A stretch of 64,000 nucleotides of DNA. Source: Chloroflexia bacterium SDU3-3. GTDB taxonomy: Bacteria > Chloroflexota > Chloroflexia > Chloroflexales > Roseiflexaceae. Under the pieces are notes generated by a model. The model searched no databases, was not told the origin of the DNA, and saw nothing but the letters and a program-made list of their open reading frames with translations. This document shows, piece after piece, positions 1-64,000 of this stretch. The DNA lies in the NCBI GenBank assembly GCA_009268125.1, contig WBOU01000005.1, forward strand, positions 1 through 64,000, written 5' to 3'. Numbering within the stretch: the first letter of the stretch is position 1; each line of letters begins with the position of its first letter. The translations under genes and the position numbers were made by a program.

Positions 1-2298
<2,298 letters not shown>

Positions 2299-2311
2299 CA
2301 GACGGCGCGTG

Positions 2312-2350
2312 GGGCGTGCCGCCGCTCGGCGGCGCGCCCTTCCTTTTCTG
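2312..2350 (+). terminator. Hairpin terminator after infB
   Basis: A 12-bp stem (2312-2323 with 2328-2339, one G-U pair) with a 4-base loop is followed by a T-rich run (TTCCTTTTCT). It lies 14 bases past the infB stop and may partly separate infB from rbfA. Confidence 0.7.
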
Positions 2351-2410
2351 GCAGGGGCGTCGGCCCCATACGCAGGCGCTATGGCTGCCATGGGCCTGCA
2401 CCTAGGATGT

Positions 2411-2791
2411 ATGAGCAAACGAACCCAACAGGTCGGCGATGAGATCCAGCGCATCCTGAGCGAGGCCATCCAGTACGAGCTGCGCGACCCGCGCGTGGGC
2501 TTCGCCACCGTGATGAACGTGGAGATGAGCGCCGATCTTCAGCACGCCAAGGTCTTCATCTCGGTGATGGCCGAGCCAGCCGAGCAGAAGGAGACCATGG
2601 CCGCGCTTGAGCACGCCAAGGGCTTCCTGCGCCGCGCGGTGGCCCAGGGCCTGCGCCACATGCGCTCGGTGCCCGATCTGCATTTCCACCTCGACACCTC
2701 GCTGGCCTACACCCAGCGCATCGACGAGCTGCTGCACGAGATCAAGCAGGAAGACAAGGGCGACCAGGACAAGGGCGGCGAGCAGAAGTAG
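2411..2791 (+). CDS. rbfA: Ribosome-binding factor A
   Basis: RbfA is a small KH-fold protein that binds the 30S precursor and helps mature the 5' end of 16S rRNA, especially in the cold. The 126-residue product starts MSKRTQQVGDEIQ, carries the family pattern around LRDPRVGF and VFISVM, and ends in a charged Lys/Asp/Glu tail. The ATG at 2411 fits the family N-terminus and has AGGA just upstream; in-frame ATGs at 2381 and 2390 would add a few unlikely residues. It sits directly after infB, the usual bacterial order. Confidence 0.93.
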   Translation: MSKRTQQVGDEIQRILSEAIQYELRDPRVGFATVMNVEMSADLQHAKVFISVMAEPAEQKETMAALEHAKGFLRRAVAQGLRHMRSVPDLHFHLDTSLAYTQRIDELLHEIKQEDKGDQDKGGEQK

Positions 2792-2856
2792 CGCACCGGC
2801 CAGCTGGCCAGCGCCCTCTGCCCCGCCCTTGCTGTGCGCCAGGGCTGGTGTCTGCG

Positions 2857-3444
2857 ATGATTGAAACCCCAAACGACGTCTATTTTAAAAAGCGGCTGGA
2901 CTACTATGTCCATAGCCAGACCTTCGCATTCGATGTGGGCCACACGCTGTTCTCCTCGTTCCAGGTGGATGAGGGCACCGACCTGTTCCTGCGCACGATC
3001 GACGTGCCGCCGCCGCGCCAGGTGCTCGACATCGGCTGCGGGGTGGGCGTGATCGGCATCGTGCTGGCGCGGCTGTACCCCGAGGCCCAGGTGCTCTGCG
3101 CCGACCGCGATCTGCTGGCCGTGCGCTACACCCGCCACAACGCCCAGCTCAACCAGGTGGCCAACGTCACCGCCATGGGCAGCGTGGGCTTCGAGGATGT
3201 GCCCAGCGACAGCTACGACCTGATCACCTGCAACATCCCGGCCAAGGTCGGCGACGAGGCGATCGAGCGCGAGTTCATCCTGGAGCCGCTGGCCCACCTG
3301 CGGCCCGGCGGCGACTACTGGTTTGTGGTGGTGAGCGGCCTCAACCACCTCATCCCCAAGGTGGGCGTGCGCCACGGCCTGCACCTCAAGCAGGTGAAAA
3401 AGCGCGCCGGACACGCGGTCTACCACCTCAGAAAGCCCGCCTAG
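2857..3444 (+). CDS. RsmC-like class I SAM methyltransferase
   Basis: The 195-residue product resembles the small-methyltransferase (MTS) domain of RsmC/RlmG-type rRNA guanine-N2 methyltransferases: an N-terminal YYVHSQTF segment with hydrophobic FDVGHTLFS, the SAM-binding DIGCGVG (58-64), an acidic CADRD end of strand 2, and a motif IV at 126-129. Motif IV reads NIPA where N2-guanine methyltransferases have NPP(F/Y), so the substrate may differ. Start could instead be the GTG at 2848; AGGG at 2841 serves either. Its place between rbfA and nrnA suggests an rRNA or translation-linked target, but this is inference. Confidence 0.8.
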   Translation: MIETPNDVYFKKRLDYYVHSQTFAFDVGHTLFSSFQVDEGTDLFLRTIDVPPPRQVLDIGCGVGVIGIVLARLYPEAQVLCADRDLLAVRYTRHNAQLNQVANVTAMGSVGFEDVPSDSYDLITCNIPAKVGDEAIEREFILEPLAHLRPGGDYWFVVVSGLNHLIPKVGVRHGLHLKQVKKRAGHAVYHLRKPA

Positions 3445-3492
3445 CTGGCTCCATGCCCAGGGTTCGGCCCCCGAACGCTGGCCACACACACC

Positions 3493-4488
3493 ATGCATCT
3501 GTTTACCGACCCGCACGCGGCGGCGGCCCCCATCGCCGCGCAGATCGCCGCCGCCAGCCACGTGCTAGTGCTCACCCACGTCAACCCCGACGGCGACGCC
3601 ATCGGCTCGCTGCTGGGGGCCACCCACGTGCTGCGCGCCATGGGCAAGCAGGTGACGCCGGTGGCCATGCCGCCGCTGCCCGCCTACACGCTCTGGCTGC
3701 CCGCCGCCGACACCATCCAGGTCTACTCGCCCGGCATGGCCCTACCCCAGGCCGATCTGCTGCTGGTGGTGGACACCGCCAGCATGGGACGGCTGGGTGA
3801 GATCTACCCCAACCACATCGATCAGCTGGGCCAGCTGCCCATGGTGGTGGTCGACCACCACATCACCAACGATGGGCGCGGCACGCTCAACCTGATCCAG
3901 CCCGCCGCCGCCTCGGCCTGCGAGCTGCTCTACCAGCTGTTCGCCGCCATGGATGCCCCGATCAGCCCCGAGGCCGCGACCTGCATGCTCTTGGGCGTGA
4001 CCACCGACACCCAGAGCTTCCAGACCAGCGCCACCAAGCCCAGCAGCATGCGCGCCGCCGCCGACATGGTCGAGCGCGGCGCGCAGCTGGCGCGCGTGGT
4101 GCACGAGGTCTACTTCGCCATGCCGCCCACCAACGCGGCCCTGATGGGCCACGCGCTCACCAGCATGCGCTGGGAGGACGGGGTGGCCTGGGCCTTTGTG
4201 ACGCGGACCATGATGGACGCCACCGGCGCTGGCGACGAGGCGGCGGATGAGGTCATCCAGGTGATGCAGCGGCTGGCGGGCATCCGCGGCATGGTGCTGC
4301 TGAAGGAGCGCGAGGACGGCACCACCAAGATCAGCCTGCGCTCGCTGCCGCCCTACAACGTGGCGGTGCTGGCCCAGCACTATGGCGGCGGCGGCCACGC
4401 CCAGGCCGCCGGTGCCACGCTGCTGCTGGCCCCCGAGGCCGCCGCCGCCGATGTGCTGCCGCGCCTGCGCGCCCTGGTGGATGCCTGA
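3493..4488 (+). CDS. nrnA: DHH/DHHA1 phosphoesterase, NrnA-type oligoribonuclease/pAp phosphatase
   Basis: NrnA-like enzymes degrade 2- to 5-nt RNA oligomers and in many bacteria hydrolyse 3'-phosphoadenosine 5'-phosphate. The 331-residue product shows all the metal-binding motifs: DGDAIGS (33-39), VDTAS (93-97), DHH (121-123), and the DHHA1 GGGGHAQAAGA near residues 296-306. Length is normal for the family. The gene overlaps truB by one base (TGATG), which implies translational coupling; this rbfA-nrnA-truB-ribF order is common in Gram-positive-type genomes. Confidence 0.92.
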   Translation: MHLFTDPHAAAAPIAAQIAAASHVLVLTHVNPDGDAIGSLLGATHVLRAMGKQVTPVAMPPLPAYTLWLPAADTIQVYSPGMALPQADLLLVVDTASMGRLGEIYPNHIDQLGQLPMVVVDHHITNDGRGTLNLIQPAAASACELLYQLFAAMDAPISPEAATCMLLGVTTDTQSFQTSATKPSSMRAAADMVERGAQLARVVHEVYFAMPPTNAALMGHALTSMRWEDGVAWAFVTRTMMDATGAGDEAADEVIQVMQRLAGIRGMVLLKEREDGTTKISLRSLPPYNVAVLAQHYGGGGHAQAAGATLLLAPEAAAADVLPRLRALVDA

Positions 4489-5366
4489 TGCACGGCTTTC
4501 TGAACATCGACAAGCCTGCGGGCATGACCTCGCACGACGTGGTGGCCCGGCTGCGCCGCCTGGCCCGCCAGAAGCGCGTGGGCCACGCTGGCACGCTCGA
4601 CCCCGCCGCCACCGGCGTGCTGGTGGTGGCGCTGGGCCAGGCCACCCGCCTGATCGAGTATGTGCAGGATGAGACCCGCAAGTCGTACCGGGCCACGGTG
4701 CGGCTAGGCGCAACCACCACCACCGACGACGCCGAGGGCGAGGTGGGCGTGGTGCGCCCGGTGCCCGCCCTGGCCCAGGCCGATCTGGCCCAGGCGCTCG
4801 CGCCGTTCCAGGGCCACATCCAGCAGGTGCCGCCTATGTACTCGGCGCTGCACCACGAGGGCCAGCGCCTGTACGATCTGGCCCGCGCCGGGGTGACGCT
4901 CGACCTGCCCGCACGCCCCGTGGTGATCTACCAGATCGACCTGGTGGAGCTGCGCCTGCCCGATGTGGTGCTCGACATCACCTGCGGCAAAGGCACCTAC
5001 ATCCGCTCGATCGCCCGCGACCTGGGGGCGGCGCTGGGCTGCGGCGCACACCTGGCCGCGCTGCGGCGCACCGCCGTGGGCACATTCGTGGTGGCTCAGG
5101 CCGCCACGCTTGAGGCGCTGGAGCAGGGCCAGCCGGCCCTGGCCGAGGTGCTGCTGCCCGCCGAGCACGCCGTGCGCGACTGGCCCGCCGTGGCGCTAGA
5201 TGCCGAGCAGGCCGCCTTCGTGCGCAACGGCAGGCCGCTGCTGCTGCCCGACGCCCCCGCAGGCGAGCGCGCCCGCGCCCACGGCCCCGGCGGCGAGCTG
5301 CTGGCCACGCTCCAGCTTCAGGATGGCCGCTGGCAGCCCACCAAGGTCTTTCAGTGGGACGCATAA
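4488..5366 (+). CDS. truB: tRNA pseudouridine(55) synthase
   Basis: TruB converts U55 of the tRNA T-loop to pseudouridine. The 292-residue product has the N-terminal FLNIDKPAGMTSHD segment, the catalytic motif GHAGTLDPAATG with the nucleophilic Asp at 38, and a GKGTYIRS motif for RNA binding. A C-terminal region of about 70 residues resembles the PUA-like extension. Its ATG shares a base with the nrnA stop codon, so the two are probably translated together. Confidence 0.95.
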   Translation: MHGFLNIDKPAGMTSHDVVARLRRLARQKRVGHAGTLDPAATGVLVVALGQATRLIEYVQDETRKSYRATVRLGATTTTDDAEGEVGVVRPVPALAQADLAQALAPFQGHIQQVPPMYSALHHEGQRLYDLARAGVTLDLPARPVVIYQIDLVELRLPDVVLDITCGKGTYIRSIARDLGAALGCGAHLAALRRTAVGTFVVAQAATLEALEQGQPALAEVLLPAEHAVRDWPAVALDAEQAAFVRNGRPLLLPDAPAGERARAHGPGGELLATLQLQDGRWQPTKVFQWDA

Positions 5367-5446
5367 GGCGGTTTTCTCGATTACAATGGTAGAGCCATCC
5401 TTACGAGGATCTTGTGGCCGCACTGTTTGTAACATCGAGAGATCCC

Positions 5447-6382
5447 ATGAAGCTCATCCAAGGCTCGCAGCAGCCTGTCAACGATCTTCCCACGGTGCTC
5501 ACCATCGGCGTGTTCGATGGGATGCACCGTGGGCACCAGCACCTGATCAGCAGCGCCGTGCGCCGCGCCCACGAGCTGGGCGCGCAGGCGGCAGTGCTGA
5601 CCTTCGACCCGCACCCCGACCTCGTCATCCACCCCGAGCGCAAGCGCATCTACCTGGGCACGCTGCAGCAGCGGCTCGATATGATCGCGCGCCTCGGGGC
5701 GGATGTGGCGATCGTGCTGCCCTTCACCGAGGCCACCAAGGGCCAGAGCGCCCAGGCGTTTGTCGAGCAGATCACCGCCACGGTGGCGCTGCGCGAGCTG
5801 TGGGTCGGCTACGACTTCGCCCTGGGCCGCATGCGCGAGGGCAACACCACGCGCCTGGCCGAGCTAGGCCAGAGCTACGGCTTCAGCGTGCACCCGGTGG
5901 CCGCGCAGATCGACGGCGACGCGCCGATTAGCTCCTCGCGCATACGGGCGGCGCTGGCCCAGGGCGACATGGCCGAGGCCCAGCGCCTGTTCGGCCACCC
6001 CTTCGAGGTGGCCGGGCCGGTGGTGCAGGGCGACCAGCGCGGGCGCACCATCGGCTTCCCCACCGCCAACGTGGCCGTGGATGAGCTGGTGGTGCTGCCC
6101 GCCGACGGCGTGTATGTCTGCACCGTCGACCTGGATGGCACCCGCTACGGCGCGGTCACCAATGTGGGCGTGCGCCCCACCTTCGACGGCGTGCGCCGCA
6201 CCTGCGAGGCCCACCTGCTCGACTTCAGCGGCGACCTGTACGGGCGCACCATCGGCGTGCGCATGCTGCACCGCCTGCGCGGCGAGCAGAAGTTCGCCGG
6301 TGTGCAGCAGCTGGTGGCCCAGATCCAGGCCGACGCCCAGGCGGGCCGCGCATGGCTGGCCCAGCACGACACAACACCGTAG
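5447..6382 (+). CDS. ribF: Bifunctional riboflavin kinase / FAD synthetase
   Basis: RibF phosphorylates riboflavin to FMN and adenylylates FMN to FAD. From the ATG at 5447 the 311-residue protein starts MKLIQGS, matching the usual family start; a GTG at 5414 with GAGGA in front is the alternative. The N-terminal FAD synthetase domain holds GVFDGMHRGH (21-30) and an ISSSRIR motif, and the C-terminal riboflavin kinase domain holds GRTIGFPTANV and DLYGR. It closes the infB-to-ribF cluster. No FMN riboswitch is visible upstream. Confidence 0.94.
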   Translation: MKLIQGSQQPVNDLPTVLTIGVFDGMHRGHQHLISSAVRRAHELGAQAAVLTFDPHPDLVIHPERKRIYLGTLQQRLDMIARLGADVAIVLPFTEATKGQSAQAFVEQITATVALRELWVGYDFALGRMREGNTTRLAELGQSYGFSVHPVAAQIDGDAPISSSRIRAALAQGDMAEAQRLFGHPFEVAGPVVQGDQRGRTIGFPTANVAVDELVVLPADGVYVCTVDLDGTRYGAVTNVGVRPTFDGVRRTCEAHLLDFSGDLYGRTIGVRMLHRLRGEQKFAGVQQLVAQIQADAQAGRAWLAQHDTTP

Positions 6383-6399
6383 AACGACGATATCATACG

Positions 6400-6429
6400 T
6401 TGCCCCATGGCCAGCTGCCGTGCTATAGT
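6400..6429 (+). promoter_or_regulatory. Candidate sigma70 promoter of the DtxR-type gene
   Basis: TTGCCC (6400-6405) and TATAGT (6424-6429) are separated by 18 bases, the -10 being preceded by TGC. It lies just after the ribF stop and 47 bases before the regulator start. Confidence 0.55.
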
Positions 6430-6475
6430 GCCAGCAGACCGCCAGCGAGGCCGGGGCAACCTGAAGAGAGAGACT

Positions 6476-7159
6476 ATGGCGAAAGGCGATGACCGCACCC
6501 TCACCAACCGTGGCGTGAGCCGCGCTATCGAAGACTACCTGAAGGCGATCTACACGCTCGCCCAGGAGCATAGCGCGGTCTCCACCTCGCTGCTCTCCGA
6601 GCAGCTCGGCGTGCGACCCGCGTCCGTCACCGGCATGCTCAAGGCCATGGCCGAGGCCAGCCTGGTGATGTACACGCCCTACCGTGGCGTCGAGCTGACC
6701 GCCGAGGGCCAGCGGATCGCGCTGGAGGTGGTGCGCCACCACCGGCTGCTGGAGCTGTACCTGGTGGAGGCGCTGGGCTACAGCTGGGATGAGGTGCACG
6801 AGGAGGCTGAGGCGCTGGAGCACCATATCTCCGAAAAATTCGAGCAGCGCATCGCCGCCGCCCTGGGCAACCCCGAGTTCGACCCGCACGGCGACCCCAT
6901 CCCCAGCATCCACGGCACGCTGCCGATCGGCTCGACCCGCCGCCTGGGCGACATCGCGGTGAGCGAGTGCGGCGTGGTGAACCGCGTGAGCGACCAGAAC
7001 CCCGAGCGCCTGCGCTACCTGGCCGACATGGGCATCATCCCCGGCGCATCGGTCGAGGTCACATCCAGCGCGCCCTTCGACGGCCCCGTCACCGTGCGGG
7101 TGGGCGAGCACAGCTACGCGCTCGACCGGCGGCTGGCGCGCAAGATCTTCATCACGTAG
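6476..7159 (+). CDS. DtxR/MntR-family metal-dependent transcription repressor
   Basis: Proteins of this family bind Fe(II) or Mn(II) and repress metal-uptake genes. The 227-residue product has an N-terminal winged helix-turn-helix (about 15-70, with LGVRPASVTGMLKAM as recognition region), a metal-binding dimerisation domain rich in His/Glu (about 70-145, RHHRLLELYL, HEEAE, LEHHIS), and a C-terminal FeoA/SH3-like domain (about 150-225). The three-domain layout is IdeR/DtxR-like. Start chosen at ATG 6476 with a GAAGAGAGAG stretch in front. Whether it senses iron or manganese cannot be decided here. Confidence 0.9.
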   Translation: MAKGDDRTLTNRGVSRAIEDYLKAIYTLAQEHSAVSTSLLSEQLGVRPASVTGMLKAMAEASLVMYTPYRGVELTAEGQRIALEVVRHHRLLELYLVEALGYSWDEVHEEAEALEHHISEKFEQRIAAALGNPEFDPHGDPIPSIHGTLPIGSTRRLGDIAVSECGVVNRVSDQNPERLRYLADMGIIPGASVEVTSSAPFDGPVTVRVGEHSYALDRRLARKIFIT

Positions 7160-7170
7160 CGGGTATAGTT

Positions 7171-7195
7171 CCCACCAAAGCTCCAAGACTCCAAG
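7171..7195 (+). repeat. Short degenerate copy of the CCAAGACTCCAAG intergenic repeat
   Basis: The bases between the DtxR-type gene stop and its terminator read like the core of the repeat found at 30.97 and 60.03 kb (CACCAAAGCTCCAAGACTCC). It is the shortest copy in the window. Confidence 0.5.
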
Positions 7196-7200
7196 ATTCT

Positions 7201-7232
7201 GAAGGTGTGAGATGGCTCGCACCTTCTTTTTT
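7201..7232 (+). terminator. Intrinsic terminator after the DtxR-type gene
   Basis: GAAGGTG (7201-7207) pairs with CACCTTC (7220-7226), extended by GAG/CTC inside and an ATGG loop, and is followed by TTTTTT. Confidence 0.9.
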
Positions 7233-7318
7233 ATGTGCTGAAAGCGGACACGAGATCCACACCTTGCCCACATCGGGCTGGGGGCGATAACGACAATGCG
7301 TGATCATATCTCATTCAG

Positions 7319-7355
7319 ACAGGGGGGTTCACCGGCCCGGCAGGGGGGTTCACCG
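7319..7355. repeat. Two copies of a 15-bp direct repeat
   Basis: CAGGGGGGTTCACCG occurs at 7319-7333 and 7341-7355, 22 bases apart, in the gap between the convergent DtxR-type and glycosyltransferase genes. No function is evident. Confidence 0.7.
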
Positions 7356-7371
7356 ACAAACGCCTATAGGC

Positions 7372-7411
7372 AAACAACCCCCAAGGCCGCAACATCCGGC
7401 TGCCTTGGGGG
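7372..7411 (-). terminator. Intrinsic terminator of the glycosyltransferase gene
   Basis: On the minus strand CCCCCAAGGC (from 7411) pairs with GCCTTGGGGG (to 7378) and is followed by TTGTTTG. It lies 31 bases past the stop of the gene at 7443. Confidence 0.8.
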
Positions 7412-7442
7412 TGAAAACCTGCGCATCGGCGTAAGAAGGGCG

Positions 7443-8480
7443 CTACCGCCCGAGCAGGCGGGCATAGAGGCTGGTGAAGCCGGTGCCGAGCGGCTGATAG
7501 CCGTAGGTGGATGCCACCTTCTCGCGGCCATGCAGGCCGAACTGCCGCCGCAGCGCCGCATCCTCGCCCAGCGCGCGCACCTTCTCGGCGTAGGCCGCCA
7601 CATCGTTGCGCGGGCACAGGAAGCCGTTCTGGCCCTCGTCCACCACCTCGGGCAGGGCCGAGGCGTCGGTGGTGACCACCGGGCGACCGCAGGCCAGCGC
7701 CTCGGCGGGCGCGATGCCGAAGCCCTCCAGCCGCGAGGGGAACAGCAGGATGTCGCACGACTGGTAGGCCTTCACCAGCCCGGCGCGGTCGGGCGAGCCG
7801 ATCGAGATCATGCGCGGGTGGGGCGGCTGCTCGTCGCTGCCCTGGAAGCCGCCAGTGTAGTAGAGCGCGTAGTCCTCGGGCAGCATGTCCATGATCTTGG
7901 GCAGCAGGTCGAAGCCCTTGCGGCGCGTGCGGTTGCCCACGAACAGCAGGCGGATGCGCGCATCCGAGGGCGGCAGGCCATCGTCGCTGCGGGCCAGATC
8001 GGGCGTGGGCACAAACACGTCGGTGTCGATCCCGTCGTAGATCAGCACGGTATCGCGCTTGCCGTAGGTCTGCTCGACCTGGCGCTGGGTGTAGCGCGAG
8101 ACGCAGACCACCGCGTCGGCCTCGCGGATGGAGCGCTCGTCGTAGCGCGACTCGACCAGGCGGTAGAAGATGCGCTGGGCCAGCGAGCTGTAGGGCTGCA
8201 GCTCGGGGTCGGTGGTCAGGTGGTGCACAGTGGTGACCAGCGGCATGCCGGGCACGCGCAGCGCGAAGCCCACGCGCGAGCGGCCCTGGATCACGTCGAA
8301 GCCGCGCCACCAGCCCATGGGCAGGCTGCGCTGGATGAGCATGGGCGCGAAGTTGTACAGCTCGGGCAGGCGCAGCAGCTCGGCGCGGGGCGCACCGTGC
8401 TGGCGCACCGAGCGCAGGATGTTCTGGATGCCGAAGTCCACGCCGCCGCGCCCGGTGGGCGAGAGGTAGAGAGGTCGCAT
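7443..8480 (-). CDS. GT4-family glycosyltransferase
   Basis: A retaining glycosyltransferase with the GT-B fold. The 345-residue product shows the family hallmarks: a VVCVSRYT segment ending the N-terminal domain, LLFVGNRTRRKG opening the nucleotide-sugar domain, and an EGFGIAPAEALACG motif near residue 250 that contacts the donor phosphates and sugar. It starts 18 bases after the stop of the acetyltransferase gene, so the two likely form one transcript. The acceptor is not predictable; a cell-surface glycan or glycolipid is likely. No membrane segment seen. Confidence 0.88.
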   Translation of the reverse strand: MRPLYLSPTGRGGVDFGIQNILRSVRQHGAPRAELLRLPELYNFAPMLIQRSLPMGWWRGFDVIQGRSRVGFALRVPGMPLVTTVHHLTTDPELQPYSSLAQRIFYRLVESRYDERSIREADAVVCVSRYTQRQVEQTYGKRDTVLIYDGIDTDVFVPTPDLARSDDGLPPSDARIRLLFVGNRTRRKGFDLLPKIMDMLPEDYALYYTGGFQGSDEQPPHPRMISIGSPDRAGLVKAYQSCDILLFPSRLEGFGIAPAEALACGRPVVTTDASALPEVVDEGQNGFLCPRNDVAAYAEKVRALGEDAALRRQFGLHGREKVASTYGYQPLGTGFTSLYARLLGR

Positions 8481-8498
8481 AGCGTACCGCCAGATCTG

Positions 8499-9695
8499 CT
8501 AGAAGAAATCGAATGAGAACGGCGCAAGCCCGGCGAACAGCGTGTCGGCCACGGCCAGCGCATCGCGGCTGCTGGCCGTGATGATGCCGAACGCGGCGGC
8601 AGCGCTGGGCCGCAGGTAGCGGGCATAGATCTGGGCCAAGGCGCGCACGTCGCAGCTGATCTGGGCGGGCGCGTCGGCGGGCAGGCGGCGCACCTGGGCC
8701 GCGCCATCGGCCACCTCGATCTGGTAGACACCCTGGTTGAAGGCCAGCCAGTCGTCGGCCACGGCCAGCGTCAGCGTGCCGCGCGCGGCGGAAGGGAAGC
8801 GGTAGCTGGCCAGCGCCTGCTCGACATCCACCAGCCGCAGCATGAAGTGCTGCTCCACCTCGCAGCGCAGCGGGTTGGGCATCAGCAGGTTCACCGGCGC
8901 ATCCACCGGCGCGCGGAACTCCACCTGCTCACACTGCGAGTCGTGCTGCGAGAGGAAGGCGAACAGGTTGGCGCGGGCCACTGGGTCGAGCGCCACCATC
9001 TCGCGGCAGACCATGCGCGTGGTGCTGTCGGGCTTCTTCTCCATGCGGTAGATGGTGTAGGCCCGGCCCTGGCCCTGCTCGTCGCGCCAGATGGCGATGC
9101 GGCGCGGCTTGCCATCCCATGTGGTCAGGATCTCGCTGCGCCACCACTGGGCGTCGCGCACCATGGGCCCGAAGCGGCCACGCAGCGCCTGGGCGTAGAT
9201 CGCATCCAGCTGCGGGATGCTGCGCTCATCCTCGATGGTGAACTGGCCGCTCTGCCGCCGCTGGAAGGGCAGCAGATCTTCGGGGGCGCAGCGGTAGACC
9301 GCCCGATCCATGCAGGTGGCCCAGCCGAATCGCCCGTAGAACGAGACCTTGAACGGGTGCAGCATGGCCAGCGCCATGCCGCGCTCGCGCATCTCGTCAC
9401 AGGCCCCGCGCAGCATCTGCTCCACATAGCCGCGCCGCCGCAGCTCGGGCGGGCACGAGACCGCGCCGATCGCGCCGAACAGGTGGCTGGCGCGGCCATC
9501 GGTCAGGGTGTAGGGCTGCAGCACCATCTGGGATGTGAGCCTGCCGCCCGCGAACACGCCGCGCGCCACATTCTGCGGCAGCGTGGCCAGCCAGCGGTCC
9601 ACATCCACCGACTCAATCCCGAAGGCGAAGGCGTCGCCAGCGGCGAACTGGGCCATATGCTCGGCCCCCACGGGGGCGTAGATCGTATCACTCAT
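8499..9695 (-). CDS. Eis-like GNAT acetyltransferase with sterol-carrier-like C-terminal domain
   Basis: The 398-residue product matches the Eis family (COG4552): an N-terminal GNAT domain with the acetyl-CoA loop (CPPELRRRGYVEQMLR) and FYGRFGW, a second GNAT-like half, and a C-terminal SCP2-like domain. Known Eis proteins acetylate amines such as aminoglycosides and use a Tyr as general acid and the C-terminal carboxylate of a Phe as general base; here a Tyr stands in FYGRFG and the chain ends in FDFF, consistent with that mechanism. AAAGGAG lies in front of ATG 9695. Natural substrate unknown. Confidence 0.87.
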   Translation of the reverse strand: MSDTIYAPVGAEHMAQFAAGDAFAFGIESVDVDRWLATLPQNVARGVFAGGRLTSQMVLQPYTLTDGRASHLFGAIGAVSCPPELRRRGYVEQMLRGACDEMRERGMALAMLHPFKVSFYGRFGWATCMDRAVYRCAPEDLLPFQRRQSGQFTIEDERSIPQLDAIYAQALRGRFGPMVRDAQWWRSEILTTWDGKPRRIAIWRDEQGQGRAYTIYRMEKKPDSTTRMVCREMVALDPVARANLFAFLSQHDSQCEQVEFRAPVDAPVNLLMPNPLRCEVEQHFMLRLVDVEQALASYRFPSAARGTLTLAVADDWLAFNQGVYQIEVADGAAQVRRLPADAPAQISCDVRALAQIYARYLRPSAAAAFGIITASSRDALAVADTLFAGLAPFSFDFF

Positions 9696-9733
9696 CGGCG
9701 GTCGCTCCTTTCATCATCGATTCGAGCGCGACA

Positions 9734-9761
9734 CAAAAGAGGGGAGGCCTGCCGCCTCCCC
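9734..9761 (-). terminator. Intrinsic terminator of the methyltransferase gene
   Basis: On the minus strand GGGGAGGC (from 9761) pairs with GCCTCCCC (to 9741) across a 5-base loop, followed by TCTTTTGT. It separates the methyltransferase from the acetyltransferase. Confidence 0.85.
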
Positions 9762-9779
9762 AGCGCGGGACGGTAGCGG

Positions 9780-10850
9780 CTAGGCGCGGGGTTTCTCGAC
9801 CACGATAAAGTAGCTGCCCGAGCGCAGGTGGCCGAACAGCCACAGGTCCAGCTCCATCATCAGGGTCACGGCGTAGAGCGCGTAGTAGACCGGGCCGCGC
9901 TTGCCCAGGAAGCCGCGCATCTTGCGGCGGGCGCGGATCTCGCGGGCGGTGCCCTCGGCCACATGGCCCTCGCCGGTGGCGGGTGCGGCGGCCTTCTTGG
10001 GCTTGCGGGCCAGCGCGGCCTCGCCCAGCTTCATCAGCACGTGCTCGACAAAGCTGGTGAACACGCTGTTCCAAAACACCACCTTCACCACCCGCAGCCC
10101 GGCGCGGTCCATGGCGGCCAGCACATCCTCCCAGTGCGGCATGGCCTTCACATGGTCGGATTTGCGGCGGGCCTCGCGCTCGAAGTCGTACACGCCCGCC
10201 TTCACGAACTGGCGGCCAAGCCAGCGGCTGGCATCCACCAGCGGCTGGAGCGACGACGGATCTTTGGTGTTGGAGAAGGCCATGAACTGGCCGCCCGGCT
10301 TGAGCACGCGGGCCGTCTCGGCCAAGTAGGCGTCGATCACGTCCAGCGGGAAATGCTCAAGCACATCGATCGAGAACGACTTGTCAATGGTATTCTCGGC
10401 GAAGGGCAGGCAGCGGGCGTCGGCCTTGGTGAGCGTGATCTTCTCCAGGGCCTCGTCGGCAAACATGGTCGCCGGGTCGGAGCCGATCATCAGGCCGACC
10501 TTGTCCACATTCCAGATCGCGTGCTTGGCGGTGCCGCAGCCATTGTCCAGCACCACATCGGTGGGCTTGAACTTGAGCAGGCGGGCCAGCGCGCGGTCGC
10601 GCACGCCAGCGGCCAGCAGCGCCGGGGCCATCTCGCGGTAGTCCAGCTCCTCGGCCAGCTCGGCCTCCTCGCTGACATACTTGGAGACGTAGCCGAACTC
10701 CACCGAGCGCGGCATCAGGTCGATATAGCCCTGCTCAAAGGGGTAGTCGTTGCCGCAGTGGGCGCAGTGCACGCCCGCATCGGCGACAACCAGGTCGCGC
10801 GACTGACATGTCGGGCACTGGAGCAGGTGGAAGAGTTCACGAGCGATCAT
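9780..10850 (-). CDS. SAM-dependent methyltransferase with N-terminal zinc ribbon
   Basis: The 356-residue product begins with a Trm112-like zinc ribbon (Cys12, Cys15, Cys29, Cys32), then a class I methyltransferase domain of the type-11 kind with DNGCGTAKH (102-110), DVLEHFP and RVLKPGG. A hydrophobic stretch near the C-terminus (YYALYAVTLMMELDLWLFG) may anchor it to the membrane. Such proteins often modify lipids, quinones or surface glycans; the nearby glycosyltransferase fits this but does not prove it. Confidence 0.82.
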   Translation of the reverse strand: MIARELFHLLQCPTCQSRDLVVADAGVHCAHCGNDYPFEQGYIDLMPRSVEFGYVSKYVSEEAELAEELDYREMAPALLAAGVRDRALARLLKFKPTDVVLDNGCGTAKHAIWNVDKVGLMIGSDPATMFADEALEKITLTKADARCLPFAENTIDKSFSIDVLEHFPLDVIDAYLAETARVLKPGGQFMAFSNTKDPSSLQPLVDASRWLGRQFVKAGVYDFEREARRKSDHVKAMPHWEDVLAAMDRAGLRVVKVVFWNSVFTSFVEHVLMKLGEAALARKPKKAAAPATGEGHVAEGTAREIRARRKMRGFLGKRGPVYYALYAVTLMMELDLWLFGHLRSGSYFIVVEKPRA

Positions 10851-10984
10851 AGGTTTTGCTTCTGTGTTGGAATTCAGACACGGTGCCCCACCGGGATGGC
10901 CGAAGCAGGCTCGGCGCTAGCGGGGGAGCCGCTCTCTCAATAGGCGCGTGGGGCGCTGTATAGCGAGTATGGCTAGCGCTGCGC

Positions 10985-11135
10985 ATTGTACCATAGCGCG
11001 GGCGGGGCGAAGAACAATGAACCACGAAGACACGAAGGCGCGAAAGACGGGGGAACCGTTTTACCACCAAGGCTCCAAGACGCCAAGGGAAACATTAACC
11101 ACGAGGACACGGAGGCGCGAAGGGGAGAGCCTGGT
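10985..11135 (+). repeat. Dispersed intergenic repeat, CCACGAAG / CCAAGG type (copy 1)
   Basis: The stretch contains near-repeats of the kind AACCACGAAGACACGAAGG, CCACCAAGGCTCCAAGACGC and CCACGAGGACACGGAGGC. Related stretches lie at 30.96-31.02, 44.88-44.95 and 60.03-60.09 kb, always between genes. It is followed directly by the hairpin-rich repeat below, an association also seen near 31 kb. No credible gene lies in 10851-11650. Confidence 0.75.
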
Positions 11136-11178
11136 TACCGCCAACACACGCCAAGGAAAAAGGGTGCACCCCCAAACC

Positions 11179-11420
11179 TACCCACCCGGCCCATGCGGCG
11201 AAGATGTCGCTGGTGTTTTGATCGCCATATGCGCGAACACCAACTGCCAGGAAAACAGCATCGGAAAGCCTCAAATTGGGGATCCCAGGGGGCGATGCCC
11301 CCTGGCGGGGTTCCTAGGGGCTGGCCCCTAGGCGCTGCCCGCGCAGGGCATGCACCACCAACCACACACTACCATCATTATCCATTATCGAAGCCGCAGC
11401 CGCGCCATCCCGACCGGGCA
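11179..11420 (+). repeat. Hairpin-rich intergenic repeat (copy 1)
   Basis: Starts CCCACCCGGCCCATGCGGCG and holds three consecutive hairpins: 11285-11293 with 11297-11305, 11313-11320 with 11325-11332 (CCTAGGGG / CCCCTAGG), and TGCCC / GGGCA at 11337-11351. The last part (11345-11420) ends in a segment like 31611-31680. Two more copies lie at 31098 and 31331. No transposase or coding potential is seen. Confidence 0.85.
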
Positions 11421-11573
11421 ACGCTCCAAGCATTGCCTACGGTCGGGATAACCGCGAGTCGACGCGGAAACCCTCGAAACATGACACCGAGCGAGCACGC
11501 CCGCCCATACATCGTGCGCGGCGGCACATGGAAATGCCGCATTCCAATGCCTTGGCGGCAGCAAAATCTGGTG

Positions 11574-11602
11574 TTGACAGCGTGGACAAGCGGTGCTATA
11601 CT
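11574..11602 (+). promoter_or_regulatory. Strong sigma70 promoter of the LacI-type gene
   Basis: TTGACA (11574-11579), 17-base spacer, TATACT (11597-11602), with TGC directly before the -10. Start of transcription expected near 11609. Confidence 0.85.
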
Positions 11603-11607
11603 CCGCT

Positions 11608-11632
11608 TAATCGTTTCACCGGTTAATCGTTT
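11608..11632 (+). promoter_or_regulatory. Candidate operator for autoregulation by the LacI-type protein
   Basis: The 10-mer TTAATCGTTT occurs twice (11608-11617 and 11623-11632) around a central CACCG. The middle also reads as an imperfect palindrome centred on ACCGGT. LacI-family operators are palindromes with a central CG, and this one would sit at the transcription start. Confidence 0.5.
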
Positions 11633-11650
11633 AAATGCAGACAGGTCGCA

Positions 11651-12697
11651 ATGGCCGCGACGATCAAACAGGTCGCACAGCACGCCGGGGTCTCCCCCGC
11701 CACCGTCTCCTACGTGCTCAACGGCACGGGCACCGTCACCGAGGTGACGCGCCAGCGTGTGCTGGATGCCGTGGCCGCGCTGGACTACCAGCCCAGCTAC
11801 GCGGCGCGCAGCCTGCGCGGCAGGAGCCACACCCTGGGGCTGGCGCTCCCCGCCATGCCGGGGCGGCTTGCCGATCAGGCCCTGGCCGAGGTGCTGGCGG
11901 GCATCGCCGACGCGGCCACCGCGCGCGGCTACCAGCTGCTGCTGGCCGCCCCCGACGCCCAGCGCACCGGGGCCGAGCTGTGCCGGTCGCTGGCCCGCAC
12001 GGGCCGGGTGGACGGCATGGTGCTGCTCGACCTGCTAGTGGACGATGAGCGCGCCTCGGCGCTCTGCGAGCTGGGATTCCCGCACGTGTGCGCAGGCCCC
12101 GCCCCCGCAGGCTGCGCCAGCCCATCGGTGCAGACCGACGGTGCGCAGGGCGCGGCCCTGGCCGTGCAGCACCTGATCGGGCTGGGCCACCGCCGGATCG
12201 GCCTGATCCAGCTGCCATCCGACATGGCCGAGAGCGAGCCGCGCTACGAGGGCTACGCCAGCGCCCTGGCCGAGGCCGGGATCGACCCCGACCCCGAGCT
12301 GGTGGTGGAGGCCGGGCGGCGCGAGGTGGATGGCTACCAAGCCATGCAGGAGCTGCTGGGCATCCCCGAGCCGCCCACGGCGGTGCTGGCCTGCAGCGAC
12401 GAGCTGGCCCTAGGCGCGATGCACGCGCTCTACGACGCCGGGCGCGAGATCGGGCGCGACACATCGCTGATCGCCTTCGAGGACACGCCGGTGGCCGCGC
12501 ACACCCACCCGCCGCTCACCGCGCTGCGCCAGCCGCGCTACCGCATGGGCGAGCAGCTGGCCACCCTGCTGATCGAGGCCATCGAGCAGCGGGCGCAGCA
12601 GCCCAGGCGTGTGACCCTAGAGACCCGGCTGGTGGTGCGACGATCCACCGGCCCCAACCAAGCTATCACCCCAGGCGAAACCGCCCAGCCCACGTAG
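11651..12697 (+). CDS. LacI/GalR-family transcription regulator
   Basis: The 348-residue protein has the N-terminal LacI helix-turn-helix (TIKQVAQHAGVSPATVSYVLN, about residues 4-24 with the hinge to 60) and a periplasmic-binding-protein-like effector domain ending in the typical ALRQPRYRMGEQLATLLIEAI region. Such proteins bind a sugar or related ligand and control catabolic or uptake genes. The adjacent downstream gene is a sugar-type ABC ATPase, 49 bases away, so a carbohydrate regulon is likely. The effector is unknown. Confidence 0.92.
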   Translation: MAATIKQVAQHAGVSPATVSYVLNGTGTVTEVTRQRVLDAVAALDYQPSYAARSLRGRSHTLGLALPAMPGRLADQALAEVLAGIADAATARGYQLLLAAPDAQRTGAELCRSLARTGRVDGMVLLDLLVDDERASALCELGFPHVCAGPAPAGCASPSVQTDGAQGAALAVQHLIGLGHRRIGLIQLPSDMAESEPRYEGYASALAEAGIDPDPELVVEAGRREVDGYQAMQELLGIPEPPTAVLACSDELALGAMHALYDAGREIGRDTSLIAFEDTPVAAHTHPPLTALRQPRYRMGEQLATLLIEAIEQRAQQPRRVTLETRLVVRRSTGPNQAITPGETAQPT

Positions 12698-12746
12698 GCG
12701 AAGGCGCGACGCCGATGATATTCTCTATGCGAAGGAGCATTCTGGT

Positions 12747-13850
<1,104 letters not shown>

Positions 13851-13870
13851 GCATTCGGCTTCGCACAGCA

Positions 13871-13911
13871 CAACGCGACGGCCCTGGCAGGTTGCCAGGG
13901 CCGTCGCGTTG
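13871..13911. terminator. Bidirectional terminator between convergent genes
   Basis: A perfect 19-bp stem (13871-13889 with 13893-13911) with a 3-base loop, followed on the plus strand by TGTCATTTCTT. It ends 2 bases before the stop codon of the minus-strand small gene. Confidence 0.9.
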
Positions 13912-13913
13912 TG

Positions 13914-14099
13914 TCATTTCTTCTGCTCATCCGCGGGCCTGCGCGGGGCAGCGCCCTCGTACTCCGACGTGCTCTCGGTCTTCACCTCGGTGTCGTCGCC
14001 GCTGGGCTGGCGGCTCTCTGCGCCCTCGTACTCCGACGTGCTCTCCGGCTTGGGGATGCCGGGCAGCTGCTCATCCTGCCGCGTGCCTTTGTCGCCCAT
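13914..14099 (-). CDS. Small hydrophilic protein with a duplicated ESTSEYEGA motif
   Basis: A 61-residue acidic, probably disordered protein. It contains two copies of ESTSEYEGA (residues about 19-27 and 42-50), visible in the DNA as two identical 20-bp-plus blocks near 13955 and 14021. An AGGAGG lies 6 bases before the ATG, which strongly supports translation. I do not recognise a family. There is no signal peptide or membrane segment. It may be stress-related like other small repeat proteins, but nothing shows this. Confidence 0.75.
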   Translation of the reverse strand: MGDKGTRQDEQLPGIPKPESTSEYEGAESRQPSGDDTEVKTESTSEYEGAAPRRPADEQKK

Positions 14100-14361
14100 G
14101 GTTGTCCTCCTGATGCATCGTCACATCGCTTGGCCATGGCCTACCGCAACATCTGTGCCGCAGCAATAAACACGGTGAAACCACAACACTGGGTTACGCC
14201 CTATACCCTAGATAGAACCAACGTGGGGCGTATACTATGGACAAAAGCGTACCCGGCGCGCATCCCCAAAAAAACCACAAAAAAAGATTTGCATTGCGAT
14301 GCGCGCTGGTACTCCTGGTCGTTTCCCCACACACCGACGTGTGGGCCAAAGGAGGCCGACG

Positions 14362-14664
14362 ATGCTACGACGACCACACCCCAACAGCGCCGAGCGCGCA
14401 ACCCACCTCATGGATCAGCTCCACTCGATCGCCGAAGGCGCAGTCATCGACTGGCTGCTGCGCACCGGCCAGTGGGATCCCGAGGCCGAGACCAAGATCC
14501 AGCGGTTCCTGGACACGCAGCGCAGCTACCTTGAGCCGCAGGCCGAGGCCGAGCCAGCGCCCGAGCAGCAGGCCCCCGCGCCTAGAGCGGCAGCCCAAGC
14601 TGCTCGGCAGTCGGATCGTCATCCGTTTCTTCTGGTGCTGCCGAAAGAGGAATACGCAGCCTAA
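14362..14664 (+). CDS. Small protein of unknown function, overlapping the opposite gene
   Basis: A 100-residue protein starting MLRRPHPNSAERATHL with AAAGGAGG 6 bases before its ATG, the best ribosome binding site in this region. The first 60 residues look helical (LHSIAEGAVIDWLLRTGQWD), then a Pro/Glu/Ala-rich linker and a short hydrophobic end. No family recognised. Its last 83 bases overlap the 3' end of the convergent minus-strand gene. If only one of the two 3' ends is real, the strong ribosome binding site favours this gene. Confidence 0.65.
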   Translation: MLRRPHPNSAERATHLMDQLHSIAEGAVIDWLLRTGQWDPEAETKIQRFLDTQRSYLEPQAEAEPAPEQQAPAPRAAAQAARQSDRHPFLLVLPKEEYAA

Positions 14665-14890
14665 CAGCGCGGTCGCCCTTGGGCCGCAGCAGGCGGGCGC
14701 AGCGGGCGCACAGGTTGCCCGGCGGCGCGGCCAGCTCGCGCAGCTGCCACTCGCGCAGGTTCAGCAGCGCGCCGCAGCGCGGGCGGCCCGCCGCATTGGC
14801 CAGGTGGTAGTGCCAGTCGGGGTTCACCCTGGCCAGGGCGCTCTTGGCCAGCACCCGGATGGGCTGGTTCGGCTCTTCGTGCATTGGCAT
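14582..14890 (-). CDS. Small putative zinc-ribbon protein coupled to the DNA-methylase-like gene
   Basis: A 102-residue protein starting MPMHEEPNQP. It contains HYHLAN, PRCG and CARC, which could form a zinc site, in a middle domain (about 28-75), and an acidic tail. The start ATG shares its A with the TGA stop of the upstream gene (TGATG), typical for translational coupling. No named family recognised; an accessory or nucleic-acid-contacting role for the methylase is possible but unproven. Confidence 0.65.
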   Translation of the reverse strand: MPMHEEPNQPIRVLAKSALARVNPDWHYHLANAAGRPRCGALLNLREWQLRELAAPPGNLCARCARLLRPKGDRAVRLRIPLSAAPEETDDDPTAEQLGLPL

Positions 14891-15540
14891 CACCCCTCTT
14901 CGTCTGCGCGAAACAGCAGGCAGTAGCTGTGGTCGTAGCCGTCGTAGTAGCGATCCCATGTGATCACCACCTCGCCCGCAAAGCGCAGCACCTGCCCGAC
15001 CGAGCGCGCCACATCCCAGGCCAGCGTGGTGATACCGTGGCTATCCTTCAGGTTGGCCACCTCGATCACCACGTGGCCACCAGGGGCCAGCAGCCCGCGC
15101 ACCTGCGCGTAGATTGCAGCCAAGTCGTCCAGATACTGCCCGTAGGCATCCTCGGCGGGAGCGCCGCGCAGCACGTTCTCGCGCTCGTGGGAGGCCATGA
15201 AGGGCGGCGCGCTCATGGCCAGCGCGGCGGGCGGCAAGCCCAGCGCGGCGATCTGGCGCGAGTCGGCGCACAGCAGCCGCTCGGGGTTGCGCAGCCGCCC
15301 GCGCGCATACTGCGCCCGCCGCTCGTCGATCTCCACCCCGTAGCCCTCGCGGCCCATGGACTCGGCCACGGCCAGCGTGGTGCCGTAGCCCGCAAACGGG
15401 TCGAGCACACGCTCGCCCTGGCGCGTGAGCCTGCCGATGAACTCGGCGGCCAGCTCCTCGGGGTAGCGCAGCTCCTCCTCGCGGAAGGCGGGCGGGAGCC
15501 TGCCAGGCAGGCGGTGCTTGAGGCGAAGGTAGGTGCGCAC
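14890..15540 (-). CDS. DNA methylase-like SAM methyltransferase
   Basis: The 216-residue product (from GTG 15540) has the SAM-binding DPFAGYGTT (47-55) before a motif-IV-like SAPPF (110-114), the order found in alpha/gamma-type N6/N4 DNA methylases and in some RNA methylases. Motif IV departs from the usual DPPY/SPPY. A minus-strand GCTATAAT at 15593-15600 resembles a -10 box and argues for a start downstream of it, at GTG 15540; a longer in-frame start is ATG 15666. No restriction endonuclease gene is adjacent, so it would be an orphan enzyme. Confidence 0.72.
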   Translation of the reverse strand: MRTYLRLKHRLPGRLPPAFREEELRYPEELAAEFIGRLTRQGERVLDPFAGYGTTLAVAESMGREGYGVEIDERRAQYARGRLRNPERLLCADSRQIAALGLPPAALAMSAPPFMASHERENVLRGAPAEDAYGQYLDDLAAIYAQVRGLLAPGGHVVIEVANLKDSHGITTLAWDVARSVGQVLRFAGEVVITWDRYYDGYDHSYCLLFRADEEG

Positions 15541-15846
15541 GGGGCTTGTGTCTCGCTCTGCTGCTGCCGCAGCGCTTGGATCGGATCGGCCTATTATAGC
15601 GAAAGTTTGCCGCGCCCGCCGATGGTAGCTAGATGTCAACCGACCGGTAAACTCTTCCTCCCCCAAAACGAGCCATCCTGCGCTATCATGCCAGCAGAGC
15701 AGTGATGCTAGGCAAAACAGGAGCTACGCAGTCGAAGGTGCCCGTGTAGCAAGCGCGACCCAGATTCAGCGCACACACCCACCTCGGCCCCTCCAATCTC
15801 CCTTCTCGCTCCCGCGTAGGCCCCTGTGCACAACCGGAGGCAGCGT

Positions 15847-16500
15847 ATGCGCACGCAGTACACATGGGAGCTAGAGTCCCTTCGCACCCAGATCACCACC
15901 CTGGGCCACACCGTGGCCGACCGGCTGGCGCAGGCCATTCTGGCGCTGCAGCAGCACGACACTGCCCTGGCCAAGATGCTGATCGACGCCGACAGCGAGA
16001 TCAACGCCATGCGCGACACCATCGCCGAGCGCGTGGTCGCGATCATCGCCACCCAGCAGCCAGTAGCCTACGACCTGCGCGCGCTGATCGCCGCGAGCGA
16101 GATCGCCAGCGAGCTAGAGCGCGTGGGCGACTACGCCAAGAGCCTGGCCAAGATCACGCTGGGCAGCCCGCGCCAGCAGGCCAGCGCCATGCCCATGCCG
16201 CTCGCCCCGCTGGTGCGCGAGGTGCAGGCCATGCTGGCCGAGGCGATCGAGTGCTTCGCCATGCAGGATGAGATCCGCGCCCGCGAGCTGGAGAGCGCCG
16301 ACGACGTGGTGGATGCGCTAGAGGCCCAGTTCCGCGCCCACGTGGCCGAGATGCACCGCGACGACCCGCAGTCCATGCTCTGGGCCACCGACGCCCTGAT
16401 CGCCGCCCACACGCTGGAGCGCATCGCCGACCGCGCCACCAACATCGCCGAGCGCGTGATCTTCATCGCCAGCGGCGAGCGGGTCGAGCTCAACCACTAG
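15847..16500 (+). CDS. phoU: PhoU-family phosphate regulator
   Basis: PhoU proteins are all-helical, bind metals through acidic clusters and damp phosphate uptake through the Pst transporter and PhoR. The 217-residue product shows two PhoU helical bundles, with ERVGDYAKSLAK and ERIADRATNIAE, the repeated metal-site motifs. CGGAGG lies 7 bases before ATG 15847. No pst genes are nearby; instead CBS and UspA genes follow on the same strand, suggesting use in energy or phosphate stress. Upstream is a GCTATCAT box at about 15683 with a 150-base leader. Confidence 0.92.
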   Translation: MRTQYTWELESLRTQITTLGHTVADRLAQAILALQQHDTALAKMLIDADSEINAMRDTIAERVVAIIATQQPVAYDLRALIAASEIASELERVGDYAKSLAKITLGSPRQQASAMPMPLAPLVREVQAMLAEAIECFAMQDEIRARELESADDVVDALEAQFRAHVAEMHRDDPQSMLWATDALIAAHTLERIADRATNIAERVIFIASGERVELNH

Positions 16501-16553
16501 CGCCGCCCGTCGCCACAAGGATGTGGCGCAGCGACCTACGAAAGGACACGACC

Positions 16554-17024
16554 ATGGAAACGACAGCAGCCCGACCGAAATCATTCCCTGTCGATCAGGA
16601 GATCCGGTTCTGGATGTCGGCCCCGGCGGTCACGGTGAACCTCGCGGTGCCGCTGAGCGAGGCGCTGGAGCTGATGAGCACCTCGGGCGTGCGGCGGCTG
16701 CCCGTGGTGGTGGACACCGGCGAGCTATGCGGGATCATCACCCAGGGCGACATCCGCGGCGCGGATGTGTTCCAGGCCGCTGGCGTCGACACGCTGGCCA
16801 TCGCCGAGACTCTGTGCAGCGTGAAGGTCTACCAGGTGATGTGCGACACGCCGCTGACCGTCGGACCCAGCACCAACATCCGCGAGGCCGCCATGCTGAT
16901 GATCGAGAACAAGATCGGCGGCATCCCCGTGGTGGATAGCCAGCGCCAGGTGGTGGGCATCATCACCGAGAGCGACCTGTTCGAGGCCCTGGTCGAGCAG
17001 CTCGACCAGCGACATACAATGTAG
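16554..17024 (+). CDS. Tandem CBS-domain protein
   Basis: A 156-residue stand-alone Bateman module: two CBS domains (about 17-75 and 90-150), each with the GV-R-LPVVV / GGIPVVD strand and GIIT.GD / GIITESDL end. Such modules bind adenine nucleotides and sense energy state. AAAGGA precedes ATG 16554. It lies 53 bases after phoU and 67 bases before the UspA gene, forming a likely operon. Confidence 0.9.
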   Translation: METTAARPKSFPVDQEIRFWMSAPAVTVNLAVPLSEALELMSTSGVRRLPVVVDTGELCGIITQGDIRGADVFQAAGVDTLAIAETLCSVKVYQVMCDTPLTVGPSTNIREAAMLMIENKIGGIPVVDSQRQVVGIITESDLFEALVEQLDQRHTM

Positions 17025-17091
17025 CTATGATCGATGCCCCAGCAGTGTCGCTGGGGCGAATGTGCAGTGTACGAGCAAAGGAGCTACGGCC

Positions 17092-18036
17092 ATGAAACAC
17101 ATTCTGGTTCCTCTAGATGGATCATCCCTCGCCGAGCGTGTGCTGCCCTACGTGCGCGAGATCGCCAAGATCGCCAAGGTGGATGTCACCCTGCTGCAGG
17201 TGCTCGACGACCGTGGGCAGGAGGCCTTCATCGCCGAGGATGCCATGGTGGCGCACGCCGACGGCAAGGAAACGTCATCCCCGCGCCGCCCGCCCTACGA
17301 CACCGACGACGCCGAGTACGCCCGCACCTATATGGCCGATATGGTCGCCGACCTGAGCCGCGATGGCATCGAGGCCCAGTCGATCATCCGCGTGGGCCAG
17401 CCCGCCGAGATCATCGTGGAGATGGCCGGTGCCGCTGGCACCATGATCGCCATGGCCACCCACGGCTACAGCGGCGTGCGCCGCCTGGCCCTGGGCAGCG
17501 TGGCCGACAAGGTGGTGCACCTCTCCGAAGGGCCGGTGTTCCTGGTGCGCGGCGATGTGGAGGTGGCCGAGCCGCGCTTCCACCGGCTGCTGGTGCCGCT
17601 GGATGACACGCCAGTGGCCAAGCAGGTGCTGCCCTGCGCGATCGATTTCGCCGAGCAGGCCGGGGCCGAGCTGCTGCTGCTGCGCGCCATCCAGCCCTTT
17701 GTCGACCACTACGCCGAGCTGCAGCCCTTCGGCTACACCCAGCCGCCGGATGAGCAGTGGCTGATGGAGCAGCGCGCCGAGATCAAGCGCGATCTGCTGG
17801 GCCACGCCGAGCTGGTGCGCCAGCGCCACGCCGCCACCCGCGCCATGGTCTGCGACGGCGACCCCGCCGAGGTGATCGTGGAGGAGGCCAAGCGGCTGTG
17901 CGCCGACGTGATCATTATGGCAACCCACGGGCGCAGCGGGCTGCAGCGCTGGGCCATGGGCAGCGTGGCCGACACTGTGCTGCACCACACCTGCAAGCCC
18001 ATGGTGCTGGTGCGCGCCCACCACAACCATAACTAA
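17092..18036 (+). CDS. Double-domain universal stress protein
   Basis: The 314-residue protein is two UspA domains in tandem (about 1-155 and 160-313). Each carries the ATP-binding pattern near its C-terminus, ATHGYSGVRRLALGS and ATHGRSGLQRWAMGS. Each begins with a typical first strand (HILVPLDGS; RLLVPLDDT). AAAGGAGC lies in front of ATG 17092. It ends the phoU-CBS-Usp group and is followed by a strong hairpin. Role: ATP-dependent stress response, exact target unknown. Confidence 0.93.
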   Translation: MKHILVPLDGSSLAERVLPYVREIAKIAKVDVTLLQVLDDRGQEAFIAEDAMVAHADGKETSSPRRPPYDTDDAEYARTYMADMVADLSRDGIEAQSIIRVGQPAEIIVEMAGAAGTMIAMATHGYSGVRRLALGSVADKVVHLSEGPVFLVRGDVEVAEPRFHRLLVPLDDTPVAKQVLPCAIDFAEQAGAELLLLRAIQPFVDHYAELQPFGYTQPPDEQWLMEQRAEIKRDLLGHAELVRQRHAATRAMVCDGDPAEVIVEEAKRLCADVIIMATHGRSGLQRWAMGSVADTVLHHTCKPMVLVRAHHNHN

Positions 18037-18039
18037 CCC

Positions 18040-18083
18040 GCACCACAACGCCAGGCGGAGCGATCTGCCTGGCGTTGTGGTGC
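18040..18083 (+). terminator. Hairpin terminator after the Usp gene
   Basis: A perfect 17-bp stem (18040-18056 with 18067-18083) with a 10-base loop. The following sequence lacks a good T run, so it may act as an RNA stabiliser as much as a terminator. Confidence 0.75.
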
Positions 18084-18198
18084 CCAAATACAGCAATTGG
18101 CAGCGAATCCCCTGCTGCGTACAGCATTTCATGGCTATGCTTGCCACAAAAGCGCCGCAATCAGCGTCTACCTATGCAGAACCTATTGCGAGGTAGCG

Positions 18199-18471
18199 AT
18201 GTTCATGGGGGGTCGTATGATGAGGCAAGACGAGCAACATTCCTGGGAAGAGCTATGCCGATGGGCCGAGTTCGGGCTGATCACCCCCGAGCAGTTCGCC
18301 GAGCAGCAGCCGCAGCGCCCGCCGCTGCTGGGCCAGCGCATGGCTGCCCTGCTGGGCGCGCTGGGGATGCTACTGGGCGTGCTGGGCATGGGCCTGCTGG
18401 GCGCGCTGCCCGCCGCCCTGGCCCTGGCGATCGCGCTGCTGGGCCTGATGCTGGTGGCGGCGCGGATGTAG
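18199..18471 (+). CDS. Small two-helix membrane protein
   Basis: About 90 residues from ATG 18199 (GAGG 5 bases upstream); ATG 18217 after a G run is an alternative. A short soluble N-terminus with WEELCRWAEFGLITPEQFAEQQ-like residues is reminiscent of SHOCT domains, followed by two hydrophobic segments rich in Leu, Gly and Ala, separated by a Gly/Leu turn. No family assigned with confidence. It lies alone between the Usp terminator and the SAM riboswitch. Confidence 0.6.
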   Translation: MFMGGRMMRQDEQHSWEELCRWAEFGLITPEQFAEQQPQRPPLLGQRMAALLGALGMLLGVLGMGLLGALPAALALAIALLGLMLVAARM

Positions 18472-18739
18472 CCCAGCGCGTGCGGCCCGGCGGCGTACCG
18501 CTGGGCCGCACGGCAGATCCTGCACGATAGCATCACTTTCCGCGATAACATAGCTCTTCTTATCTATTTTTCACCCCTACACCGATTTCCCCAACCTTAG
18601 CGCACCATTTAGGTTGACTTCTCTATTCATATTGTTTTCCCCTATCAGCCATGTTCATGCAAAAAACATGCTCGAACTCGGGTTCGCATGTCGCAAAGCG
18701 CCGCGCGGATATACCTTCTTCCTCACAGGCGCAGAAAGT
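18472..18739. other. Intergenic stretch, locally AT-rich, no gene seen
   Basis: The part from about 18530 to 18680 is much lower in GC than the surroundings. It has a short inverted repeat around 18650-18672 (CATGTT / AACATG) and CGAACTCGGGTTCG at 18673-18686, a near-perfect palindrome. No open frame with a ribosome binding site was found. Confidence 0.5.
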
Positions 18740-18768
18740 TTGCACCGATTTTCAAGCTATGCTATGAT
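18740..18768 (+). promoter_or_regulatory. Promoter of the SAM-riboswitch operon
   Basis: TTGCAC (18740-18745), 17-base spacer, TATGAT (18763-18768) with TGC in front. The start point falls about 20 bases before the riboswitch. Confidence 0.75.
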
Positions 18769-18793
18769 AGCCACGCACTAATTCAATAGGAAG

Positions 18794-18950
18794 ACTCATC
18801 ACGAGGGGCGGAGGGACTGGCCCGGTGAAGCCCGGCAACCCCCATGAGCACCTTGCCTTTAGCGGCCCACGGCGGCGGCAGAAGGCGGGAAGCAGGCATG
18901 GGAAGGTGCCAATTCCTGCAGGCGGGTGCTGCCGCCTGGTAGATGAGAGG
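18794..18950 (+). promoter_or_regulatory. SAM-I (S-box) riboswitch aptamer
   Basis: The S-box core is clear: GAGGGACTGGCCC and GAAGCCCGGCAACC at 18811-18840, with P1 formed by CTCATC (18795-18800) and GATGAG (18942-18947). The intervening arms P3 and P4 are GC-rich and pairable. In this class SAM binding stabilises P1 and lowers expression. The downstream genes mtnA, MetE-like and ahcY fit the known S-box regulon. Confidence 0.95.
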
Positions 18951-18991
18951 AAAAGGATGAGCGGCCTCTCGCCTTGCGAGTGGCTTTTTTT
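18945..18991 (+). terminator. Riboswitch expression platform: antiterminator and intrinsic terminator
   Basis: GAGAGG (18945-18950), which overlaps the 3' strand of P1, can pair with CCTCTC (18965-18970) as antiterminator. The same CCTCTC is the 5' arm of the terminator (18964-18972 with 18976-18984, one mismatch, loop CTT) followed by seven T. With SAM bound P1 holds GATGAG and the terminator forms. The mtnA ATG begins 5 bases after the T run. Confidence 0.9.
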
Positions 18992-18996
18992 GCGCT

Positions 18997-20028
18997 ATGG
19001 CCAATGATCTTGAGACACTATGGTGGGAAGCTGGCGCACTCTACCTGATCGACCAGCGGCTCCTGCCCGCACAGGTGGTTCCCGTGCGCTGCGACACGGT
19101 GGGGGCGGTCGCCGCTGCCATCCAGTCGATGCAGGTGCGCGGCGCTCCGGCCATCGGCTGCGTGGCGGCCTATGGCATGGCCATCGCCGCGCGCACCCCG
19201 GCCACATCCGCCGCCGCGCTGCTGGATGCGCTGGTCAGCGCCAAGCGCCAGCTGGACGCCGCCCGCCCGACTGCGGTGAACCTGGCCTGGGCCACCGCGC
19301 GCATGCTGGCCCGCGCCCAGCGCGAGGGCAGCGTGGCTGGCATCCAGCAGGCCCTGCTCGATGAGGCCCACGCGATCAAAGCCGAGGATCTGGCCATGTG
19401 CCACGCCATCGGCCAGCACGGCGCGCCGCTCATCCCTGCCCAGGGCCGCGTGCTAACGCACTGCAACGCGGGCGGGCTGGCCACGGCGGGCTACGGCACC
19501 GCGCTCGCACCCATCCGCACCGCGCACGCCCAGGGCCGCGCGCTGCATGTGTGGGTCGATGAGACCAGGCCGTTCCTACAGGGCGCGCGGCTGACCGCGT
19601 GGGAGCTGCAGCAGGCCGGGGTGCCGCTGACGCTGATCACCGACTCGATGGCGGGCTACTTCATGCAGCGCGGCCAGGTCGACTGTGTGATCGTCGGGGC
19701 CGACCGGATCGTGGCCAACGGCGACACCGCCAACAAGATCGGCACCTACAGCCTGGCGGTGCTGGCCAAGGCGCACAGCATCCCGTTCTACGTGGCCGCG
19801 CCCTCATCCACCATCGACACGGCCCTGCCCGATGGCTCGCACATCCCGATCGAGCAGCGCGCGTCGGACGAGGTGACGCAGCTGGCTGGCACGCCCATCG
19901 CCCCGGCGGGCGTGGACGCCGCCCACCCGGCCTTCGACGTGACGCCCGGCAGCCTGATCACGGCCATCATCACCGAGCGCGGCGTCTGGTACCCGCCGTT
20001 CGCATTTACCCGCCTGAACGCTGCCTAG
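18997..20028 (+). CDS. mtnA: S-methyl-5-thioribose-1-phosphate isomerase
   Basis: MtnA isomerises methylthioribose-1-phosphate to the ribulose form in the methionine salvage pathway. The 343-residue product has RGAPAIG, the catalytic Cys in THCNAGG (Cys156) and the catalytic Asp in GADRI (Asp236), followed by NKIGT. Start ATG 18997 matches the family N-terminus (ETLWWE). No free Shine-Dalgarno is present; the only purine-rich stretch in range, GCGAGTGG, is in the 3' arm of the riboswitch terminator, so the hairpin could also hide the ribosome site. First gene of the SAM-controlled operon. Confidence 0.93.
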   Translation: MANDLETLWWEAGALYLIDQRLLPAQVVPVRCDTVGAVAAAIQSMQVRGAPAIGCVAAYGMAIAARTPATSAAALLDALVSAKRQLDAARPTAVNLAWATARMLARAQREGSVAGIQQALLDEAHAIKAEDLAMCHAIGQHGAPLIPAQGRVLTHCNAGGLATAGYGTALAPIRTAHAQGRALHVWVDETRPFLQGARLTAWELQQAGVPLTLITDSMAGYFMQRGQVDCVIVGADRIVANGDTANKIGTYSLAVLAKAHSIPFYVAAPSSTIDTALPDGSHIPIEQRASDEVTQLAGTPIAPAGVDAAHPAFDVTPGSLITAIITERGVWYPPFAFTRLNAA

Positions 20029-20044
20029 CAGCCGATTTTCGCCT

Positions 20045-21079
20045 ATGCCGCTGCCATTCAAACCCGCCTGCGCACCGATGCTGCTCGGCGATCTGCCACA
20101 CCAGACCGCGAGCCAGGCGCTCGCGCTGGCCCGGCAGCACACCGGCACCCTGCTGGCCTGGCCCCAGCTGCCCCAGCGCAGCCCGCGCGAGCAGCCGCTG
20201 GCCCAGTGCGCGGCGGGCTTCCCTGGCCTCGTGCACGAGGCGCACAGCGGCAGGCTGTATGTCGCCAGCGATGCCGCCGAGCCAACCCTGGGCACCTTCG
20301 AGCTGGCCTACCTAGAAAACCGCAGCGGCATCGCCCACCTGGATGAGCAGAACGCCGCCGGATTCTACGAGCTGCTGCGGCATGGCGAGGGCATGCCGCA
20401 GGCGCTGGCCTTCAAGGGCCAGACGCTCGGCCCGATCAGCCTGGCGCTCCAGCTGACCGACGAGCAGGGCCAGCCGCTGATCTACCAGCCCGCCCTGTTC
20501 GACCGCGTGACCCAGTTCGTGCGCATGCGCGCGGCCTGGCAGGAGCAGCGGCTGGCCGAGCTGGGCAGGCCCACCATCATCTGCCTGGATGAGCCTGCGC
20601 TGGAGCTGATGGGCTCGCCCTTCCTGCCGATCGGCTGGGAGGACGCCGCCGAGCAGATCGGCATGGCGATGGAGGATGTGCGCGGCTGCCGCGCGCTCTT
20701 CATCGGCAGGGGCTGGGAGCACATGGGCTGGGTCAAGGCCGACCTTGTGATCGGCAGCGCGCTGGGCCACGCCGACGCCATGGTCGACGCCGCCGCGCAG
20801 ATCATCGCCCACCTGCAGGACGACGGCCTGATCGGCCTGGGGATCATCCCCAACCAGCCCGAGCCGCTGGCCGCAGCCACACCCCAGGCCCTGCGCGACC
20901 AGATGGCCACGCTGCTGGGGCAGCTAGAGCAGGCCGGGGTCGCGACCCGCACCCTGCTGGAGCAGGCGGTGATCACCACCGCAGGCGGCCTGGGCGCGCT
21001 CACCCCGCCCGAGGCCGAGCGCGCGCTGCGGATGCTGGCCGACACGGCGGCGCTGCTGCGCGACGAGTATCTGGCATAA
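20045..21079 (+). CDS. MetE-like (cobalamin-independent methionine synthase C-terminal-type) protein, zinc ligands apparently missing
   Basis: A 344-residue protein of the UROD/MetE-like barrel superfamily (COG0620 type): FKGQTLGPISLALQL, CLDEPALE, and GLGIIPNQPE. It corresponds to the catalytic half of MetE, which transfers a methyl group to homocysteine using zinc held by His, Cys, Glu and Cys. At the strand where relatives have an H-x-C-G-N-x-x-W motif this protein reads CRALFIGRGWEHMGW, so the His-x-Cys pair is not in place. It lies 16 bases after mtnA under the SAM-I riboswitch, so a role in methionine or thiol metabolism is likely; catalysis by the known mechanism is doubtful. Confidence 0.78.
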   Translation: MPLPFKPACAPMLLGDLPHQTASQALALARQHTGTLLAWPQLPQRSPREQPLAQCAAGFPGLVHEAHSGRLYVASDAAEPTLGTFELAYLENRSGIAHLDEQNAAGFYELLRHGEGMPQALAFKGQTLGPISLALQLTDEQGQPLIYQPALFDRVTQFVRMRAAWQEQRLAELGRPTIICLDEPALELMGSPFLPIGWEDAAEQIGMAMEDVRGCRALFIGRGWEHMGWVKADLVIGSALGHADAMVDAAAQIIAHLQDDGLIGLGIIPNQPEPLAAATPQALRDQMATLLGQLEQAGVATRTLLEQAVITTAGGLGALTPPEAERALRMLADTAALLRDEYLA

Positions 21080-21127
21080 CCTGGGCTGCTGGCCCACCGC
21101 CGCGCAGGCGCGAGCCGCGCGAGATGA

Positions 21128-23437
<2,310 letters not shown>

Positions 23438-23453
23438 TTCGCACCCCACCGGC

Positions 23454-23484
23454 GGCAGGGCATCGGACCGGTGCCCTGCCTTTT
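23454..23484 (+). terminator. Intrinsic terminator after ahcY
   Basis: GGCAGGGCA (23454-23462) pairs with TGCCCTGCC (23472-23480), followed by TTTT. It ends the SAM-riboswitch transcript before the small membrane protein and metK. Confidence 0.85.
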
Positions 23485-23523
23485 GCTATCGCGCTACGCC
23501 GGCACATGGAATGGAGCACCCCC

Positions 23524-23895
23524 ATGAGCTACGACCCCGAGCCGACCCAGCCATCGTTCACGCCGCCGCCCGGCTTCGCCGCCGCGCCGGAGATCGCCAC
23601 CGAGCGCAACGACGGCGACAACTGGTCTATTATCGCTATCACCGTAACGACGATGACCCTGCTGGCTTGTGTGCCTGGCCTGAGCTGCCTGGTGCCGCTC
23701 GCACCGCTGATCGCAGGCATCATGGCGCTTTCCAAGGCCAAAAACGCCAGCAACCCGCAGCAGGCCAAGACATTCGGCTGGATCGCAACAATCCTGGGCA
23801 TCCTGGTGCTGCTGGCGGCGGTGGTGGTGATAGTGCTCTACGGCGCGATCATCGCCGGGGCCATCCAAGACGCCCAGCGCAACGGCGACTTCTAG
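23524..23895 (+). CDS. DUF4190-like small membrane protein
   Basis: A 123-residue protein with a Pro-rich cytoplasmic start ([17 protein letters not shown]) and two hydrophobic segments (about 40-66 and 84-110) separated by a short loop with [19 protein letters not shown], the layout of DUF4190 proteins. GGAG lies 7 bases before ATG 23524. Function of the family is unknown. It lies between ahcY and metK on the same strand. Confidence 0.8.
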
Positions 23896-23966
23896 CGCCG
23901 CACGCCCACGCTCGGCGCGGGCAGCGTTCTCTCTTATCTGCTTCTAGCCTAAACTGGAGTATAGGC

Positions 23967-25178
23967 ATGCCAACATCGTTCATGCAATCCCCCAAGCTCT
24001 TCTTCACCTCCGAGAGCGTCACCGAGGGGCACCCCGACAAAATCTGCGACCAGGTATCCGACGCGATCCTGGATGCGTTCCTTGCCCAAGACCCGCGCGC
24101 CCGCGTGGCCTGCGAGACGGCCACCACCACCGGCCTGATCGTGGTGCTGGGCGAGGTCACCTTCGGCACGGGCTACATCCCGGTCGAGGAGATCGTGCGC
24201 AAGACCGTGAAGGAGATCGGCTACACCAGCAACGACTTCGGCTTCGACGCCGACACCTGCGGCGTGATGGTGGCCCTGCACGGCCAGTCGCCCGACATCG
24301 CCCAGGGCGTGAACCGCGCCCTTGAGGCCCGCAGCCGCATCACCGAGGAGGAGGTCGAGACCATCGGCGCTGGCGACCAGGGCATGATGTTCGGCTTCGC
24401 CTGCAACGAGACCCCCGAGCTGATGCCGGCCTCGATCGCGCTGGCCCACCGCCTGGGCCGCCGCCTCTCGAAGCTGCGCAAGGATGGCACCCTGCCCTAC
24501 CTGCGCCCCGACGGCAAGAGCCAGGTGACAGTGGAGTACAGCTACGGCAAGCCCGTGCGCGTGGACACCGTGCTGATCTCGAACCAGCACGCCGCCGATG
24601 TCGAGCAGGAGCAGATCCACCGCGACATCATCGAGCAGGTGATCAAGGCCGAGATCCCCGCCGAGTGGCTCGACGAGGACACCAAGTTCTTCGTCAACCC
24701 CACGGGCCGGTTCGTGATCGGCGGCCCCATGGGCGATAGCGGCCTGACCGGGCGCAAGATCATCGTGGACACCTACGGCGGCGTGGGCCGCCACGGCGGC
24801 GGCGCGTTCAGCGGCAAGGACCCGACGAAGGTGGACCGCTCGGCGGCCTACGCGGCGCGCTGGGTGGCCAAGAATGTGGTGGCCGCAGGCCTGGCCGAGC
24901 GCTTCGAGGTGCAGCTGGCCTACGCCATCGGCGTGGCCAAGCCGCTCTCGATCGGCGTCGAGACCTTCGGCACCGGCAAGGTGGCCGACGAGGTGATCGT
25001 CAAGGCCATCAGCGAGGTCTTCGACCTGCGCCCCGGCGCGATCATCCGCGACCTCGACCTGCGCCGCCCGATCTACCGCCAGACGGCGGCCTACGGCCAC
25101 TTTGGCCGCACCGATGTGGAGCTGCCCTGGGAGCAGACCAACCGCGTGGACGCGCTGCGCGCGGCGGCTGGCCTCTAG
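23967..25178 (+). CDS. metK: S-adenosylmethionine synthetase
   Basis: MetK makes SAM from methionine and ATP. The 403-residue product has [27 protein letters not shown], the P-loop-like [16 protein letters not shown] and ends in a typical GHFGR..PWE region. Family identity is certain. ATG 23967 has TGGAG 7 bases upstream. There is no second S-box in the 71 bases before it, and the ahcY terminator lies upstream, so metK may escape SAM-riboswitch control unless read-through occurs. Confidence 0.97.
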
Positions 25179-25203
25179 GCCCACACCGGCACACACCGAC
25201 CCA

Positions 25204-25240
25204 AAAGGGCGCGGCGAGCTACTCGCCGCGCCCCTTTATT
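25204..25240 (+). terminator. Intrinsic terminator after metK
   Basis: A 12-bp stem (25207-25218 with 25222-25233) with loop CTA, flanked by AAAA before and TTTATT after. Confidence 0.92.
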
Positions 25241-25441
25241 ATGGCCTATTCCTCGCAAAATCCCTCACAAAGAAGCAACCAAAAAATCCCCCGCCAACCG
25301 TTTAATTTCACAGATCCAGGTTCCTCAATCTTTCTTGGTGTCATGCGGGCCTCTGTATGGTCTCACGCGCGGGCTGTGGTGCAGCCGGTGCGCTCGATCA
25401 TGCGCCCGCGCGATGCCCGCCCTGTAGCATAGGGAGCACGT

Positions 25442-28400
25442 ATGCCGTTCCGTTGGAGCACGCGGGCCGTTCACCCCCGCGCGACGTTCGCCGCCACCTG
25501 CGTGGCCGCCATTGCGCTGGGTGCCATAGGGCAGCCAGGCGTGGCGCGGGCCGCCGCCATCACCATCACCGTCACCAGCGCCGCCGACACCATCGGGGCA
25601 TGCCCAGGGCCTTCCTGCAACCTGCGTGCGGCCATCGATCTAGCCAACGCCAACCCCGGCACCGATACCATCGCGTTTGCGATCGGCGCGCTGGGCAGCG
25701 CGGCCACCATCCAGCCCACCTCGGCGCTGCCCGCCATCACCGAGGCGGTGGCCATCGACGGCTGGAGCCAGGGCGGCATGCTCTACGTCGGCGCTCCGCT
25801 GATCGAGATCCAGGGCGCGGGCGCGGGCAGCGCCGACGGCCTCGTGCTGGATGTGGGCAGCGATGGGTCGACCATCCGTGGTCTCACGATCAACCAGTTC
25901 GCGCAGAACGGCATCCTCATCCGCTCGGCCAGCAACCGCGTGATGGGCAGCTACATCGGCACCACCGCCGACGGCGGCGCGGCGGCGGCCAACGCGGGCG
26001 CGGGCGTGATCATCAACAGCAGCGCGGCCAGCGACAACCTGATCGGCACCGATGGCGACGGGGTAGATGACGCCGCCGAGCGCAACATCATCTCGGGCAA
26101 CGGGATGTACGGCATCAACCTGAACCTGGGCGATGGGAATGTCGTCGCGGGCAATATCATCGGCCTCGACGCCGCCGGGAGCAGCGCCGTGCCAAACATG
26201 GGCGCTGGGGTAGGCATCTTTTCCAGCAACAACCTGATCGGCATCAGCAGCTTCGGCACGGGCACCGCCGATGCGGCCAACATCATCAGCGGCAACATCA
26301 CCAACAACTTCGGCTCGCCCAGCACCTCGGCCTGCACCGGTGTGCCCGGCGACGGCATCGCCCTCGTCAACAGCGCCAGCGGAAACACCATCGCGGGCAA
26401 TATCATCGGCCTGAACGCCGCCGGTACGGCCCCGATCGGCAACACCTGCGATGGCATCAATATCGGCGGCCCCAACAACCATATCGGCGTGGCCTACATG
26501 GGCAGCAACACCGCCGGGCGCAATGTGGTGGCGGGCAACCGTATAAGCAACATCTCGATCTTCTACACCAGCGGCACCGAGATCGCGGGCAACTACATCG
26601 GCACCACCGCCGACGGCCTGAGCGCGGCCTCGTCGAGCGGGTTCACCTACGGCATCCAGATACAGGGCGGCACCAGCACCACCATCGGCACCAACAGCGA
26701 CGCCATCGGCGATGCAGGCGAGCGCAACATCATCGCGGGCAACCCCTACATGGGCATCCGCGCTATCGGCGCGGACACGGTGCACATCGCAGGCAACTAC
26801 GTCGGCCTGAGCGCCGCCGGACTGCCGCTGGGCAATGGGGCCGCAGGCATCACCATCGACAACAACTCGCACGACTTCACCATCGGCGTGGATGGCGATA
26901 ACGATGATGGCGAGCGCTTCGAGGGCAATGTCATCTCCAGCAATGCGGGCAACGGCATCGAGCTCTACAGCGGCCTGGCCAGCGGGGCCGATAACAACGT
27001 GATCGCGGGCAACTGGATCGGTACCGACCCCAGCGGGGCTGGCGGGGCAAGCTTCGGCAATGGGATGAACGGGATACTGATCGCCAGCATGATCGACTCC
27101 TCGGGCACACGCATCCCGGCCAACAACAACCGCATCGGCACCAACGACGACGGGGTGAACGACGAGCTTGAGCCAAATGTGATCGGCAACAACAGCAGCA
27201 CGGGCATCAACCTGTTCAAACCAGGGGCTGCCACCATCGCGGGCAACTTCATCGGCGCGAGCGCAACCGCCACCCTGCAGCCTAACGGATGGGATGGCAT
27301 CGCGGTGATGGAGGGCGACCCAATCACCATCGGCGGCAGCACCAGCGCGACAGGCAACCTGATCGCGGGAAATGTCGGTAACGGCATCGAGCTGGTCGGC
27401 TCCTCGCCCACTATCCGGGGCAACACCATCAGCCAAAATGGCCAGAGCGGCATCACGCTAGGGGTGAGCTTCAATGGCACCTATAGCCCCACGCAGGCCA
27501 GCGACGATGTGGTGGCCCAGCCCCAGATCGTCAGCAACACCATCCGCGACAACTGCTCAAATGGAGCCTCAAGCTGCGCGGGCATTTTTGCCCTCGACAC
27601 ATCGCCTGCCAACAGCGCCACGCTGGCGAGCGACAACACGCCCTACGCCAACAATGCTGAGAACTATATCGAGCAGTACTGGTACGGCGCAGCCGAGCTG
27701 ATCAGCGGCGGCTCGCCCGTGGCGGGCAGCATCGTGCTGGACAGCGCGAACGGCGGGCCGAGCTACACCCTGGGCAGCAGCGCGAGCTGCGCGGCGCTTG
27801 GGACGATCATCCACGGCGACCAGGGCGCAATCAACTGCGACGACGTGACGACATGGGCCAGGATCTCCGAGTATCAGGTTTCAGCTGCGGGGGTGCGCTC
27901 CGCCTACATGCCGATCACGGCGGCTGCGCCGAGCACCGGCAGCTACAGCTTCGACGGCGACGCCAGCACCGACCCCACCGACAGCGGCGATGGGTTCGTG
28001 GGCGAGGGCACCACCACCGGTTCTCTGAGCCGGTACCAGATCATGGAGGTGCAGCCCGCCGCCGCAACACCGACCCCGTCAAACACGCCAACGGCCACGC
28101 CGTCAAACACACCGACGCGGACGATGACGCCGACGCCATCCAACACGCCAACGGCTACACCATCCAACACGCCAACGGCCACGCCGTCAAACACACCGAC
28201 GCGGACGATGACGCCGACCCCGTCAAACACGCCAACGGCCACACCATCCAACACGCCAACGGCCACGCCGTCAAACACACCGACGCGGACGATGACGCCG
28301 ACCCCGTCAAACACACCGACGCGGACGATGACGCCGACACCATCCAACACGCCAACGGCCACACCATCCAACACGCCAACCGCAACACCGTCAAACACAC

Positions 28401-29374
28401 CGACGCGGACGCCGTCGCTGACACCATCCAACACGCCGACCAACACTGCGACGCTCACCCCGTCCAATACCGCAACGCCAACCGATACACCGACCAACAC
28501 GCCAACCGCAACACCAACCGATACACCGACCAACACGCCAACCGCAACACCAACCGATACACCGACCAACACGCCGACCAGCACGCCGTCGCTGACGCCC
28601 ACACTTACGCCAACGAACACGCCAACGAACACGCCGACCAGCACGCCAACGAACACGCCAACGAACACGCCGACCAGCACGCCAACGAACACGCCGACCG
28701 GCGTGCCTTCGGCCACACCCACGGGGACCATGTCGCCAACACCAACCAGCACGCCGACGCCGACTATCACGCCGACACCCAGCTCAGGGGTGGCACATAG
28801 CGTGTTCCTCCCCCTGCTGATGCGATCTGGCACGCCGGATCTCACGGTGACGAATGTCGAGATCGCGCCTGCCAAGCAGGGATTCACCACCAGCGACCAG
28901 GTGACAATCAGCGTGACGGTGAAGAACCAAGGCAGCGCAGCCACCGCCAGCGGCTTCTGGGTCGACCTCTACGTGCAGCCCTCGGCAGCACCCGCGATCA
29001 ACACGCTCTGGCACGAGATCTGCGGTATCACGCCGTGCGTAGGCATGGCGTGGCCGGTGCGGCAGGCGCTGGCCCCTGGCGAGAGCATCACGCTCACCAG
29101 CGCCGCCAGCTACGACCCGCAGCGCAGCTTCTGGCTGGGCTGGCTGCCCAGCGGCACCAGCGACATCTACGCCCTCGCCGACAGCTGGAACACCAGCGGC
29201 ACCAGCGGCGCGGTGATCGAGAGCGACGAGCAAAACAACCGCTTCCACCTGGGCGGCCTGAGCGTGAGCGGCGAAAACCCGCCCTACCAGCCCTGGCAGC
29301 CCGGCGCGACCCGCTCGCACGAGGTTCCCGCACGCACCCCGCTCGACCTGACAACCGTGGAGGAGGCCCACTAA
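25442..29374 (+). CDS. Large secreted right-handed beta-helix protein with Thr-Pro stalk and CARDB domain
   Basis: A 1310-residue exported protein. Residues 1-38 are a signal peptide ending near ARAAA. Then a CSLREA-like start (CNLRAAI near 60), followed by about 750 residues of parallel beta-helix repeats with recurring N-I-I-A/S-G-N and GNYIGL/GTTADG turns. A 240-residue Thr/Pro/Asn/Ser stalk follows (about 875-1115), then [10 protein letters not shown], a motif common in Chloroflexota exoproteins, and a CARDB-like Ig domain (about 1130-1260). AGGGAG precedes the ATG. Beta-helix proteins are often surface adhesins or polysaccharide-active; no catalytic residues can be named. The stop overlaps the next start. 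Confidence 0.88.
28069..28790 (+). repeat. Tandem Thr-Pro coding repeat
   Basis: Units such as [17 protein letters not shown] and TPTNTPTST are repeated over some 720 bases with many exact DNA copies of 18 to 60 bases. This is the disordered or extended stalk of the exoprotein; copy number is probably variable between strains. Confidence 0.9.
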
Positions 29375-29814
29375 TGCACGCACGACACCTCGCGCCCATC
29401 CTGGCGGCGGCGCTGATCTTCGGCGGGATCGCAGGGCTGGGCGCGCCCGTGGCATGGGCGCAGGAGCCGCCGCCGCGGCCCACGCTCACGCCTGCGCCGC
29501 CCACCGCCACGCCCGAGCCGACCGCAGCGCCCACCAGCACGCCCCGGCCCAGCCGCGACGACGACAATGATGACGACCGGCCCACCGCCACGCCCGAGCC
29601 GACCGCCACCGTGGCCCCCACCGCCACGCCCGAGCCGACCGCCACCGTGGCCCCCACCGCCACGCCCGAGCCGACCGCCACCGTGGCCCCCACGCCGGTG
29701 GTGGCCCGCCTGCCGGACACCGGCGGCAGCGGCGGCGCACCATGGCTGCTGGCCGCGCTGGGCGCGCTGATGCTGGCCACCGGCATCGGGGTGCTGCGGC
29801 GCAGCATGCGCTAG
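29374..29814 (+). CDS. Small exported LPXTG-type anchor protein
   Basis: A 146-residue protein with a signal peptide (1-30, ending AWAQ), a Pro/Thr-rich body with a charged RDDDNDDD patch, and a C-terminal sorting-type signal: LPDTGG, a hydrophobic helix and RRSMR. This is the substrate layout for sortases, although no sortase gene is in the window. Its ATG overlaps the stop of the beta-helix gene (TAATG), so the two are translated together; it may anchor or stabilise the large protein at the cell surface (inference). Confidence 0.83.
   Translation: MHARHLAPILAAALIFGGIAGLGAPVAWAQEPPPRPTLTPAPPTATPEPTAAPTSTPRPSRDDDNDDDRPTATPEPTATVAPTATPEPTATVAPTATPEPTATVAPTPVVARLPDTGGSGGAPWLLAALGALMLATGIGVLRRSMR
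29581..29688 (+). repeat. Three exact 36-bp tandem copies
   Basis: The unit at 29581-29616 is repeated at 29617-29652 and 29653-29688 and encodes PTATPEPTATVA. Perfect identity implies recent expansion or ongoing slippage. Confidence 0.92.
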
Positions 29815-29831
29815 GCGGCGCACCAGCACAC

Positions 29832-29871
29832 AAAGGGGCGGGCGATCATGCGCATGATCGCCCGCCCCTTT
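29832..29871. terminator. Bidirectional terminator between convergent genes
   Basis: A perfect 20-bp inverted repeat (29832-29851 with 29852-29871) whose outer arms are AAAGGGG and CCCCTTT, giving a T run on either strand. Confidence 0.92.
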
Positions 29872-29893
29872 TGCTGCCCGGCTATTGGCCTGG

Positions 29894-30874
29894 CTACCCG
29901 GCGCGATACCATCCGGCGCGCAGCGCCGTCGGCTCCTGCACCAGCGACGCGAACACATCCAGCCCTTTGCCGCCCTCGATCCGCCGTCGCGGCAGCGTGA
30001 GCATGTCCGAGTAGTCGTTGTCGTAGCGGGTGGTGGTGGCGTTGCTGAAGCCAGCGGCGCGCACCTGCGCCACCGTATCGGCGTTGTAGCGCCCGGATGG
30101 GTAGCAGAAGCTGCTGATCGGCGCGCCGATCTTCGCCTCGATCTCGCGCTTCGAGTCCGCCGCCTGCCGCAGCACCTCCGCCGAGGCTGCCTGCGAGAGG
30201 TCGATATGGTCCAGCGTGTGCGAGCCGATCTCCATGCCATTGCGGTGCATCGCCACGATCTGCTCCCAGCTCATGTAGGGCGGCTGGCCCACGAAGCTAT
30301 CCACCACGTAGAACGTGGCCACGAAGCCGTAGCGCTGTAGCACCGGTAGCGCCTCGGTGTAGGCATCTAGGTAGCCGTCGTCGAAGGTGAGCGCCACGGT
30401 CTTGGCCGGGCAGGCTGGCTCGCCCTGGATGCAGCGCTGGGCGGTGGCCATCGTCACTGTGGCGTAGCCGTTGTCGTGCAGCCAGCGCATCTGCTCGTCG
30501 AACTGGGCAGGTGTGACCGAGAGGCCGTAGCCCAGCGGGTCGGCGGCCTGATCGACGGTGCGCACGTAGTGGTACATCAGGATGGGCACCGGCCCGGCCT
30601 GCAGCGGCCCGCCGAGCGCGGGTAGCGGCGTGGGAACCAGCCCAGCGGCCCCCACCAGCTGCAGCGGCCCGGGCTTGGCCGCGCCATCGGCCAGCGACGT
30701 GGGCGAGGCCAGGCCGCCGACCCCGCCCGCCCTCGGCAGGTACAGCCAGGCCACCATGGCCAGGCAGAAGGCATTCAGCACGATCAGGTATTTCGCCAGC
30801 CCCGATAGCCCCCGCCGCCGCCGCTCGCGCAGGCGGCGGTACTCGGCGCGGCGAGCGGCGCGCAGTTCTTCCAT
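29894..30874 (-). CDS. Membrane-anchored polysaccharide deacetylase
   Basis: A NodB-type carbohydrate esterase (CE4). The 326-residue product has a basic N-terminus, one membrane segment (about 27-46, YLIVLNAFCLAMVAWLYL), a linker, and the NodB domain with VALTFDDGY (catalytic and metal Asp), the metal-binding SHTLDH and a CYPSGRY motif. Start taken at ATG 30874 (AGGA about 10 bases before); ATG 30931 is less likely because it lies at the promoter. Probable role: de-N-acetylation of peptidoglycan or another surface amino-sugar polymer. Confidence 0.9.
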   Translation of the reverse strand: MEELRAARRAEYRRLRERRRRGLSGLAKYLIVLNAFCLAMVAWLYLPRAGGVGGLASPTSLADGAAKPGPLQLVGAAGLVPTPLPALGGPLQAGPVPILMYHYVRTVDQAADPLGYGLSVTPAQFDEQMRWLHDNGYATVTMATAQRCIQGEPACPAKTVALTFDDGYLDAYTEALPVLQRYGFVATFYVVDSFVGQPPYMSWEQIVAMHRNGMEIGSHTLDHIDLSQAASAEVLRQAADSKREIEAKIGAPISSFCYPSGRYNADTVAQVRAAGFSNATTTRYDNDYSDMLTLPRRRIEGGKGLDVFASLVQEPTALRAGWYRAG

Positions 30875-30921
30875 GGGCAGCCATCCTTTTCTTGGCCAAG
30901 GCCGCGTGACAGATCGGCATG

Positions 30922-30950
30922 ATGGTAGCACTGCGATTTTGGCGCGTCAA
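30922..30950 (-). promoter_or_regulatory. Candidate promoter of the deacetylase gene, shared with a repeat end
   Basis: On the minus strand TTGACG (30950-30945), 17 bases, TACCAT (30927-30922). The 18 bases 30933-30950 are identical to 60000-60017, where they supply the -35 box of nurA. Confidence 0.6.
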
Positions 30951-31020
30951 CAGGCGGTAGATTCTTTACCACCAAGACTCCAAGTCACCAAGGGGACGAA
31001 TAACCTCGAAGGCGCAAAGG
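30933..31020 (+). repeat. Dispersed intergenic repeat (copy 2)
   Basis: Begins with GCGATTTTGGCGCGTCAA, then GGCGG, then TTTACCACCAAGACTCCAAG (30965-30984) and CACCAAGG. The same three blocks occur in the same order at 60000-60060. Degenerate GAAGGCGCAAAGG follows. Confidence 0.85.
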
Positions 31021-31097
31021 GGAAAAGGGAACGGATACCCTGGTTATTGATGCGATTGGGCCTGTGTACCCTGGGGAAGGGCCTGTGCAGCACAGCG

Positions 31098-31240
31098 GCC
31101 CACCTTCCCACCCGGCCCATGCGGCGAAGGTGCCGCTGAGGTTTTGATGGCCATATGCACGAACACCAGCGACCAGCATTCGGCATTGGAACGCTGCAAA
31201 TTGGGATTCCAAGGGGGCGTAGCCCTCAGCAGGTATTACT
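31098..31240 (+). repeat. Hairpin-rich intergenic repeat (copy 2, degenerate)
   Basis: Shares CCCACCCGGCCCATGCGGCG, GTTTTGATGGCCATATGCAC, and CAAATTGGG with the copies at 11179 and 31331, but the hairpin end is eroded (GGGGGCGTAGCCCTC). No gene is credible between 30875 and 31847. Confidence 0.8.
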
Positions 31241-31330
31241 TTTATGAGCGGGGCTTCTGAATGTGGCAAAACACACCATCAAGCGTGCCGAGCTATGCCG
31301 ACCATGCATCATGCGCCACGCCATGATTGT

Positions 31331-31690
31331 TGCCCACCTTCCCACCCGGCCCATACGGCGAAGGTGCCGCTGATGTTTTGATGGCCATATGCACAAACGC
31401 TAGCCGCCAGGGAAGCGCATAGGAATGCCTCAAATTGGGGGTTACGAAGGGGGTTACACCCCCTCGCGGGGTTCCTAGGGGCTGGCCCCTAGGCGCCGCC
31501 CGCGCAGGGCATCCACCCACCCGACAACCACCACCGACATCGGTGATGGGGGACACGTCGAAAAAGTGACCCCATGTGAGGGGCGATGCCCCTAGCCGCC
31601 CGCGCAGGGCGCACACCAACCAAATATGAGCAGCCATCATCGAGGCCGCAGCGGTCGGCCCGACCGCGCCATCAGCCCAAACAGCGGCCC
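31331..31690 (+). repeat. Hairpin-rich intergenic repeat (copy 3) with a duplicated tail
   Basis: Matches copy 1 over its length: the CCCACCCGGCCCAT start, CAAATTGGGG, a changed first hairpin (GAAGGGGG / CCCCCTCG), the same CCTAGGGG / CCCCTAGG hairpin, and GCCCGCGCAGGGCA. From 31575 a second, partial tail follows (AGGGGCGATGCCCCT hairpin, GCCCGCGCAGGGC) that ends like 11345-11420. Confidence 0.85.
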
Positions 31691-31759
31691 CATATGAACG
31701 CATCGCCCCCTCGCGGCAAATTCTAGCAAAACGTTTACGCTCCGCCCCGCCAAACGCTA

Positions 31760-31788
31760 TTGCCGATTTCCGACTCCTCCGCTATCAT
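31760..31788 (+). promoter_or_regulatory. Promoter of htpG
   Basis: TTGCCG (31760-31765), 17 bases, TATCAT (31783-31788). The block around the -10 (CGCTATCATGCCAG) also occurs upstream of phoU at about 15681. No CIRCE element is seen. Confidence 0.7.
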
Positions 31789-31847
31789 GCCAGATCGCAA
31801 ACCCGATATTCCAACACCATACTGTATATCTGAAGGAGAAGACTCCG

Positions 31848-33722
31848 ATGACCGCTGAGACGACAGCAACGCCAGAGGCGACGCCGGTATCGTTCCGCGC
31901 CGAGACCAAGCAGCTGCTGCACATCCTAGCACACTCGCTCTACACCGACCGCGAGATCTTCCTGCGCGAGCTGCTCTCCAACGCGTCCGACGCGCTCACC
32001 CGCATCCAGTTCGAGATGCTCACCAACCAGGATGTGCTCGACCCCGAGGCCGAGCTGGCCATCCACATCACGGTGGACAAGGACGCGGGCACGATCACCA
32101 TCAGCGACACCGGCATCGGCATGACCGCCGAGGAGCAGATCGAGAACCTGGGCACCATCGCCAAATCCGGCGCGCGCGACCTCATCCAGCGGCTGGAGGC
32201 CTCGCAGCGCGGCAGCATCATCGGCCAGTTCGGCGTGGGCTTCTACTCGGCCTTCGTGGTGGCCGACGAGGTGGCGGTCGTCTCGCGCTCGTTCCGCCCC
32301 GAGGCCCAGGCCTCCGAGTGGCGCTCGCAGGGCGAGGACACCTTCACGCTCCACCCCACCGAGCGGGCCGAGCGCGGCACCAGCATCATCCTCAAGCTGA
32401 AGGAGGACGCCAAGGAGTTCGCCGAGGACTGGCGGATCAAGCAGATCATCAAGAAGCACTCCGACTATATCAGCTTCCCGATCTACGTGGGCGAGGAGCA
32501 GGCCAACCAGCGCACCGCCATCTGGCGCAAGGCCCCGCGCGAGGTGAAGCAGGAGGACTACGAGGAGTTCTACCGCCAGAGCACCATGGACTTCAGCGCG
32601 CCGCTGCACCAGCTGCACCTGGCCACCGAGGCCCCGGTCGACATCCACGCCATCCTGTTCGTGCCATCCACCCGCGAGCGCGGCCTGATCGAGCGCCGCG
32701 TGGAGGGCAAGATCAAGCTCTACTCGCACAACGTGCTCATCCAGGAAGAGGCCAAAGACCTGCTGCCCAACTACTACCGCTTCATCGAGGGCGTGGTGGA
32801 CAGCGAGGATCTGCCGCTGAACGTGGCCCGCGAGACCGTGCAGAGCACCCAGGTGCCCGGCAAGATCAAGAAGACCCTGACGGGCCGCCTGACCAAAGAG
32901 CTGGTGGATCTAGCCGAGAAGAACCCTGAGACCTACAAAAAGTTCTGGGATGAGTTCGGGGCCTTCATCAAAGAGGGCATCGCCACCGACTACGCCGCCC
33001 GCACCGACCTGCTGCCGCTGCTGCGCTTCTACAGCTCGAAGGAGCCGGAGAAGCTGGTTTCGCTGGCCGAGTACGCTGGCCGCATGATCGACAGCCAGAC
33101 TGACATCTACTACGTGCTGGCCACCGACATCGAGAGCGCCCGCCGCAGCCCGCACCTAGAGGCCCTGGAGGAGCGCGGCATCGAGGCGCTGCTGATGGTC
33201 GACTTGGTCGACGGCTTCATGCTCAGCGGCCTGCGCGACTACGAGGGCCACGCGCTCAAGAACGCCGACGACCCCGACCTGAAGCTCCCCGGCGAGGCCG
33301 CAGCCCAGGATGTCGAGCTGTCCGACGAGGCCTTCGCCCGCGTGGTGTCCAAGGCCAAGGAGGTGCTGGGCGAGCGCGTCACCGGCGTGCGCGCATCCAA
33401 CCTGCTGCGCACCAGCGCCGCCCGCCTGGTGGCCCCCGAAGGCTCGCCCAACCACGAGATGGAGCGCGTGCAGCGTATGCTCGACCGCGACTACAAGACG
33501 CCCGCACGCCTGCTGGAGCTGAACCGCAGCAGCCAGCTGGTAGCCGACCTGGCGACCCTGATCGAGCGCCAGCCCGAGGCCGAGATCACCAGCATCCTGA
33601 TCGAGCAGATCTACGACGACGCGCTGCTGCTGGAGGGCCTGCACCCCAACCCGGCCAACATGGTGGACCGCATCGCCAAGCTGATGCAGGCCGCCGCCAG
33701 CGCCGCCGCCAAGGGCGCCTAG
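31848..33722 (+). CDS. htpG: Hsp90-family chaperone HtpG
   Basis: HtpG is the bacterial ATP-dependent Hsp90. The 624-residue product has the N-terminal GHKL ATPase (LRELLSNASDA, DTGIGMT, GQFGVGFYSAF), the middle domain and the C-terminal dimerisation domain, and full family length. GAAGGAG lies in front of ATG 31848. It stands alone with its own promoter after the repeat region. Confidence 0.97.
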   Translation: MTAETTATPEATPVSFRAETKQLLHILAHSLYTDREIFLRELLSNASDALTRIQFEMLTNQDVLDPEAELAIHITVDKDAGTITISDTGIGMTAEEQIENLGTIAKSGARDLIQRLEASQRGSIIGQFGVGFYSAFVVADEVAVVSRSFRPEAQASEWRSQGEDTFTLHPTERAERGTSIILKLKEDAKEFAEDWRIKQIIKKHSDYISFPIYVGEEQANQRTAIWRKAPREVKQEDYEEFYRQSTMDFSAPLHQLHLATEAPVDIHAILFVPSTRERGLIERRVEGKIKLYSHNVLIQEEAKDLLPNYYRFIEGVVDSEDLPLNVARETVQSTQVPGKIKKTLTGRLTKELVDLAEKNPETYKKFWDEFGAFIKEGIATDYAARTDLLPLLRFYSSKEPEKLVSLAEYAGRMIDSQTDIYYVLATDIESARRSPHLEALEERGIEALLMVDLVDGFMLSGLRDYEGHALKNADDPDLKLPGEAAAQDVELSDEAFARVVSKAKEVLGERVTGVRASNLLRTSAARLVAPEGSPNHEMERVQRMLDRDYKTPARLLELNRSSQLVADLATLIERQPEAEITSILIEQIYDDALLLEGLHPNPANMVDRIAKLMQAAASAAAKGA

Positions 33723-33864
33723 CCACACCGCTGCGGGGCGCGGCCCACACCGCGCCCCGCCCAACCACAGCAGAACGGCACCGCCGCCGCCCTAGCAATG
33801 TCGCCAGATCGCAGCCCACCCTCTGCCCTCTGTGCGCAGCATGGCGCAGGCCCAGCGGCAAAAA

Positions 33865-33893
33865 TTGAAACAGCCGCTGGCCTATGCTATCAT
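33865..33893 (+). promoter_or_regulatory. Promoter of the SH3 membrane protein gene
   Basis: TTGAAA (33865-33870), 17 bases, TATCAT (33888-33893) preceded by TGC. Confidence 0.75.
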
Positions 33894-33942
33894 TCCAGCT
33901 AAGCATCCACCACATCCATGCAAATAAGGCAAGAGGACACCA

Positions 33943-34590
33943 ATGGCACGGGATGAGGACGACTACGGCAGGCACGATCGGACCACCCAATCGGCACGCC
34001 GCCCCAACGACCAGGCAACCGAACGAATGTCTCAGCGCGAGATCCCCCAGGGCGAGCCGCTTCGTTCCGACTGGCTAAGCTCGCGCACCGCAGGGCGACC
34101 CAGCCGCCGACGGGCGAGCACCGTCCCTTCATCCCGCCAGGAGTTCGCGCTCTGGCTCCAGTATGGCGGCTGGCGCACGGTGCTGATCATCGCCGGTGCC
34201 GCCTTCGCCACCATCCTGCTGCTGATCGTGGTCGTCAATGGGGCCAGCAAGAACAATGCGGGCACGCCACCCGACAGCGGCGTGGGCGTCAACGGCCAGG
34301 TGGTCCCCACGCCCAACCCGTTCGGCCAGCCCACGGTCACGCCCGCCGCGCCCCCGCCCGCCGCTGCGACAGGCCAGTTCCGCGTGAAGGGCACCGATGG
34401 CGAGGGCCTGTTCCTGCGCTCTGCGCCGGGCACCAGCGGCTCGACGCCGATCGATGTGCTGCCCGACGGCACCATCGTCACCGTGATCGGCGACGACGAG
34501 ATCGGGCAGGACTACACCTGGAAGCACATCCGCGCGCCCAGCGGCAAAGAGGGCTGGGCCGCCGCCAAGTTCCTTGAGCAGGTGCAGTAG
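33943..34590 (+). CDS. Single-pass membrane protein with extracytoplasmic SH3-like domain
   Basis: A 215-residue protein: a charged cytoplasmic N-terminus of about 75 residues, one membrane helix (about 79-100, VLIIAGAAFATILLLIVVV), a Pro/Thr-rich linker with TPNPFGQPTVTP, and a C-terminal bacterial SH3 domain (about 150-215, LFLRSAPGTSG..IDVLPDGTIVTVIG). Such domains often bind cell-wall material. Function unknown. It converges on lon with a shared terminator. Confidence 0.82.
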   Translation: MARDEDDYGRHDRTTQSARRPNDQATERMSQREIPQGEPLRSDWLSSRTAGRPSRRRASTVPSSRQEFALWLQYGGWRTVLIIAGAAFATILLLIVVVNGASKNNAGTPPDSGVGVNGQVVPTPNPFGQPTVTPAAPPPAAATGQFRVKGTDGEGLFLRSAPGTSGSTPIDVLPDGTIVTVIGDDEIGQDYTWKHIRAPSGKEGWAAAKFLEQVQ

Positions 34591-34604
34591 CCCCTCGCAT
34601 GCGC

Positions 34605-34639
34605 GCGGCCCCGCATGGCAAGCCATGCGGGGCCGCTTT
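34605..34639. terminator. Bidirectional terminator between the SH3 protein gene and lon
   Basis: A 15-bp perfect stem (34605-34619 with 34622-34636) with a 2-base loop, followed by TTTG. Confidence 0.85.
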
Positions 34640-34658
34640 GTATCGCGCTGCCGCCCGG

Positions 34659-37037
<2,379 letters not shown>

Positions 37038-37117
37038 GCTGCACCTAATGCACAAACTTCTGCACTGTCTGAATTATAGCATAGCGCAGCCGCCCTAGCC
37101 GGAGCCAGCCCGCGTGG

Positions 37118-37474
37118 CTACGCTGCCCTGGCAGGAAAGCGGCCAAGGTAGCCGCCCAGCGCCGCCGCCAGCCAGCCGAGCAGCACGCTAAGCACCAGCA
37201 GGCGGGTGGACAGGCCGCCCAGAACCACGTTCATCAGCACATCAACCGCGCCCAGCAGCACCCCGTGCAGCAGGCCATCCTGCTGGGCAACCCGGCCCGC
37301 CGCGTAGCCGCTGGCCAGCATCACCACCACGCTCACCGACAGCAGCGCGGCGGCCACCGGGCTGCCCAGCGTGCCATAAGCAATATCATCTTGGCTGAAA
37401 AAGCCCCCCAGCATCACCGAGAGCAGGAAATCAACTGCGTAGCCGATCGCTATCGCCCGCCAACTGATAGACAT
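37118..37474 (-). CDS. Small four-helix membrane protein
   Basis: A 118-residue hydrophobic protein from ATG 37474 (AAGGA in front) with four probable membrane segments (about 6-22, 35-55, 64-84, 90-110), rich in Gly and Leu with a GYAAGRVA loop. It resembles small TIGR04086-type membrane proteins in layout, but the family is not certain. It lies alone, upstream of lon, on the same strand. Confidence 0.7.
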   Translation of the reverse strand: MSISWRAIAIGYAVDFLLSVMLGGFFSQDDIAYGTLGSPVAAALLSVSVVVMLASGYAAGRVAQQDGLLHGVLLGAVDVLMNVVLGGLSTRLLVLSVLLGWLAAALGGYLGRFPARAA

Positions 37475-37555
37475 AGCACGTCCTTCTATTCCAAACGCCA
37501 TATCCCTATAGCATACCAGCAACCGCCGATCGTGTGGCAGGACACCTACCCATAG

Positions 37556-37690
37556 GCCTATGCGTTCTCCAAAATGCTTGAGTGAGATGGAAGCAAACAA
37601 ACGCCGCAGGTAGGAGTGGCTTCGTGTTGTGGTTAAAACATACTGCCGAACGAGGGCGCAGCGACCTACACCAGCCTATAGGCCTATTGA
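37556..37690 (+). repeat. Degenerate copy of the inverted-repeat element seen at 44.8 kb
   Basis: Shares GCCTATGCGTTCT (37556-37568), a CTTCGTG block, and TAAAACATACTGCCGAACGA (37634-37653) with the element at 44818-44978. The right inverted end is eroded. A further inverted pair, CATAGGCCTATG near 37552 and CTATAGGCCTAT near 37676, is local. Confidence 0.65.
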
Positions 37691-37730
37691 CGAGAGGAAC
37701 CGAAGTTCTGGTTTTAAAAGGAAAGCAGTA

Positions 37731-37739
37731 TGCTATAAT
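37731..37739 (+). promoter_or_regulatory. Extended -10 promoter of the M20 peptidase gene
   Basis: TGCTATAAT, a consensus -10 with TG extension; the -35 region is weak. It places the start of transcription near 37746 and hence the start codon at 37762 or later. Confidence 0.65.
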
Positions 37740-37773
37740 TGCTACGATTGTTCTTTCCGCAATGGAGCGCGGC

Positions 37774-39108
37774 GTGATCGAATCAAGCCTTATCTCAACC
37801 GATATGCTGGTGGACGATCTGCGGCAGCTCTGTGCCATCCCCACAAGCACCGACCAGAGCGAATCAACCACCGCAGCCAGCCACATCGCCACGCTTATGC
37901 GGCTGCGCGGCCTCCAGGCCGAGATCATCCCCACCGCCGGCGCACCGCTGGTAGTGGGTCGGCGTGCTGGGCGCAGCCCCTTCACCCTGCTGCTCTACCA
38001 CCACTACGACACCGCCCCGGCTGGCCCGTGGCGGGCATGGAACCACGAGCCATTTCTGCTGGCCGAGCGCGAGGGCTACCTCTACGGTCGCGGCGTAGCC
38101 GACGGCAAAGGCCCGCTGGCCGCCCACCTGGCCGCCATCGCTGGCGTGATCGCCGCCGAGGGCGAGCTGCCGATCGGCGTGGTGGTGGTGGCCGAGGGCG
38201 AGGCGCTGCAGGGCAGCCCCCACCTGGGCGCGCTGGTGGCCGAGCACCGCCAGAAGTTCCGCGCCGACGCCTGCCTGGCCACCGCTGGCGAGCGCGACAT
38301 GAGCGGTAACCCGATCTGCTACGGCGGCGCGAAGGGCCTGCTGCAGGCCCGGCTCACCGCTGTGGGCGCGAACCAGATCTTGCCCGCAGGCCTGGCCGCC
38401 ACCGTGCCCAACCCGATCTGGCAGATCACCTGGGCGCTCGCCCAGATCAAAAGCAGCGACGAGGAGATCCTGATCGAAGGGTTCTACGACGATGTCGAAA
38501 GCCCCAACCGGGTCGAGAACCAGCTGCTGCGCGCGGTGCGTGTCGATGAGGCCAAGCGCCTTGAGGCCTGGGGCATCGAGCACTTCCTGTTCGACATGAG
38601 CGGGGCCACGCTCACCACCGCCGAATCGACCCTGCCCACCTGCAACATCAGCGCGCTCAGCGTCGAGCCACAGTCCGAGATCGCGGGCGTGCCGATCGTG
38701 GCCACCGCGCGGATCGATTTCCAGCTCGTGCCGCGCCAGCGCCCCCAGGTCATCCTCGACCGCCTGCGCGAGCACATGAAGGAGAAGGGCTTCGACACCA
38801 TCAACGTCGAGCGCATGAACGGCGGCTACCCCGCTGCCGCAACCCCGCCCGACCACGCCTTCGTCCAGCGCGTCCGCGGCATCGGCCAGCAGACCCACGG
38901 CGAGCCATTTGTGCGCCTGCCGTTCGGGCCGTTCGCCCTGCCGCTCTACTTCTTCGCCGAGGCGTTCGGCATGCCGCTGGCGGTGGTGGGCTGCGCCCGC
39001 CAGGACAGCGCCACCTACGGCCCCAACGAGCGCATCCCGCTGCGCGATCTGGTGCAGCACGGCCAGCTCCTGGCCGACCTCTTCACCAGCTACACCCAGA
39101 ACCCCTAG
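37774..39108 (+). CDS. M20-family metallopeptidase (ArgE/DapE/dipeptidase type)
   Basis: A 444-residue zinc hydrolase with the M20 ligand pattern: YHHYDT (His-x-Asp), GRGVADGKGP (bridging Asp), AEGEALQGS (catalytic Glu and ligand Glu), and a dimerisation domain in the middle. The subgroup is the dipeptidase-like M20A set. The start is set at GTG 37774 because GGAG sits 6 bases upstream and the promoter -10 lies at 37734; ATG 37762 or 37804 are alternatives. Substrate (dipeptide or acylated amino acid) cannot be told. Confidence 0.87.
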   Translation: MIESSLISTDMLVDDLRQLCAIPTSTDQSESTTAASHIATLMRLRGLQAEIIPTAGAPLVVGRRAGRSPFTLLLYHHYDTAPAGPWRAWNHEPFLLAEREGYLYGRGVADGKGPLAAHLAAIAGVIAAEGELPIGVVVVAEGEALQGSPHLGALVAEHRQKFRADACLATAGERDMSGNPICYGGAKGLLQARLTAVGANQILPAGLAATVPNPIWQITWALAQIKSSDEEILIEGFYDDVESPNRVENQLLRAVRVDEAKRLEAWGIEHFLFDMSGATLTTAESTLPTCNISALSVEPQSEIAGVPIVATARIDFQLVPRQRPQVILDRLREHMKEKGFDTINVERMNGGYPAAATPPDHAFVQRVRGIGQQTHGEPFVRLPFGPFALPLYFFAEAFGMPLAVVGCARQDSATYGPNERIPLRDLVQHGQLLADLFTSYTQNP

Positions 39109-39159
39109 GCCCTAGCCGCCAGCACGCGCATCGCCCAAACAGTGGTATTATTTGCGGCG

Positions 39160-41256
39160 ATGCAACCAACATTTTTTACGAAGATCTACCACGGCCTTGT
39201 CGCCGAGCTGCGCGCCCTGATCGGCGCGATCCTCTCGCCCTGGCTGGCGGGCGTGCTGCTGCTGACGCTCGCCCTGCTGGCTGGCGCGGCCCAGCCCGCA
39301 CAGCGCTACCATATCGAGGTGGGGTGGGAGGAAGGCGACCACGCCGACCTGCCGCTGATCGACGGCTTCTACGCCGCCGAGCCAGAGGGCCAGAAGACCA
39401 CGCCCAACTACCGCTGGACCAGCGAGCGCGCCACGGTGGCGCTGCCCGGCTTCGGCGCGCGCCCGCTGGTCGCCACGCTCGCCGTGCTGCCGCTCAACCA
39501 GGAGCTGGCCGAGAAGGCCGCGAAGTCGTTCGAGGTCTGGGCGGGCGGGCAGAAGCTGGCCGATTTCCCCGTCGCGCCGCAGGGCCGCACCTACAGCTTC
39601 CTGCTGCCCAGCGCCGCCAGCGGCCAGGGCTTCGAGATCCGCTCGGCCACCATCACGCCCAGCGGCGATGCCCGCTCGATCGGCTTCGCGGTCGACCGCG
39701 TGGATGTGGCCGCCGCCGCTGGCCCGGCTCTGCCCGACCCCGCGCCTACGCTGGCCTGGCTGGGCGCGCTGGCCCTGGCCTGGCTGGGCGTGCGCCGCTG
39801 CGGGGTACCGCCGCGCCCGGCGGCGGTGGCGCTGGGCGCGCTGGGCGCGCTGCTAGCCCTGGCCGCCACGCTCGACCCGCCGCGCACCGCGCTCGGCCCC
39901 AGCGCCGCGCTCACCGCGCTGGCCCTCGGGCTGGCCCTGGTGCTGGTGCTGCGCCACGCTGTGCCAGCGCTGGCCCGCGCCGCCCGCATCCCCCTGGGGC
40001 AGGAGGCGCTGCGCTGGCTGCTGCTGCTGGCCCTGGCCGCGTTCGCGCTGCGCTACGGCGGCAAGCTCTACCCCTCATCCATGTGGGGCGATATCGGCTT
40101 CCACGCCAACCGCTTCACCGAGGTGGTGCTGGGCCGCGTGCTGCTGCTCTCGCGCAACCGTGGCGTCGATTTCCCCTACCCGCCCGCGCTCTACCAGCTG
40201 CTCGCGCCGATCATGCTGGTGGGGGTGGACATGCGCATGCTGCTGCGCGTGGGCGCTGCGGTGCTGGATGCGCTCAGCCCGCTGCTGGTCTACGCCATAG
40301 GCATGGTCGCGTTCGGCGGCACCGCGCCAGGCGCAGCCGAGGGCGAGGGCCGCACCAGCCAGCGCTGGGCGGTGGCCGCCGCCGCGCTCTACTCGCTCAG
40401 CGCCGCCACGTTTATGACCACATGGTGGAACTTCAGCACCCACATCTTTGCCCAGTTTGCCGACCTGCTGCTGATGGCCGCGCTGGTGGTGGCCGCGCCG
40501 CGCGTGCTGGCCAGCGTCGCCACCGGCAGGGCCACCAGGGGCGAGCTACTTGAGGGCGCGGTCTTCACCTCGCTCTACTCGCTGGTGTTCCTTGGCCACT
40601 TCGGCTTCTGGATGAATGTCTCGCTGCTCGGCGGTATGCTGATCATGGCCATGCTCATCCTGGCGTGGCGCGGCGCGCTGCCCTGGCGGGCGTTCTGGCG
40701 GCTGGCCCTGCCCTTCGCCCTGGCCGAGCTGATCGCGGCGCTGCTGTTCTACACCGGCTACACCAGCCTGTTCCTCGACCAGATCCGCGCCACCAGCGAG
40801 GGCGGCCTGAACGGCATGGCCGGCGGGCGCGCGCCCATCCCGCAGAGCACGCTCTGGCGCACACTCTGGGACTCGGGGTTCCGCGTGCACTTCGGCTTCT
40901 TTCCGGTGCCGCTCGCCCTGGTCGGCTTTGGGCTGTGGCTGCGATCCAAGCCCAAGGCCGCAGCGCCCGGCGACCCCTGGCCCGTGCTCGTGGCTATGAT
41001 CGCGGCCACCTTCATCATCGCGCTGCTCTTCGCGGCGCTACCCTTCCTCACCGGCTCCTCGCTCTCCACCCGCTGGCTCATGTTCTCGGCCTGGGCCATC
41101 GCCATCGGCTGCATCTCCACTGTGCGCGCCACCTGGCGCTGGGGCTGGCCGGTGCGCGCTGCCTATATGCTGATGGCGGCCTACGTGCTGTGGGTCACGG
41201 CCAGCCAGTGGATCGGCGCGCTGGGCTTCCGCATCCGCCCGCCCGAACCATTCTAG
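39160..41256 (+). CDS. Large multi-pass membrane protein of unknown function
   Basis: A 698-residue integral membrane protein: one N-terminal membrane segment, a soluble extracytoplasmic domain (about 45-190), then 10 or more membrane segments. The pattern, with GDIGFHANRFTEVVL and FPYPPALYQLL in the first loops, is reminiscent of polytopic GT-C-like glycosyltransferases, but no catalytic motif can be named. Leu/Ala-rich composition. ATG 39160 is used because TATTAT (39146-39151) just upstream looks like a -10. Family not recognised. Confidence 0.72.
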   Translation: MQPTFFTKIYHGLVAELRALIGAILSPWLAGVLLLTLALLAGAAQPAQRYHIEVGWEEGDHADLPLIDGFYAAEPEGQKTTPNYRWTSERATVALPGFGARPLVATLAVLPLNQELAEKAAKSFEVWAGGQKLADFPVAPQGRTYSFLLPSAASGQGFEIRSATITPSGDARSIGFAVDRVDVAAAAGPALPDPAPTLAWLGALALAWLGVRRCGVPPRPAAVALGALGALLALAATLDPPRTALGPSAALTALALGLALVLVLRHAVPALARAARIPLGQEALRWLLLLALAAFALRYGGKLYPSSMWGDIGFHANRFTEVVLGRVLLLSRNRGVDFPYPPALYQLLAPIMLVGVDMRMLLRVGAAVLDALSPLLVYAIGMVAFGGTAPGAAEGEGRTSQRWAVAAAALYSLSAATFMTTWWNFSTHIFAQFADLLLMAALVVAAPRVLASVATGRATRGELLEGAVFTSLYSLVFLGHFGFWMNVSLLGGMLIMAMLILAWRGALPWRAFWRLALPFALAELIAALLFYTGYTSLFLDQIRATSEGGLNGMAGGRAPIPQSTLWRTLWDSGFRVHFGFFPVPLALVGFGLWLRSKPKAAAPGDPWPVLVAMIAATFIIALLFAALPFLTGSSLSTRWLMFSAWAIAIGCISTVRATWRWGWPVRAAYMLMAAYVLWVTASQWIGALGFRIRPPEPF

Positions 41257-41279
41257 GCCACTGCCCCGCCGCACCAAGG

Positions 41280-41310
41280 AAGCTGAGGGATAGATGCCCT
41301 CAGCTTTTTT
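41280..41310 (+). terminator. Intrinsic terminator after the membrane protein gene
   Basis: AAGCTGAGGG (41280-41289) pairs with CCCTCAGCTT (41297-41306), with a run of six T overlapping its end. Confidence 0.92.
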
Positions 41311-41609
41311 GATCATCTGAGGGGAGACAGCCAGCGGGCCGCCGCACATCCTGCGGGCTGGTATGCCCATGCTGAAATGGCGCAGGCCCGCCAGCGCTGC
41401 CAGCCTGCTTTTCCCCCTAGCTGCCGCCAGTCCTACTAATCCGCGCCGCAGCTATCGCGCGGGCAGCTGCACTGGTTGAGCGGCCTGCTTCAGGGCCAAG
41501 AAAGCACATCCGTACGCAGAAGCAGCCCACGCAGCCACCCACGCAGCCCGCATAGCCGCCGAAACCACCCGCGCAGCCTGCGCAGTAAAGAAAAGCACGC
41601 CCCGCATAC
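41311..41609. other. Intergenic stretch without a credible gene
   Basis: Between two convergent genes. The only notable feature is a run of short CACGCAGCC-type repeats at about 41525-41580, which gives Cys/Gly-rich or Arg/Ser-rich frames; neither has a ribosome binding site. Confidence 0.6.
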
Positions 41610-41654
41610 AAAAACACACGCCGCGCGACTGATGCGGGTCAGTCGCGCGGCGTG
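41605..41654 (-). terminator. Intrinsic terminator of nudC
   Basis: A perfect 16-bp stem (41617-41632 with 41639-41654); on the minus strand it is followed by TGTTTTTGT. Confidence 0.9.
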
Positions 41655-41693
41655 CGGCGGGCTATGGGCAAAACGGTGGAGGGAAAAGCGGGG

Positions 41694-42515
41694 CTAGGCT
41701 GGCCTGCGGCTGGCCACCCAGTGGTCGATCAGCTGGCGCGAGAGGCTGAGCGGGCCAGGCAGATCCGGCAGCTCATCCACGTGGAACCAGCGCGCATCAT
41801 CCAGCTCGTGCGGGTCGATCACCAACTCGCCCCCGGCGTAGCTGCAGGTGAAGCCCACCATCAGCTGGGCGGGGAAGGGCCAGCCCTGGCTGCCAAAGTA
41901 GGTCACGCCAGCCACATCCACCCCGCACTCCTCCATCACCTCGCGCTGCACGCAAGCCTCTAGCGCCTCGTTCGGCTCCACAAAGCCCGCCACAATGCTG
42001 TAGCGCGCACCCCAGCCCGGCTTGTGGGTCAGCAGGATGCGGTCGCCATCGTGCACCAGCGCCAGGATGGCCGGGCTGATCTGCGGGTAGCGCGTGAAGC
42101 CACAGCTGGTGCAGCGCCGCCCCCAGTCGCCGCCCACGTGCTCCGTAGGGGCAGCGCACACCGGGCAGAACTGGCTCGTGCGCTGCCAGAACAGCATCTG
42201 GGCGGCATAGCCCGCGATGCCATACTCCTCGTCGCCCAGCGCGCCGAACAGCGTGCGCAGGTTGCGCGGCTGCCAGCCCTCGGGCAGCGGGTCGTCGCCC
42301 GCCAGGGTGCAGGCGATATATGGCACACCATCGAGCGTGCCCAGGTAGATAGGCGTGCCGCCCTGGGCATCGGCCAGCGCCGCGCGGTCGGCGATCAGCG
42401 CGATCTGTTCGCCCTCGGCCCGCACCAGCAGATCGCCATTTCGAAACAGCAGCCAGCGAGCCTCGCCCTCGGCAGGCTGCGCGGGCGGGTAGGCCCGCAG
42501 AAAAGTGCTTCGCAT
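41694..42515 (-). CDS. nudC: NADH pyrophosphatase / RNA deNADding enzyme NudC
   Basis: NudC cleaves NAD(H) and removes NAD caps from RNA. The 273-residue product has an N-terminal domain, a four-Cys zinc ribbon (CPVC and CTSC, about 137-160), the Nudix box starting GFVEPNEALEACVQRE and ending EECGV, and the NudC-specific SQGWPFP. Start at ATG 42515 with GAGG 8 bases upstream; the longer frame from 42575 lacks support. It is followed by a strong terminator and preceded on the same strand by map, 74 bases away. Confidence 0.94.
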   Translation of the reverse strand: MRSTFLRAYPPAQPAEGEARWLLFRNGDLLVRAEGEQIALIADRAALADAQGGTPIYLGTLDGVPYIACTLAGDDPLPEGWQPRNLRTLFGALGDEEYGIAGYAAQMLFWQRTSQFCPVCAAPTEHVGGDWGRRCTSCGFTRYPQISPAILALVHDGDRILLTHKPGWGARYSIVAGFVEPNEALEACVQREVMEECGVDVAGVTYFGSQGWPFPAQLMVGFTCSYAGGELVIDPHELDDARWFHVDELPDLPGPLSLSRQLIDHWVASRRPA

Positions 42516-42589
42516 AGAAGAGACCTCATCGCGCTTGGCGCATAGGGGCGCGGCAGGGCACACCCGCCGCGCCAATCAGAACATACCGC

Positions 42590-43360
42590 TTACAGCTGGG
42601 TCAGCACCTCGGGGCCGTGCTCGGTGATCGCGATCGCGTGCTCGTACTGCGCCGAGAGCGACCCATCCGAGGTGCGCACCGTCCAGCCATCGCGGCGATC
42701 CACATACTGCTCCGGCCTGCCCATATTCACCATCGGCTCCACCGTGAAGATCATGCCGGGCATGATCTTCTGCAGCGTGCCAGCCTTGGCCACATGGGGC
42801 ACCGTCAGATCCTCGTGCAGCTTTCGACCAACGCCGTGGCCCGTCCACTCGCGCACCACCGAGAAGCCCTGCGGCTCCACGTAGCCCTGGATGGCCGCGC
42901 CGATATCGCCGATCCGGTTGCCCGGCTGGGCCGCGTTGATGCCACGCCACATCGACTCCTTCGTCACCTCCAGCAGCCGCGCCGTCTCCGGCGGCAGCAC
43001 GCCCACGCCATAGGTCACGCACGAGTCGCCATAGAAGCCATTCAGCTGCAGGCCGATGTCCACGCCCACAATATCGCCATCCTTCAGCGGCGTGTCGTCG
43101 GGGAAGCCGTGGCAGACCACCGAGTTGACCGACGCGCAGATCGTGGCCGGGAAGGCCGTGGCCGAGAAGCGCGGCTTGTAGCCCTTGTAGGCGGGCACCG
43201 CGCCGTGCTTGCGGATGTGGCGCTCGGCCAGCGTATCCAGCTCGCGCGTGGTCACGCCAGGGCGAATATGCTCATGCAGCAGCGCGAACACCTCGGCGGT
43301 CAGTCGGCCCGCATCGCGCATCTTCTGGATCTCAGACTGGTTATACAGAACAATCGCCAT
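42590..43360 (-). CDS. map: Type I methionine aminopeptidase
   Basis: Map removes the initiator Met from nascent proteins. The 256-residue product has the five metal ligands in place: Asp in VDIG, Asp in GDSCVT, His in GHGVG, Glu in VEPM and Glu in YEHA. No N-terminal SH3-like zinc extension. ATG 43360 has GAGG 6 bases in front. Upstream lies the terminator of the aminotransferase gene. Confidence 0.95.
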   Translation of the reverse strand: MAIVLYNQSEIQKMRDAGRLTAEVFALLHEHIRPGVTTRELDTLAERHIRKHGAVPAYKGYKPRFSATAFPATICASVNSVVCHGFPDDTPLKDGDIVGVDIGLQLNGFYGDSCVTYGVGVLPPETARLLEVTKESMWRGINAAQPGNRIGDIGAAIQGYVEPQGFSVVREWTGHGVGRKLHEDLTVPHVAKAGTLQKIMPGMIFTVEPMVNMGRPEQYVDRRDGWTVRTSDGSLSAQYEHAIAITEHGPEVLTQL

Positions 43361-43386
43361 CACACACCTCACTTCTTTACCCAGCG

Positions 43387-43437
43387 CAAAACAGCCAGAA
43401 GACCGAGGCCGCAACGCAGCGCCCGATCTTCTGGCTG
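43387..43437 (-). terminator. Hairpin terminator of the aminotransferase gene
   Basis: CAGCCAGAAGA (43392-43402) pairs with TCTTCTGGCTG (43427-43437) over a 24-base loop; on the minus strand TTTTG follows. Confidence 0.75.
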
Positions 43438-43456
43438 CTGGATTTTGGTACCTAAA

Positions 43457-44596
43457 TTATAGCGCTTCTACCAGCCGCTGCACGCCAATTTCCAGCTGCG
43501 ATCGCTCGGTCAGGCACGAGAGCATGATATGTGTGCCCTGCTCGTAGCCGTAGAAGTAGCCGGGGTGCACCAGCACGCCGTGGTTCAGCAGGTGGATCAC
43601 CAGCTCCTCTTCGTCATCCCAGCCCTCCACCGAGGGAAACAGGTAGTAGCCGCCATCGGGCTGGTGCACGTGGATGCGCGGATTGGCCGAGAGGATCTCG
43701 ATCGCGCGGTCGAGGTTCGAGCGCACCTGCGCCACCATCTGGGTGACAAACGGCCAGCCCTGGCTGAACATGTCCGGCAGCATGGCCTGCGTCAGCGAGT
43801 TCGAGCTGAGAAAGGTGTCGTTCAGCAGCTCTAACCGGTCGCCGAACGCCGCACTCGCGGGCTCGTTCAGGCCGATCCAGCCTAGCTTCAGGTCGGGCAG
43901 CGCAAACATCTTCGAGATGCCATTCAGCAGAAACACCGGCAGGCCGGGGAACAGGGCCGACAGCGGCGGGGTGGCCGGCGCGCGGTAGCTGAACTCGGCG
44001 AACACCTCATCGCAGATCAGCGGCAGCCCCAGGCGCTCCAGGGTCGGCAGCGCCTCGCGCACCACCGCGCCCGTGGGGTTGTGCGGCGACACGATCAGCA
44101 CCGCCCGCGTGCGGTCATCCACCTGCACCCGCAGGCTGGCCGGGTCGATCCGCCAGTCGTGGGCCTCATCCAGCGCATAGGGCCGCAGGTCCACGCGGTA
44201 GATGTTGGCCAGGTACTCGAACAGCGGGTAGGAGACCACCGGCGCAAGCACATTGTCGCCAGGGTTGGTCAGCAGCGCGAACAGCAGACCATACGCCTCG
44301 CTGGTGCTGGCCGTCAGAAAAATATTCTCGGTCGAAAGAGTGTAGGATGGCGTCCGCCGCATATAATAGTCTGCGATCGCCTGACGCGCCGCCAGCAGCC
44401 CGCGCGGGTCTGGCTCGTAAGTCCGGCTCAGCAGGTAGCGCTCGGCGGCGGCGCGCAGCACCGCGTCGGGGAAAGTAAAGCCTTGGTGCGTTGGGTTACT
44501 GCTGGTAAGATCAATATACCCCTGCGACTCTGCTGCCTGCCGCGCTAACTCAATACGGTTGAGCGAAAGATCACCATCTGCAAAAAAACCTGTCAT
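43457..44596 (-). CDS. PLP-dependent class I aminotransferase
   Basis: The 379-residue product is an aspartate-aminotransferase-fold enzyme: SNPTHQGF near residue 33, SPHNPTG (170-176), CDEVF (195-199) and the PLP-binding Lys229 in NGISKMFALPDLKLGW. Substrate is not determined; relatives act on aromatic amino acids, aspartate or alanine. Start at ATG 44596; the frame from 44629 overlaps TATTAT and is not favoured. A minus-strand TATAAT at 44752-44757 with TGTTAC 17 bases before it is a possible promoter. Confidence 0.88.
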   Translation of the reverse strand: MTGFFADGDLSLNRIELARQAAESQGYIDLTSSNPTHQGFTFPDAVLRAAAERYLLSRTYEPDPRGLLAARQAIADYYMRRTPSYTLSTENIFLTASTSEAYGLLFALLTNPGDNVLAPVVSYPLFEYLANIYRVDLRPYALDEAHDWRIDPASLRVQVDDRTRAVLIVSPHNPTGAVVREALPTLERLGLPLICDEVFAEFSYRAPATPPLSALFPGLPVFLLNGISKMFALPDLKLGWIGLNEPASAAFGDRLELLNDTFLSSNSLTQAMLPDMFSQGWPFVTQMVAQVRSNLDRAIEILSANPRIHVHQPDGGYYLFPSVEGWDDEEELVIHLLNHGVLVHPGYFYGYEQGTHIMLSCLTERSQLEIGVQRLVEAL

Positions 44597-44629
44597 ACGA
44601 TACCACGATAAAAATCTATCAAAAAGCAT

Positions 44630-44817
44630 AATAGCGTAAGTATACGTTCTTCACGCTAAAGCGCAAGCGGAAGCGCTCCACAGCCGCCCAAAGGCAGGCT
44701 TGAGCGCCGCGCCCAGTGGCCTGGCACACGTTCGGCAGGGCCACCTCCCATATTATAAGGTATAAGACGCCAGTGTAACACTCTATGTCAAGCCCTGCCC
44801 AGCGCAGCCCACCTTCC
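44630..44817. other. Leader region of the aminotransferase gene
   Basis: Holds the candidate minus-strand promoter (TGTTAC at 44775-44780, TATAAT at 44752-44757) giving a leader of about 150 bases. No gene or riboswitch core recognised. Confidence 0.4.
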
Positions 44818-44978
44818 CCAGGGCCTATGCGTTCTGTCTGCGCTCTTTTCGCGTTTTGGCATCTTGGGGCAATTCGGTTTTTCCTTCGTGCCCTCAGCTC
44901 TTCGTGGTAAATAGGTCTTGTGTTCCTTGGTGTCTTGGTGGTAAAACGTGCTGCCGAACGAGAACGCATAGGCTCTGG
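44818..44978 (+). repeat. MITE-like element with terminal inverted repeats
   Basis: About 160 bp bounded by an 18-bp inverted repeat with one mismatch: 44818-44835 (CCAGgGCCTATGCGTTCT) and 44961-44978. Inside lies the reverse complement of the CCACCAAGACACCAAGG repeat (44895-44946). A partial, eroded copy lies at 37556. There is no coding capacity. No clear target-site duplication was found. Confidence 0.75.
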
Positions 44979-45100
44979 CACCAGCCCAACAAAAAAACCC
45001 CGTGGCTTCTGCCAGGGATCTCTCACCGCGCCAGCGAAAGCGCCATGCCCCGAAAGCGTCCGCACCCGCGTTCAGCATGGCAGGCGCCGCCCGAGCAGGC

Positions 45101-46204
45101 CTAGCTGCACTCCTCTTCCGAGGGCAGCAGCGCAGGCTGCTGGCGCGCGGCCTTCATCTCCTCGCGCTGGCGCTGCAGCAGGCGCTGCAGGTGGGGCGAG
45201 TTCACCGACTGTATGGTGGTGCCGAACTGCTGCACCTGAAAATGCTGACAGTAGCGATCCTGGCGCGCGCACAGCAGGCAGCCATAGGCGTGGTTGCCGT
45301 TCGTGCCGCACAGCCGGTGCCCCATCACCGGCCCCATCGCCACGCCCAGCTCATCGGCGATCGTGGCCAGCAGCGTGCGCACATGGTGCTCGAACTTGGG
45401 TGAGAGGTGCTGCTTGCGGCCCGCCAGCCCGTGATCCCAAGTGGGCACCACCAGCCCGCGATCCTGCAGCACCGCCTCCACCTCCGCCGACATCACAATG
45501 CCCGAGAGGATGACGTGGTGCGACACATGGGGCAGCAGCTCGTGCGCAAGGCGGGTGAGCAGCTCCTCGTCGTACCAATCCTCAGTCAGCGGGCGCAGGT
45601 ACCAGCAGCATGGGATGCCCAGCGCCACCAGATCTTGCAGCAGCCGCACACGCCCCGGCACCGAGGCCCGCTCGTAGCCCTCGCGCAGCGGCGGCAGGCT
45701 CACAAACACCGTCACGCGCAGGCCATTGGGCTGGGCCAGCAGCGCGCGCAGCCTGCGCAGGAAGCGCATGCCGGGGTGCACCTTGGTGGTGATATAGACC
45801 AGATTCTGCGCCCCACGGTCGATCAGGGCCTGCAAGATGGCGAGCACGCGCTCGCGGTGGGCGGGGATAAACGGGTCCGAAAAATCGCACAGCGAGATCG
45901 GGAAGCCCGCCCGGCCCTCCGAGCTAGCTAGGATGATATCCAGCAGCTGATCCATCAGATCCGCTGGGGCCTGCACCCCGGCAAATGTCTCGGGCCGGTG
46001 GTGCCAGCTGCCGTCCTGATGGCATACGCAGTAGGCGCACTCGATCGGGCAGCGGTTGTGGTTATCGGGAAGAAATGGGTTGAGGCTAAAATACTTTACA
46101 GCTCGCGCTGCATCTGGCAGACCGAGGACGGGGAAGCCAGAGACCATATATTGGCTCCCCACCCTAGAAACCCCTGCTTCAGCATCCATCCCCTGCTCTG
46201 CCAT
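45101..46204 (-). CDS. Radical SAM protein with extra C-terminal Cys cluster
   Basis: A 367-residue radical SAM enzyme. The 4Fe-4S motif is CPIECAYC (Cys52, Cys56, Cys59), in the CxxxCxxC spacing, within a spore-photolyase-like (COG1533) setting (DFSDPFIPAHRE, VYITTKVHPGM). The C-terminal part has LCGTNGNHAYGCLLCARQ and RYC, five Cys that could bind a second cluster or zinc. It has its own promoter, 38 bases upstream. DNA repair or peptide/RNA modification are possible; no partner gene is adjacent, so the substrate is unknown. Confidence 0.85.
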   Translation of the reverse strand: MAEQGMDAEAGVSRVGSQYMVSGFPVLGLPDAARAVKYFSLNPFLPDNHNRCPIECAYCVCHQDGSWHHRPETFAGVQAPADLMDQLLDIILASSEGRAGFPISLCDFSDPFIPAHRERVLAILQALIDRGAQNLVYITTKVHPGMRFLRRLRALLAQPNGLRVTVFVSLPPLREGYERASVPGRVRLLQDLVALGIPCCWYLRPLTEDWYDEELLTRLAHELLPHVSHHVILSGIVMSAEVEAVLQDRGLVVPTWDHGLAGRKQHLSPKFEHHVRTLLATIADELGVAMGPVMGHRLCGTNGNHAYGCLLCARQDRYCQHFQVQQFGTTIQSVNSPHLQRLLQRQREEMKAARQQPALLPSEEECS

Positions 46205-46241
46205 GAATTGCCTCGCCGTACTACATTACGTCGTACAAACG

Positions 46242-46271
46242 ATTATACACGTCTGGCTTTTTACTGTCCAA
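46242..46271 (-). promoter_or_regulatory. Promoter of the radical SAM gene
   Basis: On the minus strand TTGGAC (46271-46266), 18 bases, TATAAT (46247-46242). The -10 lies 38 bases before ATG 46204. Confidence 0.8.
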
Positions 46272-46503
46272 TGATGACCCGTGCGGTTTCGGTTACAGAA
46301 TCGAAGCATTTTGGCGAATGCCACGGCAGCCCAGCCCTTGGCAAGGCCGCCTTTTATCATTCCAGCCACCGCCGCGCCAGCCACCAGCGGGGCGGATCGC
46401 ACGGCACATCCATACCGCGCCACCACAGAGAAGAGATTCACACTGGGGCCATAACTGGCCAGCAAAGCGCGATCCCGAGCATTCAACTGTAAACCATTGC
46501 AAG
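46272..46503. other. Intergenic stretch without a credible gene
   Basis: Between the divergently placed radical SAM promoter and the histidine kinase terminator. Short frames on both strands lack ribosome binding sites and family resemblance. Nothing else seen. Confidence 0.5.
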
Positions 46504-46533
46504 AAAAAAGGGCCTGGCAAAATTGCCAGGCCC
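46504..46533 (-). terminator. Intrinsic terminator of the histidine kinase gene
   Basis: GGGCCTGGCAA (46510-46520) pairs with TTGCCAGGCCC (46523-46533) and is followed on the minus strand by TTTTTTCTT. Confidence 0.93.
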
Positions 46534-46552
46534 CAGGTCGACCCCACCCAAG

Positions 46553-48715
46553 CTAGAGCGCCATCGTGGTGCTCAAGGCCCGCTCTTGGCTGATCAGCGG
46601 CAGCGCAAAGCTGAAGACGCTGCCTTTACCCAGCTCGCTCTCCACCCAGATCCGCCCGCGATGCCCCTCGATGATCTGCGCGCAGATCGCCAGGCCAAGC
46701 CCCAAGTGGTTACCCTTGCTCGATGCCTGATCGTGCGCACGGTAGAAGGCGCGGAATACCTTGTCGATATCTTCTTCGGCGATGCCCACCCCGGTGTCCT
46801 GCACCCGCAGCCAGAGCTCATCCTCGTGCACCTCGGAGCGCACGCGGATGGTGCCCCCCGCCAGCGTGGCCTTGATCGCATTCTCGATCAGGTTGGTCAG
46901 CACTTGGCCGATCCGCTCACTGTCAAAGTAGCACTGGGGCAGATCTGCGGCAACATCATTGACCAACTGCAGATCGTTATTTTCGGCCTGGTACTTGAGC
47001 CGCGTAATAGTGCCAGACACCAGCATGGGCATGTCGCCGCGCTGCGGGTTCAGCACCAGCCGCCCCGACTGCACGCGATTGTACTCAAGCAGCTCGGCGA
47101 TCCGGCCATTCAGTAGCTCGATCTGGCTATCGACAATCTCCAGAAACTCCTGCTGCATGTCGGTCAGCGGGCCAACCTTGCCCTGCAGCACCAGCTTCAC
47201 AAAGCCATTCATGGAATGCAGCGGGTTGCGCAGCTCGTGGGCCACCATGGAGATGAACTCCTGCTTGCCGCGCTCCTCAACCTTCTGCGCGGTAATATCA
47301 TGCAGCACGATCGCGATCAGCATCTCGTCATCGCTCGGCTGGCGCACCAGCGAGGCCCAGGCTTGGAAGGTGCTGCCCTTGCTCTCGTCGTCGTCGCTGT
47401 GGGTGCGCATCTCACGCGCCAGGATCTGATGCCCCTCGGTGCGCATCGCCGCAGCCAGATCCAGGATCTGCTCGCGGATCGCCGCGTTTTGGTCGGCATC
47501 CATCAGGCGTCGGCCCAGCGGATTCACAAGCACCACCTGCTGCTGGGCATCCAACACAACCATCGCCTCGGTAATATCACGCATCACCGCCTCCAGCAAT
47601 TGGCGCTGCTGTTGCATGCGGCTATGAAGTTCGGCGTTCTGGATAGCGATGCCAGCCTGGGTGGCCAGCGCCGACAGATGCCGTGCGTCGGTGCTATCAT
47701 AGATCCCACACTCGCGGCTCACCACAGTGAGCGCCCCCCGAACTTCACCGCTGCCCACAAACAGCGGCACACTTAGCGCGGAACAAATGGTATGGTCAAG
47801 GTTTGCAAGCACGCGATTATGTGCGCTATCGGTGATAATCAGCGGGATCTGCTTTTCCACTGTGTGCCGCGCGATCGCATCGGCCACCTGCTTGCAGATC
47901 GCCACTTCGCTGCTGGCGGTGCGATGCTCGAAGCCATCGCCGGTCGAGAGCGAGAGCGCCACCCCATGGATGCGCGCCAGCCCAAGCATCTGGATGGTGC
48001 TATCGACAATCTGTCCGAGCACCTCATCAAGGCTCAGGCTGCTGGTGATCACGCGCAGGCCCTCTTCTAGGGCGTGCTGCTCGCGCATCCTGGCCCGCAG
48101 GTCGTTGGTGCTGCGCTCCAGCTGGGCCACCCGTAGCTCGGCGGCCCGCTTCGCATCGTGCAGCTCCTGCTGAAGCTGCACATTCAGCCGCACGGTGGCG
48201 GTGCTCGACCAAATAGCAGCGATACCGAAGCCGAGGCTCCCCGCCAGCAGCGCCAGGGCGGCATACTGATCCTGCGGCGGCTGTGCCGCAAACGGCGTGG
48301 CGAGGATCACGAAAAAGAGGTAGAGCGGGCCAAGCAGGAACGGCACCGCAGTGGCCACTGGGGTGATCCGGTAGACCGATAGCGCCCGAAGCGCCACCAG
48401 GGCAAACAACGGGTAGAATGCGTGGCCCAGCTGATCGGACTGGTACAGCAGCAGAAGGCTAAACAGTAGATCGAGCACTAGGCTTAGGCCCACCGAAAGG
48501 GTCACCCGCAGCCATGCCATGCGCCTCAGGCCGATCAGCGCAAGGTGCGCGATGCTGTAGGCCATGGCCTCATTCCAGATAAGGGGGGTTGTCAGCAGGG
48601 CGCTCGACCACCACGCCATGGCAAACGCTACGAGCGGTGTGAGCGTATACATCAGCTGGCGGCGAGCATGTGCCCATGGCCACCCTGGGGCCGATGATGC
48701 ATTGCCAGCAACCAT
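46553..48715 (-). CDS. Membrane sensor histidine kinase with GAF and PAS domains
   Basis: A 720-residue kinase: six to seven membrane segments in the first 190 residues, a coiled coil, a GAF domain (about 240-380), a PAS domain (about 390-490), HisKA with the phospho-acceptor His in MVAHELRNPL, and HATPase with NLIENAIKA, DTGVGIAEED and GLGLAI. Start at ATG 48715: AGTAGGAG lies 8 bases before it; 48721 and 48769 are alternatives. The response regulator gene lies just upstream on the same strand. The N-terminal sensing region resembles MASE-type integral domains; ligand unknown. Confidence 0.92.
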   Translation of the reverse strand: MVAGNASSAPGWPWAHARRQLMYTLTPLVAFAMAWWSSALLTTPLIWNEAMAYSIAHLALIGLRRMAWLRVTLSVGLSLVLDLLFSLLLLYQSDQLGHAFYPLFALVALRALSVYRITPVATAVPFLLGPLYLFFVILATPFAAQPPQDQYAALALLAGSLGFGIAAIWSSTATVRLNVQLQQELHDAKRAAELRVAQLERSTNDLRARMREQHALEEGLRVITSSLSLDEVLGQIVDSTIQMLGLARIHGVALSLSTGDGFEHRTASSEVAICKQVADAIARHTVEKQIPLIITDSAHNRVLANLDHTICSALSVPLFVGSGEVRGALTVVSRECGIYDSTDARHLSALATQAGIAIQNAELHSRMQQQRQLLEAVMRDITEAMVVLDAQQQVVLVNPLGRRLMDADQNAAIREQILDLAAAMRTEGHQILAREMRTHSDDDESKGSTFQAWASLVRQPSDDEMLIAIVLHDITAQKVEERGKQEFISMVAHELRNPLHSMNGFVKLVLQGKVGPLTDMQQEFLEIVDSQIELLNGRIAELLEYNRVQSGRLVLNPQRGDMPMLVSGTITRLKYQAENNDLQLVNDVAADLPQCYFDSERIGQVLTNLIENAIKATLAGGTIRVRSEVHEDELWLRVQDTGVGIAEEDIDKVFRAFYRAHDQASSKGNHLGLGLAICAQIIEGHRGRIWVESELGKGSVFSFALPLISQERALSTTMAL

Positions 48716-48828
48716 ATTCATAGCTCCTACTGATAGCGCTGCGGCAAAACCAACAGCCGCTGTGGCCATGCCGCTGCTACCTGCATGTCGTCATCCTACG
48801 GCCCATAGTCATCCCTTCCGACTGGTGG

Positions 48829-49509
48829 CTACGCCTCGAACTTATAGCCGAGATTGCGCACGGTGATGACATGCTTGGGCGAATCTGGCTCTGGCTCGAT
48901 CTTCGAGCGCAGCCGCCGGATATAGACCGCCACCAGGTTGCTCTCGCCCTCGTAGTCATAGCCCCACACCTTGCTCAGGATCTGGCTGGTGCTCAGCACG
49001 CGGCCCGAGTTCTTCATCAGGTAGTAGAGCAGGCGGAACTCAAGCGGGGTCAGCTCGACCACGCGGCCATCGCTGAACAGCACCTTGTGCTCGACCGGGT
49101 CGAGTGTGATCTCGCCCTGGCTGAGCCGCGCCGAGGGGTTGAGCATGTCGCTGTTGCGGCGGCGCAGCACCGCCTCGACGCGGGCCAGCAGCTCAGATGG
49201 CTCGAAGGGCTTCACCAGGTAGTCGTCGGCCCCGATCTGCAGCCCTGTCACACGATCTTGCAGCTGGCCACGGGCCGACAGGAAGATGATCGGAACATCG
49301 GATGTGCGCCGGATCTGGCGGCAGACATCAAAGCCATTGGTCTTGGGCATCGATACATCCAGCAGCACCAGATCTGGCTGGCTCTGCTCTATCGACTGCA
49401 TGATCGAGGGGCCATCGTAGGCCTTTAGAACACGGTATCCAGCTTCTTCGAGAAGGAAGGAGGTGAGTTTAACACTTGGAAGGTCGTCGTCTGCAACCAG
49501 AATATGCAT
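48829..49509 (-). CDS. OmpR/PhoB-family response regulator
   Basis: A 226-residue two-domain regulator: receiver with acidic pocket VADDD, phospho-acceptor Asp51 in LLDVSMP and Lys100 in LVKPFE, then an OmpR-type winged helix (about 130-226, LTPLEFRLLYYLM, VAVYIRRLRSKIE). GAGGAG lies in front of ATG 49509. It is transcribed ahead of the sensor kinase, 113 bases apart, and is almost certainly its partner. Target genes cannot be deduced. Confidence 0.94.
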   Translation of the reverse strand: MHILVADDDLPSVKLTSFLLEEAGYRVLKAYDGPSIMQSIEQSQPDLVLLDVSMPKTNGFDVCRQIRRTSDVPIIFLSARGQLQDRVTGLQIGADDYLVKPFEPSELLARVEAVLRRRNSDMLNPSARLSQGEITLDPVEHKVLFSDGRVVELTPLEFRLLYYLMKNSGRVLSTSQILSKVWGYDYEGESNLVAVYIRRLRSKIEPEPDSPKHVITVRNLGYKFEA

Positions 49510-50080
49510 ACTATTTACTCCTCGCCATGGTATGGTATGACACGCATAGCCAGCGCTCTGTTGTACTAAACTCTCGACTTTGGAGGGATGGGGCACACTG
49601 CTGCAATCTTACGCATGTGCTCTACTCTATATTAACAGCAATTGTGACCAAACAGTTACGTATGTGTCTTTCTTGTATAAGACATAAGTCCCAGCCAACT
49701 ACAGGACTAACATAAAGATTCGCTGCCTGGACAATTATGAGCGACATTTTCACTCTTTTTAGCGGGCCTCTTTTCTCTTCTAGAAAATATCTATTGGCCT
49801 TCTATCGATCAGCAGGTGTAAATATTTTATTGTTGCCTTCATTGTGTCCGCGCAGCAGGAACCGAAAAGCGCCCTTTTTTTCAGGTTCATCATGTAACTG
49901 TTTTGTTATGCTGTTGATCACAAGATAACAGAGTACTCAAGCTAGCACCCTCGCCGATTCACCATGTTGACAGATAGCATAGGCACTGTAGCAAAATCTC
50001 TGGCCAGAATCAACCGCCTAAGATCGGGAATTAGTCCTGTTTTGCGCATGGGCAGGCCATGGCGGCGATCCGAGTGGATC
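49510..50080. other. Long, AT-rich intergenic region between divergent units
   Basis: About 570 bases, clearly lower in GC than the rest of the window from about 49600 to 50000. It contains weak inverted repeats (TGTTAT / ATAACA at 49911-49937) and no convincing gene; frames at 49476-49715 and 49737-49928 lack ribosome binding sites and resemble nothing known. It could hold a small RNA or regulator sites; nothing specific can be named. Confidence 0.5.
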
Positions 50081-50109
50081 TTGACACCCTGCGCGCTCCG
50101 TGCTAGGAT
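50081..50109 (+). promoter_or_regulatory. Promoter of tyrS
   Basis: TTGACA (50081-50086), 17 bases, TAGGAT (50104-50109) with TGC in front. Predicted start near 50116, giving a leader of about 170 bases. Confidence 0.85.
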
Positions 50110-50137
50110 ACGCGCAGTTTATCAAGGGAATCGCCTT

Positions 50138-50197
50138 ATGACAAATTCTTCACAGAGCACCTGCTGCGACTATTACCCCCGAGCATCTCAATCCTGA
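50138..50197 (+). CDS. Predicted leader peptide of tyrS with adjacent Tyr codons
   Basis: A 19-codon frame, MTNSSQSTCCDYYPRASQS, starting at ATG 50138 and ending at TGA 50195-50197. AAGGGA (50124-50129) lies 8 bases upstream. The codons TAT TAC (50171-50176) are adjacent and lie in the 5' strand of a stem that competes with an antiterminator. It sits between the promoter and an intrinsic terminator ahead of tyrosyl-tRNA synthetase. This is the architecture of amino-acid attenuation as known for trp, his and pheST (pheM) operons. Tyr is rare in so short a peptide, so two in a row before tyrS is unlikely to be chance. Confidence 0.72.
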   Translation: MTNSSQSTCCDYYPRASQS

Positions 50198-50268
50198 TCA
50201 TGCTCCACGGTTGTATGTCGCAATAAGATGGAAGAGACCACACGTGGACAACACCGTCCACGTTTTTT
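50165..50268 (+). promoter_or_regulatory. Transcription attenuator of tyrS: pause stem, antiterminator, terminator
   Basis: Segment 1:2 is a long nested stem: TGCGAC (50165-50170) with GTCGCA (50217-50222), ACC (50175-50177) with GGT (50209-50211), GAGCAT (50181-50186) with ATGCTC (50200-50205). The antiterminator 2:3 is TCCACG (50204-50209) with CGTGGA (50243-50248). The terminator 3:4 is CGTGGAC (50243-50249) with GTCCACG (50256-50262), followed by TTTTTT. A ribosome stalled on the Tyr codons would free segment 2 to pair with 3 and allow read-through; one reaching the stop codon would cover segment 2 and allow termination. Confidence 0.75.
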
Positions 50269-50285
50269 GTTGCACAGGGGGCAGT

Positions 50286-51473
50286 ATGGCCGATATATAC
50301 GATGAACTCCTCTCGCGTGGGGTGGCCGAGGTGCTGGTGGCGAGCGAGCTGCGCGCCAAGCTGCAGAGCGGCAAGAAGCTGCGGCTGAAGCAGGGCTTCG
50401 ACCCGACGAAGCCCGATATGCATATTGGCCACGCCGTAGGCCTGCGCAAGCTGCGCAAGTTCCAGGAGCTGGGCCACCAGGTGGTGCTGGTGGTGGGCGA
50501 CTGGACGGCCCAGATCGGCGATCCCTCGGGCCGCGATGAGACCCGCCCGCGCCTCACCGCCGAGGTGGTGCAGGAGAACGCCCGCACCTACATGAAGCAG
50601 TTTTTTAAGGTCGTGGATGAGTCGCAGACCGAGGTGCGCTGGCAGTCGGAGTGGTACGGCAAGTTCAAGCTGATCAACGCGCTCGATCTGGCCGGGCGCT
50701 TCACGCTGGCCCAGATGCTGGCCCACGAGACCTTCCGCAAGCGCTACGAGGAAGGCGCGCGCCTGAGCATCCTAGAGCTGATGTACCCCATGCTGCAGGG
50801 CTACGACTCGGTGGCGATCAACGCCGATGTCGAGTTCGGCGGCACCGACCAGAAGTTCAACAACCTGGCGGGCCGCGAGCTGCAGGGCCAGATGGGCCAG
50901 ACCCCGCAGGACATCCTGCTGGTGCCGCTCATCCCCGGCACCGACGGGCGCAAGATGGGCAAGACCTTCAACAACACCATCGATGTGCTGATGCCGCCCT
51001 TCGAGATGTATAGCAAGGTGCTCTCGATGACCGACGACGTGATGCCGCTGTACTACGAGGTGCTGACCGACGAGCCGCTGGCCGACATCGCCCAGATGAA
51101 GCAGGCCATGGCGGCGGGCACGGCCAACCCCATGGACTTCAAGATGAAGCTGGCGCGGCTGGTGGTCGACCAGTTCCACGCCATCGGCGAGGGCGCGCAG
51201 GCCGAGGCCGAGTGGATCAAGCGCTTCCGCGAGCGCGAGATGCCGACCGATATCCCGAGCTTTGCGATCAGTGCGCCGATCGCGATCATCGACCTGATGC
51301 TGGCGGCGAGCATGGCCGCGAGCAAAAGCGAGGCGCGGCGGCTGATCGACGGCGGCGGCGTGCGGCTGGGCGGCGAGAAGGTGGAGGGCTACGATGTGGC
51401 CGTTTCGCCCGACAAGGCCCCGGTGGTGCTGCAGGTGGGCCGCCGCAAGTTTGTGCAGATCGTGGCGCAGTAG
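50286..51473 (+). CDS. tyrS: Tyrosyl-tRNA synthetase
   Basis: Charges tRNA-Tyr. The 395-residue class I synthetase has HIGH (46-49), the YxxL..Q and GGTDQ tyrosine-pocket motifs, a KMSKS loop reading KMGKT (223-227), and a C-terminal S4 RNA-binding domain (about 335-395, ARRLIDGGGVRLGGEKV). Length and motifs fit the TyrS2/TyrZ-like form with full HIGH. ATG 50286 has AGGGGGC in front. Expression is probably set by the leader attenuator just upstream. Confidence 0.96.
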   Translation: MADIYDELLSRGVAEVLVASELRAKLQSGKKLRLKQGFDPTKPDMHIGHAVGLRKLRKFQELGHQVVLVVGDWTAQIGDPSGRDETRPRLTAEVVQENARTYMKQFFKVVDESQTEVRWQSEWYGKFKLINALDLAGRFTLAQMLAHETFRKRYEEGARLSILELMYPMLQGYDSVAINADVEFGGTDQKFNNLAGRELQGQMGQTPQDILLVPLIPGTDGRKMGKTFNNTIDVLMPPFEMYSKVLSMTDDVMPLYYEVLTDEPLADIAQMKQAMAAGTANPMDFKMKLARLVVDQFHAIGEGAQAEAEWIKRFREREMPTDIPSFAISAPIAIIDLMLAASMAASKSEARRLIDGGGVRLGGEKVEGYDVAVSPDKAPVVLQVGRRKFVQIVAQ

Positions 51474-51486
51474 CGCTGGTGGGCAG

Positions 51487-51526
51487 GGCCTGGGGCGGCA
51501 TCGCGATGCTGCCCCAGGCCTTTTTT
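51487..51526 (+). terminator. Intrinsic terminator after tyrS
   Basis: A 10-bp stem (51487-51496 with 51511-51520), extended by four to five inner pairs to a CGCG loop, then TTTTTT. It touches the stop codon of the convergent gene. Confidence 0.93.
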
Positions 51527-52913
51527 AGCGCCCGTAGGCGGCGGCCAGCTCGCGCAGCCGCACGTGCCGAACCCAGGCGTAGGTGTAGCACTTTTTGTCG
51601 AGGCAGTACGAGCGCAGCGTGCGCCCCTGGATGCCGGTGCCCACCTCTTTGCCCTTGCTCATATAGTCGATGCTAGCCTCCACCACCTCGTACTGCTCGG
51701 CGAGGGTGTACGAGCGCCCGCCGCGATCGACCCCGGCAAACGCGCCGACGTACAGGTTCACATGGCCCGCGACCCGGCCAGCCGTGCCCGAGGGGCCATA
51801 TAGCAGCACATCGCCCGGCAGCCAGTCGTTGGGCGCTGTCACCTCGATCAGCTTGGGATTGCGGTCGGGCACATAGTAGTCGGCCATGCTGGGGTTGGCG
51901 CTGCCGCCCCATTTGATATCGCAGCCCGCGCCTGCCAGCACCAGGCTGACCAGATCGGCGCAGACGATGTCTTTGTAGTGAAAGTCGTTGGGGTTGCCCA
52001 AGAAGCGGGCGCCGTAGCACATCTGCCGAAGGTTGGCCGGCAACAGGTCGAAGGTCTGGGCATCATCGCCCAGCGTGAAGAGGGCCAGGTCGATCACGCG
52101 GCGGGCCTTCTCGGGCAGCGAGCCATAGTCGGCGCGGGCGGTGCGCACCGTGCCGCTTGCGCCCCAGGCGGGCGCGAAGGTGGCTGGCTGGCTAGGCTGG
52201 GCCGCAAGCGGCATCAGCTGGATGTGCTGCGTAACCGCGCCGTTCAGCATCAGCGGCAGCACGTAGCGCACGTAGCCATCCACCTCCACCTGCAGCTCGC
52301 ACACGGCTGGCGATCCACCCAACGTAAGCTGGTAGCCGCCCTGCGCGTCGGTGGTGGCCTCGATTGTGGCGCGCGGCGCGGCATCGCTCTGCGGGATGAG
52401 GTAGGTGCGCTCGGGCCTGAACACGCGGCCATCGGCCACCAGCTGGGGATTGTAGAGCAGCGCCTGATCGCGAAACTGATCCCAGGTGATACCGGGCACC
52501 TTGCCCTGCACCTCTTTCACCCAGCAGTCCCACCGCGACCCCGAGAACCCCAGCAGCCGCCGCGTCCAGGTGAGCGGCACCACCGCCTGCGCCTCGGGGA
52601 TGAGGTAATCCTGCGCTGGCTTAAACACGCGACCATCGGCCACCAGCTGGGGGTTGTGCAGCAGCGCGCCGTCGCGAAACTGGTCCCAGGTGATACCGGG
52701 CACCTTGCCCTGCACCTCTTTCACCCAGCAGTCCCACCGCGACCCCGAGAACCCCAGCAGACGCCGCGTCCAGGTGATCTGCTGGCCCTGCGGCATTGCG
52801 GCAGCAGCCGCGCCCAGCGCCGCCGCCGGGCCAACCAGGCGCACCGAAACCCCGGCAATCGGCGCAAGGGTGGTGGCTCCGACAACCCGTCCAGACAACA
52901 TCATTGGTGGCAT
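51525..52913 (-). CDS. NlpC/P60-like protein with two near-identical LysM-like modules
   Basis: A 462-residue protein. Residues 6-30 look like the first strands of a carboxypeptidase-regulatory-like beta domain (SGRVVGATTLAPIAGVSVRLVG) and residues about 178-220 like its end (TTDAQGGYQLTL..VEVDGYVRYVLPL). Between them lie two near-identical 60-residue modules (47-106, 115-174), each with RWDCWVKEVQGK and a NPQLVADGRVF..YLIP end reminiscent of LysM. The C-terminal domain has Cys318 (VCADL) and His384 (GHVNLYVG) with DWLPGDVLLYG, the NlpC/P60 pattern of cell-wall hydrolases. No signal peptide is visible. AGAAGGAA precedes the ATG. Confidence 0.8.
   Translation of the reverse strand: MPPMMLSGRVVGATTLAPIAGVSVRLVGPAAALGAAAAAMPQGQQITWTRRLLGFSGSRWDCWVKEVQGKVPGITWDQFRDGALLHNPQLVADGRVFKPAQDYLIPEAQAVVPLTWTRRLLGFSGSRWDCWVKEVQGKVPGITWDQFRDQALLYNPQLVADGRVFRPERTYLIPQSDAAPRATIEATTDAQGGYQLTLGGSPAVCELQVEVDGYVRYVLPLMLNGAVTQHIQLMPLAAQPSQPATFAPAWGASGTVRTARADYGSLPEKARRVIDLALFTLGDDAQTFDLLPANLRQMCYGARFLGNPNDFHYKDIVCADLVSLVLAGAGCDIKWGGSANPSMADYYVPDRNPKLIEVTAPNDWLPGDVLLYGPSGTAGRVAGHVNLYVGAFAGVDRGGRSYTLAEQYEVVEASIDYMSKGKEVGTGIQGRTLRSYCLDKKCYTYAWVRHVRLRELAAAYGR
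52400..52775 (-). repeat. Intragenic tandem duplication, 204-bp period
   Basis: Two blocks of more than 100 bases, about 52467-52570 and 52671-52774, are identical at nearly every position and offset by exactly 204 bases (68 codons). The identity extends through synonymous sites, so the duplication is recent or kept uniform by conversion. Confidence 0.9.
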
Positions 52914-53010
52914 CTATCGCTTCCTTCTAGTGTTATGAGTCGGCGCAAGGAGCGATGCAGCGCTCTAGGGCGATTATAGCGGCTCGCAAGCCCCGCCACA
53001 TAAGCGAATT

Positions 53011-53019
53011 TGCTATAAT
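53011..53019 (+). promoter_or_regulatory. Extended -10 promoter of the DUF2085 / TlpA gene group
   Basis: TGCTATAAT, a consensus -10 with TG extension, 34 bases before the first start codon. The -35 region is weak. Confidence 0.6.
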
Positions 53020-53053
53020 ACCTGCGCAAAAACCGGAACAACTAGGACCATCC

Positions 53054-53608
53054 ATGATCGAAACCACATCGCGACCGCGCTGGGAGCAGCAGATAAACAA
53101 CGGAGTCCGCTGGGCGCTCCGCCACTGGCTGCTGATGATGAACAGCATTGTCTTCCTCTACGGCGGGCTGCCGTGGCTCTCGCCGATCGCACATGTGCTG
53201 GGGCTGCACTGGCTGGGTAGCGCGATCTTTCTGGTCTACTCGCGGCTGTGCCACCAGAAGCCCGGCCAATCGTTTTTTCTCGATGGCTACCAGGTGGCCT
53301 TCTGCGAGCGCGAGACGGCCATGTACACCTGTCTGTTTGTGGGCGGTCTACTGTTCCACCTGGTGCGCACGCGGGTGCGCCCCGCACGGCTGTGGGTGGG
53401 CGCGCTGCTGCTGCTGCCCATGCTGCTGGATGGCGGCAGCCAGCTGATCGACGACGTGTTCCACACCTCGCTGCGCGGTACCGATGATACGATCGGATCG
53501 TTCAACTTCTGGACCCGCATGATCACGGGCCTGCTGTTCGCCATCGCCACGCTGATCACTGTCTACCCACGCCTGCAGCGCGACCTGCGGGATATCGATA
53601 TCGCCTAG
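53054..53608 (+). CDS. DUF2085 membrane protein (first copy)
   Basis: A 184-residue membrane protein with three to four hydrophobic segments. The family core is seen at about residues 63-90: a first Cys in RLCHQKPGQSFFLDG, a second Cys in VAFCERETAMYTC, where relatives have a CxR-x-x-x-Y pattern. Function of DUF2085 is unknown. AGGA lies 6 bases before ATG 53054. It is followed by a thioredoxin-like lipoprotein and a second DUF2085 gene on the same strand with short gaps. Confidence 0.82.
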   Translation: MIETTSRPRWEQQINNGVRWALRHWLLMMNSIVFLYGGLPWLSPIAHVLGLHWLGSAIFLVYSRLCHQKPGQSFFLDGYQVAFCERETAMYTCLFVGGLLFHLVRTRVRPARLWVGALLLLPMLLDGGSQLIDDVFHTSLRGTDDTIGSFNFWTRMITGLLFAIATLITVYPRLQRDLRDIDIA

Positions 53609-53648
53609 CTACCGCGCGGGTATCGCCCGCGCAGCCCCGAGGAGAGCC

Positions 53649-54221
53649 GTGAGACGATTTTCTTTCGCCGCCCTGGCGCTGGCCATGCTGCTAGCCGGGT
53701 GTGCCAGCCAGCCCACCGCGTCGGCCCCGGCCGCTGCGGTGGACAGCAACCCCAATGCCAAAATCGCCGTCGCATCCAAGCTGATCGACAGCGGCGCACC
53801 ATCCATCCCCGATGTGGGCCAGGCCGCGCCGGATTTCGAGTTCACCATGGCCGACGGCACGGCCAAAAAGCTGAGCGACCTGCGCGGCAAAAAGGTGATC
53901 GTAAACTTCTGGGCGACGTGGTGCGAGCCATGCCGCGAGGAGATGCCCGATCTCGATAAGGTGCAGCAGGAGTATGGCGACAGCCTAGTGATCCTGGGTG
54001 TCAACAAGGCCGAGTCGCTTGAGCAGATCAGCCAGTTCACCACCGAGCTGCCGGTGAGCTTCGCGCTGGTGGCCAACCCCGATGGCGATATCTCGCAGCG
54101 CTACTTCACACGCACGGTGCCAAACAGCTATTTTCTCAACACCGATGGGACGATCGGCGCGCGCGAGCTGAAGATCATGGACTACAAGACGATCAAGAGC
54201 GCGCTCGATTCCCTCCACTAG
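53649..54221 (+). CDS. TlpA/ResA-like thioredoxin-fold lipoprotein
   Basis: A 190-residue exported lipoprotein: signal peptide with lipobox LLAGC (lipidated Cys18), then a TlpA-type thioredoxin domain (about 55-190) with the redox pair in WCEPC (Cys92, Cys95) and a cis-Pro region TVPNSYFL. Such proteins reduce disulfides outside the membrane, for example in cytochrome c or oxidase assembly. GTG start with AGGAGA in front. It lies between two DUF2085 genes, each with conserved Cys, which suggests a common redox task. Confidence 0.9.
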   Translation: MRRFSFAALALAMLLAGCASQPTASAPAAAVDSNPNAKIAVASKLIDSGAPSIPDVGQAAPDFEFTMADGTAKKLSDLRGKKVIVNFWATWCEPCREEMPDLDKVQQEYGDSLVILGVNKAESLEQISQFTTELPVSFALVANPDGDISQRYFTRTVPNSYFLNTDGTIGARELKIMDYKTIKSALDSLH

Positions 54222-54271
54222 CGCCCGCCGCACGCATAGTCCGTGCGATGGGCCACAGGTCAGGTCACACC

Positions 54272-55132
54272 ATGCAACACTCCCCCGATGAGATCCTTGA
54301 GATGGCGCGGCGCGAGGTCTCGGCCCGCCACGAGCAGGAGCGCACCACCAAGCTCCACCGCGACTTGCCCTGGCGCTACGCCTTCATCGGCCTGGCCGGG
54401 GCGCTGCTGCTGGGCCTGCTGGCCTGGCCAGGGGCCGCGCTGAACTGGAAGATGTACGCCGTGGTGCACGGCGTGTGCGCCCAGATCCACAATGTGGAGG
54501 TCGGCGGGCTGCAGCTGCCGATCTGCGCGCGCAATACCGGCATCTACAGCAGCTTCCTGGTGACCTTTCTGATGCTGTTCGCCATCGGCAGGGGTCGCGC
54601 CGCCAAGCTGCCGCCCATACCGATCACCGTCACGCTGGTGCTCTTCATCCTGGCCATGGCGGCGGATGGCTTTAACTCGATGCTGCGCGACATGCTGCTG
54701 CCGCACCTCTACACGCCGCAGAACTGGCTGCGCACGCTCACCGGCACCGGCATGGGCGTGGCGGTGGCGGTGCTGCTGCTGATGGTGCTGAACGTGTCGC
54801 TGCGCAAGGATGCCGACCACGCGACACCGGTGATGCGCAGCTGGCTGGAGCTGGCGGGCGCGCTGGCGCTGAATCTGCTGGTGATGGCGGCGATGTATGG
54901 CAACATCAGCTTTATGTACTGGCCGATCGCGGCGAGCGCGTGGCTGGGCATCACCGGCGTGCTGTTCCTGGTGAACCTGCTGGTCTCGGCCCTGGCCATG
55001 GGCTACGATAGCAAGATCGAGCGGCTGGCCCAGCTGGCCAGGCCGGGCACGCTGGCGCTGGTGCTGACCCTGGTCGAGCTTGGGCTGATGTCATCCATCC
55101 GCTTCTACTTCGAGGGCCGAGGGCTGATGTAG
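54272..55132 (+). CDS. DUF2085 membrane protein (second copy)
   Basis: A 286-residue protein: a charged N-terminus, one membrane segment (about 40-58), the DUF2085 core VHGVCAQIHNVEVGG..PICARNTGIYSS (Cys at about 69 and 85, with the CARNTGIY signature intact), then five or so more membrane segments. ATG 54272 has an AGGT in front; 54248 is an alternative. It is longer than the first copy and may be a fusion of the DUF2085 unit to extra helices. Confidence 0.82.
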   Translation: MQHSPDEILEMARREVSARHEQERTTKLHRDLPWRYAFIGLAGALLLGLLAWPGAALNWKMYAVVHGVCAQIHNVEVGGLQLPICARNTGIYSSFLVTFLMLFAIGRGRAAKLPPIPITVTLVLFILAMAADGFNSMLRDMLLPHLYTPQNWLRTLTGTGMGVAVAVLLLMVLNVSLRKDADHATPVMRSWLELAGALALNLLVMAAMYGNISFMYWPIAASAWLGITGVLFLVNLLVSALAMGYDSKIERLAQLARPGTLALVLTLVELGLMSSIRFYFEGRGLM

Positions 55133-55149
55133 CACCCGCAGACGCGCAA

Positions 55150-55182
55150 AAAGGCCGCCCCACGCAATGTGGGGCGGCCTTT
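55150..55182. terminator. Bidirectional terminator between convergent genes
   Basis: AAAGGCCGCCCCAC (55150-55163) pairs with GTGGGGCGGCCTTT (55169-55182) across a 5-base loop, with A and T at the ends for both strands. Confidence 0.9.
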
Positions 55183-55202
55183 CGTTTCCGTGGGGCAGAG
55201 GG

Positions 55203-56384
55203 CTACTCGCCGGCGACTTCCTCGCTGGCGACTTCCTCGCTGGCCTCGGCAGCCTCGGTCTCAGTGCCGTCGTCGTTCAGGCGGCGGATGCTGAGGCCCA
55301 TGCGCTGGCGCTGCTTGTCCAGGCTGATGATCTTCGCCGTGACCGTCTGGCCAGGCTGGAGCAGGTCGCGCGGCTGAGCCTGCGGGTCCACGTTCAGCTC
55401 GCTGGCGTGGATCAGGCCCTCGACGGCCTCCTCGATCTGCACGAACGCGCCGAACGGCGTGACGTTCGTCACCGGGCCGCTGACCAGCTGGCCAAGGGCG
55501 TAGCGCTGGTCGATCGTCTCCCAGGGGTTCGACTGGAGGCGGCGGAGGCTCAGGCCGATGCGCTCGCGCTCGGCATCAACCTCGACGACCATGACCTTGA
55601 CTTCCTGGCCGGGCGAGAGCACCTCGCGCGGGTGGTTGACGCGCTGCCACGACAGCTCGGAGATGTGCGCAAGGCCATCCGCGCCGCCCAGGTCGATGAA
55701 CGCGCCGAAGTTGGTGAGCTGGTTGACGCGGCCCGTGAGCACGTCGCCCGGCTGAAGCTCGGTGAGCAGCCGGTGCTTCTGCGCCTTGCGCCACTCCTGA
55801 GTCGCAAGCCGCTCGGAGAGCACCAGGCGGTTGCGCTCGCGGTCGACCTCGATCACCTTCAGCGGGATGTTCTGGTTGACCATCCGCTGCAGCGCCTGCT
55901 GGCGCTCCTCGGCGGCGGTGCGGCCATGGAGCTGCGCCACCTGCGAGGCCGGAACGAAGCCGCGGATGCGGTTGAACTGCACCAGCAGGCCACCCTTGTT
56001 GTAGCCAACAACCATGCCCTGCACGATGCCGCCCTCGCTCTGGAGCCGAGCAGCCTCTTCCCAGTCTTTTGCAACCTGAACCATCGTCAGCGAGAGGATC
56101 AGCTCGCCGTCGCGGTTCTCGGGGTCCTGCACATAAACCTGAATAGAATCGCCAACCTTGACATTTTTTGTAAACTCTTCGCCCATGGACTTCAAATCGC
56201 TCTGGGGGATCACGCCCTCGCGCTTGGTGCCGATCGAGACCAGGATCAGGTCGTTCTCGATGCGGATCACCATGCCGTCGCGAAGCTCACCCCGCTGAGG
56301 CGTGGCATAATCATACTCGTCCAGAAGGCGCGTCCAGTCAAGCTCTTCGACGTCCTGTTCGGAACTAACAGGAGACACGTTCAT
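55203..56384 (-). CDS. rpsA: 30S ribosomal protein S1-like protein, four S1 domains
   Basis: A 393-residue protein with four S1 RNA-binding repeats (about 31-105, 118-190, 206-275, 291-361), the third and fourth with the canonical TNFGAFIDLGGADGLAHISEL and TPFGAFVQIEEAVEGLIHASEL ends. Four-domain S1 is usual outside Proteobacteria. It ends in an acidic tail with a duplicated SEEVA. ATG 56384 has TGGAGG 6 bases upstream. It has a consensus promoter 290 bases upstream, so a long untranslated leader is present. Confidence 0.92.
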   Translation of the reverse strand: MNVSPVSSEQDVEELDWTRLLDEYDYATPQRGELRDGMVIRIENDLILVSIGTKREGVIPQSDLKSMGEEFTKNVKVGDSIQVYVQDPENRDGELILSLTMVQVAKDWEEAARLQSEGGIVQGMVVGYNKGGLLVQFNRIRGFVPASQVAQLHGRTAAEERQQALQRMVNQNIPLKVIEVDRERNRLVLSERLATQEWRKAQKHRLLTELQPGDVLTGRVNQLTNFGAFIDLGGADGLAHISELSWQRVNHPREVLSPGQEVKVMVVEVDAERERIGLSLRRLQSNPWETIDQRYALGQLVSGPVTNVTPFGAFVQIEEAVEGLIHASELNVDPQAQPRDLLQPGQTVTAKIISLDKQRQRMGLSIRRLNDDGTETEAAEASEEVASEEVAGE

Positions 56385-56680
56385 CCAAAGCCTCCAAAAC
56401 CAAAGAATTGGGTTGCCTGCTGCGCTGCCGCTCGCACCAGTCTCGAATAATGGCCCGCCTCGCGTAGGCAGTGGCAGCACGGCGCGACAGGGCTAGGGTG
56501 CACGGGCTAGTAAATAATCAAAAGCGCCGTGTCAGCCAGTAGCCACAGTCATGGGCCGGTGCCCGCGAAGGCTCCGCGCTGGACATCTCGTGTGTTGGTC
56601 TCGGCATTGGAAAGTCGAGTCGTAACAGAGGAGGAGGCCCGAGGCGGAATATATGGGAACGACTATGTACAACCTTGGGC
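56385..56680 (-). other. 290-base untranslated leader of the S1 gene
   Basis: Between the consensus promoter and the S1 start there is no gene on the minus strand. Ribosomal protein S1 genes are often autoregulated through their leader, so this RNA could carry such a site; I cannot name a structure with confidence. Confidence 0.5.
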
Positions 56681-56709
56681 ATTATACCGTGTGGCCTAGG
56701 GGCTGTCAA
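56681..56709 (-). promoter_or_regulatory. Perfect-consensus promoter of the S1 gene
   Basis: On the minus strand TTGACA (56709-56704), 17 bases, TATAAT (56686-56681), both hexamers and spacing at consensus. Confidence 0.9.
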
Positions 56710-56921
56710 GCAAATCTGCAGGGCAATCTTGCGGCTATCTGTACCCGATTTTTTCTTCCACATCGGCTGCATTGCCCCGCCAAATGCATAACGGCGGGCA
56801 AAACCCGGGCAGAATAGCTTTACACAGCTGATACGGCGGCATGTCGTTTCAAGACAACCGCGCGGCATCCATGGTACTCTATCCGCAAAAGAACGCTCAG
56901 AAGGAAGATGTGGGCGAGAAC

Positions 56922-57824
56922 ATGGCGATCCTGTTTGTGTTTCTGGATGGCGTCGGCCTCGCGCCCGCCAGTGCCGACAACCCCCTGACCGACGCGCCCA
57001 CCCCGGCGCTGCGCGCCCTGCTGGGTGGGCCGCTGGTGATCGAGACCGCCCGCCTGCCGCAGCGGCCCGGCCTGCTGCTGCGCCCGATCGATGCGACGCT
57101 GGGGGTGGAGGGCACGCCCCAGAGCGGCACTGGCCAGACGGCCATGCTGGCCGGGGTAAACGCGCCTGCGCTGCATGGCCGCCACCAGCCCCACGTGCCG
57201 CCGGTGGCGCTGCGCCCGCTGCTGGCCGAGCGCAGCATCCTGCGCCGCGTGGTGGATGCAGGCGGGCGCGCGACCTTCGCCAACGCCTTCACGCCCGGCT
57301 ACTGGGAGGCCCTGGCCACCCGGCGGGCGCGCCGCTCGGCCAGCGTGATCGCCGCCGAGGGCGCGGGCCTAGCGTTCCGCACCGCCGAGGATCTGCGGCG
57401 CGGGCAAGCGCTCTCATGGGATATCACGGGTGCGGCGCTGCGGGCCGCCGGGCTGGACATCCCGTCGATCACGCCGCAGCAGGCGGGCGCGGCGCTGGCC
57501 GCCCTGGCCCACAACCACGACCTGGTGTTCTACGAGAACTTTATGACCGATCTGGCCGGGCACGGGCGGCTCACCATGGGGCTAGACCAGATCTTTGGCC
57601 TGATCGACGCGCTGCTGGGGGCCGCGCTGGAGCACATGCGCCCACAGGACACCCTGGTGCTCACCAGCGACCACGGCAACGTGGAGAGCCTGAGCGCGCC
57701 CAACCACACCCGCAACCCAGTGCCGCTGCTGGCGGTCGGCCCGGATGCCCAGCGCTTCGCCCAGATCGAGGATCTCAGCCAGCTGGCTGATGGTATGATG
57801 GATGTGATCTTCTCTCGGCGCTAG
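56922..57824 (+). CDS. Alkaline-phosphatase-superfamily metalloenzyme
   Basis: A 300-residue protein of the phosphopentomutase / phosphoglycerate mutase-like metalloenzyme group: FLDGVG (metal Asp9), GTPQSGTGQTAML holding the usual Thr/Ser of the catalytic site, FYENFMTDLAGHG and TSDHGNVE as the second metal site (Asp, His). It is shorter than phosphoglycerate mutase (about 510) and phosphopentomutase (about 390), so neither name fits. Start at ATG 56922; the frame runs back to 56841. Substrate not known. NAD kinase follows 88 bases on. Confidence 0.83.
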   Translation: MAILFVFLDGVGLAPASADNPLTDAPTPALRALLGGPLVIETARLPQRPGLLLRPIDATLGVEGTPQSGTGQTAMLAGVNAPALHGRHQPHVPPVALRPLLAERSILRRVVDAGGRATFANAFTPGYWEALATRRARRSASVIAAEGAGLAFRTAEDLRRGQALSWDITGAALRAAGLDIPSITPQQAGAALAALAHNHDLVFYENFMTDLAGHGRLTMGLDQIFGLIDALLGAALEHMRPQDTLVLTSDHGNVESLSAPNHTRNPVPLLAVGPDAQRFAQIEDLSQLADGMMDVIFSRR

Positions 57825-57912
57825 AGCGGGCAGCATGTGCGGCGCGGCACAGCGGGCAATGGATGCTCTGCGACCCCGTATCTCTTGCGCCTTTATGCCC
57901 TACGAGGTATCT

Positions 57913-58749
57913 ATGCGCCGCATTGGCGTTCTCTACAACCCGCTCTCCGAGCAGTCGATCAACACCTCGCTCCAGGTCTCGCGCTGGCTCGAAGCCCAGG
58001 GCATCACCGTGTGGCGCGGGGTCTCGCACGAGGGCCGCGAGGAGCCGTCGGCCCTGGATGAGCTGGACCTGCTGGTGGCCCTGGGCGGCGATGGCACGGT
58101 GCTGCGCGCCGCCCACCTGGCCATGGCCAAGGGTGGCAACATCCCGGTGCTGCCGGTGGCGCTCGGCCACCTGAGCTTCATGGCCGAGCTGCAGCCCGAC
58201 GAGGTCTATCGCGGGCTGCAGATCCTGATCGAGGGCGGCGGCTGGCGCGACGAGCGCGCGCTGATCGACGCGACGATCTTCTGCGACTGCTGCGCGCCGC
58301 GCTATGTGACGGCACTGAATGAGATCATCGTGGGGCGCGGCGAGCTGAACCGCGTGGTGCAGGTGGAGGTCGAGATCTACGGGGCGGCGCTCACCACCTA
58401 CCTCTCCGACGGGGTGATCGTGGCCAGCGCCACAGGATCCACCGCCTACGCGCTCTCGGCGGGCGGGCCGATCATCGACCCGCGCTCGCGAGCGCTGGCC
58501 CTGGTGCCGCTGGCCGCGCACCTCACCAACCTGCCATCGCTGGTGCTGCACGAGGATGCGGTGATCCGCCTGCTGCTGCGCAGCCGCCACGCCGCCCTGT
58601 TCGCCGCCGATGGGCGCGAGAGCATCGCGCTGCACCCCGGCGACTACGTGGAGGTGCGGCGGGCGCAGCAGACGCTGACCTTCGCCCGCGTGCATCCGCC
58701 CACCGCCTTCTACACCGAGCTGACCAAGCGGCTGCGGCGCGAGAGCTAG
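57913..58749 (+). CDS. nadK: NAD kinase
   Basis: Makes NADP from NAD and ATP or polyphosphate. The 278-residue product has GGDGT (58-62, catalytic Asp60), the NAD-contacting ALNE region and ATGSTAYALSAGGP. ATG 57913 has GAGG 5 bases upstream. Its stop TAG shares the palindrome CTAG with the stop of the convergent nurA gene, so the coding regions overlap by 4 bases. Confidence 0.94.
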   Translation: MRRIGVLYNPLSEQSINTSLQVSRWLEAQGITVWRGVSHEGREEPSALDELDLLVALGGDGTVLRAAHLAMAKGGNIPVLPVALGHLSFMAELQPDEVYRGLQILIEGGGWRDERALIDATIFCDCCAPRYVTALNEIIVGRGELNRVVQVEVEIYGAALTTYLSDGVIVASATGSTAYALSAGGPIIDPRSRALALVPLAAHLTNLPSLVLHEDAVIRLLLRSRHAALFAADGRESIALHPGDYVEVRRAQQTLTFARVHPPTAFYTELTKRLRRES

Positions 58750-59954
58750 AGGCTGGGGCGCTGCTTGCTCTCGGCCTTGCGCGAGGATGAGGCGGGCAGG
58801 TCGGCGCGCAGCAGGCTGCCCTCGACGATGCTCATAAACGCCTTCTTGTCCGCCGAGCGCACAATAGCCTGCTCGTGGGCGCGGGCCAGCACCACCGGGT
58901 AGCCCTGGCCGCGCATGCACTGGTCGTAGATCAGGCTGTGCACGCGGTCGACCATGGCGCGGTCAAGCGCGACCCAGCGCGGGATCTCCACGCGGGCAAC
59001 CTCGCGGCCCACCCGCATGTAGAAAAAGTGGATGAGGTGCTGGCCGTACTTCTCCACATTGATCCGCGACATAGAGACGAAGATCGGCCCGCGCTGGCCC
59101 TCCTCCAGACCCTCCGCCAGGATCTCGGCGTCGGTCAGGCCATCGCACACCACGCAGGGCGGCTCGCTGCCGGCGGCCACCGCGCTGCACGAGCTGCACG
59201 TGGCCCCCCGGCCCTCGCTCACCTTCACATCCGGGCAGAACATGAGGCGGATGGTGCCCGCCACCTCGGGCGCGCGCGGCCTGCTGATGTAGGAGGCCAC
59301 GGGGATGCCGCGCTGCTGCATCGCCGTGAGGTACTCGAAGTAGGGCGTCAGGAACTCATCCTGCACCACGCGCTCGGCGTTGGCCAGCGTCCAGCGCACC
59401 AGCGTGCCATCCTGCAGCGCGATGCAGGGCAGGCTATCATCCAGAAACTCGTCGGCTAGGCCCACCAGGGCCACGCCCTCCTCCACATCGCGTCGCGAGC
59501 TAAGGTAGTTGCCCTCGATCGGGATGCGCCGCACGCCATCGCTCAGGTAGAGGTCTTCGTCGCGGTAGAACAGGGTCGGCTCGGCATTCAGGCGCGCCAT
59601 GGGCTGATCGCCGTAGCGGATGAACACGCGGCCAATGTTGATCACGTAGCACACCGCGATGCCGTGCCGCTCCACATCGATCTGCGAGCCGTCGGTGGCC
59701 ACCAGGGCGTAGGCCTCGGGGCGGAAGGGCAGGTCGACCACCGTGTCGAGCGGCTCGGTGGGCTGGGCAAACAGCCAGGCGGCGGTCTCGCGGCTCAGAT
59801 TCACGGCCTCGGCCCACTTGTGGTGCTCGGCGGCCTCCTCAAGGTAGCGGCCCAGGGCCAGCTGCTGGCGGCTCTGCTTGGCGTCGGCCTCCACGGCGAG
59901 CGAGCCGCTCATAGCCCGTATCTGCTTGCTGAGGTTGGAAAGATCCAGCGGCAT
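58746..59954 (-). CDS. NurA-domain nuclease
   Basis: A 402-residue NurA-type protein with the N-terminal catalytic ATDGSQ (Asp88) after a helical stretch, a middle RNase-H-like core and a C-terminal DRVHSLIYDQC region. NurA works with the HerA translocase in DNA end resection in archaea; many bacteria, including Chloroflexota, have related pairs. No herA is in the window. An insert has four Cys as CSSC and CVVC plus CPD (about 260-300), a likely zinc site. AAGGAG lies 7 bases before ATG 59954. Confidence 0.85.
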   Translation of the reverse strand: MPLDLSNLSKQIRAMSGSLAVEADAKQSRQQLALGRYLEEAAEHHKWAEAVNLSRETAAWLFAQPTEPLDTVVDLPFRPEAYALVATDGSQIDVERHGIAVCYVINIGRVFIRYGDQPMARLNAEPTLFYRDEDLYLSDGVRRIPIEGNYLSSRRDVEEGVALVGLADEFLDDSLPCIALQDGTLVRWTLANAERVVQDEFLTPYFEYLTAMQQRGIPVASYISRPRAPEVAGTIRLMFCPDVKVSEGRGATCSSCSAVAAGSEPPCVVCDGLTDAEILAEGLEEGQRGPIFVSMSRINVEKYGQHLIHFFYMRVGREVARVEIPRWVALDRAMVDRVHSLIYDQCMRGQGYPVVLARAHEQAIVRSADKKAFMSIVEGSLLRADLPASSSRKAESKQRPSL

Positions 59955-59988
59955 GATGCACTCCTTCGGGTGCGAACATCTGTGCGGT

Positions 59989-60017
59989 AGCATAGCATAG
60001 CGATTTTGGCGCGTCAA
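59989..60017 (-). promoter_or_regulatory. Promoter of the nurA gene, -35 supplied by a repeat end
   Basis: On the minus strand TTGACG (60017-60012), 17 bases, TATGCT (59994-59989). The block 60000-60017 is identical to 30933-30950. Confidence 0.65.
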
Positions 60018-60100
60018 GGCGGGGGGAAACGATTTACCACCAAGACTCCAAGGCACCAAGGTTTATAAGAAAACGAAAACCACGAAAGCGCGAATGGGCA
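60000..60100 (+). repeat. Dispersed intergenic repeat (copy at 60 kb)
   Basis: GCGATTTTGGCGCGTCAA (60000-60017), GGCGG, then TTTACCACCAAGACTCCAAG (60033-60052) and CACCAAGG, followed by CCACGAAAGCGCGAA. Same order as at 30933-31020. From 60103 a stretch like the hairpin repeat start (CCCAGCCCATCCAGCGAAGG) follows, degenerate. Confidence 0.85.
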
Positions 60101-60255
60101 AAATGCCAGCGGCCCAGCCCATCCAGCGAAGGCGCTGCCCAACGACAGCTGGCCATAATCCGCACCGCAGCGGGAAATACCGCCCCAGCGAGGCAGCGCG
60201 ATTGCCCTCGTAGATCCAGCGCCCCAGCGCCAAAAGCAAAGATGCCAGCAAAGAA

Positions 60256-60264
60256 TGCTATAAT
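60256..60264 (+). promoter_or_regulatory. Extended -10 promoter of fabF
   Basis: TGCTATAAT, consensus -10 with TG extension, 61 bases before the fabF start. Confidence 0.65.
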
Positions 60265-60325
60265 AGCCCCCACAGACTATGTCAAAAAACGCATCGGCGT
60301 CAAATACACGGAGGACTGAGAGAAG

Positions 60326-61570
60326 ATGGAGCGGCGTGTTGTCATCACTGGAATGGGCGCGGTCAGCCCGCTGGGGCTGGATGTGCCGTCGCTGTGGGAA
60401 GGCATCTGCACAGCTCGCAGCGGCATTGGGCCGATCACCCTCTGCCCCACCGACGGGCTAGAGTCCCGCATCGCGGGCGAGGTCCACGGATTTGACCCCA
60501 ACAACTATATGGATCGGAAGGAGGCCCGCCGCTACGACCGCTTCATCCACTTCGGCATCGCGGCCTCGGGCGAGGCGCTGAAAAACGCCGAGCTGGAGAT
60601 CACCCCGGAGAACGCCGAGGAGATCGGCGTGATCATCGGCAGCGGCATCGGCGGCCTCGGCTCGCTCTCGGATGGCGTGAACACGCTGCGCGACAAGGGG
60701 CCGGGGCGGGTCAGCCCGTTCCTGGTGCCCGCGATGATCACCAACATGGCCGTGGGCCTGGTGTCCATCCGCTATGGCATGAAGGGGCCGAGCTACAGCA
60801 CCACGTCGGCCTGCGCCAGCAGCGCCCACGCGATCGGCGAGGCCTTCGAGACGATCAAGCGCGGCTGGGCCAAGGCGATCGTGGCGGGCGGCAGCGAGGC
60901 CTCGGTGACGCCGATCAGCATCGCCGCGTTTGTCAGCGCGCGCGCCATCTCCACCAACAACGACGAGCCGGAGACCGCCTCGCGCCCATTCGACGCGACC
61001 CGCGACGGCTTCGTGCTGAGCGAGGGCGGCGCGGTGCTGGTGCTTGAGGAGCTGGAATTCGCCAAGGCGCGCGGCGCGCGCATCCTGGCCGAGATCGTGG
61101 GCTACGGCCTCTCGTCCGATGCCTACCACATCACCCACCCCGCACCCGGCGGCGAGGGCGCGTACCGCGCCATGAAGCTGGCCGTGCAGCACGCAGGCCT
61201 GACGCCCGACGCGATCGACTACATCAACATGCACGGCACCAGCACGCTGCCGGGCGACATCGCCGAGAGCACCGCGATCAAGACGCTGCTGGGCGAGCGG
61301 GCCTACCAGATCCCGGTCAGCTCGTCGAAGTCGCAGCTGGGCCACATGCTGGGCGCTGCCGGCTCGGTCGAGGCGATCATCTCGATCCTGGCCATCCGCA
61401 ACGGCCTCATCCCAGCCACCATCAACCTGCGGACCCCCGACCCCGAGTGCGACCTAGACTACGTGCCCAACACGCCGCGCCCCGGCACGCTCAACACCGT
61501 GATGAGCAACTCGTTTGGCTTTGGCGGCCACAACGTCTCGCTGATCTTCACGCGCTACAACGAAGATTAG
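60326..61570 (+). CDS. fabF: 3-oxoacyl-ACP synthase II
   Basis: Condensing enzyme of fatty acid elongation. The 414-residue product has the Cys-His-His triad: Cys163 in TSACASS, His303 in NMHGTST and His340 in SQLGHMLGAAG, plus the terminal NSFGFGGHN. GGAGG lies at 60311-60315, with the ATG at 60326. It is followed by rnc, a pairing often with acpP in front, but no acpP is present here. Confidence 0.95.
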   Translation: MERRVVITGMGAVSPLGLDVPSLWEGICTARSGIGPITLCPTDGLESRIAGEVHGFDPNNYMDRKEARRYDRFIHFGIAASGEALKNAELEITPENAEEIGVIIGSGIGGLGSLSDGVNTLRDKGPGRVSPFLVPAMITNMAVGLVSIRYGMKGPSYSTTSACASSAHAIGEAFETIKRGWAKAIVAGGSEASVTPISIAAFVSARAISTNNDEPETASRPFDATRDGFVLSEGGAVLVLEELEFAKARGARILAEIVGYGLSSDAYHITHPAPGGEGAYRAMKLAVQHAGLTPDAIDYINMHGTSTLPGDIAESTAIKTLLGERAYQIPVSSSKSQLGHMLGAAGSVEAIISILAIRNGLIPATINLRTPDPECDLDYVPNTPRPGTLNTVMSNSFGFGGHNVSLIFTRYNED

Positions 61571-61579
61571 ACCGCGCTC

Positions 61580-61613
61580 GCGGCCCGCGATCTGCCAGCA
61601 GATCGCGGGCCGC
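61580..61613 (+). terminator. Hairpin between fabF and rnc
   Basis: A 15-bp stem (61580-61594 with 61599-61613) and a 4-base loop without T run; a weak terminator or an RNA processing/stability element, possibly a substrate for the RNase III encoded next. Confidence 0.65.
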
Positions 61614-61633
61614 CGCGCCCAACGGCCAACGCT

Positions 61634-62338
61634 ATGCCAGCTATCGACAAACTCATCCGCCGGATCGGCCTGATCTTCAACAACACCAGCCTGATCCAGG
61701 GCGCACTTGCCCACCGCTCCTACGCCCACGAGCACCCCGACCGCGCCCACGGCCTGGCCGACAGCGAGCGGCTCGAGTTCCTAGGCGACTCGATCGTCAA
61801 CTTCATCGCCGCCGATCTGCTCTACCGCCACTTCCCCAACCGCCCCGAGGGCCAGCTCACCAAGCTGCGCGCATCGCTGATCAAAACCGGGTCGCTGGCC
61901 GGCTTCGCCCGCGAGATCGACCTGGGCAGCTACATCCTCATGGGCAAAGGCGAGCGCAACACCGGCACCCACACCCGCAACCCCCTGCTGGCCGACACCT
62001 TCGAGGCCCTGGTGGCCGCGATCTACCTTGACCAGGGGCTGGATGCCGCACGCGCCTTTGTGACACCCTTCTTCGAGTCCCAGATCGCCCAGATCCAAGA
62101 CGACAGCAACATCGACGCCGACGACTACAAGTCGCAGCTGCTCACAGTGGTGCAGGGCAGGTTCGGCGTCACGCCATCCTACCGCATCGCCGCCGAGAGC
62201 GGGCCAGAGCACCGGCGCGAGTTCACCGCCGAGGTCTACCGCGGCGAGCAGCGCATCGGCAGCGGCAGCGGCCTGAGCAAACAGCTGGCCGAGCAGGAGG
62301 CCGCCCGCGAGGCGCTGGCGCTGCTGGCCGAGCACTAG
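61634..62338 (+). CDS. rnc: Ribonuclease III
   Basis: Cuts double-stranded RNA in rRNA processing. The 234-residue product has the signature ERLEFLGDS (45-53) with the acidic catalytic residues, a second acidic site DTFEALVAAIYLD, and a C-terminal dsRNA-binding domain (about 163-232). The stop lies 10 bases before the next start. Confidence 0.95.
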   Translation: MPAIDKLIRRIGLIFNNTSLIQGALAHRSYAHEHPDRAHGLADSERLEFLGDSIVNFIAADLLYRHFPNRPEGQLTKLRASLIKTGSLAGFAREIDLGSYILMGKGERNTGTHTRNPLLADTFEALVAAIYLDQGLDAARAFVTPFFESQIAQIQDDSNIDADDYKSQLLTVVQGRFGVTPSYRIAAESGPEHRREFTAEVYRGEQRIGSGSGLSKQLAEQEAAREALALLAEH

Positions 62339-62348
62339 GAGCAACCCC

Positions 62349-63188
62349 ATGCCACAGGTTCTGATCACCGGCGGTTCGGGCTACCTAGGCCGCGAGCTGG
62401 TGCGGCTGTGCCTTGCGGCGGGCTGGGATGTGACCGCCACCTATGCCAGCCACCCGCCGCAGATAAGTGGCGCACGGCTGCTGCCGCTCGACCTGCGCCA
62501 GCCCGGCGCGGCGCTCGCGCTGGTGCGCGCGGCCCGGCCTCAGATCGTCATCCACACCGCCTACGTGCAGGGTGGGCCAGATCTATCCGCCATCACCGCG
62601 CAGGGGCCAGGCGATGTCGCCGCCGCCGCCCACTCGGTCGGCGCGCGCCTTATCCACCTCTCCTCCGATGCGCTCTTCGACGGCGAGAGCCAGCGACCCT
62701 ACACCGAGGACGACCCGCCCTCGCCGATCACGCCCTACGGCCAGGCCAAGGCCGATGCCGAGCGCGCCGTCGCCTTAGCACACCCCGCCGCGCTGATCGT
62801 GCGCACCTCGCTGATCTACGGCGGCCCCACGCCCAGCCCCCACGAGCAGATGGCGCTGGACGCCGTCGAAAGCCCCGAGCGCTTCACCTTCTTCACCGAC
62901 GAGCTGCGCAACCCTGTGCTGGTGGCCGACCTCGCCGCCGCGCTGGTCGAGCTGGCCCCCACCAGCCGCAGCGGCATCCTCCACGTCGCCGGTGCCCACA
63001 CCATCAGCCGCTACGAGTTCGCCTGCCGCATCGCCCGCGCCGCAGGCAGGCCAGCCGACGCGCTGCGAGCCGGGTCGAGCGCGGCCAGCGGGCTGCGCCG
63101 CCCGCGTCACGTGGCCATGGACAGCAGCCGCGCCCAGGCCATCCTGCGCACCCAGCTGCGCGGCGTGCGCGATGTGCTGCCCGCCTAG
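62349..63188 (+). CDS. RmlD-like NAD-dependent sugar-nucleotide reductase
   Basis: A 279-residue extended short-chain dehydrogenase of the dTDP-4-dehydrorhamnose reductase type: Rossmann GGSGYLG (8-14), HTAYV, SSDALFDG (105-112), and the catalytic Y130-x-x-x-K134 in PYGQAK, followed by RTSLIYGG. Context gives no other rhamnose genes, so the substrate is open. GGAG lies 9 bases before the ATG, and the gene is likely co-transcribed with rnc. Confidence 0.85.
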   Translation: MPQVLITGGSGYLGRELVRLCLAAGWDVTATYASHPPQISGARLLPLDLRQPGAALALVRAARPQIVIHTAYVQGGPDLSAITAQGPGDVAAAAHSVGARLIHLSSDALFDGESQRPYTEDDPPSPITPYGQAKADAERAVALAHPAALIVRTSLIYGGPTPSPHEQMALDAVESPERFTFFTDELRNPVLVADLAAALVELAPTSRSGILHVAGAHTISRYEFACRIARAAGRPADALRAGSSAASGLRRPRHVAMDSSRAQAILRTQLRGVRDVLPA

Positions 63189-63192
63189 GCAA

Positions 63193-63220
63193 GCAAAAGG
63201 CCGGGGATCGTACCCCGGCC
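63193..63220 (-). terminator. Intrinsic terminator of the alpha/beta hydrolase gene
   Basis: GGCCGGGG (63199-63206) pairs with CCCCGGCC (63213-63220); on the minus strand TTTTGCTT follows. Confidence 0.85.
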
Positions 63221-63250
63221 ACCACAAGCGCAAATAGTAGTGCAGAAACG

Positions 63251-64000
63251 CTAGATATACTCGAACTGGCTGACGCGCCGCCGCCACTCGTTCTTCAGCT
63301 CCACCGCATCCTCGCCGGTGCTCCCCAGGTAGTCCATCAGCGCGCGATAGAACATGGTGGACTGATCGAGGAAGGGGAAGTGCGCCGCCTTCGGCAGCGT
63401 CAGCACCTGCTTGAAGGTCTTCGACTCCTCATCCTCAAGCGCATCAGAGACGATCAGGGTGTCGCGCTCGCCGTAGAGGGCCAGCAGCGGTGTGCTCAGG
63501 CGCGCAAGGTCGGCGCTCAGGTCGGTCTCAAGAATCGAGTTCAGCACCGAGCTCACCACGCTCTCGCTCAGCGCCTCGGTATCGTCGATGATCTCCTTCT
63601 GCACCACCTCGTCGCTGAGCTTCATCTCGCGCACCTGCTTGGTCCAGATGTTGTTGGGGTTGGATCGGCCCAGCAGGCGCGAGAACGCCCCCGGCTTCAC
63701 CACCGACTGCAGCTGGGTACCCTGCATCGGCGTGCTCACCACCATCAGCTTGGTGAACAGCTCGGGGTGCTCGGTCGCGGCGCGCACGGCCACCATGCCG
63801 CCCAGGCCATGGCCCACCAGCACCACGCGGGACATACCCATATTGTCCATAAACCGCAGCAGCATGTCCACATACTCGGAGACCGAGAACGTGCCCTTCT
63901 CATCGAGCGTCTCTCCGAAGCCCCAGAAGTCAAGGGCATAGGCTCGGTAGCGCTCCGACACATACTCCATCGTCGGCAGCCAGTAGCGCCACGAGCCAAG
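63251..64000 (-). CDS. Alpha/beta-hydrolase-fold protein, 5' end outside the window
   Basis: The frame stays open to the window edge (codons for LGSWRYWLPT before the ATG at 63970), so the gene starts beyond it; 249 codons are visible. The fold is recognised by YALDFWGFGET, the nucleophile elbow region VVLVGHGLGGMVAV, ALYGERDTL and a late AAHFPFLDQ His. The elbow reads GHGLGG where active hydrolases have GHSLGG, so the usual Ser nucleophile is replaced by Gly. It may be a non-hydrolytic or altered member. The acidic residue and His remain. Confidence 0.85.
   Translation of the reverse strand, partial: LGSWRYWLPTMEYVSERYRAYALDFWGFGETLDEKGTFSVSEYVDMLLRFMDNMGMSRVVLVGHGLGGMVAVRAATEHPELFTKLMVVSTPMQGTQLQSVVKPGAFSRLLGRSNPNNIWTKQVREMKLSDEVVQKEIIDDTEALSESVVSSVLNSILETDLSADLARLSTPLLALYGERDTLIVSDALEDEESKTFKQVLTLPKAAHFPFLDQSTMFYRALMDYLGSTGEDAVELKNEWRRRVSQFEYI

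What the first reader, a model, noticed from the sequence alone, without database searches (positions are those of the whole stretch)
50081..50290. tyrS appears to be controlled by a leader-peptide attenuator with tandem Tyr codons
Seen: TTGACA-17-TAGGAT promoter; AAGGGA and ATG 50138; a 19-codon frame with TAT TAC; a nested stem 50165-50222 containing those codons; TCCACG 50204-50209 able to pair with CGTGGA 50243-50248; terminator 50243-50262 plus six T just before tyrS. Known: trp, his and pheST operons use this logic (pheM is the leader of pheST), while tyrS in Gram-positives is commonly T-box controlled. Inference: tyrosine starvation or low charged tRNA-Tyr stalls the ribosome at the Tyr codons, favours the antiterminator and raises tyrS. 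I do not know of a described leader-peptide attenuator for tyrS in this group.
Basis: partly seen in the sequence, partly recalled or inferred. Interest (0 to 1): 0.82.

Follow-up and report, generated by a model that had tools for sequence, protein, structure and literature searches.

The report
Tyrosine-codon leader attenuator before tyrS
A Chloroflexales bacterium appears to switch on its tyrosine-tRNA charging enzyme by letting a ribosome stall on tyrosine codons in a tiny upstream gene, the classic trp-operon trick, in a genome that uses a different RNA switch (T-boxes) for several other charging enzymes; no earlier report of this for tyrS was found.

Summary
A promoter, a 19-codon ORF with Tyr-Tyr (MTNSSQSTCCDYYPRASQS), a protector stem, an antiterminator element (TCCACG/CGTGGA) and a terminator with a T run lie just before tyrS. 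Comparison favours a functional attenuator. In 13 of 16 divergent Chloroflexales/Chloroflexia tyrS leaders with a terminator, a Tyr-containing short ORF ends 25-48 nt before it (38 of 310 residues are Tyr, against 4 and 8 in the other frames). Tyr codons, promoter, spacing and 2:3:4 complementarity are kept while most of the sequence is not. No other terminator in the window, or in 580 kb of synthetase loci (both strands), has a Tyr-Tyr leader. E. coli trpL has the same stop-to-terminator spacing (42 nt; window 44). The same genome has T-box-like leaders at pheS, glyS and ileS but none at tyrS, and a second aromatic leader (SFYFYYFYAS) before aroH-aroF with a 13-bp antiterminator. Leader-peptide attenuation of synthetase genes is known (pheST; trpS and leuS in Streptomyces), but I found no report for tyrS or for Chloroflexota. 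It is a new member of a known kind. The response to tyrosine is inferred, not measured.

The parts
50081..50109 (+). sigma-70-type promoter TTGACA-17-TAGGAT with TG before the -10
   Evidence: a matching TTGACA...TGcTAnnAT lies a short way upstream of most of the other leaders
50124..50129 (+). Shine-Dalgarno-like AAGGGA, 8 nt before the leader ATG
50138..50197 (+). leader peptide ORF, 19 codons, MTNSSQSTCCDYYPRASQS*
   Evidence: Tyr-containing counterparts in 12 other convincing leaders
50171..50176 (+). regulatory tandem Tyr codons TAT TAC (codons 12-13)
   Evidence: Tyr is the most frequent residue over the 16 leaders, 38/310, against 4 and 8 in the other two frames
50165..50222 (+). protector (1:2) stem enclosing the Tyr codons and sequestering region 2; inner helix GAGCAT/ATGCTC
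   Evidence: MFE fold; predicted pairing of the terminator arm to upstream sequence is 8.9 pairs when stalled and 0.8 in free RNA
50204..50209 (+). region 2, TCCACG: 5' half of the antiterminator, beginning 6 nt after the leader stop codon
   Evidence: kept in f1, f4 and f6 leaders as TCCAC(G) or GTTCCACG
50243..50248 (+). region 3, CGTGGA: pairs with region 2 (antiterminator) or region 4 (terminator)
   Evidence: CGTGG is invariant in alignment A1
50242..50268 (+). intrinsic terminator ACGTGGAC-AACACC-GTCCACGT followed by a T run
   Evidence: -12.4 kcal/mol; compensatory changes in the family's terminator
50286..51473 (+). tyrS, tyrosine--tRNA ligase (regulated gene)
   Evidence: TIGR00234; single match in the genome

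Best explanation
A ribosome-mediated transcription attenuator controls tyrS. RNA polymerase starts just downstream of 50109 and a ribosome translates the 19-codon leader. If charged tRNA-Tyr is plentiful, the ribosome passes the two Tyr codons and ends at 50195-50197. The protector stem re-forms, or the terminating ribosome covers region 2, so region 3 is free to pair with region 4, and transcription stops at the T run before tyrS. If charged tRNA-Tyr is scarce, the ribosome waits at 50171-50176 and covers the 5' arm of the protector stem. Region 2 (TCCACG) is then exposed and captures region 3 (CGTGGA) before region 4 is made, and polymerase reads through into tyrS. Shown: the elements, their geometry, their conservation and complementarity. 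Inferred: transcription from this promoter, translation of the leader, stalling, and induction of tyrS by tyrosine shortage.
For: All elements are present. Tyr-containing leaders precede tyrS in many relatives: HEYYCL, MIKKMYTQLYMSYYYPR, HFYCTY, SYYCTYASY, RTYYYRV, SYRHACYRP, MYAYAYQ, TYAYAY, TYGYYP, TYTYYS, YVYP, SYYPRT. Both TAT (27) and TAC (11) are used, so the amino acid rather than the nucleotide string is kept. With a stalled ribosome masked, pairing of the terminator arm to upstream sequence exceeds the mean of shuffled spacers in all 16 loci, Fisher P = 1.4e-5, and exceeds that in free RNA (P = 1.5e-5) and with the ribosome at the stop codon (P = 1.7e-3). L084 has unrelated letters (GCTGTCTGCCC/GGGTAGGCGGTGA) yet keeps the scheme. 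Specificity: 160 terminators in 580 kb (two strands) of synthetase loci, and only the four tyrS copies have a Tyr-Tyr leader. E. coli trpL, run through the same code, has a 42-nt stop-to-terminator spacing, window 44. A second aromatic leader precedes aroH-aroF in the same genome, with long conserved antiterminators.
Against: No expression data. In the window's own leader the antiterminator excess over shuffles is borderline (p = 0.055), though trpL itself gives p = 0.58 by the same test. With the ribosome modelled at the stop codon, the window's terminator arm still finds upstream partners (11.6 pairs). At equilibrium the terminator dominates in all but two leaders even when stalled, so the switch must be kinetic; trpL behaves the same way (0.94). 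L013 and L057 keep terminator and spacing without Tyr codons, and L012 has only one Tyr. The element is absent from Chloroflexus, Chloroploca, Herpetosiphon-like and other relatives. P values treat related loci as independent, and the start codon of a few leaders was chosen by hand.
Confidence: 0.86

Rival explanations
1. The hairpin is a constitutive or condition-independent terminator that only damps tyrS, and the short frame is incidental.
For: Terminators persist without a leader in one genus (L028, L032, L044) and without Tyr codons in L013 and L057.
Against: Tyr is about 12% of leader residues, four-fold above the 3% used as background, and confined to the translated frame; spacing and antiterminator complementarity are kept; no such frame precedes the other terminators examined.
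Confidence: 0.06
2. tyrS is controlled by a tRNA-sensing T-box or another riboswitch, and the short frame is a by-product.
For: T-box-like leaders occur at pheS, glyS, ileS and partly proS in the same genome; tyrS in Bacillus subtilis is T-box controlled (PMC2494555).
Against: At 49900-50400 the only Rfam match up to E = 5 is an irrelevant one at E = 4.5; no T-box reaches the gathering threshold anywhere in the window; the leader (about 150 nt from promoter to terminator) is shorter than the 219-position T-box model and lacks the GGGTGG-type T-box sequence seen at the other genes.
Confidence: 0.03
3. The leader senses another cue that slows the ribosome (cysteine shortage through the tandem Cys codons, a translation inhibitor, or a stalling nascent peptide).
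For: The window leader has Cys-Cys just before Asp-Tyr-Tyr; Cys is fairly frequent (12/310).
Against: Tandem Cys occurs in only two leaders, whereas Tyr is present in 14 of 16; peptide sequences are otherwise not conserved, which argues against a nascent-chain arrest motif; the downstream gene is tyrS, not a Cys or resistance gene.
Confidence: 0.05

Closest known systems
E. coli trp operon leader (trpL) ribosome-mediated attenuator
   Same: Short leader ORF with tandem cognate codons, 1:2 / 2:3 / 3:4 alternative pairings, intrinsic terminator 42 nt after the leader stop (44 nt here), terminator favoured at equilibrium.
   Different: Tyr instead of Trp codons; regulates an aminoacyl-tRNA synthetase gene; unrelated sequence; different phylum.
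pheST attenuator with leader peptide pheM (gammaproteobacteria)
   Same: Leader-peptide attenuation of an aminoacyl-tRNA synthetase gene by its own amino acid (established knowledge; mentioned in PMC1262725, and PMC11802643).
   Different: Phe, not Tyr; gammaproteobacteria; in the present genome pheS has a T-box-like leader instead.
Predicted trpS and leuS attenuators of Streptomyces (PMC1262725)
   Same: Comparative-genomics evidence for leader peptide, antiterminator and terminator before a synthetase gene outside Proteobacteria.
   Different: Trp and Leu codons; the passages read report no tyrS example.
Corynebacterium aroF leader aroR (reviewed in PMC11802643)
   Same: Aromatic (Phe-Tyr-Phe) leader; resembles the second attenuator found here before aroH-aroF.
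   Different: Reported to respond to Phe, not Tyr; controls DAHP synthase, not a synthetase gene.
tyrS T-box (Bacillus subtilis and other Firmicutes)
   Same: Same regulated gene and same presumed signal (uncharged tRNA-Tyr).
   Different: Senses tRNA directly without translation; no T-box match here.

Membership tests
ribosome-mediated (leader-peptide) transcription attenuators | short translatable ORF with start codon and ribosome-binding site shortly after the promoter | tested here: met
   AAGGGA, 8 nt, ATG 50138, 19 codons; translation itself not shown
ribosome-mediated (leader-peptide) transcription attenuators | several codons for the amino acid handled by the downstream gene, conserved in relatives | tested here: met
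   Tyr-Tyr here; 14 of 16 leaders contain Tyr, 11 with YY or YxY; exceptions L013, L057
ribosome-mediated (leader-peptide) transcription attenuators | intrinsic terminator between leader ORF and structural gene | tested here: met
   50242-50268; covarying stem in relatives
ribosome-mediated (leader-peptide) transcription attenuators | antiterminator that uses the terminator 5' arm and is released when the ribosome sits on the regulatory codons | tested here: met
   TCCACG/CGTGGA; Fisher P = 1.4e-5 over 16 loci; window alone p = 0.055
ribosome-mediated (leader-peptide) transcription attenuators | protector stem formed when the ribosome is not stalled | tested here: met
   50165-50222; arm pairing 8.9 stalled, 0.8 free
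ribosome-mediated (leader-peptide) transcription attenuators | terminating ribosome blocks the antiterminator | tested here: inconclusive
   trend over the set (P = 1.7e-3) but not in the window's own leader
ribosome-mediated (leader-peptide) transcription attenuators | read-through rises when charged cognate tRNA falls | not testable with these tools
   needs expression experiments
T-box leaders (RF00230) | T-box covariance-model match with T-box sequence | tested here: not met
   positive controls in the same genome at pheS, glyS, ileS
Rfam amino-acid attenuator families (His, Leu, Thr, Trp leaders) | covariance-model match | tested here: not met
   it works like them but is not a recognised sequence relative

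The most novel reading that the evidence does not exclude
Chloroflexales have a small regulon of ribosome-mediated aromatic-amino-acid attenuators (Tyr leader before tyrS; Phe/Tyr/Trp-rich leader before aroH-aroF) that operates side by side with T-boxes used for other synthetases, and the tyrS element is the first leader-peptide attenuator of a tyrosyl-tRNA synthetase gene.
Probability: 0.7. Interest if true: 0.58.

Novelty: new member of a known kind. Interest (0 to 1): 0.52.

Why it matters
In Firmicutes the charging state of tRNA-Tyr is read directly by a T-box; here the same signal appears to be read by a translating ribosome, in a genome that also uses T-box-like leaders. That makes Chloroflexales a place to study why one RNA sensing logic replaces another, and it extends classic attenuation to tyrS and to a phylum where I found no report of it. 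Related genomes with intact, Tyr-less, relic and absent leaders give a natural series for testing gain and loss. Whether Chloroflexota couple transcription and translation tightly, which this mechanism requires, becomes testable.

Tried and rejected
Rfam at gathering and permissive thresholds: no match at tyrS. Duplex energy between region 2 and the terminator arm alone was too blunt (mostly not significant) and was replaced by partition functions with a ribosome mask. Equilibrium terminator probability does not discriminate states, nor does it for E. coli trpL, so it was not used as evidence either way. Dehalococcoidia tyrS genes show no terminator or leader; from reading their upstream sequence they seem to follow another gene directly. 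The covariance model R1 found its training loci and many weak hits; most weak hits outside them are terminators without aromatic leaders, so R1 is not a reliable finder beyond the family. trpS and trpE upstream regions showed no convincing Trp leader in the genomes checked. No plasmid record matches the leader DNA. Ten literature searches found no report of a leader-peptide attenuator for tyrS or in Chloroflexota, but the library holds open-licence papers only.

Full report
What is there. The stretch 50081-50290 holds, in order, a consensus promoter (TTGACA-17-TAGGAT), AAGGGA, a 19-codon frame MTNSSQSTCCDYYPRASQS*, a nested stem containing the Tyr codons, TCCACG, a terminator hairpin with a T run, and the start of tyrS. 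tyrS is confirmed by NCBIfam TIGR00234 and has a single match in the genome. The long ORFs next upstream are on the other strand, so the terminator serves no evident upstream gene on this strand.

Is it more than chance? The 160-nt leader folds at -44.8 kcal/mol against -34.2 +/- 3.8 for shuffles (z -2.77, 2 of 200 as good). In the window there are 42 terminator-like hairpins on both strands, and only this one has an ATG frame with Tyr-Tyr ending 20-60 nt upstream. In 580 kb (both strands counted) of aminoacyl-tRNA synthetase loci from six genomes there are 160 terminators, and the only four Tyr-Tyr leaders are those of tyrS.

Relatives. tyrS was found in 141 of 158 genomes of the class and the upstream DNA of about 85 was read. 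Loci named place the relatives in Roseiflexaceae and Chloroflexaceae of the Chloroflexales (for example L091 = Roseiflexaceae bacterium ES-bin-105, in the window's own family; L093 Chloroflexaceae; L118 Oscillochloris sp.). Sixteen have a strong terminator near tyrS with a short frame ending 25-48 nt before it. Thirteen of these are convincing Tyr leaders, for example MIKKMYTQLYMSYYYPR, MIQQQSYYCTYASYHTG, MVNLPQPVRTYYYRV, MRAQKIGNTYGYYPAFRR, MRSRRMVSQSYYPRT. Over all 16, Tyr is the commonest residue (38 of 310, against 4 and 8 in the two other frames). TAT and TAC are both used. The exceptions are L013 and L057 (no Tyr) and L012 (one Tyr). Three genomes of one genus keep only a relic terminator (L028, L032, L044). 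Dehalococcoidia tyrS genes also lack it. The element therefore looks old within Chloroflexales with repeated loss, or spread by transfer; I did not build a tree.

Structure. In alignment A1 the terminator pairs carry compensatory changes and CGTGG of region 3 is invariant. Region 2 is TCCACG in the window and its nearest relatives, GTTCCACG (with CGTGGAAC) in families f4 and f6, TGCGTC (with GACGCA) in part of f2, and GCTGTCTGCCC (with GGGTAGGCGGTGA) in L084, so the complementarity persists while the letters change. A partition-function model with a ribosome masking up to 13 nt past the Tyr codon gave more pairing of the terminator arm to upstream sequence than shuffled spacers (Fisher P = 1.4e-5; window alone p = 0.055), more than in free RNA (Wilcoxon P = 1.5e-5) and more than with the ribosome at the stop codon (P = 1.7e-3). 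The last trend fails in the window's own leader (11.6 pairs at stop against 8.9 stalled). The stalled-versus-free comparison is partly built in, because the mask removes the competing arm. At equilibrium the terminator wins nearly everywhere. The E. coli trp leader, taken as a positive control through the same code, behaves likewise (0.94 when stalled), has the same stop-to-terminator spacing of 42 nt, and does not stand out from shuffles at all (p = 0.58). So the switch must be kinetic, as in trp, and the single-locus statistics are not a fair test of function.

Context in the genome. With permissive Rfam settings the same genome shows T-box leaders before pheS (89.6 bits), glyS (70.2), ileS (47.2), a partial one at proS (31.2) and a weak one at leuS (34.6). 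None reaches the strict 93-bit cut-off, but the T-box sequence GGTGGTACCACG or GGGTGGAACCGCG is plainly present in those I read. tyrS has no such match. The gene names of these loci come from the Pfam family searched and from reading the translations. The same genome also has a second leader, MNAARNNSFYFYYFYASLKRAWLLRVD, with a terminator before aroH (chorismate mutase, PF07736), with aroF (DAHP synthase, identified by reading the translation) following; counterparts occur in the probable Roseiflexus genome (MQSRSAYYFWFWYFASSPRDWLLRVG), several Chloroflexaceae and further Chloroflexota. Its antiterminator is about 13 bp in the window's genome and the set exceeds shuffles strongly (Fisher P = 4e-7 over eight loci). 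This independent example shows that ribosome-mediated aromatic attenuation is probably in use in this lineage.

Known work. Leader-peptide attenuators are established for pheST and predicted for trpS and leuS in Streptomyces (PMC1262725); an aromatic leader controls aroF in Corynebacterium (PMC11802643). T-boxes are known in Chloroflexi (PMC2494555). Ten searches of open-licence papers gave no leader-peptide attenuator for tyrS and none described for Chloroflexota; subscription papers were not searched.

Verdict. It works like a trp/pheST attenuator and meets the testable defining features, with one inconclusive. It is a new member of a known kind, with added interest from the side-by-side use of T-box-like leaders and from the second aromatic attenuator.

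Noticed in passing
L311 (G000:C7, around 348494), leader about 1258-1341 of the locus: A second aromatic leader peptide in the same genome, MNAARNNSFYFYYFYASLKRAWLLRVD (GTG start), with a terminator and a 13-bp antiterminator before aroH and aroF; conserved in Chloroflexales (L298, L307, L308, L319, L320, L321).
   Followed up: partly
L281, L287, L291, L294 (other Chloroflexota): Aromatic-rich leaders before aroF or aroH, e.g. MARLDSTCAYYFYRFFWYYAAV... (L281, aroF-like) and MKSSTRFFAYYYFSDSPPAAVSA (L291, aroH-like), suggesting attenuation of aromatic biosynthesis more widely in the phylum.
   Followed up: partly
L245, L195, L205, L186, L226 (G000): T-box leaders below Rfam's gathering score before pheS, glyS, ileS, proS (partial) and leuS (weak) in the window's genome; Rfam's strict cut-off misses Chloroflexales T-boxes.
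   Followed up: partly
L028, L032, L044 (G025, G027, G028): Relic terminators (AGCGTGGAC...GTCCACGCT with a poor T tract) directly after the promoter and without any leader frame, apparently a deleted attenuator.
   Followed up: no
L013 and L057: Two tyrS leaders keep terminator, spacing and a short frame but have no Tyr codons; either decayed or sensing something else.
   Followed up: no
window 18793-18949 (+): SAM riboswitch (RF00162, 79.6 bits).
   Followed up: no
window 51525-52913 (-): Gene convergent to tyrS with two near-identical tandem repeats of about 60 residues and no NCBIfam match; similar C-termini are encoded next to tyrS in G062 and G057, so the neighbourhood is conserved in the family.
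   Followed up: no
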